Virus record (IMG/VR): IMGVR_UViG_3300034072_001401
Coordinates: 1-40,367 of that record
Strand: one strand, 5' to 3'
Origin: a virus
DNA length: 40,367 nt
A model generated the notes under the pieces. That model saw only the letters and a program-made list of their open reading frames with translations, ran no database searches and was not told where the DNA came from. Of the stretch, positions 1 to 40,367 are shown piece by piece (positions within the stretch are counted from its first letter, which is position 1; each line of letters opens with the position of its first letter). The position numbers and the translations under genes were made by a program.

Positions 1-99
1 GGCTCGGGCCGAACCACTGGATGAACTGGCTATCGACGCCGAACCCGGCCCCGATCACCAGCATGTTCGTGCCGTTGTCCATCACGACCTTGCCGTTTT
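1..99. repeat. Left copy of 99-bp terminal direct repeat (circular closure)
   Basis: Bases 1-99 are identical to 40269-40367. Both copies lie in the same reading frame of the tail-tip gene, and joining them restores one uninterrupted frame. A 99-base overlap is what a k-mer assembler leaves when it closes a circle, so this is most likely an assembly overlap rather than a physical terminal repeat. The unique circular length is about 40,268 bp. Confidence 0.93.
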
Positions 100-3000
100 G
101 CAGGCGCAGGCCATCGGCATCGGCATCGAGGAAGGCGGTGCCGGTGTCGGGATCGACCACCGAGAAGTTATCGACCACGAAGGTCGCGTCGATATCCTCG
201 GACGTGCCGTTCAGGACGAAGCCACCGACCCGGCCATTGACATCAACCTTCGCACCCCAGCGCGCCTTGAGGCCGTCGATGCTTTCGCCGAAGGTGATCA
301 GCGTTGCGCTCTGTTCGCCAACCGTGGTGTTGAGCGTGCTGATCTGCCCAGCCAGCGCACCATCCGCACTCGCCCGCGCAATAGCCTCATTGCTGATCGA
401 GGCGGTCAGCGTGGTGACAGCGCCGCTCAGCGCATCTGCGTTGGCCTCGTCACCAGCGATGCGCGCGTCTTCCTCGTCGTCGATGCGGCCAATGGCATTC
501 GAGATGCCGCTTTCCAGCGTCGAAACCTGCCCCGCCCGCGTCGTCGCCTCTGCCGCGATCGCGTTGGTGCGCGCCGTTGCCTCCGCGCTCAGCGCCCCGG
601 TGAAGCTGGCATTCAGACTGGTGATCGTCGAGGCGAGCGATTGATCCGCCGTGACGCGCGCGATGCTCTCCTCGACAATGCTGGCCTCGTTGCCAGCCAC
701 CCGCGCGACCAGCGCCAGAATGCGCGTCGAAAGCGCCTCGACCTCGCTCACGATCTGCGCGGTGATTTCCTGCCGCGCCCCCGCGACCGCGCCGTTCAGT
801 TCACGGCGGTTCTCGTCGTTCTTGAGTAGCGAGGCGAGCAGCAGGTCTGCCAGTTCCGATGCCTGCCCCTCGACGACGCGACCTGCGGTCACCTGCTGGG
901 CAAGGCCTGCGGCAAGAACGCCATCCCCGTCGACGCGCGCCTGTGCTTCATCCTCCACCGCTGCAGCCAGGTTCTCGAGTTCGGTGTCGAGAGAGGCTGA
1001 TAGCGTAGAAATCGACGAGGCCAGCGCAGCGTCGCCATCGATGCGCGCCTGGTTCGCGTTGTTGATGTTCGTCTGCAAAGTGCCAGTGGCAGTTGCGAGG
1101 CTGGCGCTCAGATCTGAAATGTCCGTGGCCAGTGCTGTGTCGGCATCTGTGCGCGCGCTCTGCTCGCTGGCGATCGCGGCATTCAGCGTCGATACGGCAC
1201 CCTCGCGTGCGCCTGTCTCAGCATCAAGTGCATCAGACAGCGCATCTAGGCTGGTCGTTGTGCTGACAGACAGTTGGGTAATCTGCGTCGCCAGCGCCGA
1301 ATCCGCAGATGCGCGAACGATACTCTCGGTCGCCAGCGAGGCCTCGGCAGCACCGACGCGGACCTGCAAGGCCAGTCGGAACGCTGCCTCAGCCGCATCG
1401 CCCTCGATGATGCGTGCGGTCAGTTCCTGCCGTGCCGCCGCAACCGCCGCGACCTGCTCGCGCCGTGTCTCGTCGCCGAGCAGCAGCGCGCGAAGATCAG
1501 CCTCGTCGTTGTCTTGCTGAGCCTTGTCGATCAGGCGGATGGCTGAGACGGCACTGACAATCGAGGCGCTGTCGCCGATCGCGGTCAGGATCGTCTCGGC
1601 ATTGGTGACGCGGGTGGCCAGCAGGTCAAACGTGGTGGTGTCGACCTTGGTGGTGATCGTTCCCTCGAGCGCGTCGATCGCCTCCTCGGCAGTCGTCACC
1701 CGGCCCTGCACAAGGCTCAGCTCGGTGACGGTCGCAAGCGTCGTTACCGTGGCGTTCAAGCCGTCGATATCGACCTCTGCCGCGCCCAGGCGCAGGAAGA
1801 TATCGGTGAGCTCGGCGATCTGGCTGGGATCGAAAGCTGCCAGCGCGATCTGCTCGATCACAAAACTGTTCGTCGCGCGCAGGTTGATGTTCGCCTCAGC
1901 AGCGTTCAGCCGGATCTCGGCCGTGCTCAGCCGCTCGCGCGTCTGCTCAACCGCATGGATGCGGATTTGCCCGGTCGCGGCATCCTCATAGAAGCCGGCA
2001 TCGCGGAAGGTCTCGCGGGTCGAGGATGCCTCGTCGAGCGCCGTCGCCAGCGCGCGGCCCAGCTGGTCGATGTCATCCTCGGCGCGGCGCATGGCCGCCT
2101 CGCTGACCGCACCGATGTCGGGCAACGTGATTTGGCCAAGCTCGACAGGCGGCACATCGGGCAGCGGGCGATATTGCAGCCGCCCCGCCGCGGTCAGCTC
2201 CATCTCGCTGTTCAGCAGTTCGCCCGGGTCGCGCAGGTTGCCTGCACCATCCTTGATGTTCCCGGGCTGACCGCTGCCCGGCACCGGGATAACCGCGCCC
2301 TCGGTCGCGCCCGGCTCGGCGGGCTGCAGATTCTCGACAGGCGTGCCGTCGTCATATTCGACATCGACCGCGCGCGGGGTGATCGCGCCGGCTTTCACCA
2401 GGTCGCGATCTTCCTGAGTCTGCGTCAGGATAGGCGACGGCGGCGGGTTGGCCACCTTGCCCAGCGCAAAGTCGTGCTTGGCGGGCGTCTCGCTCTTGAC
2501 CACCAGCTTGACGGCCAGCGTCTGCGGATCGATGTCGCGCGAGATAATCACCGCCTGGCCTTCATAGCCAAGCAGCGAGGAGTTGATGGTGATCGTCTCG
2601 CCGGGCTTGTAGAACCGCCACGCCGCCTTGCACTTGAGCTCGATCGGCCCGATCTCGCGGCTGTCCACCAGCGCATAGCAGGCGAGCTCACCGGCCTGGC
2701 CCGCGTCCTTCACCAGGTTCAGCGCCCATGTCTGCGTCAGCGGCTGCTGGTCTTCGGCGCGATAGGTCGAACCGATGATCTCGTCGGCGGTGATCTGTTC
2801 CCAGTTGTGCGCAGGCGAGATGTATTGCGGGCGAACGCCGTTCATCCGCTCCCGAATCGTCTGCACAGCGGTGGCGTTGCCGCCTTCCTCGAGCAGGTCA
2901 TCATCGGTGAGCGTGGCGAGCGGCACGCGCGGGCGATGCCAGTCGAACGACAGCAGGGCCCCTGCCTGCAGCCAGCGGCCACCACCCGCAGCGCAGATGT

Positions 3001-3952
3001 CGTCCAGGTTCTGCAGGCGCTGCTGGCGCACATCGGCACCGCGACCGCCCTCATAGATCGTGCCGTGAATGGTCCATTCGACGGTATCGCAGTCGTTCGC
3101 CCAGTCGACGATCGCCGCCCAGTCGATCGCATCGGCGCTGAGGCCAAGTCCGAATATCCGGACCCCGTTCTCATAGCGGCCAAAGGCATAGGTGCCCGCA
3201 TGCAGGGCAGGGCTGGCCGAATAGACATAGGTCGATTCGACACCGAGACGACACGAACCCGAGCCGCCCGGATAGGTGCTGTCGAGCCGCGGATCATAGA
3301 CCTTTTCGCCGCGCCAGATCGCGCCATGCAGCGGAGTGCCCGATGCAAAGACCTTGCCGTCCTTGTCGAACTTGTAGTTCGAGCCGATCGCTGCGCAGCC
3401 AGACAGCTTGTGCGCCGATGACCAGCCCGGCGCGGCACCGAATGGCGGGGTGAGCGCTCCGCTCTCGGGACGGGCCCCCAGCTGGCTGACGCTGCTGTAA
3501 AAGCCGCTGTAATAACCGCCAGCCGCAGCGAAATCGAACTGCTCTTCGACCAGCGCCTCGACAGGGCCGACGCCCGAAAAGACCTTCACCTCCCAAAGGA
3601 AGGGGTTCGGCACCTTCTTCAGCGTCGCGCCATAGCCAACGCGGTGCCGAAGCACGCCTGCGCTGTAGCTTTCGCCGATCATGTACGGACGCGGCGGCTC
3701 CGCGTCGATTACCACACGCGTCGTCGAGCCACGCGCAACCGGCTTGGGCGCCGTTATCTGGGCGCCCACCGACGCGACGCCGGCAGCCACGCCTGCATAG
3801 GCGGCGATCGAAGCCGTCACCGTTCCCAGTGTGACAGCCGCGCCGGCTGCTGTGGTTCCGATAACTGCGCCACCGGCGACGGCACCAACGCCTGTCGCAA
3901 TAAGCGCTACACCTGCGGCGATGGTGGCGATGGTGCGAAGCGTCTTGCTCAC
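1..3952 (-). CDS. Central tail-tip / host-specificity protein (J-like), N-terminal part
   Basis: This is the N-terminal ~1317 codons of a 1498-residue protein; the rest is at 39724-40268. The start is GTG at 3952, overlapping the upstream TGA by four bases. With this start the joined length is 4497 nt, exactly 1499 codons including TAA. The first ~60 residues are hydrophobic and rich in Ala, Gly and Val. A lambda J / GTA gp15-like tail-tip region follows. Residues from about 640 to 1240 are low-complexity and coiled-coil-like, with repeated Ala-Asp-x-x-Leu-Ala and Ile-x-x-Leu steps, and contain two copies of a longer module. Near the window edge a DUF1983-like segment (GLKARWGAKVDVNGRVGGF) matches the region common in J proteins. 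It is last in the tail-tip order (Dit-like, hub-like, NlpC/P60-like, J), as in GTAs. It probably forms the receptor-contacting tip. The break at position 1 is artificial. Confidence 0.88.
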   Translation of the reverse strand, partial: MSKTLRTIATIAAGVALIATGVGAVAGGAVIGTTAAGAAVTLGTVTASIAAYAGVAAGVASVGAQITAPKPVARGSTTRVVIDAEPPRPYMIGESYSAGVLRHRVGYGATLKKVPNPFLWEVKVFSGVGPVEALVEEQFDFAAAGGYYSGFYSSVSQLGARPESGALTPPFGAAPGWSSAHKLSGCAAIGSNYKFDKDGKVFASGTPLHGAIWRGEKVYDPRLDSTYPGGSGSCRLGVESTYVYSASPALHAGTYAFGRYENGVRIFGLGLSADAIDWAAIVDWANDCDTVEWTIHGTIYEGGRGADVRQQRLQNLDDICAAGGGRWLQAGALLSFDWHRPRVPLATLTDDDLLEEGGNATAVQTIRERMNGVRPQYISPAHNWEQITADEIIGSTYRAEDQQPLTQTWALNLVKDAGQAGELACYALVDSREIGPIELKCKAAWRFYKPGETITINSSLLGYEGQAVIISRDIDPQTLAVKLVVKSETPAKHDFALGKVANPPPSPILTQTQEDRDLVKAGAITPRAVDVEYDDGTPVENLQPAEPGATEGAVIPVPGSGQPGNIKDGAGNLRDPGELLNSEMELTAAGRLQYRPLPDVPPVELGQITLPDIGAVSEAAMRRAEDDIDQLGRALATALDEASSTRETFRDAGFYEDAATGQIRIHAVEQTRERLSTAEIRLNAAEANINLRATNSFVIEQIALAAFDPSQIAELTDIFLRLGAAEVDIDGLNATVTTLATVTELSLVQGRVTTAEEAIDALEGTITTKVDTTTFDLLATRVTNAETILTAIGDSASIVSAVSAIRLIDKAQQDNDEADLRALLLGDETRREQVAAVAAARQELTARIIEGDAAEAAFRLALQVRVGAAEASLATESIVRASADSALATQITQLSVSTTTSLDALSDALDAETGAREGAVSTLNAAIASEQSARTDADTALATDISDLSASLATATGTLQTNINNANQARIDGDAALASSISTLSASLDTELENLAAAVEDEAQARVDGDGVLAAGLAQQVTAGRVVEGQASELADLLLASLLKNDENRRELNGAVAGARQEITAQIVSEVEALSTRILALVARVAGNEASIVEESIARVTADQSLASTITSLNASFTGALSAEATARTNAIAAEATTRAGQVSTLESGISNAIGRIDDEEDARIAGDEANADALSGAVTTLTASISNEAIARASADGALAGQISTLNTTVGEQSATLITFGESIDGLKARWGAKVDVNGRVGGFVLNGTSEDIDATFVVDNFSVVDPDTGTAFLDADADGLRLQNGKVVMDNGTNMLVIGAGFGVDSQFIQWFGPS

Positions 3953-4365
3953 AGCCGCCAGGCCCCCGTGGCAGCACCAACATTCACTTCCAGAATGGTG
4001 CAGCCGGGCACATCTTCGTGCCAGCCCAGGAATTTGACCTTGTCGCCCTTCACCACCAGCGCATGCCAGCCATCGTCACCCGGCAGCGCCATGATGTCGC
4101 CGACACGGGCAAAGGCAGGCGGGATGCGCTCGAACTTGCTGTCTAGCAGGTCGGGCAGCGTCTCGAATCCGGTTTCCAGCAGCGCCTTTTTCGCTGACAG
4201 CGCCGTGCGGAAGCGCGGAACGGTCGGCAGCTTGTGCCCCATCTGCGCGGCGTGAAAGCGCACCAGGTGGATGCAGGTCGCCGCCTTCGACCAGTCGAAC
4301 GGTTTGCCCTCGAACCGCCTTTGCGTCGCGATGACGGCGGCGCGGCGCTGCTCGATCTCGCTCAT
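3949..4365 (-). CDS. NlpC/P60-like (DUF6950-type) tail peptidase
   Basis: 138 residues. The segment FDWSKAATCIHLV has the shape of the NlpC/P60 and DUF6950 active-site helix, with candidate nucleophile Cys31 where family members usually read Asp-Cys. His101 in GWHALVV is the likely general base. GTAs and many siphoviruses place such a cell-wall peptidase directly before the J-like tip gene, as here. It may open peptidoglycan locally during DNA entry or process the tip. ATG at 4365 overlaps the upstream TGA (ATGA). The Asp-to-Thr change before the Cys is slightly unusual, so activity should not be assumed. Confidence 0.75.
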   Translation of the reverse strand: MSEIEQRRAAVIATQRRFEGKPFDWSKAATCIHLVRFHAAQMGHKLPTVPRFRTALSAKKALLETGFETLPDLLDSKFERIPPAFARVGDIMALPGDDGWHALVVKGDKVKFLGWHEDVPGCTILEVNVGAATGAWRL

Positions 4366-4967
4366 CGGAAATTGACCCCGAAATTGTCGCCGAAGCTGCC
4401 GCCGCTGCCGCCACCGCCAAAATAGACGGTGCTGCGCGGTGGGGACTCGACGCCCCAGGCAATCGGAATGGAAAGACCACTGGCGTTGTCGTGCCCCAGC
4501 TCGCCGGGGTAGAGCGCCTTGTGAAACGAAATGGACAGGCCGTTGCCGGTATCCTTGAAGAACATGGCTTCAAGTTCCGGCACGGCCGTGATCTGCAAGC
4601 TGAGCTGACGATAGGCAAAGCTGGTCTGCGGCTGATCGACAAACCCTATGAACCGCAGTTCTGGCGTGCCGACGATCTCACCCGTGCGGGTATCGTATTC
4701 GGCCAGCCACAGACGCACGCGGCTTTTCTGGATCGCGCCGGATGAGAGGGCCGACACCGCAGCAACGCTGGGTGGGGCAAAGGTCAGGTCCAGCGCCGGG
4801 ATCTCATCACCGATGCCTTCCGCGATCGTATCGACGGCCGCCAAAGAACCGATGACCTCGTCATAGGCGGTGTAAAGCTCACCCTCGAAAAGCGTCGTGC
4901 CGCCATCGGTCAACCGCACCGTGTGGCCAGGCAGGTCGATCCTGAGCAGGCCAGTGATACCGACCAT
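4362..4967 (-). CDS. Tail hub / baseplate-like protein (GTA gp13-like position)
   Basis: 201 residues. It opens with ITGLLRIDLPGHTVRLTDGG and contains FIGFVDQPQTSFAYRQLSLQI, a beta-rich pattern like DUF2163-type hub proteins of GTA tail tips. It ends in a Gly-rich tail (YFGGGGSGGSFGDNFGVNF). The assignment rests mostly on its place between the Dit-like protein and the NlpC/P60-like protein. GAGGAGG lies just upstream, and its ATG overlaps the preceding TGA by one base (TGATG). Inference: it forms the hub connecting the distal tail ring to the tip. Confidence 0.6.
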   Translation of the reverse strand: MVGITGLLRIDLPGHTVRLTDGGTTLFEGELYTAYDEVIGSLAAVDTIAEGIGDEIPALDLTFAPPSVAAVSALSSGAIQKSRVRLWLAEYDTRTGEIVGTPELRFIGFVDQPQTSFAYRQLSLQITAVPELEAMFFKDTGNGLSISFHKALYPGELGHDNASGLSIPIAWGVESPPRSTVYFGGGGSGGSFGDNFGVNFR

Positions 4968-5548
4968 CAGCGCACCTCCTCGATCGTGAACTCGATCGGG
5001 ATGTTGCGTTCATTGGAGAGTTGCCACTGCCAGGCGTCACCCTCCACGATGCCCTCGACCATCGGCTGCGCCAGATTGACGACAGCGTTATCGGGAAAGG
5101 AATCCCGCAGTAGCTCATTAAGCTCGATCTGCAGCTGGCCTGAGCCGTTCGCAGTGCCGCCGATGCCGACGCTGTGCAGATAGTGCCGGCCATCCTTGAC
5201 CAGCGAGAGCCAGAAGCCCTCGCTGCAGACATAGCCAGGTGTTAGACCATCGATATTGATGATGCGTCCCGTCGTCACTGCACCGTTCAGCAGGGGAGTG
5301 CCTGGCGTTCCCTGGCTTTTCAGCAGCGGATATTTGACGCGAAGGCCAGCCTGCTTGCCGGCGATGAGCCGCGCGACCATGATGTCGCCCTGCGCTGGCG
5401 GATAGGGGCCGAAGGTGAACGCGATCTTGTACCGTGATCCCTTGCGGTCGATCCGGCCCAAGGACTGAACACCCCGCTGAGTGAAGCCGGCGTCCAGAAA
5501 AACAGGGCTAGCGCTTCTGGGGCTGACAAAGCTGGGGAGCTCGATCAT
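4967..5548 (-). CDS. Distal-tail-like protein (first gene after tape measure)
   Basis: 193 residues with many beta-type stretches and no recognisable enzyme motif. In GTAs and related siphoviruses the gene after the tape measure encodes the distal tail (Dit) protein, often DUF2460 type. The N-terminus (MIELPSFVSPRSASPVFLDAGF) and C-terminus (ERNIPIEFTIEEVR) fit a beta-sandwich ring protein, but I cannot place it in a family with certainty. ATG at 5548 overlaps the tape-measure TGA (ATGA), so the two are translationally coupled. Confidence 0.6.
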   Translation of the reverse strand: MIELPSFVSPRSASPVFLDAGFTQRGVQSLGRIDRKGSRYKIAFTFGPYPPAQGDIMVARLIAGKQAGLRVKYPLLKSQGTPGTPLLNGAVTTGRIINIDGLTPGYVCSEGFWLSLVKDGRHYLHSVGIGGTANGSGQLQIELNELLRDSFPDNAVVNLAQPMVEGIVEGDAWQWQLSNERNIPIEFTIEEVR

Positions 5549-7656
5549 CCGCGCACCCGCCTGCGCGACGCGCGCGCATTCAGCGCCATGGCCTGAGATG
5601 CGCCTGCACTGGCAACAGCAGGGGCGGTTCCGGCAATGCGGCCATCGACAAACGCCATCAGATTGCCGGTGCGGGGATCGATGCCAACGGTGATATGCGC
5701 CGAACCACCGCCGCCACCCCCCAGCTGGCTGTTGGGGATGATGCGGCCGACACGATCCGGCGTGAAGATTTCCGGCCCCCTTTCCCCGACCAGATATGAT
5801 GCAGCCGTCCGAACAGGGCCGCCAAGTGCACGGGCACCATCGATCGGCCTGTTGATATTGGTCTGAATCTTCTTGCCAAAGGCACCGATGCTGCCGAGCT
5901 GCAGGCCAAGACCGATGACCGATTCCAGGATACCAAGAAAGCCCCCGCTCCTGATCGAGTTCGCGAGCTGGTTGAACGACGCAACCGTCTTGTCGGCCAT
6001 GTCCCGGAAGGACTCGACAACACGAACGGCGGTGACATCTGCCTTCTTGGCGACACCATCCATGGCGCCGGAAAGATCCTTGAAGCCGTCGCGGAACAGT
6101 TGCGGGATTTCGTCACCCGATGCTGCTTGAACCTGAATGGTATCCGGGCTGTTTCGCTCCAGCTGCAGCATTGCGTCGGCATGCTCACGGCGCAGGCGGC
6201 GCATCGCCTCGGTGAACTGGTCGGCGCTGATCTCGCCGCGCTTCAGCGCATCCTGAAGAGCTGAGACATCCGCGTTGAATTCCAGCTGGGCGCGGCTTTC
6301 AGGGAACAGTCGGTCCAGGATACCGCCAACCCGCGTGGCCATATCCTCGAACGCCTTGCTCGCGCGTTCGGTCGCTGTTGCGGCAGGCTTGACCATGACG
6401 GCCTCAAGGCGCGCCATGTGATGAGCGATGCCATCGACCATGTCGGGCACATAGCTGTTGAACACGACCGCATCGGCCATGTCGTAGAAGTAGCCCTTGA
6501 CCCTATCGATCCCGGCCTTGACCGTGTCCCAGACGGCGTTCAGCTTGTCGACCACCCAGGTCTTGACCGCAGTGTACAGCCTGCGCAGGATCGGCTCGAT
6601 CTTGTCCCAGTTCTTCCAGACCATATAGGCGGCCGTGACGGCGGTCACGATCAGCCCGATGGGCCCCAGCATGAACCGGACGGCGACACCGGCGGCTGTG
6701 AACAGGGCAGGCAACGCCTTCAGCACGAAACCCAGCTTGCCGAACAAGGGAAGGATGCTGCCAACTGCCGACACCACGGCGCCAACACCGAATGCGACAG
6801 GCCCGATAGCCGCGGCGACTGCGGCAAAGCCCACAACGGCAGTCTGCATTTCCGGGGAAAGAGTGAGAAAGGCGTCGAGGATCTTGTCGACGACAGGTAC
6901 AAGCCGCTCTCCCATCACGAGCACCAGCTCGCCGATGCGCTCCTGCACCTCGCGCCACTTGTCGATCTGATCACTGCCTGGTGCCGCATCGCGCGCGGCC
7001 TTTCCAGCGCCACCGAACTGCTTTTCCAGCTCACCCAGCATGATGGCTTGCGCGCCAGCCACATTCCCGGCTTCAACCATGCTCTTGATCATGGCCTTTT
7101 GATCAGCGCTGAACTGGATGCCAGCCCGGCTGAGGGCAGCAATACCCTTCACCGGGTCGTTCAGCGCCTTGCCGATCATCAGGGTGGAAGACTGAAGATC
7201 CGTACCCATCCGGGTAGAAAGGTCGACAGCCGCCTGCTGTGCACGATCAAACGCCTCGCCCGACACATTGCCGAATGTCAGCATGTTCGCGGTGACCTTG
7301 CGCAGGATATCGTCATCGTCGAACGTCGAGAGCTTCTGCAGCGCCGCCGCCTGTTCCTGCAATTGCGGCAAGGTGCGACCGGCGGCATCGCCCATGGATG
7401 CCAGTGCGGCCTCGACCTGTGCCAGCGCTTCGCGACTCTCGATCGCTGCCTGCGCCGAAGTTGCGCCCAGGGCGACCAGCGGCGCGGTTACGGCAAGCGA
7501 CATGCTCTGGCCAAAGTTCTGAAGACCCTCGCCGGCCTTCTGCATCTGTTTGCCGACCGAGCTCAGCTTGCGCTGGGCGAGATCGAGCCCCTTTTCGAAT
7601 GCAGCGCTGTTCAGGCCGAGATCGACGCGCAGCGCGCCGATTCTAGCTGCCCCCAT
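5545..7656 (-). CDS. Tail tape measure protein
   Basis: 703 residues. It has an N-terminal helical region with an AQRKLSSVGKQMQKAGEGLQNFG-type start typical of lambda/TP901-like tape measures. A central hydrophobic block lies at roughly 268-345, and alpha-helical stretches follow. The Gly-rich linker near the C-terminus (QLGGGGGGSAH) precedes a basic end (RASRRRVRG). By the usual ~0.15 nm per residue its length predicts a tail of about 105 nm. ATG at 7656 follows GGAGG at good spacing and lies inside the end of the frameshifted chaperone extension. The order tube, chaperone, tape measure, Dit is the standard siphovirus order. It sets tail length and helps eject DNA. Confidence 0.93.
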   Translation of the reverse strand: MGAARIGALRVDLGLNSAAFEKGLDLAQRKLSSVGKQMQKAGEGLQNFGQSMSLAVTAPLVALGATSAQAAIESREALAQVEAALASMGDAAGRTLPQLQEQAAALQKLSTFDDDDILRKVTANMLTFGNVSGEAFDRAQQAAVDLSTRMGTDLQSSTLMIGKALNDPVKGIAALSRAGIQFSADQKAMIKSMVEAGNVAGAQAIMLGELEKQFGGAGKAARDAAPGSDQIDKWREVQERIGELVLVMGERLVPVVDKILDAFLTLSPEMQTAVVGFAAVAAAIGPVAFGVGAVVSAVGSILPLFGKLGFVLKALPALFTAAGVAVRFMLGPIGLIVTAVTAAYMVWKNWDKIEPILRRLYTAVKTWVVDKLNAVWDTVKAGIDRVKGYFYDMADAVVFNSYVPDMVDGIAHHMARLEAVMVKPAATATERASKAFEDMATRVGGILDRLFPESRAQLEFNADVSALQDALKRGEISADQFTEAMRRLRREHADAMLQLERNSPDTIQVQAASGDEIPQLFRDGFKDLSGAMDGVAKKADVTAVRVVESFRDMADKTVASFNQLANSIRSGGFLGILESVIGLGLQLGSIGAFGKKIQTNINRPIDGARALGGPVRTAASYLVGERGPEIFTPDRVGRIIPNSQLGGGGGGSAHITVGIDPRTGNLMAFVDGRIAGTAPAVASAGASQAMALNARASRRRVRG

Positions 7657-7963
7657 CTTTGCCTCCGAACATGGATTTGAGCCTGCGTAGGTTAGCCACC
7701 AGCTCTTCAGGTGATTGCCGTGGCGGCGGTTTGTTCTTCCCGAGCAACTTCTTGAGCTCGGGCATCCTTTTCGTCCGCTGCAGCGCAGCCGTCAGCCAGG
7801 CCTGAGTGATGGCCAGGTCATGTGACTGCTCAGCTTTCCGGCTGCAGGCATCCAGGATGGCGATCGTGGTGCGCGGGGTCTGGTGCCAGAATCCGTCAGC
7901 AGACTGACCAGCGGCGCACCACTCGGCTAGGACTTCGACCCAGTCCCAGTTGCCTTCGCGGGA
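7643..7963 (-). CDS. -1 frameshift extension of tail assembly chaperone (GT-like)
   Basis: This open frame has no start of its own and sits in the -1 frame relative to the upstream chaperone. After the slip at AAACCCT it adds 106 residues, giving a 218-residue fusion that ends TAG at 7643, inside the tape-measure gene. The extension begins SREGNWDWVEVLAEWCA and contains GFWHQTPRTTIAILDA, close to the FWxxTPRE pattern of the Rcc01693-type protein beside GTA chaperones. It ends in a basic, Pro-containing helix region. Known biology: siphoviruses make G and GT chaperones in a fixed ratio by -1 slippage and both load the tape measure. The frame and heptamer are seen directly; use of the slip is inferred. 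Confidence 0.8.
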   Translation of the reverse strand, partial: SREGNWDWVEVLAEWCAAGQSADGFWHQTPRTTIAILDACSRKAEQSHDLAITQAWLTAALQRTKRMPELKKLLGKNKPPPRQSPEELVANLRRLKSMFGGKDGGS

Positions 7964-8298
7964 GGGTTTCCGGCGGCCTTTTCGCCACCCTCCGAAGCTT
8001 TCGGCATCGCTGCAGTGATCGCCCGCGTCATCGCGTCAATAGCATCCTGCTCGCCAGTGAGAATCCAGTCGCCACACTGACCAAGGTCGATATCGGGATG
8101 CTGGTTTTGCAGGCCAGCCCACATCAGCGCGCGCATCGATCCCAGGCTTGGATCGCCGCCCGAAAGCTCTTTCAGAACCGACAGAAACGAACGACCGCCA
8201 AGCTGGGTCTCGACTTCGACGAACGTGTCGTTGTTGTAGACCAGGCGATAGGTGGTGCCGCCAATACGGAACGACGCTGTCCCTTCAAGCCGAGCCAT
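7927..8298 (-). CDS. Tail assembly chaperone (GTA TAC / lambda G-like)
   Basis: 123 residues. The N-terminus (LEGTASFRIGGTTYRLVYNNDTFVEVE) reads like the GTA-type chaperone: short beta strands then helices with LGSMRALMWAGLQNQHPDI. The C-terminus is a low-complexity Lys/Ala/Gly/Ser tail, within which the slippery heptamer lies. ATG at 8298 is two bases from the tube-gene stop. It sits between tail tube and tape measure, the fixed place for this chaperone pair. It should coat the tape measure during tail assembly and be absent from the virion. Confidence 0.83.
   Translation of the reverse strand: MARLEGTASFRIGGTTYRLVYNNDTFVEVETQLGGRSFLSVLKELSGGDPSLGSMRALMWAGLQNQHPDIDLGQCGDWILTGEQDAIDAMTRAITAAMPKASEGGEKAAGNPPAKATGTGSKS
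7963..7969 (-). promoter_or_regulatory. Programmed -1 frameshift heptamer AAACCCT
   Basis: On the minus strand AAACCCT lies in phase as A_AAC_CCT over chaperone codons 110-112, the X_XXY_YYZ form needed for tandem -1 slippage. The -1 frame is open from here to 7643. The zero frame ends about 12 codons later at 7927. Confidence 0.7.
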
Positions 8299-8299
8299 A

Positions 8300-8710
8300 T
8301 CAGGTATCCGGCGCCTGGGTGGGCTTGCCCGTCGGCTTCAGCGTCAGCGTGGCGGTCTGCGCAGCATCGATCTCCAGATCGGCGGGGTCATAGTTGATGC
8401 CGAAAGCGCTGATCGTGAATTCTTCCGACCCGCTCGCCGCCTTGGCCGTCAGTGTCACCTCGACCGCGGTATCAGAATTGATCGCGGCGACGCAGGCATC
8501 ATCCGTGGCCGAACCCGCCGTGTACATCATGGTCACACTGAATTCGCCGGCGTCACGCAGCTCGCGGATGAACTGCCGATAGCGGTCAGGGCTGGCATGG
8601 GTGGTAACATCGATCACGCCGCCGGAGAGCGACGGGATGCCAATCGAGACGACTTCCGCAAGCGCGGTGCCGCCGACGCTGATGGTAGCGCCGAACCCAG
8701 AAACGGCCAT
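8300..8710 (-). CDS. Major tail tube protein
   Basis: 136 residues. It begins MAVSGFGATISVGG and contains SLSGGVIDVTTHASPDRYRQFI, typical of siphovirus tube proteins of the TP901-1/GTA type: beta-barrel, with a mid-protein Thr-His-x-Ser loop. It lies between the tail terminator (DUF3168) and the chaperone. GGAAATC lies upstream of the ATG. It is expected to polymerise into the tail tube around the tape measure. Confidence 0.82.
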   Translation of the reverse strand: MAVSGFGATISVGGTALAEVVSIGIPSLSGGVIDVTTHASPDRYRQFIRELRDAGEFSVTMMYTAGSATDDACVAAINSDTAVEVTLTAKAASGSEEFTISAFGINYDPADLEIDAAQTATLTLKPTGKPTQAPDT

Positions 8711-8727
8711 TTTCGATTTCCTTTGAT

Positions 8728-9141
8728 TTACGCGGGTTTGAACCAGAGGCTGAAGTCCAGGCTAATGCGGTGGACGCGCTCCCCCCCGCCGAGGTCTTCA
8801 GCCATCATATCCCTGTCAGCGACAAGGAATCCTGCATCGAAGGCGGTGCCGGCGACCGTCTTCACTGTCTCGAGCTCAGCGATCACAGCGCGCGCCAACA
8901 GCCGTGCGGCGCCATAGGTGGCACCCCAGCAATCGAACTGGACTCGCTTGTTTTCCAGACCCAGCCCGCCGCCATGCGCATAGATGCGCGCTGCATCGAC
9001 GCCCTGAATGGTCAGAGCGGGCAGCGAAGATCGATCCGGTCGCGAAACCCAGTCGATTGTCGGGCGGCCGTTGAAGACTGCCACCCGCGCAGCGACTGCA
9101 GCGGCAGACCGCAGCCTGGCGACCAACGCTTCTTCCATCAC
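8728..9141 (-). CDS. Tail terminator / completion protein (DUF3168)
   Basis: 137 residues. The pattern is that of DUF3168: an N-terminal helix ALVARLRSAAAV, a short basic middle, then LENKRVQFDCWGATYGAARLLARAVIAELE, the conserved signature region. The end is HRISLDFSLWFKPA. DUF3168 proteins cap the tail tube and join it to the head. The start is GTG at 9141, overlapping the upstream stop (GTGA), or the adjacent ATG at 9138; the two cannot be separated here. Confidence 0.83.
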   Translation of the reverse strand: MMEEALVARLRSAAAVAARVAVFNGRPTIDWVSRPDRSSLPALTIQGVDAARIYAHGGGLGLENKRVQFDCWGATYGAARLLARAVIAELETVKTVAGTAFDAGFLVADRDMMAEDLGGGERVHRISLDFSLWFKPA

Positions 9142-9551
9142 TTCGCCGCATCCTGAATTTCAAGCCACAGCAGATTGCTGACCAGCTCGAGCGTCTGTTC
9201 CCTGTTGGCATCCCAGGCTGGCCGAATGAACGGCTGCGCCGGTTCCTTGAAGGTTCCGAACTCCTGAAGAATCGCCTGCGGCAAGCCGCTGGGGCCGATG
9301 TGCATCTCCACATCCGCAAACGATCCCTTGCGATGCTTGCGGCGCTCTGACTTGTTCAGGACCGGGCTGACGTCGATGCTCTCGACCAGATCATATTCAT
9401 CCCGCGGTGCAAGATTGCGCGCAGCACGCGCGATCGGCTCGCCAGCTTCCTTCAGGATTTTGCGACCCTTCGATCGGGCTGTTGCCGTCTTCAGTCGGCC
9501 CAGCGCCTGCTCAACCTCTTTCATGCCGACCAGCTTGATCTTGGACTGCAT
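9138..9551 (-). CDS. HK97 gp10-family head-tail joining protein
   Basis: 137 residues. It has the HK97 gp10 layout: GMKEVEQALGRLKTATARSKGRKILKEAGEPIARAARNLAP at the N-terminus, then HIGPSGLPQAILQEFGT and QPFIRPAWDANRE, where Glu-Phe-Gly-Thr and Pro-Phe-(I/L)-Arg-Pro are the family's marks. It lies between the head closure and DUF3168 genes, the usual place. It links the portal-connector stack to the tail. Confidence 0.88.
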   Translation of the reverse strand: MQSKIKLVGMKEVEQALGRLKTATARSKGRKILKEAGEPIARAARNLAPRDEYDLVESIDVSPVLNKSERRKHRKGSFADVEMHIGPSGLPQAILQEFGTFKEPAQPFIRPAWDANREQTLELVSNLLWLEIQDAAK

Positions 9552-9560
9552 GGCGGTTTC

Positions 9561-9890
9561 TCACTTCATCCGGCGAACGGCAGTAAAATCGATTTCGCTT
9601 CGATCCATTGGCGCGACGCTGGTGATGTCCCAGCTATCCCCGCCAAGCTGGATCACATCCGTGACGCGGACGGCCCGCAAATCGGCATTCGTGGCGACGT
9701 TGAAGGTTGCGGATTGCTCCGCCCCTTCGATCGCAGCCTCCCGTCGTTCGGTGCCTCGGCCATAGAATATGGCGGCCCAGGCTTCGCAGATCAGTGTTGA
9801 ACCGCTGACAGCAGGCGTTCCGAAACCATCCTCTGATGTGGTCAGCCGCCGGAACTCCACCTTGTTGAACCTGCGATGGCGGGGCGTCAT
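9561..9890 (-). CDS. Head closure / head-tail adaptor (SPP1 gp16-like)
   Basis: 109 residues from ATG 9890, which overlaps the connector gene's stop as ATGA; an in-frame ATG nine codons upstream is less likely. Features include VEFRRLTTSEDGFGTPAVSGSTLICEAWA and GDSWDITSVAPMDRSEIDFTAVRR, matching short beta-barrel adaptors of the phage head-tail joining family (N-terminal strand, Trp-Ala motif, then Ile-Thr-Ser-Val near the end). It would close the portal channel and receive the tail. Confidence 0.78.
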   Translation of the reverse strand: MTPRHRRFNKVEFRRLTTSEDGFGTPAVSGSTLICEAWAAIFYGRGTERREAAIEGAEQSATFNVATNADLRAVRVTDVIQLGGDSWDITSVAPMDRSEIDFTAVRRMK

Positions 9891-10459
9891 ATCACCGGCA
9901 TCCTCACCTGGTCGCACAGGAACCGGAAGCCCTTGGGCGCTTCGATGCTCACCTCGCCGGCAAGCATCGCCTCCCAGTTTTCGAACATCATGACCAGCAT
10001 CATGCGTGCTGCCATCACCAGGACCGGCGGGCGGTTCTGGTCGGTATAGCCAGCGGTGCAGGTCACGGTGACAGGGCCGTATGTCGTCGGCCAGGCGGTG
10101 TTGAGTGCGGGCAAAAGCCCTCCCAGCACATCGAGCCGCCAGCTGCCAGCATCCATTGCTACGGGCGCACCATCGCTGCCGACATAGCTGATGCCCGTGA
10201 CCTCCACCGTAGCCGCCGGGCCGATGCCCATCCGCATACCGGGGCCAAACCCCTCGAACTTGGCCACGATGCCGCTGGTCCGACCGAGCTGCACATTGGT
10301 GTATCGCTCAACCGCCTGGACGGCTGCGTCCCGGCAGAATGCAATCTTGTGATCCTCATCATCATGCAGGATGCGCAAATGCGCCTTCGCATCCGCCAGC
10401 GGCAAGATGCCCTCACCATAGCCCTCGGCAACGTCGATGGGCGTCAGGGTGAAGAGCAT
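9887..10459 (-). CDS. Head-tail connector (HK97 gp6-like)
   Basis: 190 residues. The segment LPLADAKAHLRILHDDEDHKIAFCRDAAVQAVERYTNVQLG is the classic gp6-like opening: a Leu-x-x-Ala-Lys-x-His-Leu-Arg helix, then an acidic turn and a helix. A beta domain with TVTCTAGY follows and the protein ends in helices. HK97 gp6 forms a ring below the portal. It is followed by the adaptor with a four-base overlap. Confidence 0.87.
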   Translation of the reverse strand: MLFTLTPIDVAEGYGEGILPLADAKAHLRILHDDEDHKIAFCRDAAVQAVERYTNVQLGRTSGIVAKFEGFGPGMRMGIGPAATVEVTGISYVGSDGAPVAMDAGSWRLDVLGGLLPALNTAWPTTYGPVTVTCTAGYTDQNRPPVLVMAARMMLVMMFENWEAMLAGEVSIEAPKGFRFLCDQVRMPVI

Positions 10460-10487
10460 GGTGCCACCAGCGAATGGAGGGACAGGA

Positions 10488-10940
10488 TCAGGCGACGATT
10501 TCGTCGACGGTGCTCGCGTCGCTCAGGTTGGCCTGACCCTTGACCGGATCGAAGCCCAACACGATCGCGCCAGCATCCGACGTTGCGATGCCCACGGTCA
10601 GCGATAGCCGCACATGCGTGAAGCCATTGTCGATATCCAGATCCTGCTGGAAGCAGTTGATGATGGACTGCTTGTCGCTGTCGTTACCCGCCTGAGTCAG
10701 CTGAGTGATCGCCTTGCCGGCAATATCCTTGGCGCTCGTACCGCTGGTATCCTTGGCCTGTTCCAGCTTCGCATCCAGGGTCGCGCTCGCGCCAAGAGTG
10801 CCGGCCATGACAATGGCCATGATAGCGCCCCACTTGGCCATATCGATCCAGCCCGTGGTGACGGTGCTGGCGGTGGTGACATCGGGATCGATCGCGGCGA
10901 CGACGCCGACACGATCCGAAGGCTTTACGTTTCCGAACAT
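10488..10940 (-). CDS. Conserved virion-module protein next to capsid (unknown function)
   Basis: 150 residues. It contains MAKWGAIMAIVMAGTLGASATLDAKLEQAKD, a segment TSAKDIAGKAITQLTQAG, and NGFTHVRLSLTVGIATSDAGAIVLGF. Proteins with this pattern sit directly after the major capsid gene in many proteobacterial siphoviruses, but I know of no established function. Capsid decoration or a head-completion role is plausible from position only. GGAAGAACATC precedes the ATG at 10940. Gaps of 91 bases to the capsid gene and 28 bases to the connector contain nothing I recognise. Confidence 0.75.
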   Translation of the reverse strand: MFGNVKPSDRVGVVAAIDPDVTTASTVTTGWIDMAKWGAIMAIVMAGTLGASATLDAKLEQAKDTSGTSAKDIAGKAITQLTQAGNDSDKQSIINCFQQDLDIDNGFTHVRLSLTVGIATSDAGAIVLGFDPVKGQANLSDASTVDEIVA

Positions 10941-11031
10941 GATGTTCTTCCTTTCGCTTCAATCGACCGTCGGCGGCGGGCAGTGCTAACCGTCCGCCGC
11001 TTCAGGGCGACCCTTCAGGGATGGGGTTGGA

Positions 11032-12312
11032 TCAGGCGCGCTCGGCGATGGTGACGAAGTGCGACTTGGTCGAGCTGCTGTTCGGCACCGAGACCGGAGC
11101 CGACAGCACCGGCTGACCGCCGATACGGAAGATCCACCGGAACGCCCGGATGTTGTAATCGAAGTACAGGTGGATCGAGTCGGCGAAGCTGACGCCGTTC
11201 TGCTTGCGGAAGGCTTCATACCCGTTCGGGTTGACGAACTGGATATCGCCCTTGTCTCCGAGCGTCTTGGCATGCTCGGTGAACAGGATCGGCCGACCGA
11301 GCAGGATGCCGCCGGGCGACACCGCAAAGTTCGGCTGCCAGATCGGCTGATTGCCGATCGTCAGCGTCATGATCTGCGGCAGCACGTCCGGGTTGATCAG
11401 CCAGCTGGCCTGCATCGGGTTGATCATGCGGGCATAGGCTGCGCCGATATTCTCGGCCACTACCGTATCCGCAGCCTGGCCGCTCTTCTTGGCCTGGGTC
11501 ACCAGCGCCGCCGAGTTCATCCAGCCCAGCGGCTTGCCGACGCCATCGCCATACATGAACGCATCGCTCGCTTTCCAGCGGATGGCGGATGCGGCCTTGC
11601 GGGTGAGCAGGTTGGAGAGGCGAGGGGCATCTTCCAGCAGCTCCTCGGTAGCCAGCACAAACGCATAAAGCTCGTGCAGCTGCGTCTCGCGCGGGGTGAG
11701 CGCGGCCTGGCTAGCGACCATCTGCGTACCTTCGGCGCGCCAGGCTGCCTGAACGCCGCTGGTGCCCCAGGGCGTGGTCTCGTCGCCCAGGCCGACCACC
11801 CGGTTCGACGAGGTCGGCTCCGGTGTGATGAAGTCCATGAACGGGTCTTCCTCGCCAAACACCAGATCGATGATTTCCTGGCGGAACTCGGCAGGCACCA
11901 GATAGCTGCCTGCGCTGTCCCCGGTTTCCGTGTGGAAGTTCGTCGGCGCAGCCAGGCGTTCATCGCGGTGGAAGCTTGCGCCCGATGCCGGGTTCGCAAG
12001 GCGGACCGCCATGGCAAACTCGCCCAGGTTGCGAAACCCATCGTTCGACAGCTTCGATTTCGGCTGCGCCGGCACGGTGGCGACAGGCTGCACCGCACCC
12101 ACCGGATCGACACCGATCTGCGCCGCACTGGCCAGCAGCGCCTCTGCCGACTTGATGCGCGCGATCTGCTTGTCGAGCGCAGCCTGGTCGGCATCCTGCG
12201 CCGCCTGTTCTTCCGCCGTCAGGTCGCGATCTTCACCGATCGCGGCTTCGAGTCGAGCCTGCATCCGCGCACTGGTCGCACGCGCTTCAGCTCGCATAAG
12301 GGCCAAATTCAT
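11032..12312 (-). CDS. Major capsid protein (HK97 fold)
   Basis: 426 residues from ATG 12312, chosen because AAAGGAG sits six bases upstream; a longer frame exists but lacks such a site. Residues 1-~75 are a charged coiled coil (LMRAEARATSARMQARLEAA...), the scaffold-like delta domain that the neighbouring protease normally removes. The mature part contains GSYLVPAEFRQEIIDLVFGEEDPFMDFITPEP, a typical HK97 N-arm/E-loop start, and ENIGAAYARMINPMQASWLINPDVLPQIMTL with GRPILFTEHAKTLGDKGDIQFVNPNGYE, hallmarks of the HK97 P and A domains. It sits directly after the protease. Confidence 0.95.
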   Translation of the reverse strand: MNLALMRAEARATSARMQARLEAAIGEDRDLTAEEQAAQDADQAALDKQIARIKSAEALLASAAQIGVDPVGAVQPVATVPAQPKSKLSNDGFRNLGEFAMAVRLANPASGASFHRDERLAAPTNFHTETGDSAGSYLVPAEFRQEIIDLVFGEEDPFMDFITPEPTSSNRVVGLGDETTPWGTSGVQAAWRAEGTQMVASQAALTPRETQLHELYAFVLATEELLEDAPRLSNLLTRKAASAIRWKASDAFMYGDGVGKPLGWMNSAALVTQAKKSGQAADTVVAENIGAAYARMINPMQASWLINPDVLPQIMTLTIGNQPIWQPNFAVSPGGILLGRPILFTEHAKTLGDKGDIQFVNPNGYEAFRKQNGVSFADSIHLYFDYNIRAFRWIFRIGGQPVLSAPVSVPNSSSTKSHFVTIAERA

Positions 12313-12409
12313 AAGAATCTCCTTTGGTTGGCCGTTTGGTGGGCGCGTGCGCCCGTTGGCAGACATGGACTATCCATGCCGCTTGCATCCCGCTTGATGG
12401 CGGAAAGGT

Positions 12410-13288
12410 TCAGATTTCGATGGTCAGGTTCTGCAGTTCGGCTCGCGCGCGCATCAGCTTCAGCCGCGCACTGGGCTGCGCATATTTCGCGACCACATCG
12501 CGCAACGTCATCACGCCGTCGATCACCCCGGCAGCGGCGGCGCGGGTTGCCGAGAAGGTGCGACCCTGCCCATGCACCGCCGCAACCTCGCCCGCCTTCA
12601 TGCCGCGCCCGCGCGCGATCGCGGCCAGGAACGCCAGGTTCATCTCGTCGATCTCGGCCTGCATCTCGGCCCGGTCCTCGTCGGAAAGCGGCGCATAGGG
12701 GTGACCCGCGATCTTCTCGGGCGACGATGCGATCAGCGTCGTCTTCATACCGATCTTGTCCTCGAAACCCGACATGTCGACATGACCGCCGCGAACGCCG
12801 ACCGAACCCACCTCGCCGCTGGTGGTGGCATAGAATGCGCTCGCCTGCGTAGCCAGCCAGTGCGCAGCGCTGAAGGCATAGCTGTCCGCCACTGCGATAA
12901 CGGGCTTGCTCTGCCGCGCCTCGAAGATCGCATCGCCCGCTTCGGCCGTGCCGATCACCAGCCCGCCAGGGCTGTAGATCTTCATGATGATCGCGCCGAT
13001 CTTTGGGTCTGCCGCCGCTTCCCGCACCGTGCGCGCGATCCAGTTGGTCGAAGTGCCGGACCAACTGCCCATCGGCGACAGCGGCCCGTTGATCGCCATG
13101 ATGAAAGTCGACCCTTCCTTGATCGGGTCAGGCTGTTTCGGCGGGGCTGCCGCGCTACCGCTGGCCAGCGCGGCCAGCGCGCGCAAGCCCTGCGGCACCA
13201 CCGCATCCAGGCTGTGCTGCGCCAGCAGCTGCGCCAGCGCGCTGGTCTCCATCGCCCAGAGCGTGCGCGGGCCAATCATCTCGTGCAT
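12410..13288 (-). CDS. Prohead protease, S49 (SppA/ClpP-like fold)
   Basis: 292 residues. Peptidase S49 features: KIYSPGGLVIGTAEAGDAI (oxyanion-hole Ser-Pro-Gly-Gly), VADSYAFSAAHWLATQ with nucleophile Ser140, GEVGSVGV, and SPEKIAGHPYAP with Lys192. The Ser-Lys spacing of 52 equals that of Bacillus SppA (Ser147/Lys199), supporting a Ser-Lys dyad. The place between portal and capsid is standard for a head maturation protease, which would cut the capsid delta domain and itself. ATG 13288 follows GGAGG at the portal stop. A 97-base gap to the capsid gene holds only its ribosome-binding site and short leader. Confidence 0.92.
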   Translation of the reverse strand: MHEMIGPRTLWAMETSALAQLLAQHSLDAVVPQGLRALAALASGSAAAPPKQPDPIKEGSTFIMAINGPLSPMGSWSGTSTNWIARTVREAAADPKIGAIIMKIYSPGGLVIGTAEAGDAIFEARQSKPVIAVADSYAFSAAHWLATQASAFYATTSGEVGSVGVRGGHVDMSGFEDKIGMKTTLIASSPEKIAGHPYAPLSDEDRAEMQAEIDEMNLAFLAAIARGRGMKAGEVAAVHGQGRTFSATRAAAAGVIDGVMTLRDVVAKYAQPSARLKLMRARAELQNLTIEI

Positions 13289-14608
13289 TCAAGCCTCCGG
13301 GTCCATGATATCTTCCATCAGCATTCGCCGCGCGTCCGACCGGTCCTGTGGCGCGGTCATGCCGCCGGATGCCGTATCGGCAGCGCGGTTGCTATTCAGC
13401 GGTTCGCGCGCGTCATCTGCCCAAGGCTCATCGATCCGGGGCTGGTTGAACCATCCGGTCCGCAAATCATTGACCGACAGGACCGACGCTGTGCGCGCCA
13501 GCACGGCATTGCGCCACTGGGTCGCGCTGTCGCCGCGCAGCATGCCGTCCAGGTTGAAATGCATCTTCACCTGGCGCCGCTGATCGGCCGTCAGCAGCCG
13601 CTGCTGCACTGCCTGCTCCAGGCGACGCGCCCAGGGCCGCACCGTGTATTTGACGAACGCCAGCGCTTCCTGCTCGTGCGTGCTCGCACCGCCGCCATCC
13701 TCGCCGATCATCGACCGCGGGATATGCCAGTAGCGCGCCAATTCGAGCGTGCGCTGCTTGATCAGCTCCTGAAGCTGCGAATCCGAATTGTTCGAAACGA
13801 CGCTCTCGTACTTCAGCCCGTCCTCCAGCACTGGCGTGCCACCATTCTTCCAGGCGGCCACCCCGGCCTTCAGCTTTGCGATGGCCTCATCCGACAGCTT
13901 GTGGTCGGTGCTCAGGATGCCGCTCAGCCGCGTGCCGTTCTGAAAGAACGTGCGGCCCTGCTGCTCGAGCGACAATGCAAAGTCGATTGACCCCTTGGCC
14001 ATCTTCCAGGGAGTCATCGGCTTGGCACAGGCATCGGCCAGGCCGCTGATCCAGAACACGTCGAGCGGCGAAAGATACCGCAGGATCTTGTTGTCATGCG
14101 AATAGGTCAGGGTGAACCAGCGTTCATCCCAATCCATCGTGATGCGCCGCGGCTCCAGCGGCCAGATCTCCGGGCCGATCGGCGAATTGACCGGCTCGGC
14201 AAACGCCTGCCCCGCCAGCGCCGCGCGAAACAGCATGCAGGACCAGAACTCGTCGCCGGTTTGCAGCATGTTCGGGCGCTCGTCGAGCAGCTCGGCAAGC
14301 GCGAAATCCAGCACTGGCTTCTGGTCCGCATCGCGAAATTCACGCGGCAGGCTGCCGACTGCGATCGCGATGATCGACGTGCAGAAATACACCGCCGAAA
14401 CCCGCGCTGCCGCTTCGGCCGAACCGGCGCTCGAAGAACCGCCCAGCGCCATCCAGATCGCTTCGCCCCAGTTGCGACCATCCATCACATTCTCGGGCAC
14501 GGCAGGCCCGGCGCTGGGCCGAATGAACCCGGCCCCGGCGGGCGAGGGCAGGCTGGTGCCCCGCGACGGGCTGTAATAGTCCGCCGCAGTCATCAATGCG
14601 CCTGCCAT
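13289..14608 (-). CDS. Portal protein (HK97 family)
   Basis: 439 residues. It contains SAVYFCTSIIAIAVGSLPREF, WPLEPRRITMDWDERWFTLTY, ILRYLSPLDVFWISG and FVKYTVRPWARRLEQAVQQRLL, which are consecutive HK97-type portal blocks (wing, then clip and stem helices). ARYWHIPRSMIGEDGGGASTHEQEALAFV is the conserved stem and tunnel-loop region. The dodecameric portal is the DNA channel and packaging-motor dock. It lies between TerL and protease, with a GAGG-like site upstream. Confidence 0.95.
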   Translation of the reverse strand: MAGALMTAADYYSPSRGTSLPSPAGAGFIRPSAGPAVPENVMDGRNWGEAIWMALGGSSSAGSAEAAARVSAVYFCTSIIAIAVGSLPREFRDADQKPVLDFALAELLDERPNMLQTGDEFWSCMLFRAALAGQAFAEPVNSPIGPEIWPLEPRRITMDWDERWFTLTYSHDNKILRYLSPLDVFWISGLADACAKPMTPWKMAKGSIDFALSLEQQGRTFFQNGTRLSGILSTDHKLSDEAIAKLKAGVAAWKNGGTPVLEDGLKYESVVSNNSDSQLQELIKQRTLELARYWHIPRSMIGEDGGGASTHEQEALAFVKYTVRPWARRLEQAVQQRLLTADQRRQVKMHFNLDGMLRGDSATQWRNAVLARTASVLSVNDLRTGWFNQPRIDEPWADDAREPLNSNRAADTASGGMTAPQDRSDARRMLMEDIMDPEA

Positions 14609-14614
14609 ACAACC

Positions 14615-16360
14615 TCACACAATAACCAGATCACGGTCTTCATAAACCGACCGCTTCGACCCACCCGCCACCGGATTCAGCTCCAACAGCTTCGTCGCGT
14701 TCAACCCCGCCATGAACGGGTCGATCTTTGCGCTCGCAGAGGCGTTCTTGGTGATCATCACCGACTGCCGCCCCTTCTCTTCCTTGGTGTTGCTGACGCA
14801 CCACGCCATCATCGGCGACCCGTCATGCACCACCTGGTTGAACTTCAGCTTCCGCGCCAGGCCGACGATCGCCGACATCAGCCGGAAGCCCTGGCCGATC
14901 GGGGCCATCTGATCGTCGGCAACGTCTGCCGCCGCCAGCGCATCAATCAGGTCGGCCACGCCCTGTGGGTCGAGGCCGATCGCACCCCGCTCGGGCAGCA
15001 GCCCGCTTTCCTTCACCTGCGCCACGATGGCCACGATCTCGGCAATGTCCTGCGGCAGGAAGTCCACGTCCGCATCGTCGCCCAGCTCGGCCTCGCGGCA
15101 GATCGTCAGGCTTCCCTGCGCTTCGAAATCCTTCAGCAGCCCGGCGATATCCTTGCGCCGCTCGAGCACATCGGGCCACGCCCAGGCGCGGAACCAGTAC
15201 AGCCAGCGCGCGGTATCGCGCTCGCGGCCCGCCACGCACAGCCCGTAAAGGTCATCCAGCCCGCCGCCGTCGATGCCGATCACCGCGACCTCGCACCGCG
15301 CCAGCAGGCTTTCCAGCGTCAGCGATCGGTCGCCCGCCGCTTCCCAATAGTCCGCCCCGCGCCACCGGTCGCGCCGCAGCCTCAGCCCGATCTCGACGTT
15401 CAGATGCTTGGCCAGAAAGACCTGCAAGTCTTCGTCAGCATCCCCGGTCTGCGTCTTGCGCAGCTCTGCCGCCAGCCATTCCGCCGACACCGCCCGCCCG
15501 AGCGACGGGTTGGTGACATGGAACATCGCCGGGTCTAGATACGCCTCGGCCTCGAGCAGGTCTTCCGGCCACTCGTACAGCACGCCCAGACTGCTCGGGT
15601 CATCAATCTCGCCGTCCCGCACATCGCGGAAATAGGCGAGCTTCGTCTTGAACACCCCCGCCGGCGGCTCGTCGCTATGCGTCGAAATGTACAGCACGAA
15701 CGCTTCCGGCCTGGTCGAGGTGCCCCCCGTGGCTTCGCGCAACATGCTCGCCGCCTTGGGCTTCTTGCCGAACAGCCACAATTCCTCGACCAGCACCATG
15801 CCGGCCTTCTTGCCCGATGCTGTGTCGGCATCTGCCGCCACCACCTTCAGCTCGGCCTTGGTGACCCGGTGCCGGATCAGCCGCTGGTGCTCGACCACAT
15901 GCAGCAGCGTCTTCAGCTCCGGGTCGGCATTGACCATGCCCATCGCCGGGTCGAAGCTGTTCTTGGCTACCTCCAGCGTGGGCGCCAGGATCAGCAGCTC
16001 GGCATGATGCCGCCAGTTCAGGATCAGCGCGGTCAGCATGATGCCCGCCGCGATCGTCGACTTCCCGTTCTTCTTGCTGATCAACAGCATGAATTCGCGG
16101 ATTAGCCGCTGGCCCGTCTCCGGGTCCTGCGATCCGAAGATCGCCGCGACCAGGTCGAGAATGCGGCTATCGCAGATCTCGCCCAGCGTCGGGAAGCTGC
16201 CGTCATCCTTCTGCGGCAGGTCGGTGACCTGCAGCGCGCAGAACACCGCCAGAGCCTCTTCGGCCTTTTCGGGGAACAGTGGTGCGCATGGCACCAGGCT
16301 GTCGCCCGCAACAATGCGTTCCCGCCAGTCAAGGCAGGCAGTCGACCAGCTGGGCCGCAT
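14615..16360 (-). CDS. Terminase large subunit
   Basis: 581 residues. ATPase: MLLISKKNGKSTIAAGIML holds the modified Walker A (SKKNGKST, 95-102). APTLEVAKNSFDPAMGMV is the adenine-binding/arginine side, and GMVLVEELWLFGKK (about 187-200) is Walker B with catalytic Glu. C-terminal RNase-H-like nuclease: VAVIGIDGGGLDDLYGLCVAGR has the first metal Asp, and a late Asp-rich segment follows. Its size and order match the HK97/phi-like TerL group. With HNH and TerS upstream, cos-type packaging is likely. It translocates DNA into the prohead and cuts genome ends. Confidence 0.95.
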   Translation of the reverse strand: MRPSWSTACLDWRERIVAGDSLVPCAPLFPEKAEEALAVFCALQVTDLPQKDDGSFPTLGEICDSRILDLVAAIFGSQDPETGQRLIREFMLLISKKNGKSTIAAGIMLTALILNWRHHAELLILAPTLEVAKNSFDPAMGMVNADPELKTLLHVVEHQRLIRHRVTKAELKVVAADADTASGKKAGMVLVEELWLFGKKPKAASMLREATGGTSTRPEAFVLYISTHSDEPPAGVFKTKLAYFRDVRDGEIDDPSSLGVLYEWPEDLLEAEAYLDPAMFHVTNPSLGRAVSAEWLAAELRKTQTGDADEDLQVFLAKHLNVEIGLRLRRDRWRGADYWEAAGDRSLTLESLLARCEVAVIGIDGGGLDDLYGLCVAGRERDTARWLYWFRAWAWPDVLERRKDIAGLLKDFEAQGSLTICREAELGDDADVDFLPQDIAEIVAIVAQVKESGLLPERGAIGLDPQGVADLIDALAAADVADDQMAPIGQGFRLMSAIVGLARKLKFNQVVHDGSPMMAWCVSNTKEEKGRQSVMITKNASASAKIDPFMAGLNATKLLELNPVAGGSKRSVYEDRDLVIV

Positions 16361-16364
16361 GGCC

Positions 16365-16850
16365 TCAGTTGATCAGCGCGGATGGCGGCGGCTTCCGCGT
16401 GCCGAACAGCCCACCCACACCCTGCGCCGCATCCTGCTGCTCTTCCTTCTTGCCCTTGGGCGCGGCCTTCTTGGCGGCTTTCGGTTCGCTCGGGCGCAGG
16501 CGCGCATCGGTCGCCCGGGCGCGCTCGGCATCGATCATCTGGTCGAGCCGCTTGCACGCGGCGACGTTACCCTTCTCGACCTCGTCGACCAGGCGCGCCA
16601 TCATGCCCGATCGCACCACCAGGGCGGCCCGCTCACGCTCCCGACACTCGGCGGAAAAAACCTTTCGCAGCGTCTTGGCATCGCAGCCGATCACTTTGGC
16701 GACATCGGTTTCGCGATATCCGCTAGCGAACAAGACCATGATTTTATTGGATTTTTCTCGGCACCATTGGAAGGCCGGACGCCCTTGCCCACGCGGTGGC
16801 GCTGGCACCCAGCCAAACAGGCCCGGCGTGTCGTCCGAAATTCCAGTCAC
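16365..16850 (-). CDS. Terminase small subunit (probable)
   Basis: 161 residues from GTG 16850, with TTTGGAG upstream. A helix-turn-helix is visible in NKIMVLFASGYRETDVAKVIGCDAKTLRKVFSAE. A helical segment (MMARLVDEVEKGNVAACKRLDQMIDAERAR) suited to oligomerisation follows, then a Lys-rich tail (KAAKKAAPKGKKEE). The HTH plus helical middle and the position immediately before TerL are what a TerS has, though sequence conservation in this class is poor. It would recognise the packaging site, probably in the noncoding DNA upstream of the HNH gene. Confidence 0.75.
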   Translation of the reverse strand: MTGISDDTPGLFGWVPAPPRGQGRPAFQWCREKSNKIMVLFASGYRETDVAKVIGCDAKTLRKVFSAECRERERAALVVRSGMMARLVDEVEKGNVAACKRLDQMIDAERARATDARLRPSEPKAAKKAAPKGKKEEQQDAAQGVGGLFGTRKPPPSALIN

Positions 16851-16925
16851 AAGAAAAAAATCTCCAAATGAGAGGAACGGCGGTGCGCGCGGCCGCGATC
16901 CTGCAGACTTTCAACCACCCCCCGG

Positions 16926-17237
16926 TCATCCGGCGTGCCCGACAGCCCGCTTGGCCCGTTCTCGAGCCGTCTTGCGCTGGTGACACGCATGGCACAGCAG
17001 CTGCACGTTCATCGGGTCCAGCTTCTCGCCACCGTCCCTGATCTCGACGATATGATCGCCGATGATCCGCTTGTCAGAGCCGCAGACGATGCAGAACGCA
17101 CCGCGCACCCGCTTGATGTCGCGCACCAGCTGCCGCCACTCGGGCGACTGATAGAAGCTCAGCGCCACCTTAGGCAGCGGCTTGAGCCTGGGCGGCGAGG
17201 CCTTCAACCTGCTCGGCATCGCCTTCAGCCTGCCCAT
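16926..17237 (-). CDS. HNH endonuclease, packaging-associated
   Basis: 103 residues from ATG 17237; the frame is open further upstream, but that part is atypical and crosses a hairpin. The motif is complete: FCIVCGSDKRIIGDHIVEIRDGG, then MNVQLLCHACHQRKTARER, giving two Cys-x2-Cys zinc ligand pairs and the Asp-His / Asn / His catalytic set. The basic N-terminus (SRLKASPPRLKPLPK) may hold DNA. In HK97 and relatives an HNH protein next to the terminase is needed for cos cleavage (established for HK97 gp74). It is the first gene of the late operon. Confidence 0.9.
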   Translation of the reverse strand: MGRLKAMPSRLKASPPRLKPLPKVALSFYQSPEWRQLVRDIKRVRGAFCIVCGSDKRIIGDHIVEIRDGGEKLDPMNVQLLCHACHQRKTARERAKRAVGHAG

Positions 17238-17269
17238 GCACCACCCGTTGTACCTTGCCCCAAAACGCC

Positions 17270-17304
17270 AGCGGGCGGCAGAGCCGAAGCCCGCCGCCCG
17301 CTGA
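17270..17304 (-). terminator. Terminator-like hairpin in late-operon leader
   Basis: Perfect 11-bp inverted repeat, CAGCGGGCGGC (17270-17280) and GCCGCCCGCTG (17294-17304), with a 13-base loop. On the minus strand it is followed by GCG then TTTT, and lies 33 bases before the HNH start codon. It looks like an intrinsic terminator or attenuator through which late transcription must read, which would fit Q-like antitermination. It could instead be part of a cos region. Confidence 0.5.
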
Positions 17305-17388
17305 AGGTCAGGAGAGGATGTACCGAACCGAACCGCGCACCGCCGCCGGGATGCGCACTTCCCCAGCACATCTCCATGAATACCCCAA

Positions 17389-17426
17389 TCACTGCGCAAA
17401 CGGACAAAGTTTATTTCACTGCGCAA
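17389..17426. repeat. 11-bp direct repeat TCACTGCGCAA, 27-bp period
   Basis: TCACTGCGCAA occurs at 17389-17399 and 17416-17426, each centred on palindromic TGCGCA. Two identical sites about 2.5 helical turns apart, 150-190 bases before the late operon, suggest binding sites for a late activator or for the terminase. Function is inferred from place only. Confidence 0.55.
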
Positions 17427-17694
17427 TCTGAGAACCGCTTGACACGTTGCTCAGCCGGAAAAGCTGACATTTGGCCAAAGTCAACCGGCCATTTTCCACA
17501 TTTTTTGTTTCTATTGGCTTGCGCCCAAACCGAATCGCGGCAGTATAGGTGTTGCGTTCGATGCATGCGGCATCGGATGCAATGGCGACCGAGGCTTGTA
17601 GTGGGGCCTCGGTCGCTGCAAACGCCGTTGGTACGACATCCTTTGCAGATAAACTATGCGTCGCACCATCGGCCTTGGCAACAAGGAATGTCAC

Positions 17695-17976
17695 ATGACG
17701 CGTTACCGAGTAGACTGCATCGTTCCCGACGGAGCAGATCACGATCGAAGGATTGACAGCTTGGGCGGGATCTACCCGTTTCGATGGAGTATGCCGATTG
17801 ATGAAGTGATCAATCGCATCAATCGTGGTTCCGATCAATTCTATGTCCTCAAGTTCGGGATGGAGGTCGCGGTGGTGGTCCGAAGGCACAACCTGTATGG
17901 ACCACCCTATCTGACCACCGAAAGAGACGGGTTTCCACCGAACAACCTTCTAAATCTGCCGAACTGTAACAGCTGA
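17695..17976 (+). CDS. DUF3892 family protein, lone forward gene
   Basis: 93 residues from ATG 17695, with AAGGA eight bases upstream; the upstream in-frame ATG has no such site. It reads TRYRVDCIVPDGADHDRRIDSLGG at the start, VAVVVRRHNLYGPPYLTTERDG in the middle and NNLLNLPNC at the end, the conserved blocks of DUF3892. Known function: none established. It lies alone on the forward strand between two leftward operons, with AT-richer DNA upstream, the pattern of a 'moron' with its own promoter. A hairpin follows its stop. It may be expressed in the lysogen. Confidence 0.8.
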   Translation: MTRYRVDCIVPDGADHDRRIDSLGGIYPFRWSMPIDEVINRINRGSDQFYVLKFGMEVAVVVRRHNLYGPPYLTTERDGFPPNNLLNLPNCNS

Positions 17977-17987
17977 GGCAATTGACA

Positions 17988-18021
17988 CCCGCACGGCGCG
18001 TCACGCGGCGCGCCGTGCGGG
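17988..18021. terminator. Strong hairpin between convergent genes
   Basis: Perfect 13-bp stem, CCCGCACGGCGCG (17988-18000) and CGCGCCGTGCGGG (18009-18021), 8-base loop. It begins 11 bases after the forward DUF3892 stop and overlaps the last codons of the leftward DUF6362 gene. Neither side has a T-run, so it may act as a pause, an RNA 3'-end stabiliser or a weak bidirectional terminator rather than a classic one. Confidence 0.5.
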
Positions 18022-18471
18022 ACCGTTCACCGCCCGCGCTACCATACCGATCGACCGCTCATAGCGCTTGCGCAGCGCATCGCTGGTCACCGACGCATCG
18101 CCGAACACCCGCCACACATCGCTCCAGGCAAAGCCGCCGCCCTCGTGCTCGCGCTTGTGCCGCAGCACCAGGCCGACCAGCCTGCGATGCGCTGCCGGCA
18201 CCGCGAGCACCAGCGCCCGCTCGCCTGTCAGCCACCGCTCGACATGCTGCACATTCGCGCGCGAGAGGCCCGCCCCGCGCGGCACAGCCTCGCCATCGCC
18301 ATAATCGCCCAGCCATGTCGCACGGATGATCTCGGGCATGCTCGAGCGCTGCGCAGCGGACAGCCAGCCCCGCTCACGATCGGGCATCCGCGCCAGATAC
18401 TCCATCGCGTCCATCAACGCCGCCTCGACCTCGTCAAAGCTCAGCACATCATCGATCACCATCCCACGCAT
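18001..18471 (-). CDS. DUF6362 family protein, possible DNA-binding
   Basis: 156 residues. The segment AALMDAMEYLARMPDRERGWL and the C-terminal helical part (AWSDVWRVFGDASVTSDALRKRYERSIGMVARAVN) fit DUF6362, a family common in alphaproteobacterial phages whose C-terminal half resembles a helix-turn-helix. Function unknown. It is the last gene of the leftward early operon, after the primase-helicase and possible origin, so a role in late-gene switching or replication is conceivable (inference). The alternative start ATG 18462 is possible. The upstream 32-residue gene overlaps its start. Confidence 0.7.
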   Translation of the reverse strand: MRGMVIDDVLSFDEVEAALMDAMEYLARMPDRERGWLSAAQRSSMPEIIRATWLGDYGDGEAVPRGAGLSRANVQHVERWLTGERALVLAVPAAHRRLVGLVLRHKREHEGGGFAWSDVWRVFGDASVTSDALRKRYERSIGMVARAVNGPARRAA

Positions 18472-18554
18472 CCCTTCACCCCAGCCAGCAGCGCCACGAT
18501 CGACACCGCCATCAGCACCCAGAACTCGGCCCGCAATCGCCAGTCACCCCGCAT
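18456..18554 (-). CDS. 32-residue single-span membrane peptide
   Basis: A very short frame beginning MRGDWRLRAEFW and followed by a hydrophobic stretch (VLMAVSIVALLAGVKG), one predicted membrane span with a positive N-terminus. GGAGG stands six bases before the ATG, one of the best ribosome-binding sites in this region. Its end overlaps the DUF6362 start by 16 bases, so it may mainly couple translation of that gene. No family recognised. Confidence 0.5.
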   Translation of the reverse strand: MRGDWRLRAEFWVLMAVSIVALLAGVKGCVGW

Positions 18555-18905
18555 CGGAAGCCTCCATTTCGCAAAACCCTCTTGGAACCGTCGCTGGAAG
18601 GAAAGCTTCCAACCCCGAAAAACACGAAAAACTCAACAACATCAAAGCATTGAACCATCTGAATACCTTCCTCTTGGAAGGCTATGGAAGGATGGAAGGG
18701 AAATGTGACTATATCCCGCATGTGTCTTTCCTGCGCGCATGCGTGCGGAACTTGCGCGGATTTGCCTTCCATCCTTCCAAAGGCGCACGTCTCCCGCAGA
18801 AAACCGCGCTTTCTTCCCCTCCACCCGGCAGATATCATCCTTCCGCACCCCTCCACGTGGAAGGCACAGCAGGGGGCCCAAGCCCGAACGACCCTGCAAT
18901 CCGCA
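18555..18905. other. Noncoding repeat-rich region, candidate replication origin
   Basis: No convincing gene. It holds many GGAAGG/CCTTCC elements: 18596-18610 (GGAAGGAAAGCTTCC), 18676-18681, 18686-18699 (GGAAGGATGGAAGG), its exact inverse CCTTCCATCCTTCC at 18765-18778, 18839-18844 and 18859-18864. An AT-rich stretch lies at about 18,610-18,665. Repeats plus AT-rich DNA directly downstream of a D5-type primase-helicase suggest an iteron-type origin. The function is inferred. Confidence 0.5.
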
Positions 18906-20726
18906 TCAATCCCACCCCGGAATGGCGTCCGGCGGCGGCGGATCGGGCTCGCCAGCAGCAGAGCCGCCCCAGTCGCCCCGCTCGACCTGCTCCAGCGTCA
19001 CCAGCGCGCGGATCCGTGTCCACCACACCCCGTTGCTGGTCACCTGCTCGAAGCCCTTGTTTTCCAGCTCCACCTTCATGCGCTTGAGGCCGATCTCGGA
19101 GCCACCCGCCTGCTTGGCCCAGGCGGTGTACATCTGGTGCAGCTCGCTCGATCGCACGCGCACCGTCTTCGGGTCGCCGCCCACCTCGCAGCAATCGGCC
19201 AGGAAGCGGCCCACATCGTCCTCGTCGCCGCGATAGCGATCGGTTGCCATGCGCACCTCGTCGGGCTCGATCAGGCCGTTCTGCAGCCAGTCCAGAATGC
19301 CGGTGACCAGCTGGGCGAATATGCCGTCGGCCTCGGCGCGCAGCTGCTCGGGCAGCGTGCGGTCGCGCTCTTCCTTCGGGATCTGCACCGACCAGGGCAC
19401 CATCTGCATGCGTCGCCAGATGCCGTCGGTCTTGTCCTTGATCTTCGGCTTGTTGTTGCCGCTGATGGTGATCTTGAACTCGGGCAGAAAGGTGAAGAAC
19501 GACTTGTTCAGGTGCCGCGCGTCGACCGGGTCGCCCCCGGTCACCATCTTGACCAGCCCTTCGTTCAGCACCGCGCCCGTGGAAGGTTCCGATACGCGCA
19601 GGAAGCGAACGCCGGGCAACCGGGCAAGGTCGGGGCTGGCCTGGTCGCCGCGCTTCTTCACGCCCTGGTCCAGGAACGTCTCGATCTGCGTCGACCCGGC
19701 ATAATCACCCGCAATGTGCGCTACCGTCTCCACCCAGGTGCCCTTGCCGTTGGAGCCACCGCCCCAGAAGAACGCCAGCTTCTGGTCACCGATCTCGCCG
19801 GTCAGCGATAGGCCACCCCATTGCAGCAGGAACCGCCGCATCGCTGGGTCGGGCTGCACCCGCTCGAGGAACGCCGACCATTTCGCGCACTGCTTGCGCG
19901 GGTTGAACTCCACCCGCGTCACCTTGGTGATCAGGTCCTCGCGCCGGTGCGGGTGCAGCACGGCGCGCCATGGCCCCATATGCCACTCGCTCTTGCCCGC
20001 GGCGACCTCTTCGCTTGATCGCTTCTCGGCCTTGCGCTCGAAGCGCAGCGTGCCGTTCAGGCAGTTGATCGCCATGCGGTCGCTATCCAGCTCCCCGGGC
20101 GCGATTACCACGCCCGCCAGCGATTTCACGATGCCGGGGATCTTGTTGATCCGCCCACCATCCTCGCTCGATTTCGCCCAGCGGCGCAGCAGCTCGCTGA
20201 ACGGCACCGCCTTCTTGCCCTCGCCCACCAAGTAATCGAGCCGGTCGCGCTGCTGCGCCTCGTGCGCCAGCATCTGCGACGCGTCCCAGTGCGGCTCGGG
20301 CGGCACCTTGAACCCGCTCTCGGCGATCAGGTCCGCCTCGTGGCCGATGCCGCGCACCGTGGCATGCACCGCCTGCATCACGCGCGCGGGCGTCTTGTCC
20401 TTTTCCTCGCTCAGCAGCTGCCAGCGGCGGCCGTCCCAGGCGAACCACCCGATTTCCTGACAGAAGCGGAACGAATCGCCAAAACGCAGCGCAAACCGCT
20501 CGGCATTGCCCAGGTCGGTGCGCGGCAGGAACGCGCACGCCCGGTCCTTTTCGGGGTCGGCAGGCGTGACGATCCGACCGACCGGCGGCTTCCTTCCATC
20601 CGCTTGGCCATCGGCCACGCCATCGCCGGGGGGCGCGGGGGCAGGCGAGGCGGCACCAGCGGCGGCGCTCTCCTTGCCGGGACGCGCCTTGCGCCCGGTG
20701 GATTCTGCTGCAGGATTGCGGGGCAT
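18906..20726 (-). CDS. D5/P4-type DNA primase-helicase (SF3)
   Basis: 606 residues. Low-complexity Ala/Pro/Gly N-terminus to about 55, then a D5 N-terminal-like region. The SF3 ATPase is at about 290-470: KLAFFWGGGSNGKGTWVETV holds Walker A (GGGSNGKGT, 322-330), RFLRVSEPSTGAVLNEGLVKMVTGGD is the Walker B/B' area, and KITISGNNKPKIKDKTDGIWRRM is the SF3 sensor motif. WQLLSEEKDK and FAWDGRRW near 95-110 are usual in this family. A C-terminal winged-helix-like part follows. No archaeo-eukaryotic primase domain is obvious. It unwinds the phage origin, possibly the repeats just downstream. It is separated from the upstream gene by three bases. Confidence 0.92.
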   Translation of the reverse strand: MPRNPAAESTGRKARPGKESAAAGAASPAPAPPGDGVADGQADGRKPPVGRIVTPADPEKDRACAFLPRTDLGNAERFALRFGDSFRFCQEIGWFAWDGRRWQLLSEEKDKTPARVMQAVHATVRGIGHEADLIAESGFKVPPEPHWDASQMLAHEAQQRDRLDYLVGEGKKAVPFSELLRRWAKSSEDGGRINKIPGIVKSLAGVVIAPGELDSDRMAINCLNGTLRFERKAEKRSSEEVAAGKSEWHMGPWRAVLHPHRREDLITKVTRVEFNPRKQCAKWSAFLERVQPDPAMRRFLLQWGGLSLTGEIGDQKLAFFWGGGSNGKGTWVETVAHIAGDYAGSTQIETFLDQGVKKRGDQASPDLARLPGVRFLRVSEPSTGAVLNEGLVKMVTGGDPVDARHLNKSFFTFLPEFKITISGNNKPKIKDKTDGIWRRMQMVPWSVQIPKEERDRTLPEQLRAEADGIFAQLVTGILDWLQNGLIEPDEVRMATDRYRGDEDDVGRFLADCCEVGGDPKTVRVRSSELHQMYTAWAKQAGGSEIGLKRMKVELENKGFEQVTSNGVWWTRIRALVTLEQVERGDWGGSAAGEPDPPPPDAIPGWD

Positions 20727-20729
20727 GGG

Positions 20730-21122
20730 TCAGTCGGCCTGCTGGTCCGTTGCTGGCGGATACTTCGCCTTGCGATAGGCTTGCGCACCCTCCGCCGCCT
20801 TGTCGCGCACCGCCTCCCATGCAGCCTGCTCTTCAGGATCGTTAACCAGAACAGCGCTCATGGTTGCCGCTGTCTGGATATTCGCCAGGATCGACAACAG
20901 TTCGCGCGACAGATCGTCCAACCCGGCACGCCAATTGGCGACGCCGGATTTTGCGGCTTCTGGCACGTACGCACCATCGCGGTCGACAAATACAACACGA
21001 AGGCGCTGGATCTCGTCGGCAGCGCGCTGGCAGACCGGATGACCAGCCGGGTACGATAGAATTCGATTTTGGGCGCGGCCAAAGCGGTCAATGCACCTCA
21101 GTTCATCAACGATATCGATCAT
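20730..21122 (-). CDS. Hypothetical protein, replication operon
   Basis: 130 residues from ATG 21122, which overlaps the upstream TGA (ATGA); a longer in-frame extension overlaps the neighbour and is rejected. The N-terminus MIDIVDELRCIDRFGRAQNRIL is followed by PVCQRAADEIQRLRVVFVDRDG. The C-terminal half is helical and charged (DPEEQAAWEAVRDKAAEGAQAYRKAKY). The early part resembles the short nucleic-acid-handling accessory proteins of many phages (LxxAADEIxRLR), but no function can be assigned. It lies immediately before the primase-helicase. Confidence 0.7.
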   Translation of the reverse strand: MIDIVDELRCIDRFGRAQNRILSYPAGHPVCQRAADEIQRLRVVFVDRDGAYVPEAAKSGVANWRAGLDDLSRELLSILANIQTAATMSAVLVNDPEEQAAWEAVRDKAAEGAQAYRKAKYPPATDQQAD

Positions 21123-21751
21123 TCCGCCGCCTCCAGCACCATCTCGGGCATCATTACCCGCACCGCCGGCAGACCCTGCCGCTCGGCCATCTTCTGTTCG
21201 ACCACCGCCGCAAAGCGCTCGTCTTCGCACACGATCATCCGGTTCGGGCCCAGCGCGCGCAGCATCGCCATGGTCGCGGGCGTCCAGGCCAGCAGGCAGA
21301 GGCCATCCCCGCCCCCGCGCACCCATTGCAGCGGGTTGGCATAGAGCTTCAGCGCCGGGGCCTCGGCCCAGCCCGTCGCGCGCGGTGGCATCCAGGCATT
21401 GGCGCTCCACAGGTCCCTGCCCAGCATCACGCCGTTGCCGCAGCGCAGCGCCCAGCCATCGGGCTGGCGCGGATCGAACGCCACCAGGTCGGTGACGATG
21501 CCGTCCTCGACCACCGGCAGGATGATCGCGATCTCGCCCGCCCCCTCGGCCAACTCGAACAGCTCGCGATCGCGCGAATAGCTCACCATCGCCCGCCCGA
21601 TCTCGCCCGCCGCACAGGCCTCGGCCAGCCACCGCGCAGGCACCCCCTGCTCGCGCAGGAAGGTGACCGCCGAAAACCGCAGCCCATTGGCCGCCACCAA
21701 CATCTGCGCGCGCAGCCCCAGATTGTCGGGCGCAAACCGATCGATCGTCAC
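21119..21751 (-). CDS. Hypothetical protein, possibly primase-associated
   Basis: 210 residues, no certain family. It contains a short helical N-terminus (FLREQGVPARWLAEACAAG), a central beta-rich part (IAIILPVVEDGIVTDLVAFDPR, WALRCGNGVMLG) and PLQWVRGGGDGLCLLAWTPATMAMLRALGPNRMIVCEDERFAAVVEQKM. Gly-Asp-Gly-Leu-Cys-Leu-Leu near 150 and Ile-Val-Cys-Glu-Asp-Glu near 180 recall the acidic strand ends of a TOPRIM-like fold. With the helicase two genes on, a split primase is a guess worth testing by structure prediction. ATG 21751 overlaps the upstream stop (ATGA). Confidence 0.65.
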   Translation of the reverse strand: MTIDRFAPDNLGLRAQMLVAANGLRFSAVTFLREQGVPARWLAEACAAGEIGRAMVSYSRDRELFELAEGAGEIAIILPVVEDGIVTDLVAFDPRQPDGWALRCGNGVMLGRDLWSANAWMPPRATGWAEAPALKLYANPLQWVRGGGDGLCLLAWTPATMAMLRALGPNRMIVCEDERFAAVVEQKMAERQGLPAVRVMMPEMVLEAAE

Positions 21752-22413
21752 GCCGCCTTCTCCCTCTCAGCGCCGCCGATCAGCGGCGCCCATTGCGCGG
21801 CCATCGCCGCTGCGATTCCCGGATAGGTCTGGCTGCGCCGTCGCGCGCGATCGGGTCCCGGCGGCTCGCGATGGCAGCGCGACCATGCCTTGTGCTCTGC
21901 GGTGCCCGGCAGCGGCGGCGTCAGCATGGCAGTCGGCACCAGGCGCGGCAGGTCGATCAGCTCGAGGCCGGTGTTCTTGAAGAACGGCTCGCCGAAGAAA
22001 TAGGGGTGCACGAACTGCACCGGCCCCCGCTGCGTCAGAGCGATGGCATGACCATGCATCACCGGGTTCTCGATCGCCCTGCGCGGAATCTGGACTGCAT
22101 CGCGCAACCGGCGATAGAACGCCGCTGCCCGCTCCAGCTCCGTCCAGCGCGCCGGGTCCCGCCCGTTCGCCTTGCGCCCGCCGATGTACAGATGCTTCGC
22201 CCCGCTGTTGCACAGGATCGTGCAGGGCGGATGCGCCACCATCAGCAGGTCCCAACCGTCGTCCAGATGGTCGAGCACGTCGCCGGTGATATGCCGGTTG
22301 CTACCATCATCGGCAGGCATGGTGTCGCAGGACCAGGCATCGCAGCCCATCGCCTCGAACGCCCGCCTCACCACCCCGCTGCGCTCGCAGGCGACCAGAA
22401 CACGGCCCATCAT
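21748..22413 (-). CDS. DNA cytosine methyltransferase-like protein (short phage type)
   Basis: 221 residues. It begins GRVLVACERSGVVRRAFEAMG (Rossmann/SAM motif I-like), then GDVLDHL and LLMVAHPPCTILCNSG with the Pro-Pro-Cys of C5 methyltransferase motif IV (Cys64), and RRAIENPVMHGHA with the Glu-Asn-Pro of motif VI. It is much shorter than true C5 enzymes and no target-recognition domain or QxRxR motif is visible. Such minimal proteins are common in phages and often annotated as DNA methyltransferase, but activity is rarely shown. It may modify phage DNA against host restriction or act on another substrate. ATG overlaps the upstream stop. Confidence 0.75.
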   Translation of the reverse strand: MMGRVLVACERSGVVRRAFEAMGCDAWSCDTMPADDGSNRHITGDVLDHLDDGWDLLMVAHPPCTILCNSGAKHLYIGGRKANGRDPARWTELERAAAFYRRLRDAVQIPRRAIENPVMHGHAIALTQRGPVQFVHPYFFGEPFFKNTGLELIDLPRLVPTAMLTPPLPGTAEHKAWSRCHREPPGPDRARRRSQTYPGIAAAMAAQWAPLIGGAEREKAA

Positions 22414-22631
22414 GCCGCCTCGCCCAGATCCAGCTTGCGCTGTGGCTCCAGCGCCTTGTCTCGGGCGGCGGCCCAGTCATGGGCCTTGGCCATGTCGATC
22501 GTACCGCCGTTTTCGCGAACGAACCGGTCGAAGCAGTGCGCAATCTTCGCTGGGCAGCTGTCCCACCAATAGTAGCACGTGCCTGGCCCAGCGTTGATAT
22601 CGCGTGCGCAAATAGCCTTTCGCCCCGCCAT
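22410..22631 (-). CDS. Small Cys-containing hypothetical protein
   Basis: 73 residues from ATG 22631 (a GTG lies one codon upstream), with GAGGAAGAG upstream. The sequence runs MAGRKAICARDINAGPGTCYYWWDSCPAKIAHCFDRF, then a charged half (AKAHDWAAARDKALEPQRKLD). Four Cys residues, three of them clustered, suggest a small metal site or redox pair. No family recognised. It sits between the zinc-ribbon protein and the cytosine-methyltransferase-like gene, overlapping both by one to four bases. Confidence 0.6.
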   Translation of the reverse strand: MAGRKAICARDINAGPGTCYYWWDSCPAKIAHCFDRFVRENGGTIDMAKAHDWAAARDKALEPQRKLDLGEAA

Positions 22632-22918
22632 CACTCTTCCTCATCCAGCAGATTGTCGATCAGCACCGTTTCATGGCTGATCACGTCCAGGATCCGCGTC
22701 GCCAGCACCGCCACCGGCATGCCGCGCTGGCTGGCGATCGGCAGCAACCGGTCCGTCAGCGCCCGATCGAGCGCGATCGTGCGCGTCACCGGCGACAGTG
22801 GCGTGTCGAGCTCGTCGAGGCAGGCAGGGCACACGAACAGCTGGTGCCACCGCGTCAACGCCTCGCGCGTCTGCCGCTGGCAACGACCGCAGAACATCGG
22901 AACGATCGGGGGCTTCAT
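22631..22918 (-). CDS. Zinc-ribbon plus DNA-binding-like small protein
   Basis: 95 residues from ATG 22918, overlapping the methyltransferase stop (ATGA). The N-terminal half has Cys-Gly-Arg-Cys and Cys-Pro-Ala-Cys about 20 residues apart, a zinc ribbon. The C-terminal half (RTIALDRALTDRLLPIASQRGMPVAVLATRILDVIS) has the rhythm of a ribbon-helix-helix: beta strand Thr-Ile-Ala-Leu-Asp, then two helices. The acidic end is LLDEEE. It could be a small operon-encoded regulator. No family named with certainty. Confidence 0.65.
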   Translation of the reverse strand: MKPPIVPMFCGRCQRQTREALTRWHQLFVCPACLDELDTPLSPVTRTIALDRALTDRLLPIASQRGMPVAVLATRILDVISHETVLIDNLLDEEE

Positions 22919-23520
22919 GCCGCGACCCCGAACTTGTCGGTCTGGTTGCCCCAGCATTCCCAGCCTGGCCGCTGCTGACGGGCGAACAGCTCGATCCGCG
23001 GCCCGGCGACCAGCGCCTCGATCCGCTCATATTGCGCATCGGGCTTGCGGCTGTGCTCGCGTCGCGGCTCGACGATCGCCTGCCGCACGCCCTTGGCCTG
23101 CCGCGCCGGGTTGCCCCGCGTGAACAGCAGGCACGGCTCCACCTGCTTGCGCGTCCAGTATCCGAACCCCATGCGCAGCTCGGCAATGTCACCGGTGAAA
23201 AGGTCTATCTGATTGGCGCCGATCAGCTTCTGCTTCAGCCAGTAGAACGCGTCGGTCTTGAACGTGAATCCCCATGCCCGCGCCAGCGCGAACGATTCCT
23301 CGAGATGACTGCCGACCACCCACATGAACAGAGCGCAGTCCTTCGCCGCGATGTCGCCCACCGGCAGCGCCGCCATCTGCTCCAGCGTCATGGTCTGGTA
23401 ATGGTCTTCGGCACACCGATGCGGAGTCATCGTCTCGCCGCTGTGCGTCTCGAACGCCCAGGGCGGATCCGCCAGGATGCAGCCGAAGCGACCGATCATG
23501 TCTTCGCTGAAAACACTCAT
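22915..23520 (-). CDS. MT-A70 family DNA N6-adenine methyltransferase
   Basis: 201 residues from ATG 23520, overlapping the small HTH gene's stop (ATGA). It carries the catalytic CILADPPWAF (Asp18-Pro-Pro-Trp21) at the N-terminus, YQTMTLEQMAALPV, ALFMWVVGSHLEE, and the C-terminal GNPARQAKGVRQAIVEPRREHSRKPDAQYERIEALV, a near-canonical MT-A70 end with the Glu-His-Ser-Arg-Lys-Pro block. It transfers methyl groups to adenine in DNA. In phages such enzymes protect from restriction or alter regulation. The two methyltransferase-like genes of this operon are separated by two small genes. Confidence 0.92.
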   Translation of the reverse strand: MSVFSEDMIGRFGCILADPPWAFETHSGETMTPHRCAEDHYQTMTLEQMAALPVGDIAAKDCALFMWVVGSHLEESFALARAWGFTFKTDAFYWLKQKLIGANQIDLFTGDIAELRMGFGYWTRKQVEPCLLFTRGNPARQAKGVRQAIVEPRREHSRKPDAQYERIEALVAGPRIELFARQQRPGWECWGNQTDKFGVAA

Positions 23521-23651
23521 TTCGCCTGCCATCCCAATCCCGCGCAGATCTGCGCCCAGAGCGATTCCGCCCGATAGATGCTCATTTTCAGCGTGCGGGC
23601 CGCGCGGGCGATGCTGCCGTGGCGCGCCACCAGATCGGCCAGCGCATCCAT
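23517..23651 (-). CDS. 44-residue helix-turn-helix protein
   Basis: A short frame not far below the clamp gene: MDALADLVARHGSIARAARTLKMSIYRAESLWAQICAGLGWQAK. LVARHGSIARAARTLKMSIYRAESLW has clear HTH spacing. ATG 23651 has AAGGA at ten bases; GTG 23675 would add eight residues. Its stop overlaps the MT-A70 start. Perhaps a small sequence-specific co-factor for the neighbouring methyltransferase or for replication. No family named. Confidence 0.6.
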   Translation of the reverse strand: MDALADLVARHGSIARAARTLKMSIYRAESLWAQICAGLGWQAK

Positions 23652-23682
23652 GTCGCGTTCGTCCTTGCTGGCCACCGCCCGC

Positions 23683-24828
23683 TCAGACCCGCATCGGCAT
23701 CAGCACGCACGCGCGGTCGCTGGCGTCGCCCTTGCTCCACCCCGTCGGGCCCGTGCTGTCGCTGAACCGCACCGACGCGCTTTCACCGGGCAGCTGCGCC
23801 AGCACATCGGCCAGGAACCGCCCGTTGAAGCCGATGGCGAAATGCAAGCCGGTCCAGTTGCCCTCGGCCTCGATCGTTTCGCTCGCCGTGCCCGTCTCCG
23901 GGCAGGTGCAGCTCAGCTCGATCGAGCTCGCCCCGAACTCCAGCTTTACCGCCCGCGTCTTGTCGTTGCTGATCGCGATCACCCGCCCCAGCGCATCTTC
24001 CAGCGCGCGCGGATCGAACCGGCATTCGCTGGTTGCACCGGTGGGCAGCACCCGCCGCCAGTCCGGGAAATTCCCGTCGATCAGCTTGGAGACCAGCACC
24101 GTCTCGCCCGCCTCGACCCGCATCTTGCCAGGCGTAAACGCCACATCGACGCGCGATTCGGCGCACAATGTCTGGATGATCGGCACCGCCTTGCGCGGCA
24201 CGATGCTGTCGGCCAGCGTCTCGCTCCCCTCGGGCGCGGCAAGGGTCACATGGTGCAGCCGGTGACCGTCGGTCGCGACCACGAACAGCGCTGCCGCGCC
24301 ATCCTCATCTGCCCGCCGCTCGAACTGCACCCCGTTCAGATAATAGCGCGTCTCTTCGGCCGACATCGCCGGGCGCACGTGCGCCAGCGCCTCGGCCAGA
24401 CCTGCGCCCTCCATCTCCCACTGCGCCGCCCAGTCCAGGCAGGCGATGCGCGGAAAATCGTCGACCGGCAGAGTCGGGAAGCTGAACCGCGCACGGCCGC
24501 AGCGCATGATCAACCGGCCATGCTGCAGCTGCAGCACCACCTCGCTGTCCTTGGACAGCTTTTGCACCGCCGCATCGAACACCCGGCCCTGCACGGTGAT
24601 TGCCCAGCTGCCGGACGATTGCCCGACAGGCACCTGCCGCGTCAGCTCAATATCCAGGTCGGTCGCGGTCACGGTCAGATGCTCGCGCGTCACGCTGATC
24701 AGCACGTTCGCCAGGATGGGAATCGTGTTCTTAGTCTCGACCGCCGCGATCACCGATTTCAGCGCCGCCTTCAGCGACCCGCTCGGCAGGCTCACCGTCG
24801 CCGCCGCCGTGTTCTGACCACGCGCCAT
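23683..24828 (-). CDS. dnaN: Phage-encoded DNA polymerase III beta subunit (sliding clamp)
   Basis: 381 residues, the normal DnaN length. It shows all three clamp domains: SLKAALKSVIAAVETKNTIPILANVLI with VTATDLDIELTR, then LAEALAHVRPAMSAEETRYYLNGVQFE with VVATDGHRLHHV, then VSKLIDGNFPDWRRVLPTG. It ends in ACVLMPMRV, which matches the canonical bacterial DnaN end (VLMPMRV). The hydrophobic binding pocket for clamp-binding peptides is thus likely kept. No DNA polymerase is encoded in the genome, so the clamp probably recruits or competes for the host Pol III. ATG 24828 lies one base below the preceding stop. Confidence 0.95.
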   Translation of the reverse strand: MARGQNTAAATVSLPSGSLKAALKSVIAAVETKNTIPILANVLISVTREHLTVTATDLDIELTRQVPVGQSSGSWAITVQGRVFDAAVQKLSKDSEVVLQLQHGRLIMRCGRARFSFPTLPVDDFPRIACLDWAAQWEMEGAGLAEALAHVRPAMSAEETRYYLNGVQFERRADEDGAAALFVVATDGHRLHHVTLAAPEGSETLADSIVPRKAVPIIQTLCAESRVDVAFTPGKMRVEAGETVLVSKLIDGNFPDWRRVLPTGATSECRFDPRALEDALGRVIAISNDKTRAVKLEFGASSIELSCTCPETGTASETIEAEGNWTGLHFAIGFNGRFLADVLAQLPGESASVRFSDSTGPTGWSKGDASDRACVLMPMRV

Positions 24829-24829
24829 G

Positions 24830-25273
24830 TCAATTGCTCCCCTTGGGCAAGACCGGCGCCAGCTCGGCCACGATCTCGCAGATGCTTTCCGAATATCGGC
24901 GGATGAACAGGTCCGCCCCGTCGCGATCGATCCGCCCGGAATCGGCCAGCGCGTTCACCTCGGTGCACTTGGCCGCCGCGAGCATCAGAATGCCCAGCGC
25001 ATGCACCCGCGCCTGCACCGCCAGCGCCGCCGCGATTTCATCGTCGCCACTCACCCTGTCGCCCCAGAGCGGATCAGGCCGCTCGGCCAGCGCCCGCGCC
25101 CACGACCCCGCGTCGCTCTGATCGTCGATGGTGACCGTCGATGCCGGGGCAAACGCCATGAAAGGTTCACAGCGCACGGGCCCATCCCATCCCGAAACAC
25201 AACCCCCGGGCTCGCCGGAAAAGTCCACTGCCAGCCCCTCGGGCCGCGCCGCAATCATCCCGCTGCCGCTCAC
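24830..25273 (-). CDS. Hypothetical protein upstream of clamp
   Basis: 147 residues from GTG 25273, chosen because it overlaps the preceding stop as GTGA, as elsewhere in this genome; ATG 25258 is the alternative. The N-terminal half is loop-rich (PEGLAVDFSGEPGGCVSGWDGP). The C-terminal half is helical: DEIAAALAVQARVHALGILMLAAAKCTEVNALADSGRIDRDGADLFIRRYSESICEIVAELAPVL. No family recognised. It lies directly before dnaN and is probably translated with it. Confidence 0.65.
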   Translation of the reverse strand: MSGSGMIAARPEGLAVDFSGEPGGCVSGWDGPVRCEPFMAFAPASTVTIDDQSDAGSWARALAERPDPLWGDRVSGDDEIAAALAVQARVHALGILMLAAAKCTEVNALADSGRIDRDGADLFIRRYSESICEIVAELAPVLPKGSN

Positions 25274-25947
25274 ACCACCATCTCCCTGATCCGACGCCCC
25301 AGCGGGCGGCCATATTTGCGCTGATGTTCCGCCTCTTGCTGGGCCACCCAGGCCGCATGGCGGCGCTCTGCCTCGCCACGGCGCTCGGCCAGCGGGTCGA
25401 CCAGCGGTGGCGGCGGCACGTCGCTCTGCGGCAGCGCGATCGATGCCTTGGTGCGTGATGCGTCCATCCCCTCGGGATGCTGCTCCATCAGCTGGTTCAG
25501 CCGCGCTGCGACCCGCACCGACACGCGCGTGGCCTGCCCACTGGTCAGCCGCTCGATCGCCACATCGTTGCGCCCCACCGCGCTGCCTATGCGCCAGGCA
25601 GGCGTGCCCGTGCGCTCCAGCCAGGCCTTCACCAGCGCGCCCAGCGCCTGTGCCTCGCTCGCGCCCAGATAGCGGACCGGCTGCTGCGCCGCGCGCGATG
25701 CGGGCATCCCCTGCGGGTGGCGCGCAATCTCTGCAGCCAGCGCCGCTTGGGTGACGCGCAGCATGCCGTGCTTCTTTTCGCGCACCGAATTCGGCAGGTT
25801 GATCGACACCCCGGCAGACCGCGCCAGATGCGACCACACCGATCCGGTGGTCAGCAGCCATTCATTGACCTCGGCCATAAACCGCGCCGCCTCTTCATGG
25901 GTCAGCACGTTCTCGGGATGCGTCTTGTTCTTGCCCCGGTTTGTCAC
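25270..25947 (-). CDS. DNA-binding-like protein with two repeated HTH units
   Basis: 225 residues from GTG 25947 (GTGA overlap). Two similar units are visible: NEWLLTTGSVWSHLARSAGVS...VTQAALAAEIARHPQGMPAS and KAWLERTGTPAWRIGSAVGRN...VSVRVAARLNQLMEQHPEGMDAS. Each looks like a short HTH ending in His-Pro-(Q/E)-Gly-Met-(P/D)-Ala-Ser. The C-terminus is basic and charged (ERRGEAERRHAAWVAQQEAEHQRK). It probably binds DNA, perhaps as a replication initiator helper. No family named. Confidence 0.65.
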   Translation of the reverse strand: MTNRGKNKTHPENVLTHEEAARFMAEVNEWLLTTGSVWSHLARSAGVSINLPNSVREKKHGMLRVTQAALAAEIARHPQGMPASRAAQQPVRYLGASEAQALGALVKAWLERTGTPAWRIGSAVGRNDVAIERLTSGQATRVSVRVAARLNQLMEQHPEGMDASRTKASIALPQSDVPPPPLVDPLAERRGEAERRHAAWVAQQEAEHQRKYGRPLGRRIREMVV

Positions 25948-26576
25948 GCCCGCGCCCTTTCCCTGCTGCCGGTCTTCCGCCCCGTCGCCACGATGGTGAC
26001 GATGCGCCCCTCGAAGCTGCTGGCCGATTCCACGCGGATCAGGCCCGCCCGCGCCAGGCGGACGATCAGATATTGCGCGCGATCGCGGCTGTTCAGCGCC
26101 AGATGCCGCGCCAGGTCGCCATTGCTCGGGCAGACCGCGCCGGCGTCTGCCACGCGCGTCAGCGCCGCCAGCATCCGCCCCTCGTCGCTGCCCTCGAAAT
26201 CCGCCGGCAGCGTCATCGTAGGCCGCGCCGATCCGCGCCGCGCATTGCCGAACAACCGCGCCCCACCAGCGCCATTACCGCCCGATCGCGGCTGCACCGG
26301 CGGCTCGCGTCGGCGCATGAAATGCTCGAGCGCACGGCCCGGGCCGGTGCGCCGCACATGCGTCGCCACCTCGCCCTCTTGCGCCCATTGCCGCGCCAGC
26401 ACGGCGGCAGGCGCATCGCGACCCAGCGCGGGGCCGGTGGCATAGACCAGCTCGTCGCCCGGCGCCGCGCGCTCCAGCCACGCCTCCATGGCCGCCACCT
26501 CGACATAGAGCGTCAGTGGCCCCAGCACGAACCGCGGCTCGCCAGATGCAGAAGACACAGGCGCGCGCTCAGGCAT
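25944..26576 (-). CDS. Hypothetical protein with C-terminal winged-helix-like domain
   Basis: 210 residues. N-terminal beta part (PRFVLGPLTLYVEVAAMEAWLERAAPGDELVYATGPALG), a Pro/Arg/Gly-rich linker at about 88-120, then a helical C-terminal domain with ALTRVADAGAVCPSNGDLARHLALNSRDRAQYLIVRLARAGLIRVE, the layout of a wHTH (recognition helix then wing). Such proteins recur in early operons of sphingomonad phages, as far as I recall, but have no known role. Its start overlaps the end of the 56-residue membrane gene. Confidence 0.65.
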   Translation of the reverse strand: MPERAPVSSASGEPRFVLGPLTLYVEVAAMEAWLERAAPGDELVYATGPALGRDAPAAVLARQWAQEGEVATHVRRTGPGRALEHFMRRREPPVQPRSGGNGAGGARLFGNARRGSARPTMTLPADFEGSDEGRMLAALTRVADAGAVCPSNGDLARHLALNSRDRAQYLIVRLARAGLIRVESASSFEGRIVTIVATGRKTGSRERARA

Positions 26577-26739
26577 CGTCGCTCAACAACCAATAAGGCC
26601 AGATCAGGATGACCAGCATCAGCATCAGCGCGTTGACGACATTGTCGACGCGCCGCAGGTCTTCAGGCAAACCGAGCGAACAGATGAACACGAATCCCGC
26701 GATGAGATAGCAGCAGGCAAAGCCCGCGATGAAATCCAT
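26569..26739 (-). CDS. 56-residue two-span membrane protein
   Basis: Short frame MDFIAGFACCYLIAGFVFICS then LPEDLRRVDNVVNALMLMLVILIWPYWLL. Two hydrophobic spans separated by a charged Glu-Asp-Leu-Arg-Arg loop. It starts three bases after the CII-like stop and its end overlaps the next ATG by eight bases, so it is a tightly packed operon member. No family. Small membrane proteins in such operons can alter host envelope or cell division, but nothing in the sequence shows this. Confidence 0.6.
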   Translation of the reverse strand: MDFIAGFACCYLIAGFVFICSLGLPEDLRRVDNVVNALMLMLVILIWPYWLLSDDA

Positions 26740-26741
26740 GC

Positions 26742-27248
26742 TCACGCCTGCGACCCCCCATTTCTGCGGGAGGCGCCATCACGGTCGACCATCAGCGTCA
26801 CCGCCTGTTTCAGCTCCACCGCCTTGCCGATCAGCTCGTCGATCTGCCGGTGAATCGCGCTTTCCTCGCGCGTCGACACGCGGCCATCGCCCAGCGCGCG
26901 GTCGATCTCGCGCGCGACATCGCCCAGCTCGGCAGAAAGGTGCATCACCCCGGCGCGCAGCTCGCCATCGGTGCCGCCGCTATCGGGCAGCGGCACGAAC
27001 ACCCCGCCAGCCAGACGGCACAGCTCGCGCGTCACCTGCGGCGCGCCAGCGGTGCCATGCGTCACCGCCTCGAGCGCCGCGACCGCGTCGATCGGCATCG
27101 AATAGTCTTCGTCGTTGATGTTGACCCAACGCCCGACCGCGCTCTTGCCCTTGCCCAGGATGTCCGCCGCCGCCTCGATCCCGTGCGCCGCGCCAACCAG
27201 TTCCCTGGCTGCTCGCTTCAGCAGCTGCTGCCTGACGGTCAGGGTCAT
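26742..27248 (-). CDS. CII-like regulatory protein (Phage_CII_2 family)
   Basis: 168 residues. It begins LTVRQQLLKRAARELVGAAHGIEAAADILGKGKSAVGRWVNINDEDYSMPIDAVAALEAVT and continues RELCRLAGGVFVPLPD, the diagnostic order of the Phage_CII_2 (CP76) family: HTH-like N-terminus, Met-Pro-Ile-Asp-x-(V/I)-Ala-Ala-Leu-Glu, then Gly-Gly-Val-Phe-Val-Pro-Leu-Pro. The C-terminus is a coiled coil. Second gene of the leftward operon, after the Cro-like gene, the lambda-like order. It is expected to influence the lysis-lysogeny choice by activating a promoter for repressor or integrase. Overlap ATGA with the upstream stop. Confidence 0.85.
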   Translation of the reverse strand: MTLTVRQQLLKRAARELVGAAHGIEAAADILGKGKSAVGRWVNINDEDYSMPIDAVAALEAVTHGTAGAPQVTRELCRLAGGVFVPLPDSGGTDGELRAGVMHLSAELGDVAREIDRALGDGRVSTREESAIHRQIDELIGKAVELKQAVTLMVDRDGASRRNGGSQA

Positions 27249-27619
27249 CGTGCGGCCTCCGGGGTGGCGGTGATCGCCGTCGCCACCCCTTCGGCCCCAG
27301 CGCCAGCAGCAGCGCCCGAACCATTAATCTCGCGATATTCCGGGGAAATCGCCTCGCAGCTTCCCGGTGACCGTGTGTCCGTTCCGGATGTATGGACTGG
27401 CACATGATCCAGACCATGCCTCGACAGTCGCACTTCATCGTTCAGCGTCGCGGCATCCACGCGCCCGTCGGAAAGCTGCTCGATCTTCAGCGCGACGCGC
27501 AGCCCGCAGCGGTTTTCCCGCTCGATGATACTGACATTGCCCTTGGAAGATAGGCCGATGAGCGCGGCAAACTCTTCCTGCGAAACGCCCATCTCGGCTC
27601 TGAGTTCTGCGATGTTCAT
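27245..27619 (-). CDS. Cro-like XRE-family regulator, first gene of leftward operon
   Basis: 124 residues from ATG 27619. HTH_XRE is plain in NIAELRAEMGVSQEEFAALIGLSSKGNVSIIERENR. No ribosome-binding site exists for this ATG or for ATG 27634, which lies inside operator O1. With -35 TTGACG at 27654-27649 and 17-base spacing, transcription would begin near 27619, making a leaderless start there plausible. Residues 75-124 are low-complexity (GSGAAAGAGAEGVATAITATPEAA). It faces the repressor gene across shared operators and precedes the CII-like gene, so a Cro role is inferred. The reverse assignment (this being the repressor) is less likely given the operon order. Confidence 0.75.
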   Translation of the reverse strand: MNIAELRAEMGVSQEEFAALIGLSSKGNVSIIERENRCGLRVALKIEQLSDGRVDAATLNDEVRLSRHGLDHVPVHTSGTDTRSPGSCEAISPEYREINGSGAAAGAGAEGVATAITATPEAAR

Positions 27620-27627
27620 GCGGCTTT

Positions 27628-27644
27628 GTTTCATAAAACGAAAC
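27628..27644. promoter_or_regulatory. Operator O1 GTTTC-N7-GAAAC
   Basis: GTTTCATAAAACGAAAC, perfect 5-base arms, overlapping the start of the leftward early operon and lying four bases from its -35 TTGACG (27654-27649). Together these form a promoter-operator module that recurs before the rightward operon. Confidence 0.85.
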
Positions 27645-27662
27645 AAATCGTCAAGCGAAAAA

Positions 27663-27679
27663 GTTTCGCTCTGTGCAAA
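27663..27679. promoter_or_regulatory. Possible degenerate middle operator
   Basis: GTTTCGCTCTGTGCAAA keeps the left arm but has a degenerate right arm. Its centre is 35 bp from O1 and 34 bp from O2, the same spacing as between O3 and O4 (35 bp), which is the main reason to propose it. Confidence 0.45.
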
Positions 27680-27696
27680 CGACTGGCTGCGCCTTA

Positions 27697-27713
27697 GTTT
27701 CTATGATCGAAAC
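27697..27713. promoter_or_regulatory. Operator O2 with repressor -10 inside
   Basis: GTTTCTATGATCGAAAC has perfect arms. The spacer holds TATGAT (27702-27707), a good -10, and the operator ends one base before the repressor ATG. RNA would start about at the ATG itself. Binding here should repress the repressor gene. Confidence 0.8.
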
Positions 27714-28046
27714 ATGGCAGCAGCCCCGTTTCACGACTGGTATCTGGCTGAATGGCTGGAGACACTGCGGATCAAGCAGGCGGACCTGGCGCGCCTTACC
27801 GACTGGGACAAGCGCAAGACCTCTTTCCTCGTCAGCGGCAAGCAACCCTATAAGCGGGATGACATCAATGAGGCCGCCTTTGCACTCAATGTGCAGCCGT
27901 TCGAATTGCTGATGCCGCCGGAGCAGGCCATGGCTCTTCGCCGGCTGCGCGACTCCGCCATCACCATTGCCGCGGAAAGCCGTTCCAGCTATCAGGCTGA
28001 GGAAGACGATGTCTGGCACGGCAAACGAAAGGTGGCCGGTGAATAG
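27714..28046 (+). CDS. Short HTH repressor (CI-like), probably leaderless
   Basis: 110 residues. HTH_XRE-like region: LRIKQADLARLTDWDKRKTSFLVSGKQPYKRDDINEAAFALNVQPFELLMPPE, with Gln-Ala-Asp-Leu-Ala-Arg as helix 2 and LVSGKQPYKRDDI at the recognition/turn area. The C-terminal tail is short and charged. It lacks the S24 LexA-like autocleavage domain, so induction must work otherwise. No ribosome-binding site; the ATG is immediately after O2 and seven bases after the -10, like leaderless lambda cI from PRM. It faces the Cro-like gene and overlaps the following lipoprotein gene by eight bases. Assigned as lysogenic repressor from position and operators. Confidence 0.75.
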   Translation: MAAAPFHDWYLAEWLETLRIKQADLARLTDWDKRKTSFLVSGKQPYKRDDINEAAFALNVQPFELLMPPEQAMALRRLRDSAITIAAESRSSYQAEEDDVWHGKRKVAGE

Positions 28047-28437
28047 AGCTTTCTTGGTGGGACTGAGCGCGACTGCAGTGGTGACACTGTCTGCCTGCGA
28101 ATCCCAGGAACCTGTTCAAAGCGAGAAAGCCGCACCGACGCTTGAGGCGAAGGAAATTAGCGCTTCGATCTTTGCCGCAAATGCGCCTGATGGCGTCTCC
28201 CCTGACAAATGGCCCTCCATGGCGAAAGCACGGTGTGGAGCTGCTGCGTTCTGCCAGGTGTACATCTGGGAAGCAGGCACCTCCCTACCGGGCGCCATGC
28301 CATTCACTGGTCCCGAGGTAGCTGGCATTCGCTATCGCTATGCCATCAATCGCAATACCGGCTATGAAGAGTCGCTGTGGGATTGCAAGACCATGCCCCA
28401 GCCTGATCCGATCACCTGCCTTGCTGACCCGGAATAG
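28039..28437 (+). CDS. Lipoprotein coupled to repressor, candidate superinfection-exclusion gene
   Basis: 132 residues from GTG 28039, with AAAGGTGG upstream and an 8-base overlap with the repressor stop. Signal peptide NRAFLVGLSATAVVTLSAC ends in a lipobox (Leu-Ser-Ala-Cys21), so it should be a diacyl-lipid-anchored periplasmic-side protein. The mature part has Cys pairs (ARCGAAAFCQVYIWEAG, WDCKTMPQPDPITCLADPE) and probably one or two disulphides. VAGIRYRYAINRNTGYEE suggests a small beta domain. No family recognised. Being cotranscribed with the repressor, it should be made in the lysogen, the usual setting for exclusion or host-altering lipoproteins (inference). Confidence 0.8.
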   Translation: MNRAFLVGLSATAVVTLSACESQEPVQSEKAAPTLEAKEISASIFAANAPDGVSPDKWPSMAKARCGAAAFCQVYIWEAGTSLPGAMPFTGPEVAGIRYRYAINRNTGYEESLWDCKTMPQPDPITCLADPE

Positions 28438-28574
28438 GTCAAGGCGACGATTTCTGGATTAGCGAATCCGATTTGCAGAGATCGTAAAATCGACTTTCCT
28501 ACATGCCTCCCATCACGATAGGCTTGCGAGTGCACGATTCGCAGAAACATCCATTCTGCCTGGCTGTGCCAATG

Positions 28575-28591
28575 GTTTCATAATGCGAAAC
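28575..28591. promoter_or_regulatory. Operator O3 GTTTC-N7-GAAAC
   Basis: GTTTCATAATGCGAAAC with perfect arms, just upstream of the rightward -35. Centre 35 bp from O4. Confidence 0.85.
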
Positions 28592-28599
28592 TTTTGGGC

Positions 28600-28628
28600 T
28601 TGACTTTAAGTTTCGTTTTATGAAACAA
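28600..28628 (+). promoter_or_regulatory. Rightward early promoter overlapping operator O4
   Basis: TTGACT (28600-28605), four bases, then O4 GTTTCGTTTTATGAAAC (28610-28626). The leftward promoter shows the same TTGAC-N5-GTTTCGTTTTATGAAAC order on its own strand. The -10 position at 17-base spacing reads AAACAA in both, a poor match, so the real -10 is uncertain. The repressor should block both early promoters alike. Confidence 0.7.
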
Positions 28629-28654
28629 CTACGCCTCCATTGAAGGAGGCGTAC

Positions 28655-28879
28655 ATGCTCAAGGCACCAGCCCAGTACCCGCACCCCGGCAGCTTCGGTT
28701 ACGAACGCAGGACCGGCAACCAGGTCCGCATCATCAGCGCGAATGAAGACGGCACGGTCACCGTCACCGGCGACAGCCCGCGCCATGGCCAGGCCAGCGG
28801 CACGCGCCGCCTCTCCCCCGCCACCCTGTGCGAAAGCTGGCCGCCCAAGCGCCGGTACAACCGGAGGGCGGCGGCATGA
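28655..28879 (+). CDS. Small hypothetical protein, first gene of rightward early operon
   Basis: 74 residues from ATG 28655, with GAAGGAGG at good spacing. It begins MLKAPAQYPHPGSFGYERRTGNQVRIISANEDGTVTVTGDSPRHGQASG and ends in a basic tail (PPKRRYNRRAAA). The GNQVRIISANEDGTVTVTG stretch resembles a small SH3-like beta barrel. It comes directly after the operator-controlled promoter, so it should be among the first proteins made on induction. No family. Confidence 0.75.
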   Translation: MLKAPAQYPHPGSFGYERRTGNQVRIISANEDGTVTVTGDSPRHGQASGTRRLSPATLCESWPPKRRYNRRAAA

Positions 28880-29064
28880 ACGAAACCTTTCACCGGGCGC
28901 TGCGAGAAACCACGCGGATTACCGATGCCGCGATCGGCACCGCGCCGTTCGAACCTACAGCGGGTCTTCTTTCCCGAGCTGGGCGCGCCATGATGCGAAG
29001 ATTGCGCGGTCTTCAGGCGAAAAAACCGGGTCATTCTCATGACGCAGGAGCAGGGCATGCATGA
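28876..29064 (+). CDS. Possible 62-residue protein overlapping a reverse gene
   Basis: ATG 28876 overlaps the upstream stop (ATGA), the common pattern here. The first ~26 residues (MNETFHRALRETTRITDAAIGTAP) look natural. The remaining 110 bases are antisense to the reverse gene 28955-29203 and read less convincingly (GLQAKKPGHSHDAGAGHA). Either this is a real short protein, or only its start is ancestral and the reverse gene was inserted here. Confidence 0.4.
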   Translation: MNETFHRALRETTRITDAAIGTAPFEPTAGLLSRAGRAMMRRLRGLQAKKPGHSHDAGAGHA

Positions 29065-29203
29065 CTTCAATACCGCCCGGCGCAAGATGGCCTTGCTTCG
29101 TGAGGACGGGCATAATTCTCAGCAGCATCTGAGCCGCCATGTGACCAGTGATTCTGGCAAAAGCAACGTGCTGTCGCAGTGCTACAAGCTCTTCTTCCGT
29201 CAT
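28955..29203 (-). CDS. Reverse-oriented 82-residue protein within forward operon
   Basis: It reads MTEEELVALRQHVAFARITGHMAAQMLLRIMPVLTKQGHLAPGGIEVMHALLLRHENDP and ends SPEDRAIFASWRAQLGKEDPL. Natural composition, mixed codon third positions and GAGAGGAAA upstream of ATG 29203 support it. All-helical, no family named. It is the only leftward gene between 28.6 and 33.7 kb, so it is probably an independently expressed insertion (moron). TATGGT with TTCTGA 17 bases upstream is a weak candidate promoter in 29,220-29,265. Confidence 0.6.
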   Translation of the reverse strand: MTEEELVALRQHVAFARITGHMAAQMLLRIMPVLTKQGHLAPGGIEVMHALLLRHENDPVFSPEDRAIFASWRAQLGKEDPL

Positions 29204-29275
29204 GATGCTGTTTCCTCTCAACCTGTTGTTGCGACCCGCACCATAGACGATGTCCGCTTTACTCAGAAGAGCAGC

Positions 29276-29425
29276 ATGACCCGCGCCCAGGCACACGAAA
29301 TCGCCGCCGCGCTGATGGACATCAAGGGCTGGCTGCGCGAACTGGGCGATGCGCTGATCGTGCTGTCTGTCCTGCTGGTCACCGGCCTCGCCCTGCTGAA
29401 CGTTCTGCGCGCAGGTGCGGCATGA
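29276..29425 (+). CDS. 49-residue single-span membrane protein
   Basis: From ATG 29276 (AGAAGAGC upstream): MTRAQAHEIAAALMDIKGWLRELGDALIVLSVLLVTGLALLNVLRAGAA. An amphipathic N-terminal helix precedes one membrane span. A longer in-frame extension upstream is antisense to the reverse gene and rejected. The end overlaps the next ATG (ATGA). Function unknown. Confidence 0.65.
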   Translation: MTRAQAHEIAAALMDIKGWLRELGDALIVLSVLLVTGLALLNVLRAGAA

Positions 29426-29586
29426 CCATCGCCCGCTATCGCCCCGAACACCGCCCTGCCTCGCGCGGATCCGTGATCGTGATGAACACCGGCATGACCC
29501 GCGTGCGCGAGGGCGACTGGTCGATCATCCAGCCCGACGGCACCCGCCAGCGCTGGATCCCTGAAGCACGAAAGGCTCGCGCATGA
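29422..29586 (+). CDS. 54-residue basic small protein
   Basis: MTIARYRPEHRPASRGSVIVMNTGMTRVREGDWSIIQPDGTRQRWIPEARKARA. Compact, rich in Arg and Trp; the VREGDWSIIQPDGTRQRW part reads like a small beta barrel. Both ends overlap neighbours by four bases (ATGA), so it is an operon member. No family recognised. Confidence 0.65.
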   Translation: MTIARYRPEHRPASRGSVIVMNTGMTRVREGDWSIIQPDGTRQRWIPEARKARA

Positions 29587-29954
29587 TCGCCGTCGCCCTG
29601 CTGCTGGCGCTGCCCAGCCTGCCCGCCTGCACCGTCACCGATGGCGACACCATCCGCTGTGCCGATGAACGCATCCGCCTGACCGGCATCAACGCGCCAG
29701 AGATGCGCGGCCATTGCCGGCGCGGCATGGATTGCCCGCCCGGCGACCCGATCGCCAGCAGGCAATCGCTGCAAGCGGTGATCGCCGGCAAGCGGCTGAC
29801 CATCCGCCGCCTGGGCCGCGACCGATACGGACGCACCCTGGCCGTGGTCTATGCCGATGGCGTCAACATCGCCTGCCACCAGCTGCGCACCGGCAACGCC
29901 GAATATCGCGAACGCTGGGACAACAAGCGCGTGATTGGGAGGGAATGCCGATGA
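29583..29954 (+). CDS. Secreted staphylococcal-nuclease-like (SNase) protein
   Basis: 123 residues. Hydrophobic N-terminus (IAVALLLALPSLPAC, possibly a signal with a lipobox-like Leu-Pro-Ala-Cys16, though with no positive charge at the front). Then TVTDGDTIRCADERIRLTGINAPEM: the SNase strand with Asp20/Asp22 and Arg32-x7-Glu40, and RDRYGRTLAVVY with Arg84. These match SNase Arg35, Glu43 and Arg87. Extra Cys residues suggest disulphides, fitting export. A phage-encoded exported nuclease in an early operon is unusual. Possible roles are attacking incoming DNA in the periplasm or scavenging nucleotides (inference). Confidence 0.85.
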   Translation: MIAVALLLALPSLPACTVTDGDTIRCADERIRLTGINAPEMRGHCRRGMDCPPGDPIASRQSLQAVIAGKRLTIRRLGRDRYGRTLAVVYADGVNIACHQLRTGNAEYRERWDNKRVIGRECR

Positions 29955-31081
29955 CCAGCATCGAATGGACCGAGGCGACGTGGAACCCGATCGCCGGATG
30001 CAGCGTGGTCAGCCCCGGCTGCACCAACTGCTACGCCATGCGCACCGCCGCGCGCCTGGGCCGGATAGAGGCCACTGCGCCGGTCTATGCCGGGCTCACA
30101 CAGCCCAGCAAGGCAGGCCCGGTCTGGACCGGCAAGGTCGCGGTGAACGAAAAGGCGATGCTCGAGCCGCTGCGCCGCCGCAAGCCGACCATGTACTTCG
30201 TCAACAGCATGTCGGACCTGTTCCATGGATCGGTGCCCGACGAGGTGATCGACCGCGTCTTCGCCGTGATGGCGCTCTGCCCCCAGCACACCTTCCAGGT
30301 GCTGACCAAACGCAGCGCGCGGATGCGGGAGTATCTGGCGGCGCATGACACGTCCAAGGCCGGCGACAGCATCACCAATGCCGCGTTTCTGATGAACGGC
30401 CTGGTGCGCGGGTATCGCGGACAGGGCGGCAGTGCGACATGGCCCATGCCCAACGTCTGGCTGGGCGTCTCGGTCGAGGACCAGAAGCGCGCGGACGAAC
30501 GCATCCCCGACCTGCTTGCCACCCCGGCGGCCGTGCGCTTCCTGTCCTGCGAGCCGGTGCTGGGGCCGGTGGATTTGCGTGCCTACTTCGACCCGACGGG
30601 TGCCTGTTGCGGCAGCGAGCCTGAATATCATTGCGAGAATTGCCCGAGCGATGCACCGTGGCGCTACTCGATCCCATCGGATGACGGCCAGTGGGCGTTC
30701 GATCCGACGATCGACTGGGTCATCGTCGGCGGCGAAAGCGGCCCGGGCGCGCGTACGATGCACCCCGACTGGGCACGCGCCCTGCGCGACCAGTGCGCCG
30801 CCGCCGGCGTACCGTTCTTCTTCAAGCAGTGGGGGGAATGGATGCCAGCCCAGGCAGTGGCGAACGAAAACAACGGCGTCGATTTTGTACCACCGCTTCA
30901 GATGACCCGCCTGACGCGCTGGCGCCGATGGGACGGCGACGAATGCCGCGCTGCTCGAAAAGGCGAAAGCGTCAATGAGTTCTTTCAACCGGGCATCCTC
31001 GCTGTGCCGATCGGCAAGAAGCGCGCAGGCCGCCTGCTCGACGGCGTAACGCACGATGCCATGCCGCAGGTGCGGCCATGA
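29951..31081 (+). CDS. DUF5131 / phage Gp37-Gp68 family protein, radical-SAM-like
   Basis: 376 residues from ATG 29951 (ATGA overlap, GGGAGGG upstream; an ATG two codons earlier is possible). Start TSIEWTEATWNPIAGCSVVSPGCTNCYAM contains the family's Cys-x6-Cys-x2-Cys-Tyr-Ala cluster. MYFVNSMSDLFHGSVPDEVIDRVF, HTFQVLTKR, WLGVSVEDQKRADERI, VRFLSCEPVLGPVDL and DWVIVGGESGPGARTMHPDWARALRDQC follow in the standard order. DUF5131 is common in phages and thought to have a radical-SAM-like core; its reaction is unknown. An insert with ACCGSEPEYHCENC adds a four-Cys site. Confidence 0.9.
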   Translation: MTSIEWTEATWNPIAGCSVVSPGCTNCYAMRTAARLGRIEATAPVYAGLTQPSKAGPVWTGKVAVNEKAMLEPLRRRKPTMYFVNSMSDLFHGSVPDEVIDRVFAVMALCPQHTFQVLTKRSARMREYLAAHDTSKAGDSITNAAFLMNGLVRGYRGQGGSATWPMPNVWLGVSVEDQKRADERIPDLLATPAAVRFLSCEPVLGPVDLRAYFDPTGACCGSEPEYHCENCPSDAPWRYSIPSDDGQWAFDPTIDWVIVGGESGPGARTMHPDWARALRDQCAAAGVPFFFKQWGEWMPAQAVANENNGVDFVPPLQMTRLTRWRRWDGDECRAARKGESVNEFFQPGILAVPIGKKRAGRLLDGVTHDAMPQVRP

Positions 31082-31296
31082 ACTGGGCCGATATCCTGAT
31101 GGCGGTCTATCTCGCTGGCGTCGTTGTCGGACTGTTCTGCGCCGGCTTCTGGTGGCAGCGGCTTAGCAAGTCCAACCAGGTCTGGATTGTCCCGATTTCT
31201 GCAGGCTGGCCGTTCGTGCTTACCGCTGGGGCTATCTTGGCCATCGGGTTCATCCCGTTCTGGCTGGGCAGGAAATCGCGGGAGTGGGCGCGATGA
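31078..31296 (+). CDS. 72-residue two-span membrane protein
   Basis: MNWADILMAVYLAGVVVGLFCAGFWW is span one. After RLSKSNQVW comes IVPISAGWPFVLTAGAILAIGFIPFWLG, span two, and a basic tail. ATG overlaps the upstream stop. No family. One of several small membrane proteins in both early operons. Confidence 0.7.
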   Translation: MNWADILMAVYLAGVVVGLFCAGFWWQRLSKSNQVWIVPISAGWPFVLTAGAILAIGFIPFWLGRKSREWAR

Positions 31297-31712
31297 CCGA
31301 CCGCCCTGTCCGCATTCAGCTGCGCCGCACCAAGGGCTGGCGCATGCCCGAGAACACGGTGAAGGTCGATCGCTCTACCAAGTTCGGCAACCCGTTCGAT
31401 TTTCGCAAGGCAGAGCACTGCTGGACCGCGCTTGCGTTTGGCGAAAAGGGCGATCCTGCGGGCCGTCGTGCAGCAAGCATCAAGGCTTTTCGGCAATGGA
31501 TCACTGCACAGCGCGGCGGGATGCGGATCCAAGGTTGCGGCTTGTATCTGAACGATGAACCGCTGGGCGTATCTCCGACTGTCGAGGCACCTGCGCCACC
31601 CGATCCTTCAGAACTGCGCGGCAAGAACCTCGCCTGCTGGTGCCCGCTTGACCAGCCCTGCCATGCCGACGTGCTGCTCGAGCTGGCGAACCGCGAGACG
31701 AGCGATGCCTGA
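31293..31712 (+). CDS. DUF4326 family protein
   Basis: 139 residues from ATG 31293 (ATGA overlap). It reads IQLRRTKGWRMPENTVKVDRSTKFGNPF at the start and ELRGKNLACWCPLDQPCHADVLLELAN at the end: exactly the two conserved ends of DUF4326 (Arg-x-x-Gly-Trp-x-x-Pro...Val-x-Val-x-Arg-x-x-x-Phe-Gly-Asn-Pro; Leu-Ala-Cys-Trp-Cys-x-Leu-x-x-x-Cys-His-x-Asp-Val-Leu). Known function: none established. It follows DUF5131 with one small gene between, an association that recurs in phages as far as I recall. Confidence 0.92.
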   Translation: MTDRPVRIQLRRTKGWRMPENTVKVDRSTKFGNPFDFRKAEHCWTALAFGEKGDPAGRRAASIKAFRQWITAQRGGMRIQGCGLYLNDEPLGVSPTVEAPAPPDPSELRGKNLACWCPLDQPCHADVLLELANRETSDA

Positions 31713-32205
31713 CACCCCCTTTATCACCCGCGAGCTCGACCGCCGCATTGCCATGGCCACGCGGGCGATCAAACAGGGCAGCGTCAACAGCGTCTCGGCC
31801 AACCGCGCGCTGATGCCCTGGGCAGCGGCAGAGGCATGGATCGTCGGCGGCCCCGGCCACGGCATCAGCCCGCGCGATCGCCAGTCGCGCGCCGATGACC
31901 TTTGCCCGCTGGCAGACACCATCGCAGAGCTGACGCGCGCGCGCGCCACCGTGATGACCAAGATCGAGCGCGAGGGCCGCGTCGACCTGGGCACCCGCTT
32001 CCTCGGCCTGACCGATGCGCTGCGCGCCTTGCACCGCCTGCAGACCCTGCGCCAGGCCTTTCGCGCGCGGCGCCCCGCACCCGACCATTTGCCCGATGCC
32101 GGCAAAATGGTTCGCCCATCATTTCCGCAACCCGCCCCCAGCCTTCTCGCCGACATGTTCGGCCCCGATGGCAAGCCGCTGCCGATCGACAGAAGGGCCG
32201 CGTGA
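31705..32205 (+). CDS. Hypothetical protein before excisionase
   Basis: 166 residues from ATG 31705, overlapping the DUF4326 stop. N-terminal helical (PFITRELDRRIAMATRAIKQGSVNSVSANRALMPWAAAEAWI), then GPGHGISPRDRQSRADD and a long helix (TIAELTRARATVMTKIEREGRVDLGTRFLGLTDALRALHRLQTLRQAF). The C-terminus is Pro-rich. No family recognised. It overlaps the excisionase start by one base (TGATG). Confidence 0.65.
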   Translation: MPDTPFITRELDRRIAMATRAIKQGSVNSVSANRALMPWAAAEAWIVGGPGHGISPRDRQSRADDLCPLADTIAELTRARATVMTKIEREGRVDLGTRFLGLTDALRALHRLQTLRQAFRARRPAPDHLPDAGKMVRPSFPQPAPSLLADMFGPDGKPLPIDRRAA

Positions 32206-32498
32206 TGGCATCCGCGCCCGATCCTATCCTGCTGCGCGAGGAAGAAGCCGCCGCGATGATCGCGCTTTCGGCGCGCACGCTGCGCGATCTGCGCAAGGCA
32301 GGAAAGGTTGACTATGTGAAGGTGGGAGCGTCTGTTCGCTATCTTGCAGAGGATCTGGTCGATTTCGCCAAGAGGCACCGCACATGCGAATCCACAAAAG
32401 AGAAGGCTCCCCCTACTGGTGGTACGCGTTCACCCACAACGGTCGCCGATATCGCGGCAGCACGAAAGCTGAGAGAAAAGCAGACGCGCAGGCGATAG
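32205..32498 (+). CDS. xis: Excisionase / MerR-like HTH_17 protein
   Basis: 97 residues from ATG 32205. LLREEEAAAMIALSARTLRDLRKAGKVDYVKVGASVRYLAEDLVDFAKRH is a typical excisionase-family helix-turn-helix with wing (Arg-Tyr-x-x-x-Asp-Leu near the end). The remaining ~38 residues overlap the integrase start by 115 bases in another frame and are disordered-looking (TKEKAPPTGGTRSPTTVAD). It directly precedes int, so it probably directs excision. The gene symbol is by family and position. Confidence 0.83.
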   Translation: MASAPDPILLREEEAAAMIALSARTLRDLRKAGKVDYVKVGASVRYLAEDLVDFAKRHRTCESTKEKAPPTGGTRSPTTVADIAAARKLREKQTRRR

Positions 32499-33454
32499 CC
32501 GCTGCCCTGCTGGCCGACCTGAAGGCCGCGCCGCAGCGCCCCGAAAGCTGGAAGCTCACCCATGTGCTGGGCACTTATTACACCGATCACGCCCAGCACC
32601 TGCGCAGCCACAGCTTCGTCTGGCAGAAGATCACGCTGTTCGATTCGCTGCTCGATACGCAGCAACCGCTGACCAGCCTGACGACGCGCCAGCTGATGGA
32701 CTATCGGGCCAAGCGCCGCGGCGCCGGCATCGATCGCCCGACGATCAACCGCGACCTGGCGGTGCTCAAGGCTGCGATCAACCACGCGGTGAACGCGCAC
32801 GGCCTGGCCGCACCGGCGATCGACTGGAAGCGCCTGCGCTACCCGGAGAATGAACACCGCGTCCGCTTCCTGAGCCGTGAGGAATTCGACGCGCTGATCG
32901 CCGCGGCGGATTCGGGCATGCAGCTGGCGATCACGGCCGCCGTCGCCACGGGCCTGCGCAAGACGGCGATGCTCGGCATCGAATGGCACCAGGTCGACCT
33001 GCGCGGCCGCACGATCACGATCCCCAGAGGCAAGGGCAGGAAGCCCCAGGTGGTCGGCATCGCCGCGCCGCTGCTCGAGCTGCTGAAACAGCACCGCGCC
33101 AGCCAGACCGCCGCTGCTGCCGACAAGCCCGCCCCCGAATCGGCCAAGGTGGTGCAGCTGCGCGGCCCAGTGTTCGATCTCACCAACTTCCGCAAGCGCT
33201 GGGACAAGGCCCGCGCCGCAGCAGGGCTGGTCGACTTCCACTGGCACGATCTGCGCCACACCTTCGCCACCTGGGCACGCCAGGGCGGCGCCGATCTGCT
33301 CGAGCTGCAAAAGGCCATGGCCCACAGCTCCATCGCCGTCACCGCCCGCTACATGCACATCGGCGCAGACGAAACCACCACCGCCTTCGACCGCGCGGCA
33401 TCTGCGATCGGGAGGGCAGCGCCGCCAGACAGCGAAGAGGAAAAGACCGCATGA
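32384..33454 (+). CDS. int: Tyrosine integrase
   Basis: 356 residues. N-terminal arm-binding part IHKREGSPYWWYAFTHNGRRYRGSTKA is canonical and fixes this start. The SAM-like core domain is at about 55-145. All catalytic residues are present: Arg192 (ATGLRKTAM), His288 and Arg291 (HDLRHTFATW), His314 (MAHSSIAVT), Tyr323 (ARYMHI). It integrates the phage at attP, just downstream at 33727-33769, into host tRNA-Arg(UCU). It overlaps xis by 115 bases, so the two are co-expressed from the rightward early promoter; another promoter may serve integration. Confidence 0.96.
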   Translation: MRIHKREGSPYWWYAFTHNGRRYRGSTKAERKADAQAIAAALLADLKAAPQRPESWKLTHVLGTYYTDHAQHLRSHSFVWQKITLFDSLLDTQQPLTSLTTRQLMDYRAKRRGAGIDRPTINRDLAVLKAAINHAVNAHGLAAPAIDWKRLRYPENEHRVRFLSREEFDALIAAADSGMQLAITAAVATGLRKTAMLGIEWHQVDLRGRTITIPRGKGRKPQVVGIAAPLLELLKQHRASQTAAAADKPAPESAKVVQLRGPVFDLTNFRKRWDKARAAAGLVDFHWHDLRHTFATWARQGGADLLELQKAMAHSSIAVTARYMHIGADETTTAFDRAASAIGRAAPPDSEEEKTA

Positions 33455-33672
33455 GCGTCATCATCCCAGAGCCGACGCCACCAGAAGGACTGACGCCCGA
33501 GCAAGCCGAGGCGTGGGTCCTCGGCTTTCACCACGGCCAGATAACCGGCCCCGAAAGCCTCTACGTTATCACACCCTATGATGTCGATGATCAGGCTGAC
33601 CTTTACGAAGCATGGGCCGACGGTATGGACGCGGCCGACACGGTCAGATGGTCGCACAAAACCGATAATTGA
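33451..33672 (+). CDS. 73-residue protein after integrase
   Basis: From ATG 33451 (ATGA overlap): MSVIIPEPTPPEGLTPEQAEAWVLGFHHGQITGPESLYVITPYDVDDQADLYEAWADGMDAADTVRW. Acidic. LTPEQAEAWVLGFHHG and LYEAWADGMDA resemble repeated helices of small phage proteins where Trp-x-x-Gly recurs. Last gene of the operon; its stop lies within the first integrase arm-type repeat. No known function. Confidence 0.65.
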   Translation: MSVIIPEPTPPEGLTPEQAEAWVLGFHHGQITGPESLYVITPYDVDDQADLYEAWADGMDAADTVRWSHKTDN

Positions 33673-33691
33673 CACAAAATTTGGCACAAAA
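33668..33691 (+). repeat. Left integrase arm-type repeats
   Basis: ATTGACACAAAA (33668-33679) and TTGGCACAAAA (33681-33691), two direct copies of a (G)(A/G)CACAAAA motif about one helical turn apart. The first is repeated exactly on the far side of the core at 33876-33887. Likely Int arm-binding sites. Confidence 0.65.
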
Positions 33692-33726
33692 GGCCGAATA
33701 ATCCTTTTGTTTCAACGCTGTCCGTG

Positions 33727-33769
33727 AAGATTAGAAGTCTCGTGCTCTATCCAGCTGAGCTAAGGGCGC
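33727..33769 (-). other. attP: attP core: 5' half of tRNA-Arg(UCU)
   Basis: Read on the minus strand, the 43 bases give an intact tRNA 5' half. It has a 7-base acceptor strand GCGCCCT, TA, a complete D-arm (GCTC AGCTGGATA GAGC), A, anticodon stem CGAGA, loop CTTCTAA with anticodon TCT, and four bases of the 3' anticodon stem (TCTT), after which pairing fails. No T-arm follows, so it is not a functional tRNA alone. It sits 55 bases after the int operon and is flanked by arm-type repeats. The crossover is probably in the anticodon loop. Confidence 0.88.
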
Positions 33770-33801
33770 GCGCAACGGAAGCGGCGGAAAGCCGTGGTTT
33801 T

Positions 33802-33830
33802 CGGGTAGGCGCGGGGATAGCGAGTGTCAA
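33802..33830 (-). promoter_or_regulatory. Candidate promoter for the tRNA restored at integration
   Basis: Minus strand: perfect TTGACA (33830-33825), 17 bases, then TACCCG (33807-33802), with the tRNA 5' end 32 bases further. The -10 is weak, but place and direction fit a promoter that would drive the hybrid tRNA-Arg after integration. Confidence 0.5.
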
Positions 33831-33866
33831 CGGAAACGGAACACAGCGGCAACGATTGGCGATGTG

Positions 33867-33936
33867 TGGCACAGGATTGACACAAAACGTGGCACAAATC
33901 GGCGCGTGTGGGAGAGAGCGCGGCCCGTTTGACACA
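33867..33936 (+). repeat. Right integrase arm-type repeats
   Basis: TGGCACAGG (33867-33875), ATTGACACAAAA (33876-33887), TGGCACAAA (33890-33898) and TTTGACACA (33928-33936), all in the same direction as the left pair. They match arm sites flanking a tyrosine-integrase core. Confidence 0.65.
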
Positions 33937-33962
33937 CCAGCAGCCCGTGGCATGATGCTGCT

Positions 33963-34229
33963 ATGTGGGACTGGCCATTATTCGCCGCGATAGCCATCGG
34001 CATAGGGCGAGCCGTCGAGCGCGCCAGGCCCGATGCTCCACCTGACCCGATATTGGCAAAGGCGTTGATCCTCGCCTGGTGGTTGGCAGCGGCTGCGTTT
34101 CAGGCAGACACGATCGAGAGCTTTGCAGTGTTTGGGCTGGTGCCGCTGGGCGCGTACAAGGTTGCTAACGTGTCGACGGCCGCAGCGCTGGAGCTCTGGA
34201 AGCGGCTCAGGATCGGCGGTCTGGGCTAG
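33963..34229 (+). CDS. Small membrane protein next to attP
   Basis: 88 residues: MWDWPLFAAIAIGIGRAVERARPDAPPDPILAKALILAWWLAAAAFQADTIESFAVFGLVPLGAYKVANV. Two or three hydrophobic segments with a charged loop. No ribosome-binding site is evident before ATG 33963, so start and even coding status are uncertain. It is the first forward gene beyond attP and belongs to the accessory block. Confidence 0.5.
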   Translation: MWDWPLFAAIAIGIGRAVERARPDAPPDPILAKALILAWWLAAAAFQADTIESFAVFGLVPLGAYKVANVSTAAALELWKRLRIGGLG

Positions 34230-34299
34230 GCATTGGGCACCGAGCAGCCTGTCAAGTGTCGGCACCGGGAATCTCTCCCCTGGCTTATCCCCACGAATA

Positions 34300-34314
34300 G
34301 AACATTTGTCGAAC
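34300..34314. promoter_or_regulatory. LexA-box-like site (alphaproteobacterial type)
   Basis: GAACATTTGTCGAAC is GAAC-N7-GAAC, the reverse of the GTTC-N7-GTTC direct repeat bound by alphaproteobacterial LexA. It is intergenic, 169 bases before the Cas2/SinR-like gene, and contains TTGTCG that could be a -35. One such match somewhere in 40 kb is expected by chance; its intergenic place raises its value. Confidence 0.5.
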
Positions 34315-34356
34315 GGTGGCGCTTCCCGAATCGTATCGCACCCCGTAAAATGCAAA

Positions 34357-34383
34357 TGGCCGGGGTGAGCTAGACCCCGGCCA
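34357..34383. terminator. Ten-bp hairpin between LexA-like site and Cas2/SinR-like gene
   Basis: TGGCCGGGGT (34357-34366) pairs with ACCCCGGCCA (34374-34383) over a 7-base loop. No T-run follows on the forward strand; on the minus strand ATTTGCATTTT follows. It may be a leader attenuator or a weak leftward terminator. The rest of the 253-bp gap (34230-34482) shows nothing else clear. Confidence 0.45.
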
Positions 34384-34482
34384 CATTGCTAACCACCGGG
34401 TAGGGTGGGTGTGATCACGGGTAGCTTTTGCGCTCTCCGATGATTCGCGTCAACCCGTCCCGGCAACACAGGTAAGACGAAA

Positions 34483-34749
34483 ATGAGCATGTATCTTGTT
34501 GCCTATGATCTCAGGCAGGCTGGCCAGAATTACGACGGCCTGGTCGAGCGGATGAAGTCGCTCGGCGCATGCCAGCACCTGCAGCAGTCTGTCTGGGCGA
34601 TTGAGTGGGGCGGCGGTTCAGTAGCGTTAGCACAAGCGCTCCACCCCTATATGGACGCGAATGATGAACTGCTCGTCACGAAGCTGACGCCAGACACTGC
34701 ATGGCTCGATTGCAGCAAAGCCAACGGATGGCTCGCGGCCAACCTGTGA
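34483..34749 (+). CDS. Cas2-like / SinR-family small protein
   Basis: 88 residues. MYLVAYDLRQAGQNYDGLVERMKSLGACQHLQQSVWAIEW, then ALHPYMDANDELLVTKLTPDTAWLDC: ferredoxin-like beta-alpha-beta-beta-alpha-beta order with the Tyr-Asp-Leu strand, Gln-Ser-Val-Trp, and Asp-x-Asn-Asp-x-Leu-Leu-Val-x-(K/R)-(L/V)-Thr of SinR-type Cas2-fold proteins. No CRISPR array or cas1 is present, so it is a stand-alone member, perhaps a nuclease or RNA-binding toxin-like protein like VapD. A GGTAAG-like site precedes ATG 34483. Isolated in the accessory block under a LexA-like site. Confidence 0.78.
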   Translation: MSMYLVAYDLRQAGQNYDGLVERMKSLGACQHLQQSVWAIEWGGGSVALAQALHPYMDANDELLVTKLTPDTAWLDCSKANGWLAANL

Positions 34750-34798
34750 ACTGAAGTCGCTGGCGCGGGGCCCCCTCTGCGCCAGCGGCACCAGCTCG

Positions 34799-35128
34799 AT
34801 GCCACCACCCGATCGCACAAAGATGCTCGCGCTCGCCGCGCTATGGCAGACGGTCCAGAAGGCCGAGGCAGAGCCGTGCAAGCTCGGACCGGACATCAGG
34901 CTGGCAATGATCGTGCTCGAAGGCCTGGGAGCCGGGCGCGAGGATCTGGTCAGGCTCTGGCGCCATCTGCGCGACCCGATGGAGACGGCGGCCAGCGACC
35001 ACCTGCGCAAGATCGTGCGACGCTCCTGGGGTGACAGCATCATGCGGACGATCTGCCGATCGGTCGGGGTAAGGGTAGATGACCCTGAGGTCGAGCGGCT
35101 GATCAGAGGCTATGGGGTCGGGGGCTGA
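34799..35128 (+). CDS. Hypothetical helical protein in accessory block
   Basis: 109 residues; ATG 34823 is an alternative start. LALAALWQTVQKAEAEPCKLGPDIRLAMIVLEGLGAGREDLVRLWRHLRDPMETAASDHLRKIVRRSWGDSIMRTICRSVGVRVDDPEVERLI: mostly helices, weakly basic. No ribosome-binding site stands out and no family is recognised. It follows the Cas2/SinR-like gene by 49 bases in the same direction and may share its promoter. The 83 bases up to the convergent ImmA-like stop contain only a weak AAGGGT/ACCCTT hairpin. Confidence 0.55.
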   Translation: MPPPDRTKMLALAALWQTVQKAEAEPCKLGPDIRLAMIVLEGLGAGREDLVRLWRHLRDPMETAASDHLRKIVRRSWGDSIMRTICRSVGVRVDDPEVERLIRGYGVGG

Positions 35129-35211
35129 TTCCCCACACCGTTCACCTCGATCGCGCTGACCCCGCGCGCCTAAGATTGCAGCTGCAGTGGGCAAAGCTAA
35201 GGGTGTCTCGG

Positions 35212-35844
35212 CTACCCTTGTTCAGCCGACTTGATCGCGCTCCAAGCCTCCTTGAGTATCTCATGGTGCATTAGCGCGGTTTCAACCGCAGCTGCGGGAA
35301 TCTGATGCTCGAGCGCAATATGCTTGATGGTGGTCTTGTCTGATGCAAGCTTGGCTAGATCAGCTTCCCGAAACGACATTGGATACATGATTTCGATCGC
35401 TGCGATTTCAGCCAGCATCTCCGAAACCAATGGATCTGTGGGGTTTTGATGCCCCTCACCGTTTTCTCGCAGCAATCGCCATTCGGCCATCAGCCCTTTG
35501 ATCGTCTCGACGCCTAGAGTAGACCAGTCATCCTGCTCATCGATCGCTAGATGACAGAGTTCCTTAACTGTTACCAAGCGCTTCATGTCGTCGCTCAAAT
35601 TCGAGCGTACCAACACTCGTGCATGCTGATCACGGTACCGCTCCGCCTTTCCGGACAGGTGGGTAGCCTCAAAAGCCACCTCCAACATGTCGATTTGCAA
35701 ACCATGGACCTCCTGCACCGCCCAATGCACATCCATAGGGTTTACGACAGGGCCTTGATCATTAGGGCAATGCTTCTCAAGGTGCTCGCGCAGAATGCGT
35801 ACCTTGTTCAGAACCATGCAAATTTTGTCAGAGGAGATACGCAT
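35212..35844 (-). CDS. Degenerate ImmA/IrrE-like (gluzincin) protein
   Basis: 210 residues from ATG 35844; a TTG seven codons upstream lies in the terminator's T-run and is unlikely. LVTVKELCHLAID occupies the place of the His-Glu-x-x-His motif of ImmA/IrrE peptidases, but the first His is Lys (Lys-Glu-Leu-Cys-His). LVSEMLAEIAAIEIMYPMSFREADLAKLAS, followed by IALEHQIPAAAVETALMHHEIL, is the usual ImmA C-terminal half. Loss of one zinc ligand suggests a non-catalytic or altered protein. ImmA proteins elsewhere cleave XRE repressors to induce mobile elements. No ribosome-binding site; a terminator ends 20 bases upstream, so expression must come from read-through or a promoter there. Confidence 0.72.
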   Translation of the reverse strand: MRISSDKICMVLNKVRILREHLEKHCPNDQGPVVNPMDVHWAVQEVHGLQIDMLEVAFEATHLSGKAERYRDQHARVLVRSNLSDDMKRLVTVKELCHLAIDEQDDWSTLGVETIKGLMAEWRLLRENGEGHQNPTDPLVSEMLAEIAAIEIMYPMSFREADLAKLASDKTTIKHIALEHQIPAAAVETALMHHEILKEAWSAIKSAEQG

Positions 35845-35863
35845 GACGACACCAGAGATAGGC

Positions 35864-35892
35864 AAAAAAAAGGCCCTACCTCAGTAGGGCCT
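35864..35892 (-). terminator. Strong intrinsic terminator at end of late region
   Basis: Stem AGGCCCTAC / GTAGGGCCT (35871-35879, 35884-35892), loop CTCA, followed on the minus strand by eight T (35871-35864). Classic Rho-independent form. It lies 28 bases after the 65-residue gene and 20 before the ImmA-like ATG, so it ends transcription coming from the lysis genes and shields the ImmA-like gene. Confidence 0.92.
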
Positions 35893-35919
35893 CTTTCTCA
35901 ATGCTTTGTTAAGCAAATT

Positions 35920-36117
35920 TCAGCAGTTTTGAAACACCAGTGGTTTCGACTCGCCATTATCGAGCGCGTCATACATATCGCAAACCTCGCGACACACCTG
36001 CTCGGTAGTAGCCTCTTCGGTGTTTCTCAGAAAAAATTTCACGTCAACTAGGCCTTGATGCTCCGCCATCGCTTCATAGCGCTTGGCGAGCGTGTCACGC
36101 GCGGACAGTTTTTCCAT
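35920..36117 (-). CDS. 65-residue partner protein upstream of ImmA-like gene
   Basis: From ATG 36117, with GAGGAGGCG at good spacing; upstream in-frame ATGs lack such a site. MEKLSARDTLAKRYEAMAEHQGLVDVKFFLRNTEEATTEQVCREVCDMYDALDNGESKPLVFQNC. Helical, acidic, with VKFFLRNTEEATTEQVCREVCDMY as a compact core. Similar small proteins occur in alphaproteobacterial mobile elements as far as I recall, without known function. It may act with the ImmA-like protein across the terminator, or only mark the operon end. Confidence 0.7.
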   Translation of the reverse strand: MEKLSARDTLAKRYEAMAEHQGLVDVKFFLRNTEEATTEQVCREVCDMYDALDNGESKPLVFQNC

Positions 36118-36425
36118 TACTCGCCTCCTCAGGTTGGGGTTGATAAGCTTAACCATAGTCAGATTCGCATGCACATCAGATTAACAGACTTGCAAGCACA
36201 CATCCCACGATCAGCTTAAGATTGTTATAACGCTCCATGCGCATTTTGGTTGGCAACGCAAGGAAAATTTTGATTCGGTGCGATCCCGACGCGCCTAGAT
36301 ATCATATATGGGTATCAACTTGTCCACATTCAAATGTCAGTGTTGATTTTGCGCAACACTCGCCTGCTATAAACCAAACAGCTGACTCACGTGCTAACTC
36401 AAACATGAGGCCTACAAATCTGTGA
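36118..36425. other. AT-richer noncoding gap with small palindromes
   Basis: 308 bp with no convincing gene. It contains ACATTCAAATGT (36326-36337), an AGTGTTG/CAACACT inverted repeat (36339-36345, 36354-36360), TATATG-like stretches near 36305 and the good ribosome-binding site of the 65-residue gene. A promoter for that gene, active in the lysogen, is likely here, but I cannot fix -35 and -10 elements. The duplicated GTGATCAGT (36422-36430, 36432-36440) lies at the spanin stop. Confidence 0.5.
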
Positions 36426-37019
36426 TCAGTGGTGATCAGTGCCGTCGATACTGATAACCTTAATCTCGCGTGCCCAGCTTTGCAGGGCGACCAGCCTGTC
36501 GATGCTGGCCTGGGCGTCGGTCATTCGGGCAACAAGGTCCGCACAGTCGGCGGCTCCAAGAGCACGGCAGGTGGCGTCGGGATCTCCGGGCACTGGCGAG
36601 TTTCCGCCACCACCTTGACCGGCTTCAACGGCGGCGAGCTGTGCGCGCAGGCGGTCAGCGCGGGCAGCATAAGTGCGGGTGCGAGTTTCCAATTCATGGG
36701 TCAGCCTTTCGTTGATGGCGGCGGCCTCGGCGGCGACGCGCGCGGCGTTCTTGCGGTCGAGCTCGGCAGCAGCCTTGCGCCCCTGCATGATGTTCTCGAC
36801 GGTCTGGTCGTGCGCGGCGCGCTCCTCGGCGATCCTGCCGTTCGCTTCGGCCAGCTGGTCGGTCAGGTCGCGGTGATCGATGCCCCAGCTGCGGAAGGTC
36901 CAGACCAGGGTGCCGACCAGCACCATCACCGCCGTCTGCCACGGATAATCGCGCGCCAGCTTGAGCAGCCAGCGCAGGGCTTTGCCGAGGCCGTCGAGTA
37001 TCCAGAAGATCACGCCCAT
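36426..37019 (-). CDS. i-spanin (Rz-like)
   Basis: 197 residues from ATG 37019, with GGGAGGG at seven bases; upstream codons overlap the holin and are rejected. A short N-terminal amphipathic part, one membrane span (WQTAVMVLVGTLVWTF), then a long periplasmic coiled coil (LTDQLAEANGRIAEERAAHDQTVENIMQGRKAAAELDRKNAARVAAEAAAINERL...). The order (span, then ~100-residue coiled coil) and place directly after the holin identify an inner-membrane spanin. No clear Rz1-type lipoprotein is nested within it. Two Cys near the end (ATCRALGAADCADL) may bond. It should fuse inner and outer membrane at lysis. Confidence 0.8.
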   Translation of the reverse strand: MGVIFWILDGLGKALRWLLKLARDYPWQTAVMVLVGTLVWTFRSWGIDHRDLTDQLAEANGRIAEERAAHDQTVENIMQGRKAAAELDRKNAARVAAEAAAINERLTHELETRTRTYAARADRLRAQLAAVEAGQGGGGNSPVPGDPDATCRALGAADCADLVARMTDAQASIDRLVALQSWAREIKVISIDGTDHH

Positions 37020-37020
37020 C

Positions 37021-37338
37021 TCACCCTCCCTTGATCGACTTGATGATGCCAGCAAGCGCCTGGCCGCCGAACAGGAACGCGACCAGCCAGTAGAGCGCAT
37101 CGGGATAGGCCTTCAGTAGCGCCGCCATGGCCGCCGCCATGCGTAAACCGGCACCGGGCACGATGGCCTCTACAGCGCCGACGATGACAACCCCCAGCCC
37201 CATTGTGACAACCCCCAGCGCCCAGAGCAGCGCCGGGCGTGCAAGGCGGATGATCGCGGCCTGCCAATCAGGCACCGCATGATCGAGCGCAAAGGGATCG
37301 TCGGTGCCTGCATTGCCCTCAGGGTGCAGGTCGGTCAC
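37021..37338 (-). CDS. Holin (3TM type)
   Basis: 105 residues from GTG 37338, overlapping the endolysin stop (GTGA). N-terminal acidic tail (EGNAGTDDPFALDHAVPDW), then ARPALLWALGVVTMGLGVVIVGAVEAIV, an AAAMAALL segment and LYWLVAFLFGGQALAGIIKSI. Two or three spans, the pattern of 3TM holins of proteobacterial phages. It lies between the GH19 endolysin and i-spanin, so the role is clear from context. It times lysis by opening the inner membrane. Confidence 0.82.
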   Translation of the reverse strand: MTDLHPEGNAGTDDPFALDHAVPDWQAAIIRLARPALLWALGVVTMGLGVVIVGAVEAIVPGAGLRMAAAMAALLKAYPDALYWLVAFLFGGQALAGIIKSIKGG

Positions 37339-37931
37339 AACATCAGCTTTCTGGCGCGGTTGGTCTGCGCGATGCGATCAGCCAGGCCGTTGGTCCCGCC
37401 GTTGATGAGCCGGGTGACGCGCATGATGTCGTCCGCGTCGGCCGCCGCGTTGATCTTTCGCGACTGCCAGTAATCGAGTGCGATACGCAGGCCGATGCCG
37501 GGTTGCGCGGCCAACGTCGGCTCTGCCTCCAACGGCAGGCCAAGACGCGCGCCGACTGCGCGATAGTTGGCCCTCCCGGTCAATTGGATAGGCCCGCGGC
37601 CCTTGTAGCGCCGCCCGTCACCCTTCGTGGTATTGCCGAGATCGCGCCGCCCCTCATAGGCCGCACCGCTGGCGATCTCCTCCATGTAGCGGAAAAGGCC
37701 TGACTCATGGGCGAGCTGCCCCATGAAGTGCGTCAGGCGCAGCGGGGTGAAGATGGCATAGGGACCACCATGCTGAGCCAGCGATGCGCCGATGCCCTCG
37801 CAATTCGCCCGGTTCTGACCGCGCGACATATACAGGCACAGTGCCGTCATCGTGCGCGGCCCATTGATGCCATCGATCGCGCCGGGGTTATAGCCAGCGG
37901 CAAGCAGGCGCTGTTGAAGTTCGCGGATCAC
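37335..37931 (-). CDS. Endolysin: peptidoglycan-binding-like start plus GH19 lysozyme
   Basis: 198 residues from GTG 37931 (GTGA overlap). The start (IRELQQRLLAAGYNPGAIDGINGPRTMTALCLYM) is a PG_binding_1-type repeat. The GH19 domain has LTHFMGQLAHESGLFRYMEE with catalytic Glu76 and the invariant YKGRGPIQLTGRANYRAVG, then IALDYWQSRKINAAADADDIMRVTRLINGG. No signal peptide, so it depends on the holin. It should cleave the glycan backbone of the host wall at lysis. Confidence 0.95.
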   Translation of the reverse strand: MIRELQQRLLAAGYNPGAIDGINGPRTMTALCLYMSRGQNRANCEGIGASLAQHGGPYAIFTPLRLTHFMGQLAHESGLFRYMEEIASGAAYEGRRDLGNTTKGDGRRYKGRGPIQLTGRANYRAVGARLGLPLEAEPTLAAQPGIGLRIALDYWQSRKINAAADADDIMRVTRLINGGTNGLADRIAQTNRARKLML

Positions 37932-38188
37932 CGTCCCGTCTCCTTATCCATGCGCTCTTTCAGCGCGATCGTGTTGCTGTCGATGCGCTCGAGCCTGACG
38001 AGGATCTGCGTCATCTCGGTCGAGCGGGCGCGGTCTGCGGCTTCCACCGAGACGATCCGCTTTTCGTGGTCCTGCACCGATTGCCAAAGCGCGCCGCCGC
38101 CGAACGCGAGGCCCAAAACGTTGATGATGAGCGCCCCTGCGGCGATGTATTCTGCGCGTTGCACTTGGGTTCCTTGTGAGTTTGGCAT
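37928..38188 (-). CDS. Small membrane / coiled-coil protein of lysis cassette
   Basis: 86 residues. One span near residues 14-36 (AAGALIINVLGLAFGGGALW), then a coiled coil (VQDHEKRIVSVEAADRARSTEMTQILVRLERIDSNTIALKERM). ATG 38188 lies two bases after the fibre stop. The layout resembles small holin-like or antiholin/regulator proteins, or another spanin-type subunit; which one cannot be decided. No family named. Confidence 0.6.
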   Translation of the reverse strand: MPNSQGTQVQRAEYIAAGALIINVLGLAFGGGALWQSVQDHEKRIVSVEAADRARSTEMTQILVRLERIDSNTIALKERMDKETGR

Positions 38189-38190
38189 GG

Positions 38191-39711
38191 TCAGGCCGCT
38201 TCCAATGCCGCAATGCGCGCTTCCAGATCCGCCTGCATCGCCGCCTGGGCCGCGATCAGCCAGAACGCCAGCTGGTCGGACCGCACGCCGTAGCGGTCGC
38301 CCGCTTCCAGCGTGACGCGGGTTTCGCCGGTTGGCTGCATCTCGGTTTCTTCATAGGGCTCGTCGACCTCGACCATCGCGGGCTGGCCAGTGGCGGGATC
38401 GATCAGCGTGCTGGGCCGCATCACCTTGCGCGTCTTGGGGACGGTGACCTCGGCCATCACCGGCTCGGTCTGCTCCTCCCACTGGTCGTGGCAGGCCCAC
38501 GCGTAGCGCTGCCAATCCAGCCCCTCTTCCTTCATGATCTGGAAAGCCCGCTGCGCCCTGACACCGAAGTGCAGCCGCGCGCCGTCCTCGCCCTTCTCGG
38601 CGATGGCATCGTTCCACTGATAGATGCCGAGCTCGGCAATGATCCGCTTGGCCGCGCGCAGCTCGGCGGCGTTCAGTTCGCCGCGCCAGTGCTTCTCGCG
38701 CTCGTCGGAGGTGACCGTGGGCGATGCCGCGAAGTACGAATTGTTTATGCGCAGCGAGGCACTCGCCAAATTCTGTGTCGCGTCGGCGCCGGGGAGGATG
38801 TGCCCGCTCGGGTCAATCGACAAACGGCGGTTCGAGCCAACACGAATCTCAAAGCCGTCGTTGCTAACGCCGGTGACATAGGGGTTGATCGTGACGGTAT
38901 TGCCGCCCGCAAAATCGCCGGTGAGGCTGAGAGCAGTCACTCCCCCAGGCACTGCGACCGAAAGTCGAGATGCAGGCACTGTCGTCCCAATACCGACGTT
39001 GCCCGTCCCCTTAATCCGCATCACTTCCGTGCCACCGGACAGCTCGAAGGCCATGTCACTGACCGCAGTTGCTGCGTGGTTGTGGTAAACGCGGATGGCG
39101 CCTGTGCCGCCGGTTCCGCCGCCGGCGTTCAGATAACCACCAATTGAAATCGCAGTGCTCGAGGCGGTTACCGAGGTCGTGTTGAATGTCGCGGCGTAAA
39201 CGTCGCTGCTCATTACGGCCAGCTTTGCGTTTGCCCCCAAACTAGCATTGCCGATGCCGAGATTGCCGTTGCCGTCGAGGATCATCCGCCCGACGCCACC
39301 GGTGGAGAAGCCGAGAACGTTACTGCCTGCGCGATAGAACCCCGTGTCCTGATCACCGCTAAACCGAAACGCCGGCGTCGCGGCCGAGCCATCCGGGAAC
39401 AGGCCCGCGCCGATGCCGTCGCGGACCGTGGCGAAGGATGCGAGCAGGCTTTGCGTTTCCCCGATCAGGTCGGCGATGCGACCGCGCAGAGGCGCGATGG
39501 CGTAGCTCTGACCGCTGGCAGTGCTGCCGAGATAAGCCGGGCTGATCGTCAGGGACGTGTTCGATGCGATGTCCGTGATCTCATAGGTCCGACCATCCGG
39601 GCCTAGAAACCCCTCGCCGACGCTCGCGTTGGCGATGAACGCGGTGCCGCTGCCGGTAACGGTGGCGCTGCCGTTGGTGAGGGAAACGGTTCCCGAGCGA
39701 TACCAAGCCAA
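38191..39711 (-). CDS. Tail fibre / spike with C-terminal S74 intramolecular chaperone
   Basis: 506 residues from TTG 39711, supported by AAAGGAG seven bases upstream. The N-terminal beta domain (GTVSLTNGSATVTGSGTAFIA) is typical of tail-attachment parts. Repeated short beta stretches (ILDGNGNLGIGNASLG; EVMRIKGTGNVGIGTTVP) suggest a trimeric fibre. TVTSDEREKHWRGELNAAELRAAKRI begins the Peptidase_S74 chaperone at Ser335-Asp336, the usual self-cleavage point, with ARLHFGVRAQRAFQIM following. The C-terminus is a coiled coil. It follows J and precedes lysis genes, so it is likely an adhesion fibre that trims itself after trimerisation. Confidence 0.9.
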   Translation of the reverse strand: MAWYRSGTVSLTNGSATVTGSGTAFIANASVGEGFLGPDGRTYEITDIASNTSLTISPAYLGSTASGQSYAIAPLRGRIADLIGETQSLLASFATVRDGIGAGLFPDGSAATPAFRFSGDQDTGFYRAGSNVLGFSTGGVGRMILDGNGNLGIGNASLGANAKLAVMSSDVYAATFNTTSVTASSTAISIGGYLNAGGGTGGTGAIRVYHNHAATAVSDMAFELSGGTEVMRIKGTGNVGIGTTVPASRLSVAVPGGVTALSLTGDFAGGNTVTINPYVTGVSNDGFEIRVGSNRRLSIDPSGHILPGADATQNLASASLRINNSYFAASPTVTSDEREKHWRGELNAAELRAAKRIIAELGIYQWNDAIAEKGEDGARLHFGVRAQRAFQIMKEEGLDWQRYAWACHDQWEEQTEPVMAEVTVPKTRKVMRPSTLIDPATGQPAMVEVDEPYEETEMQPTGETRVTLEAGDRYGVRSDQLAFWLIAAQAAMQADLEARIAALEAA

Positions 39712-39723
39712 TGTGCTGCTCCT

Positions 39724-40367
39724 TTACGTGATTTGTTCGGTGCTGATGAGGGTGATCTGCTGAGAGAGGCTGTCTTCCAGGCTGACCGTGGATGTGAGGC
39801 CGCCGACCGAGCGGCTGATCATGCTGACGCGATAGGTGAAGGCGCCGGTGCCGCCCGTGTTGTCGGTGAAGCTGGCCCCGCTGTTGATCTCGATAAGCGC
39901 AAAGCCCGGTTCGGCGGGGCCGAAACCATCCTCGCCTGACGCCGTGCCGTTGAAGGTATATTCCCCAACCGTAGTAAAACCTCCGCCGCCAACATCCCGC
40001 TCGACCCGGATCACCGCTTGTGGCGTTCCGGTGTAGGCAAAAGCATCGGTAATTTGGACTGTGCGGCGGTAGTAGCAGCCAACGCTGATCTGCTTGACCC
40101 CGCCGTCAGTGGCGAACGGGCCGACGATGATCTGCGCATTGCTGGCAATCGACGTTCCGGTGCCGCTGTTCTTGTAGAAGTTGCTGCCCAGACGCAGGCC
40201 GTAAACACCATCCCCGGTGACATCGAGGTAGAACAGCGCATCCTCCTCGTTGCAGAGGTGGATCGCGCGGCTCGGGCCGAACCACTGGATGAACTGGCTA
40301 TCGACGCCGAACCCGGCCCCGATCACCAGCATGTTCGTGCCGTTGTCCATCACGACCTTGCCGTTTT
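39724..40367 (-). CDS. Central tail-tip protein (J-like), C-terminal part
   Basis: The last ~214 codons of the gene that begins at 3952; bases 40269-40367 repeat 1-99. It reads GKVVMDNGTNMLVIGAGFGVDSQFIQWFGPSRA, then beta-rich sequence including RTVQITDAFAYTGTPQAVIRVERDVGGGGFTTVGEYTF and a final EDSLSQQITLISTEQIT, TAA at 39724. This end follows the DUF1983-like segment as in other J proteins and is likely the outermost, receptor-facing domain. The fibre's ribosome-binding site lies directly at this stop. On its own it would look like a 209-residue protein; that reading is an artefact of the break. Confidence 0.88.
   Translation of the reverse strand, partial: NGKVVMDNGTNMLVIGAGFGVDSQFIQWFGPSRAIHLCNEEDALFYLDVTGDGVYGLRLGSNFYKNSGTGTSIASNAQIIVGPFATDGGVKQISVGCYYRRTVQITDAFAYTGTPQAVIRVERDVGGGGFTTVGEYTFNGTASGEDGFGPAEPGFALIEINSGASFTDNTGGTGAFTYRVSMISRSVGGLTSTVSLEDSLSQQITLISTEQIT
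40269..40367. repeat. Right copy of 99-bp terminal direct repeat
   Basis: Identical to 1-99; see the left copy. One copy should be removed when the genome is closed. Confidence 0.93.

Follow-up and report, generated by a model that had tools for sequence, protein, structure and literature searches.

A phage attachment site that carries the 5′ half of tRNA-Arg(UCU) and, probably, a promoter for the restored gene

The integrase gene and attachment site of the phage

We analysed virus record IMGVR_UViG_3300034072_001401 over its full length of 40,367 bp (hereafter the window). The two ends of the window share a 99-bp repeat and the record is, therefore, a circular genome. Its genes include those for terminase, portal, tape measure, primase and beta clamp, and its closest phage records are the 'Microcystis phages' Mae-JY04 and Mae-JY28. 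The window encodes a tyrosine integrase (Table 1) in which alignment revealed the invariant residues R192, H288, R291, H314 and Y323; the hallmark of PF00589 is a Phage_integrase catalytic domain with conserved R...HxxR...Y. The protein is 84–89% identical to the integrases of related loci L005–L009.

The core of the phage attachment site (attP) starts 273 bp after the integrase stop codon and reaches from base 1 of a tRNA, through the anticodon loop, into the 3′ anticodon stem. A reading of this DNA made from the sequence alone had recognized here a 43-bp match to the 5′ half of tRNA-Arg(UCU); indeed, we found the match to be 100% identical (E about 2e-20 in the region search, far above chance). 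The same block, at 97.6% identity, is present in Mae-JY28, and it recurs at the prophage junctions of L005, L008 and L013 (see below). No complete tRNA was detected in the window, either by ARAGORN or at the Rfam gathering threshold.

The arm of attP away from the integrase carries a candidate promoter, TTGACA and TACCCG separated by 17 bp, on the strand of the tRNA half and with a gap of 32 bp between TACCCG and the tRNA 5′ end, exactly as the sequence-only reading had described it. A GTTCCG block lies ahead of it and might, speculatively, be a site for Xis, for another recombination factor or for an activator. TGTGNC repeats are found on both arms and, judging from their sequence, are probably arm-type integrase sites; the window's TTGACAC looks much like the TGTGTCAA arm repeat in inverted form. 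The promoter-like and the recombination signals sit within ~130 bp of each other.

Table 1. Features of the integrase and attachment region of the window
Feature	Position	Strand	Basis
Tyrosine integrase gene, 356 aa	32384..33454	+	PF00589 (E=1e-25), PF24624; phrog_1 integrase (E=1.2e-58)
TGTGNC repeats, integrase-side arm, matching those of the other arm	33672..33694	-	Sequence and repeat match
attP core, nt 1-43 of tRNA-Arg(UCU)	33727..33769	-	100% match to sphingomonad tRNA-Arg(TCT) gene
Candidate -10 box, TACCCG	33802..33807	-	TA invariant in 8/8 arms; arm alignment
Candidate -35 box, TTGACA	33825..33830	-	17 bp from -10 in 8/8 arms
GTTCCG block	33837..33842	-	6-8 bp ahead of -35 box in 8/8 arms (alignment)
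Tandem TGTGNC repeats ~10 bp apart, non-integrase arm	33861..33899	-	Direct-repeat search; invariant TGTG columns in arm alignment

Integration into tRNA-Arg(UCU) read from relatives

The window is a free circular genome in which only attP is readable, so integration was read from relatives. In L005, which by its record name comes from an isolate genome, and in L008, whose integrases are 88% and 85% identical to that of the window, the phage ends at the same tRNA half and is followed by host DNA, which contains a promoter and a divergent gene of the VUT family (queuosine precursor transporter; the name was taken from an annotated Sphingomonas match). The displaced 5′ half, together with the host promoter and the transporter gene, is also seen in L118. 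The opposite junction is found in L013, which shares its source metagenome with L008: there, a complete tRNA-Arg(UCU) is preceded by the phage arm of the window; complete tRNAs restored behind phage DNA are seen in L121, L132 and L134 as well.

The sequence-only reading had proposed to compare the prophage ends with the empty site, and the relatives allowed this comparison. Genome G387 (locus L024) has an empty site, with an intact tRNA-Arg(UCU) behind its host promoter and the same VUT gene (protein 98.7% identical); it is identical to the host flank of L005 over the 59 bp upstream of the tRNA. A second intact tRNA-Arg(UCU), which according to the same reading would make the issue moot, is absent from G387, the nearest host genome: the gene is single-copy among 41 tRNA genes, and the remaining arginine anticodons are ACG, CCG and CCU. 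By the standard decoding rules AGA is read only by the UCU tRNA, and the host tRNA hit by integration is probably essential. As the best named match to the site region of G387 is a Sphingomonas record, we infer that the hosts are sphingomonads. A close integrase was not found in the genus of G387 (9 genomes), nor did an integrase search of 385 genomes of the class return a match at E<=1e-70.

Genomes of the same bacterial family also hold whole prophages, whose integrases belong to the same integrase family but are more distant. The displaced half lies at the integrase end in all of them, and the full tRNA is about 40 kb away in G458 (Arg-UCU), about 39 kb away in G557 (Arg-CCU) and about 5 kb away in G755 (Arg-CCU). 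In each, the displaced 5′ fragment is upstream of the restored tRNA and in the same orientation, with the integrase gene between them, which is the arrangement of 5′-fragment islands in the Islander collection. Together, the junctions of L005, L008 and L013 and these three prophages show that, in the relatives, the crossover takes place in the 5′ block common to phage and host, that the host promoter is moved away with a useless 5′ half, and that the tRNA is made whole again at the far end; they bear out the attP polarity, and the separation of the host promoter from the restored tRNA, that had been predicted from the window.

For the window phage itself, we propose that the integrase would recombine with the one tRNA-Arg(UCU) gene of the host, inside its anticodon loop and in an uncommon, reversed polarity, the 5′ half of the tRNA travelling on the phage arm away from the integrase. 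After integration, the host promoter would be left driving a non-functional 5′ half, pointed at the 3′ end of the integrase gene, and the 5′ half from the phage would join the host 3′ half at the other end of the prophage. The host's only gene for one arginine tRNA would, in that event, be left dependent on a candidate promoter carried by the phage.

The tRNA half of the window might instead be a relic of an earlier integration site that the phage does not use. Mae-JY28 could be cited for this, for it retains the same tRNA-Arg half despite having an unrelated integrase with a tRNA-Thr 3′ half adjacent. Phages with 84–89% identical integrases, however, sit exactly in tRNA-Arg(UCU) (L005 and L008), and the more distant prophages of G458, G557 and G755 integrate in the same manner; we regard a relic as extremely improbable.

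Several observations were made around these sites. In Mae-JY28 (L010, 10370-10604), a 45-bp 3′ part of tRNA-Thr(GGU) lies just past the unrelated integrase, and some 150 bp further on comes the 5′ half of tRNA-Arg(UCU); homology to the window ends at the core of the latter, as would be expected from a swap of the integrase module at the att core. In L013 (9875-11889), the restored tRNA-Arg(UCU) is directly followed, on the same strand, by another integrase gene that differs from the first (613 aa; DUF6538 plus phage integrase). This tRNA may be sandwiched between two elements, having received its promoter and 5′ half from one of them. Hairpins on the integrase side were considered as terminators of the stranded host transcript and rejected, as only those of L005 and L008, and not that of the window, beat shuffled sequences (z about -3).

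Reversed polarity across the integrase family and in known systems

Elements that integrate into tRNA genes substitute, in the textbook case, the 3′ end of the gene and spare the host promoter. The integrase subfamily of the window reverses this polarity as a rule, and a promoter borne on the phage arm apparently solves the problem that results. In a tree of 31 integrases, the att site is visible for seven members of the window's subclade, and in 7/7 it contains the 5′ half of a tRNA (Arg-UCU, Arg-CCU or Pro-UGG). L145 has an Arg-CCU half and Mvi-Yong1342-1 a Pro-UGG half. One group (98/96) unites the relatives whose 3′ half is on the integrase side; the 5′-half carriers are on the other side of the tree, alongside three relatives with a 3′ half on the far arm. 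Reversed polarity is, on these observations, a trait of the window's integrase subclade.

Our comparison further suggests that the core is usable in either orientation, giving a 3′ half one way and a 5′ half the other, and that the reversal originated from a captured half on the arm away from the integrase combined with a near-symmetric anticodon core. In one part of the tree (L195, L178, L151, L148 and L154) the far arm varies between the 5′ and the 3′ tRNA half. A more distant relative, in a Hyphomicrobium MAG, carries the 5′ half of tRNA-Lys(UUU), and the intact tRNA-Lys is on a separate contig. Upstream of that intact gene (L222, in G001) we noted GTTCCGG and TTGTGG/TAATGC at 17-bp spacing; this upstream region is consistent with the restored end of the prophage whose displaced half is on another contig, in L003.

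The mode of integration is that of a recognized minority class, the 5′-fragment islands. The sequence-only reading had rightly called such elements a minority: in Islander, 5′ fragments occur in 159 islands and 3′ fragments in 3760 (PMC4383910), and PMC8371274, in a passage that cites Williams 2002, describes 5′-half cases as seldom met in bacteria. The Islander 5′-fragment islands resemble the relatives of the phage in that a tyrosine integrase element separates a displaced 5′ fragment from an intact tRNA, the 5′ part of which derives from the element (PMC4383910). For these islands, however, the text gives counts only and mentions no promoters (PMC4383910). In the phage relatives the polarity follows an integrase subclade, and the arm has a conserved promoter-like element.

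A parallel in what happens to the promoter is archaeal. In pTN3-like integrases, attP is likewise a tRNA 5′ half, and the restored tRNA is severed from its original promoter (PMC5495485; PMC8371274). The integrase gene of pTN3 contains the att site and is disrupted; expression of the tRNA is reportedly from the integrase promoter (PMC5495485; PMC8371274). Unlike the pTN3/SSV type, the window phage has its att site past an intact integrase gene, and not within a disrupted one; its tRNA would be at the other end of the prophage, behind a separate candidate promoter. Pseudomonas phage D3, with an integrase about 29% identical, shares the tyrosine integrase, the crossover in a tRNA gene and the restoration of that tRNA. 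In D3 and in the group with the half on the integrase side, however, it is the 3′ part that lies beside the integrase, and the host promoter is retained. In the tRNA-dependent lysogeny of mycobacteriophages such as Fionnbharth, the lysogen depends on tRNA expression supplied by the phage (PMC10865867), as it would with the window phage. Phages of the Fionnbharth type, however, bring a complete tRNA as a substitute and leave the host gene unrepaired (PMC10865867), whereas the window phage encodes no complete replacement tRNA and would rebuild the host's.

What is new is a bacterial integrase subclade with systematic 5′-half polarity and a conserved promoter-like element in its attachment arm. 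Literature searches returned no bacterial case of a described element-borne tRNA promoter, a result that is not proof of absence. As a separate observation, L191 (3001-4175) has a complete tRNA-Leu(UAA) ~80 bp after the gene of a more distant integrase and on the same strand; if the element provides the 5′ half of this tRNA, the arrangement would be akin to the archaeal case of expression from the integrase promoter.

A conserved promoter-like element in the phage arm

A promoter model was trained on 71 upstream regions of host tRNA genes, which gave the form TTG(A/C)C, 17 bp, TAnnGG. All eight arms compared have TTGAC(A/G) (TTGCGC in Mvi-Yong1342-1) exactly 17 bp before an invariant TA, a form that agrees with the promoters learned from the host. 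The -10 hexamers are TACCCG in the window, Mae-JY28 and L013, TACCGG in L121, TAACGA in L134, TATCGC in L132, TACCGA in L145 and TAGGAA in Mvi-Yong1342-1, where TTGCGC-17-TAGGAA is a host-style variant. Among the five diverged TTGAC arms, pairwise identity was 0.93 in the -35 box and 1.00 in the TA, and fell to 0.33 in the spacer. The element lies 6–8 bp from the GTTCCG block and 8 to 32 bp from the tRNA, the 17-bp spacing being constant throughout. A constant spacing with a freely changing spacer is what would be predicted for a promoter.

The strength of the individual sites is another matter. A sigma-70 consensus scan of the window did not call the TTGACA/TACCCG site, and TACCCG matches TATAAT at 2/6 bases; relative to the host form, the window fits in the -35 box and the spacing, and partly in the -10. 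With the host-tRNA model the site scored 4.0 bits, the best in its arm and above 91% of 110-bp stretches of the phage, and below most host tRNA promoters (median 14.1 bits, lower quartile 11.9), including the 12.4 bits of the host gene's own promoter. Other arms reached 6.6 bits at best, and two were below zero. In 8/8 arms, nevertheless, the best-scoring site faces the tRNA at 17-bp spacing and outscores the reverse strand. Control arms (integrase side or 3′ half) scored mostly lower, although the integrase side of L113, at 4.1 bits, was level with the window. Shuffling of single arms gave p values of 0.04–0.16, and of 0.5–0.7 for two arms (Fisher's combined p 0.04). As the scan and the single-arm scores are weak, the promoter claim rests on conservation and not on any single sequence. 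The proposal of the sequence-only reading that the phage supplies a promoter, thus, stands insofar as the phage arms have kept the TTGAC-N17-TA element, while TACCCG turned out to be weak by the standard of the E. coli consensus and also by that of the host tRNA promoters. The conserved element is a probable carried promoter and, going by the model scores, it is possibly weaker than the host promoter that it replaces.

The TTGAC...TA blocks might, alternatively, be recombination sites, bound by the integrase at arm-type sites, by an excisionase or by a bending protein, and no promoter, with the tRNA transcribed weakly or from elsewhere. The blocks do adjoin the tandem TGTGNC repeats and the conserved GTTCCG, which is also present in L151, a conventional relative with the 3′ half; TTGACAC, which the window shares with L013, is the arm motif in inverted form; and the scores of the promoter model are modest. 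However, four other arms have TTGACG, which disrupts the arm motif and retains the -35 box, so that TTGACAC as a mere inverted arm site was judged unlikely. Also, the 17 bp to the TA are constant while the distances to the arm sites and the core vary; the Mvi arm changes to TTGCGC/TAGGAA, like host tRNA promoters; and two 3′-half relatives, where no promoter is needed, lack a comparable site. An exclusive role in recombination is, on balance, quite unlikely.

The restored tRNA might also be transcribed by read-through from upstream phage genes. The tape measure, portal, terminase, endolysin and tail genes of the window are on the minus strand, directed toward att, and such structural and lysis genes could be a source. 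Yet about 1.4 kb with plus-strand candidate genes only (33963-35128) intervenes between them and att, and in a lysogen late genes are expected to be silent, as is established for phages. The -35/-10 arrangement is, moreover, retained in unrelated genomic contexts, including the 5-kb element L134. We consider read-through very unlikely.

Transcription of the restored tRNA would, therefore, most likely start from the arm promoter, TTGACA-17 bp-TACCCG, about 25–32 bp before the tRNA 5′ end, a proposal based on the conservation and position of the element. The reading as a whole, namely that this is the attP of a temperate phage that integrates with reversed polarity into a single tRNA-Arg(UCU) and that the restored tRNA is most likely driven by the arm promoter, is one in which we have good confidence. 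Two questions become testable: how a single-copy tRNA survives the replacement of its promoter, and whether a prophage adjusts decoding in its host by this route. The sequence-only reading had placed the host tRNA under phage control, and its expression may be regulated rather than merely sustained; regulation of the arm promoter by Int, Xis or a GTTCCG-binding factor is speculative. A promoter among Int and Xis sites could even report the state of recombination: in the free phage it would read through the tRNA half and into the integrase-side arm, yielding an antisense RNA against the end of int; once integrated it would be separated from int and drive the only tRNA-Arg(UCU) of the host, and binding of Int and Xis at excision would silence the tRNA. 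This we find doubtful; if true, prophage state, antisense control of the integrase and decoding of AGA in the host would be directly coupled.

A good sigma-70-type match (TTGACA-16-CATGAT, with TG ahead of the second hexamer) is present on the plus strand of the window at 33929-33956. It faces away from the tRNA half, toward small plus-strand open reading frames at 33963-34229 and 34483-34749, the latter with a match to phrog_1090.
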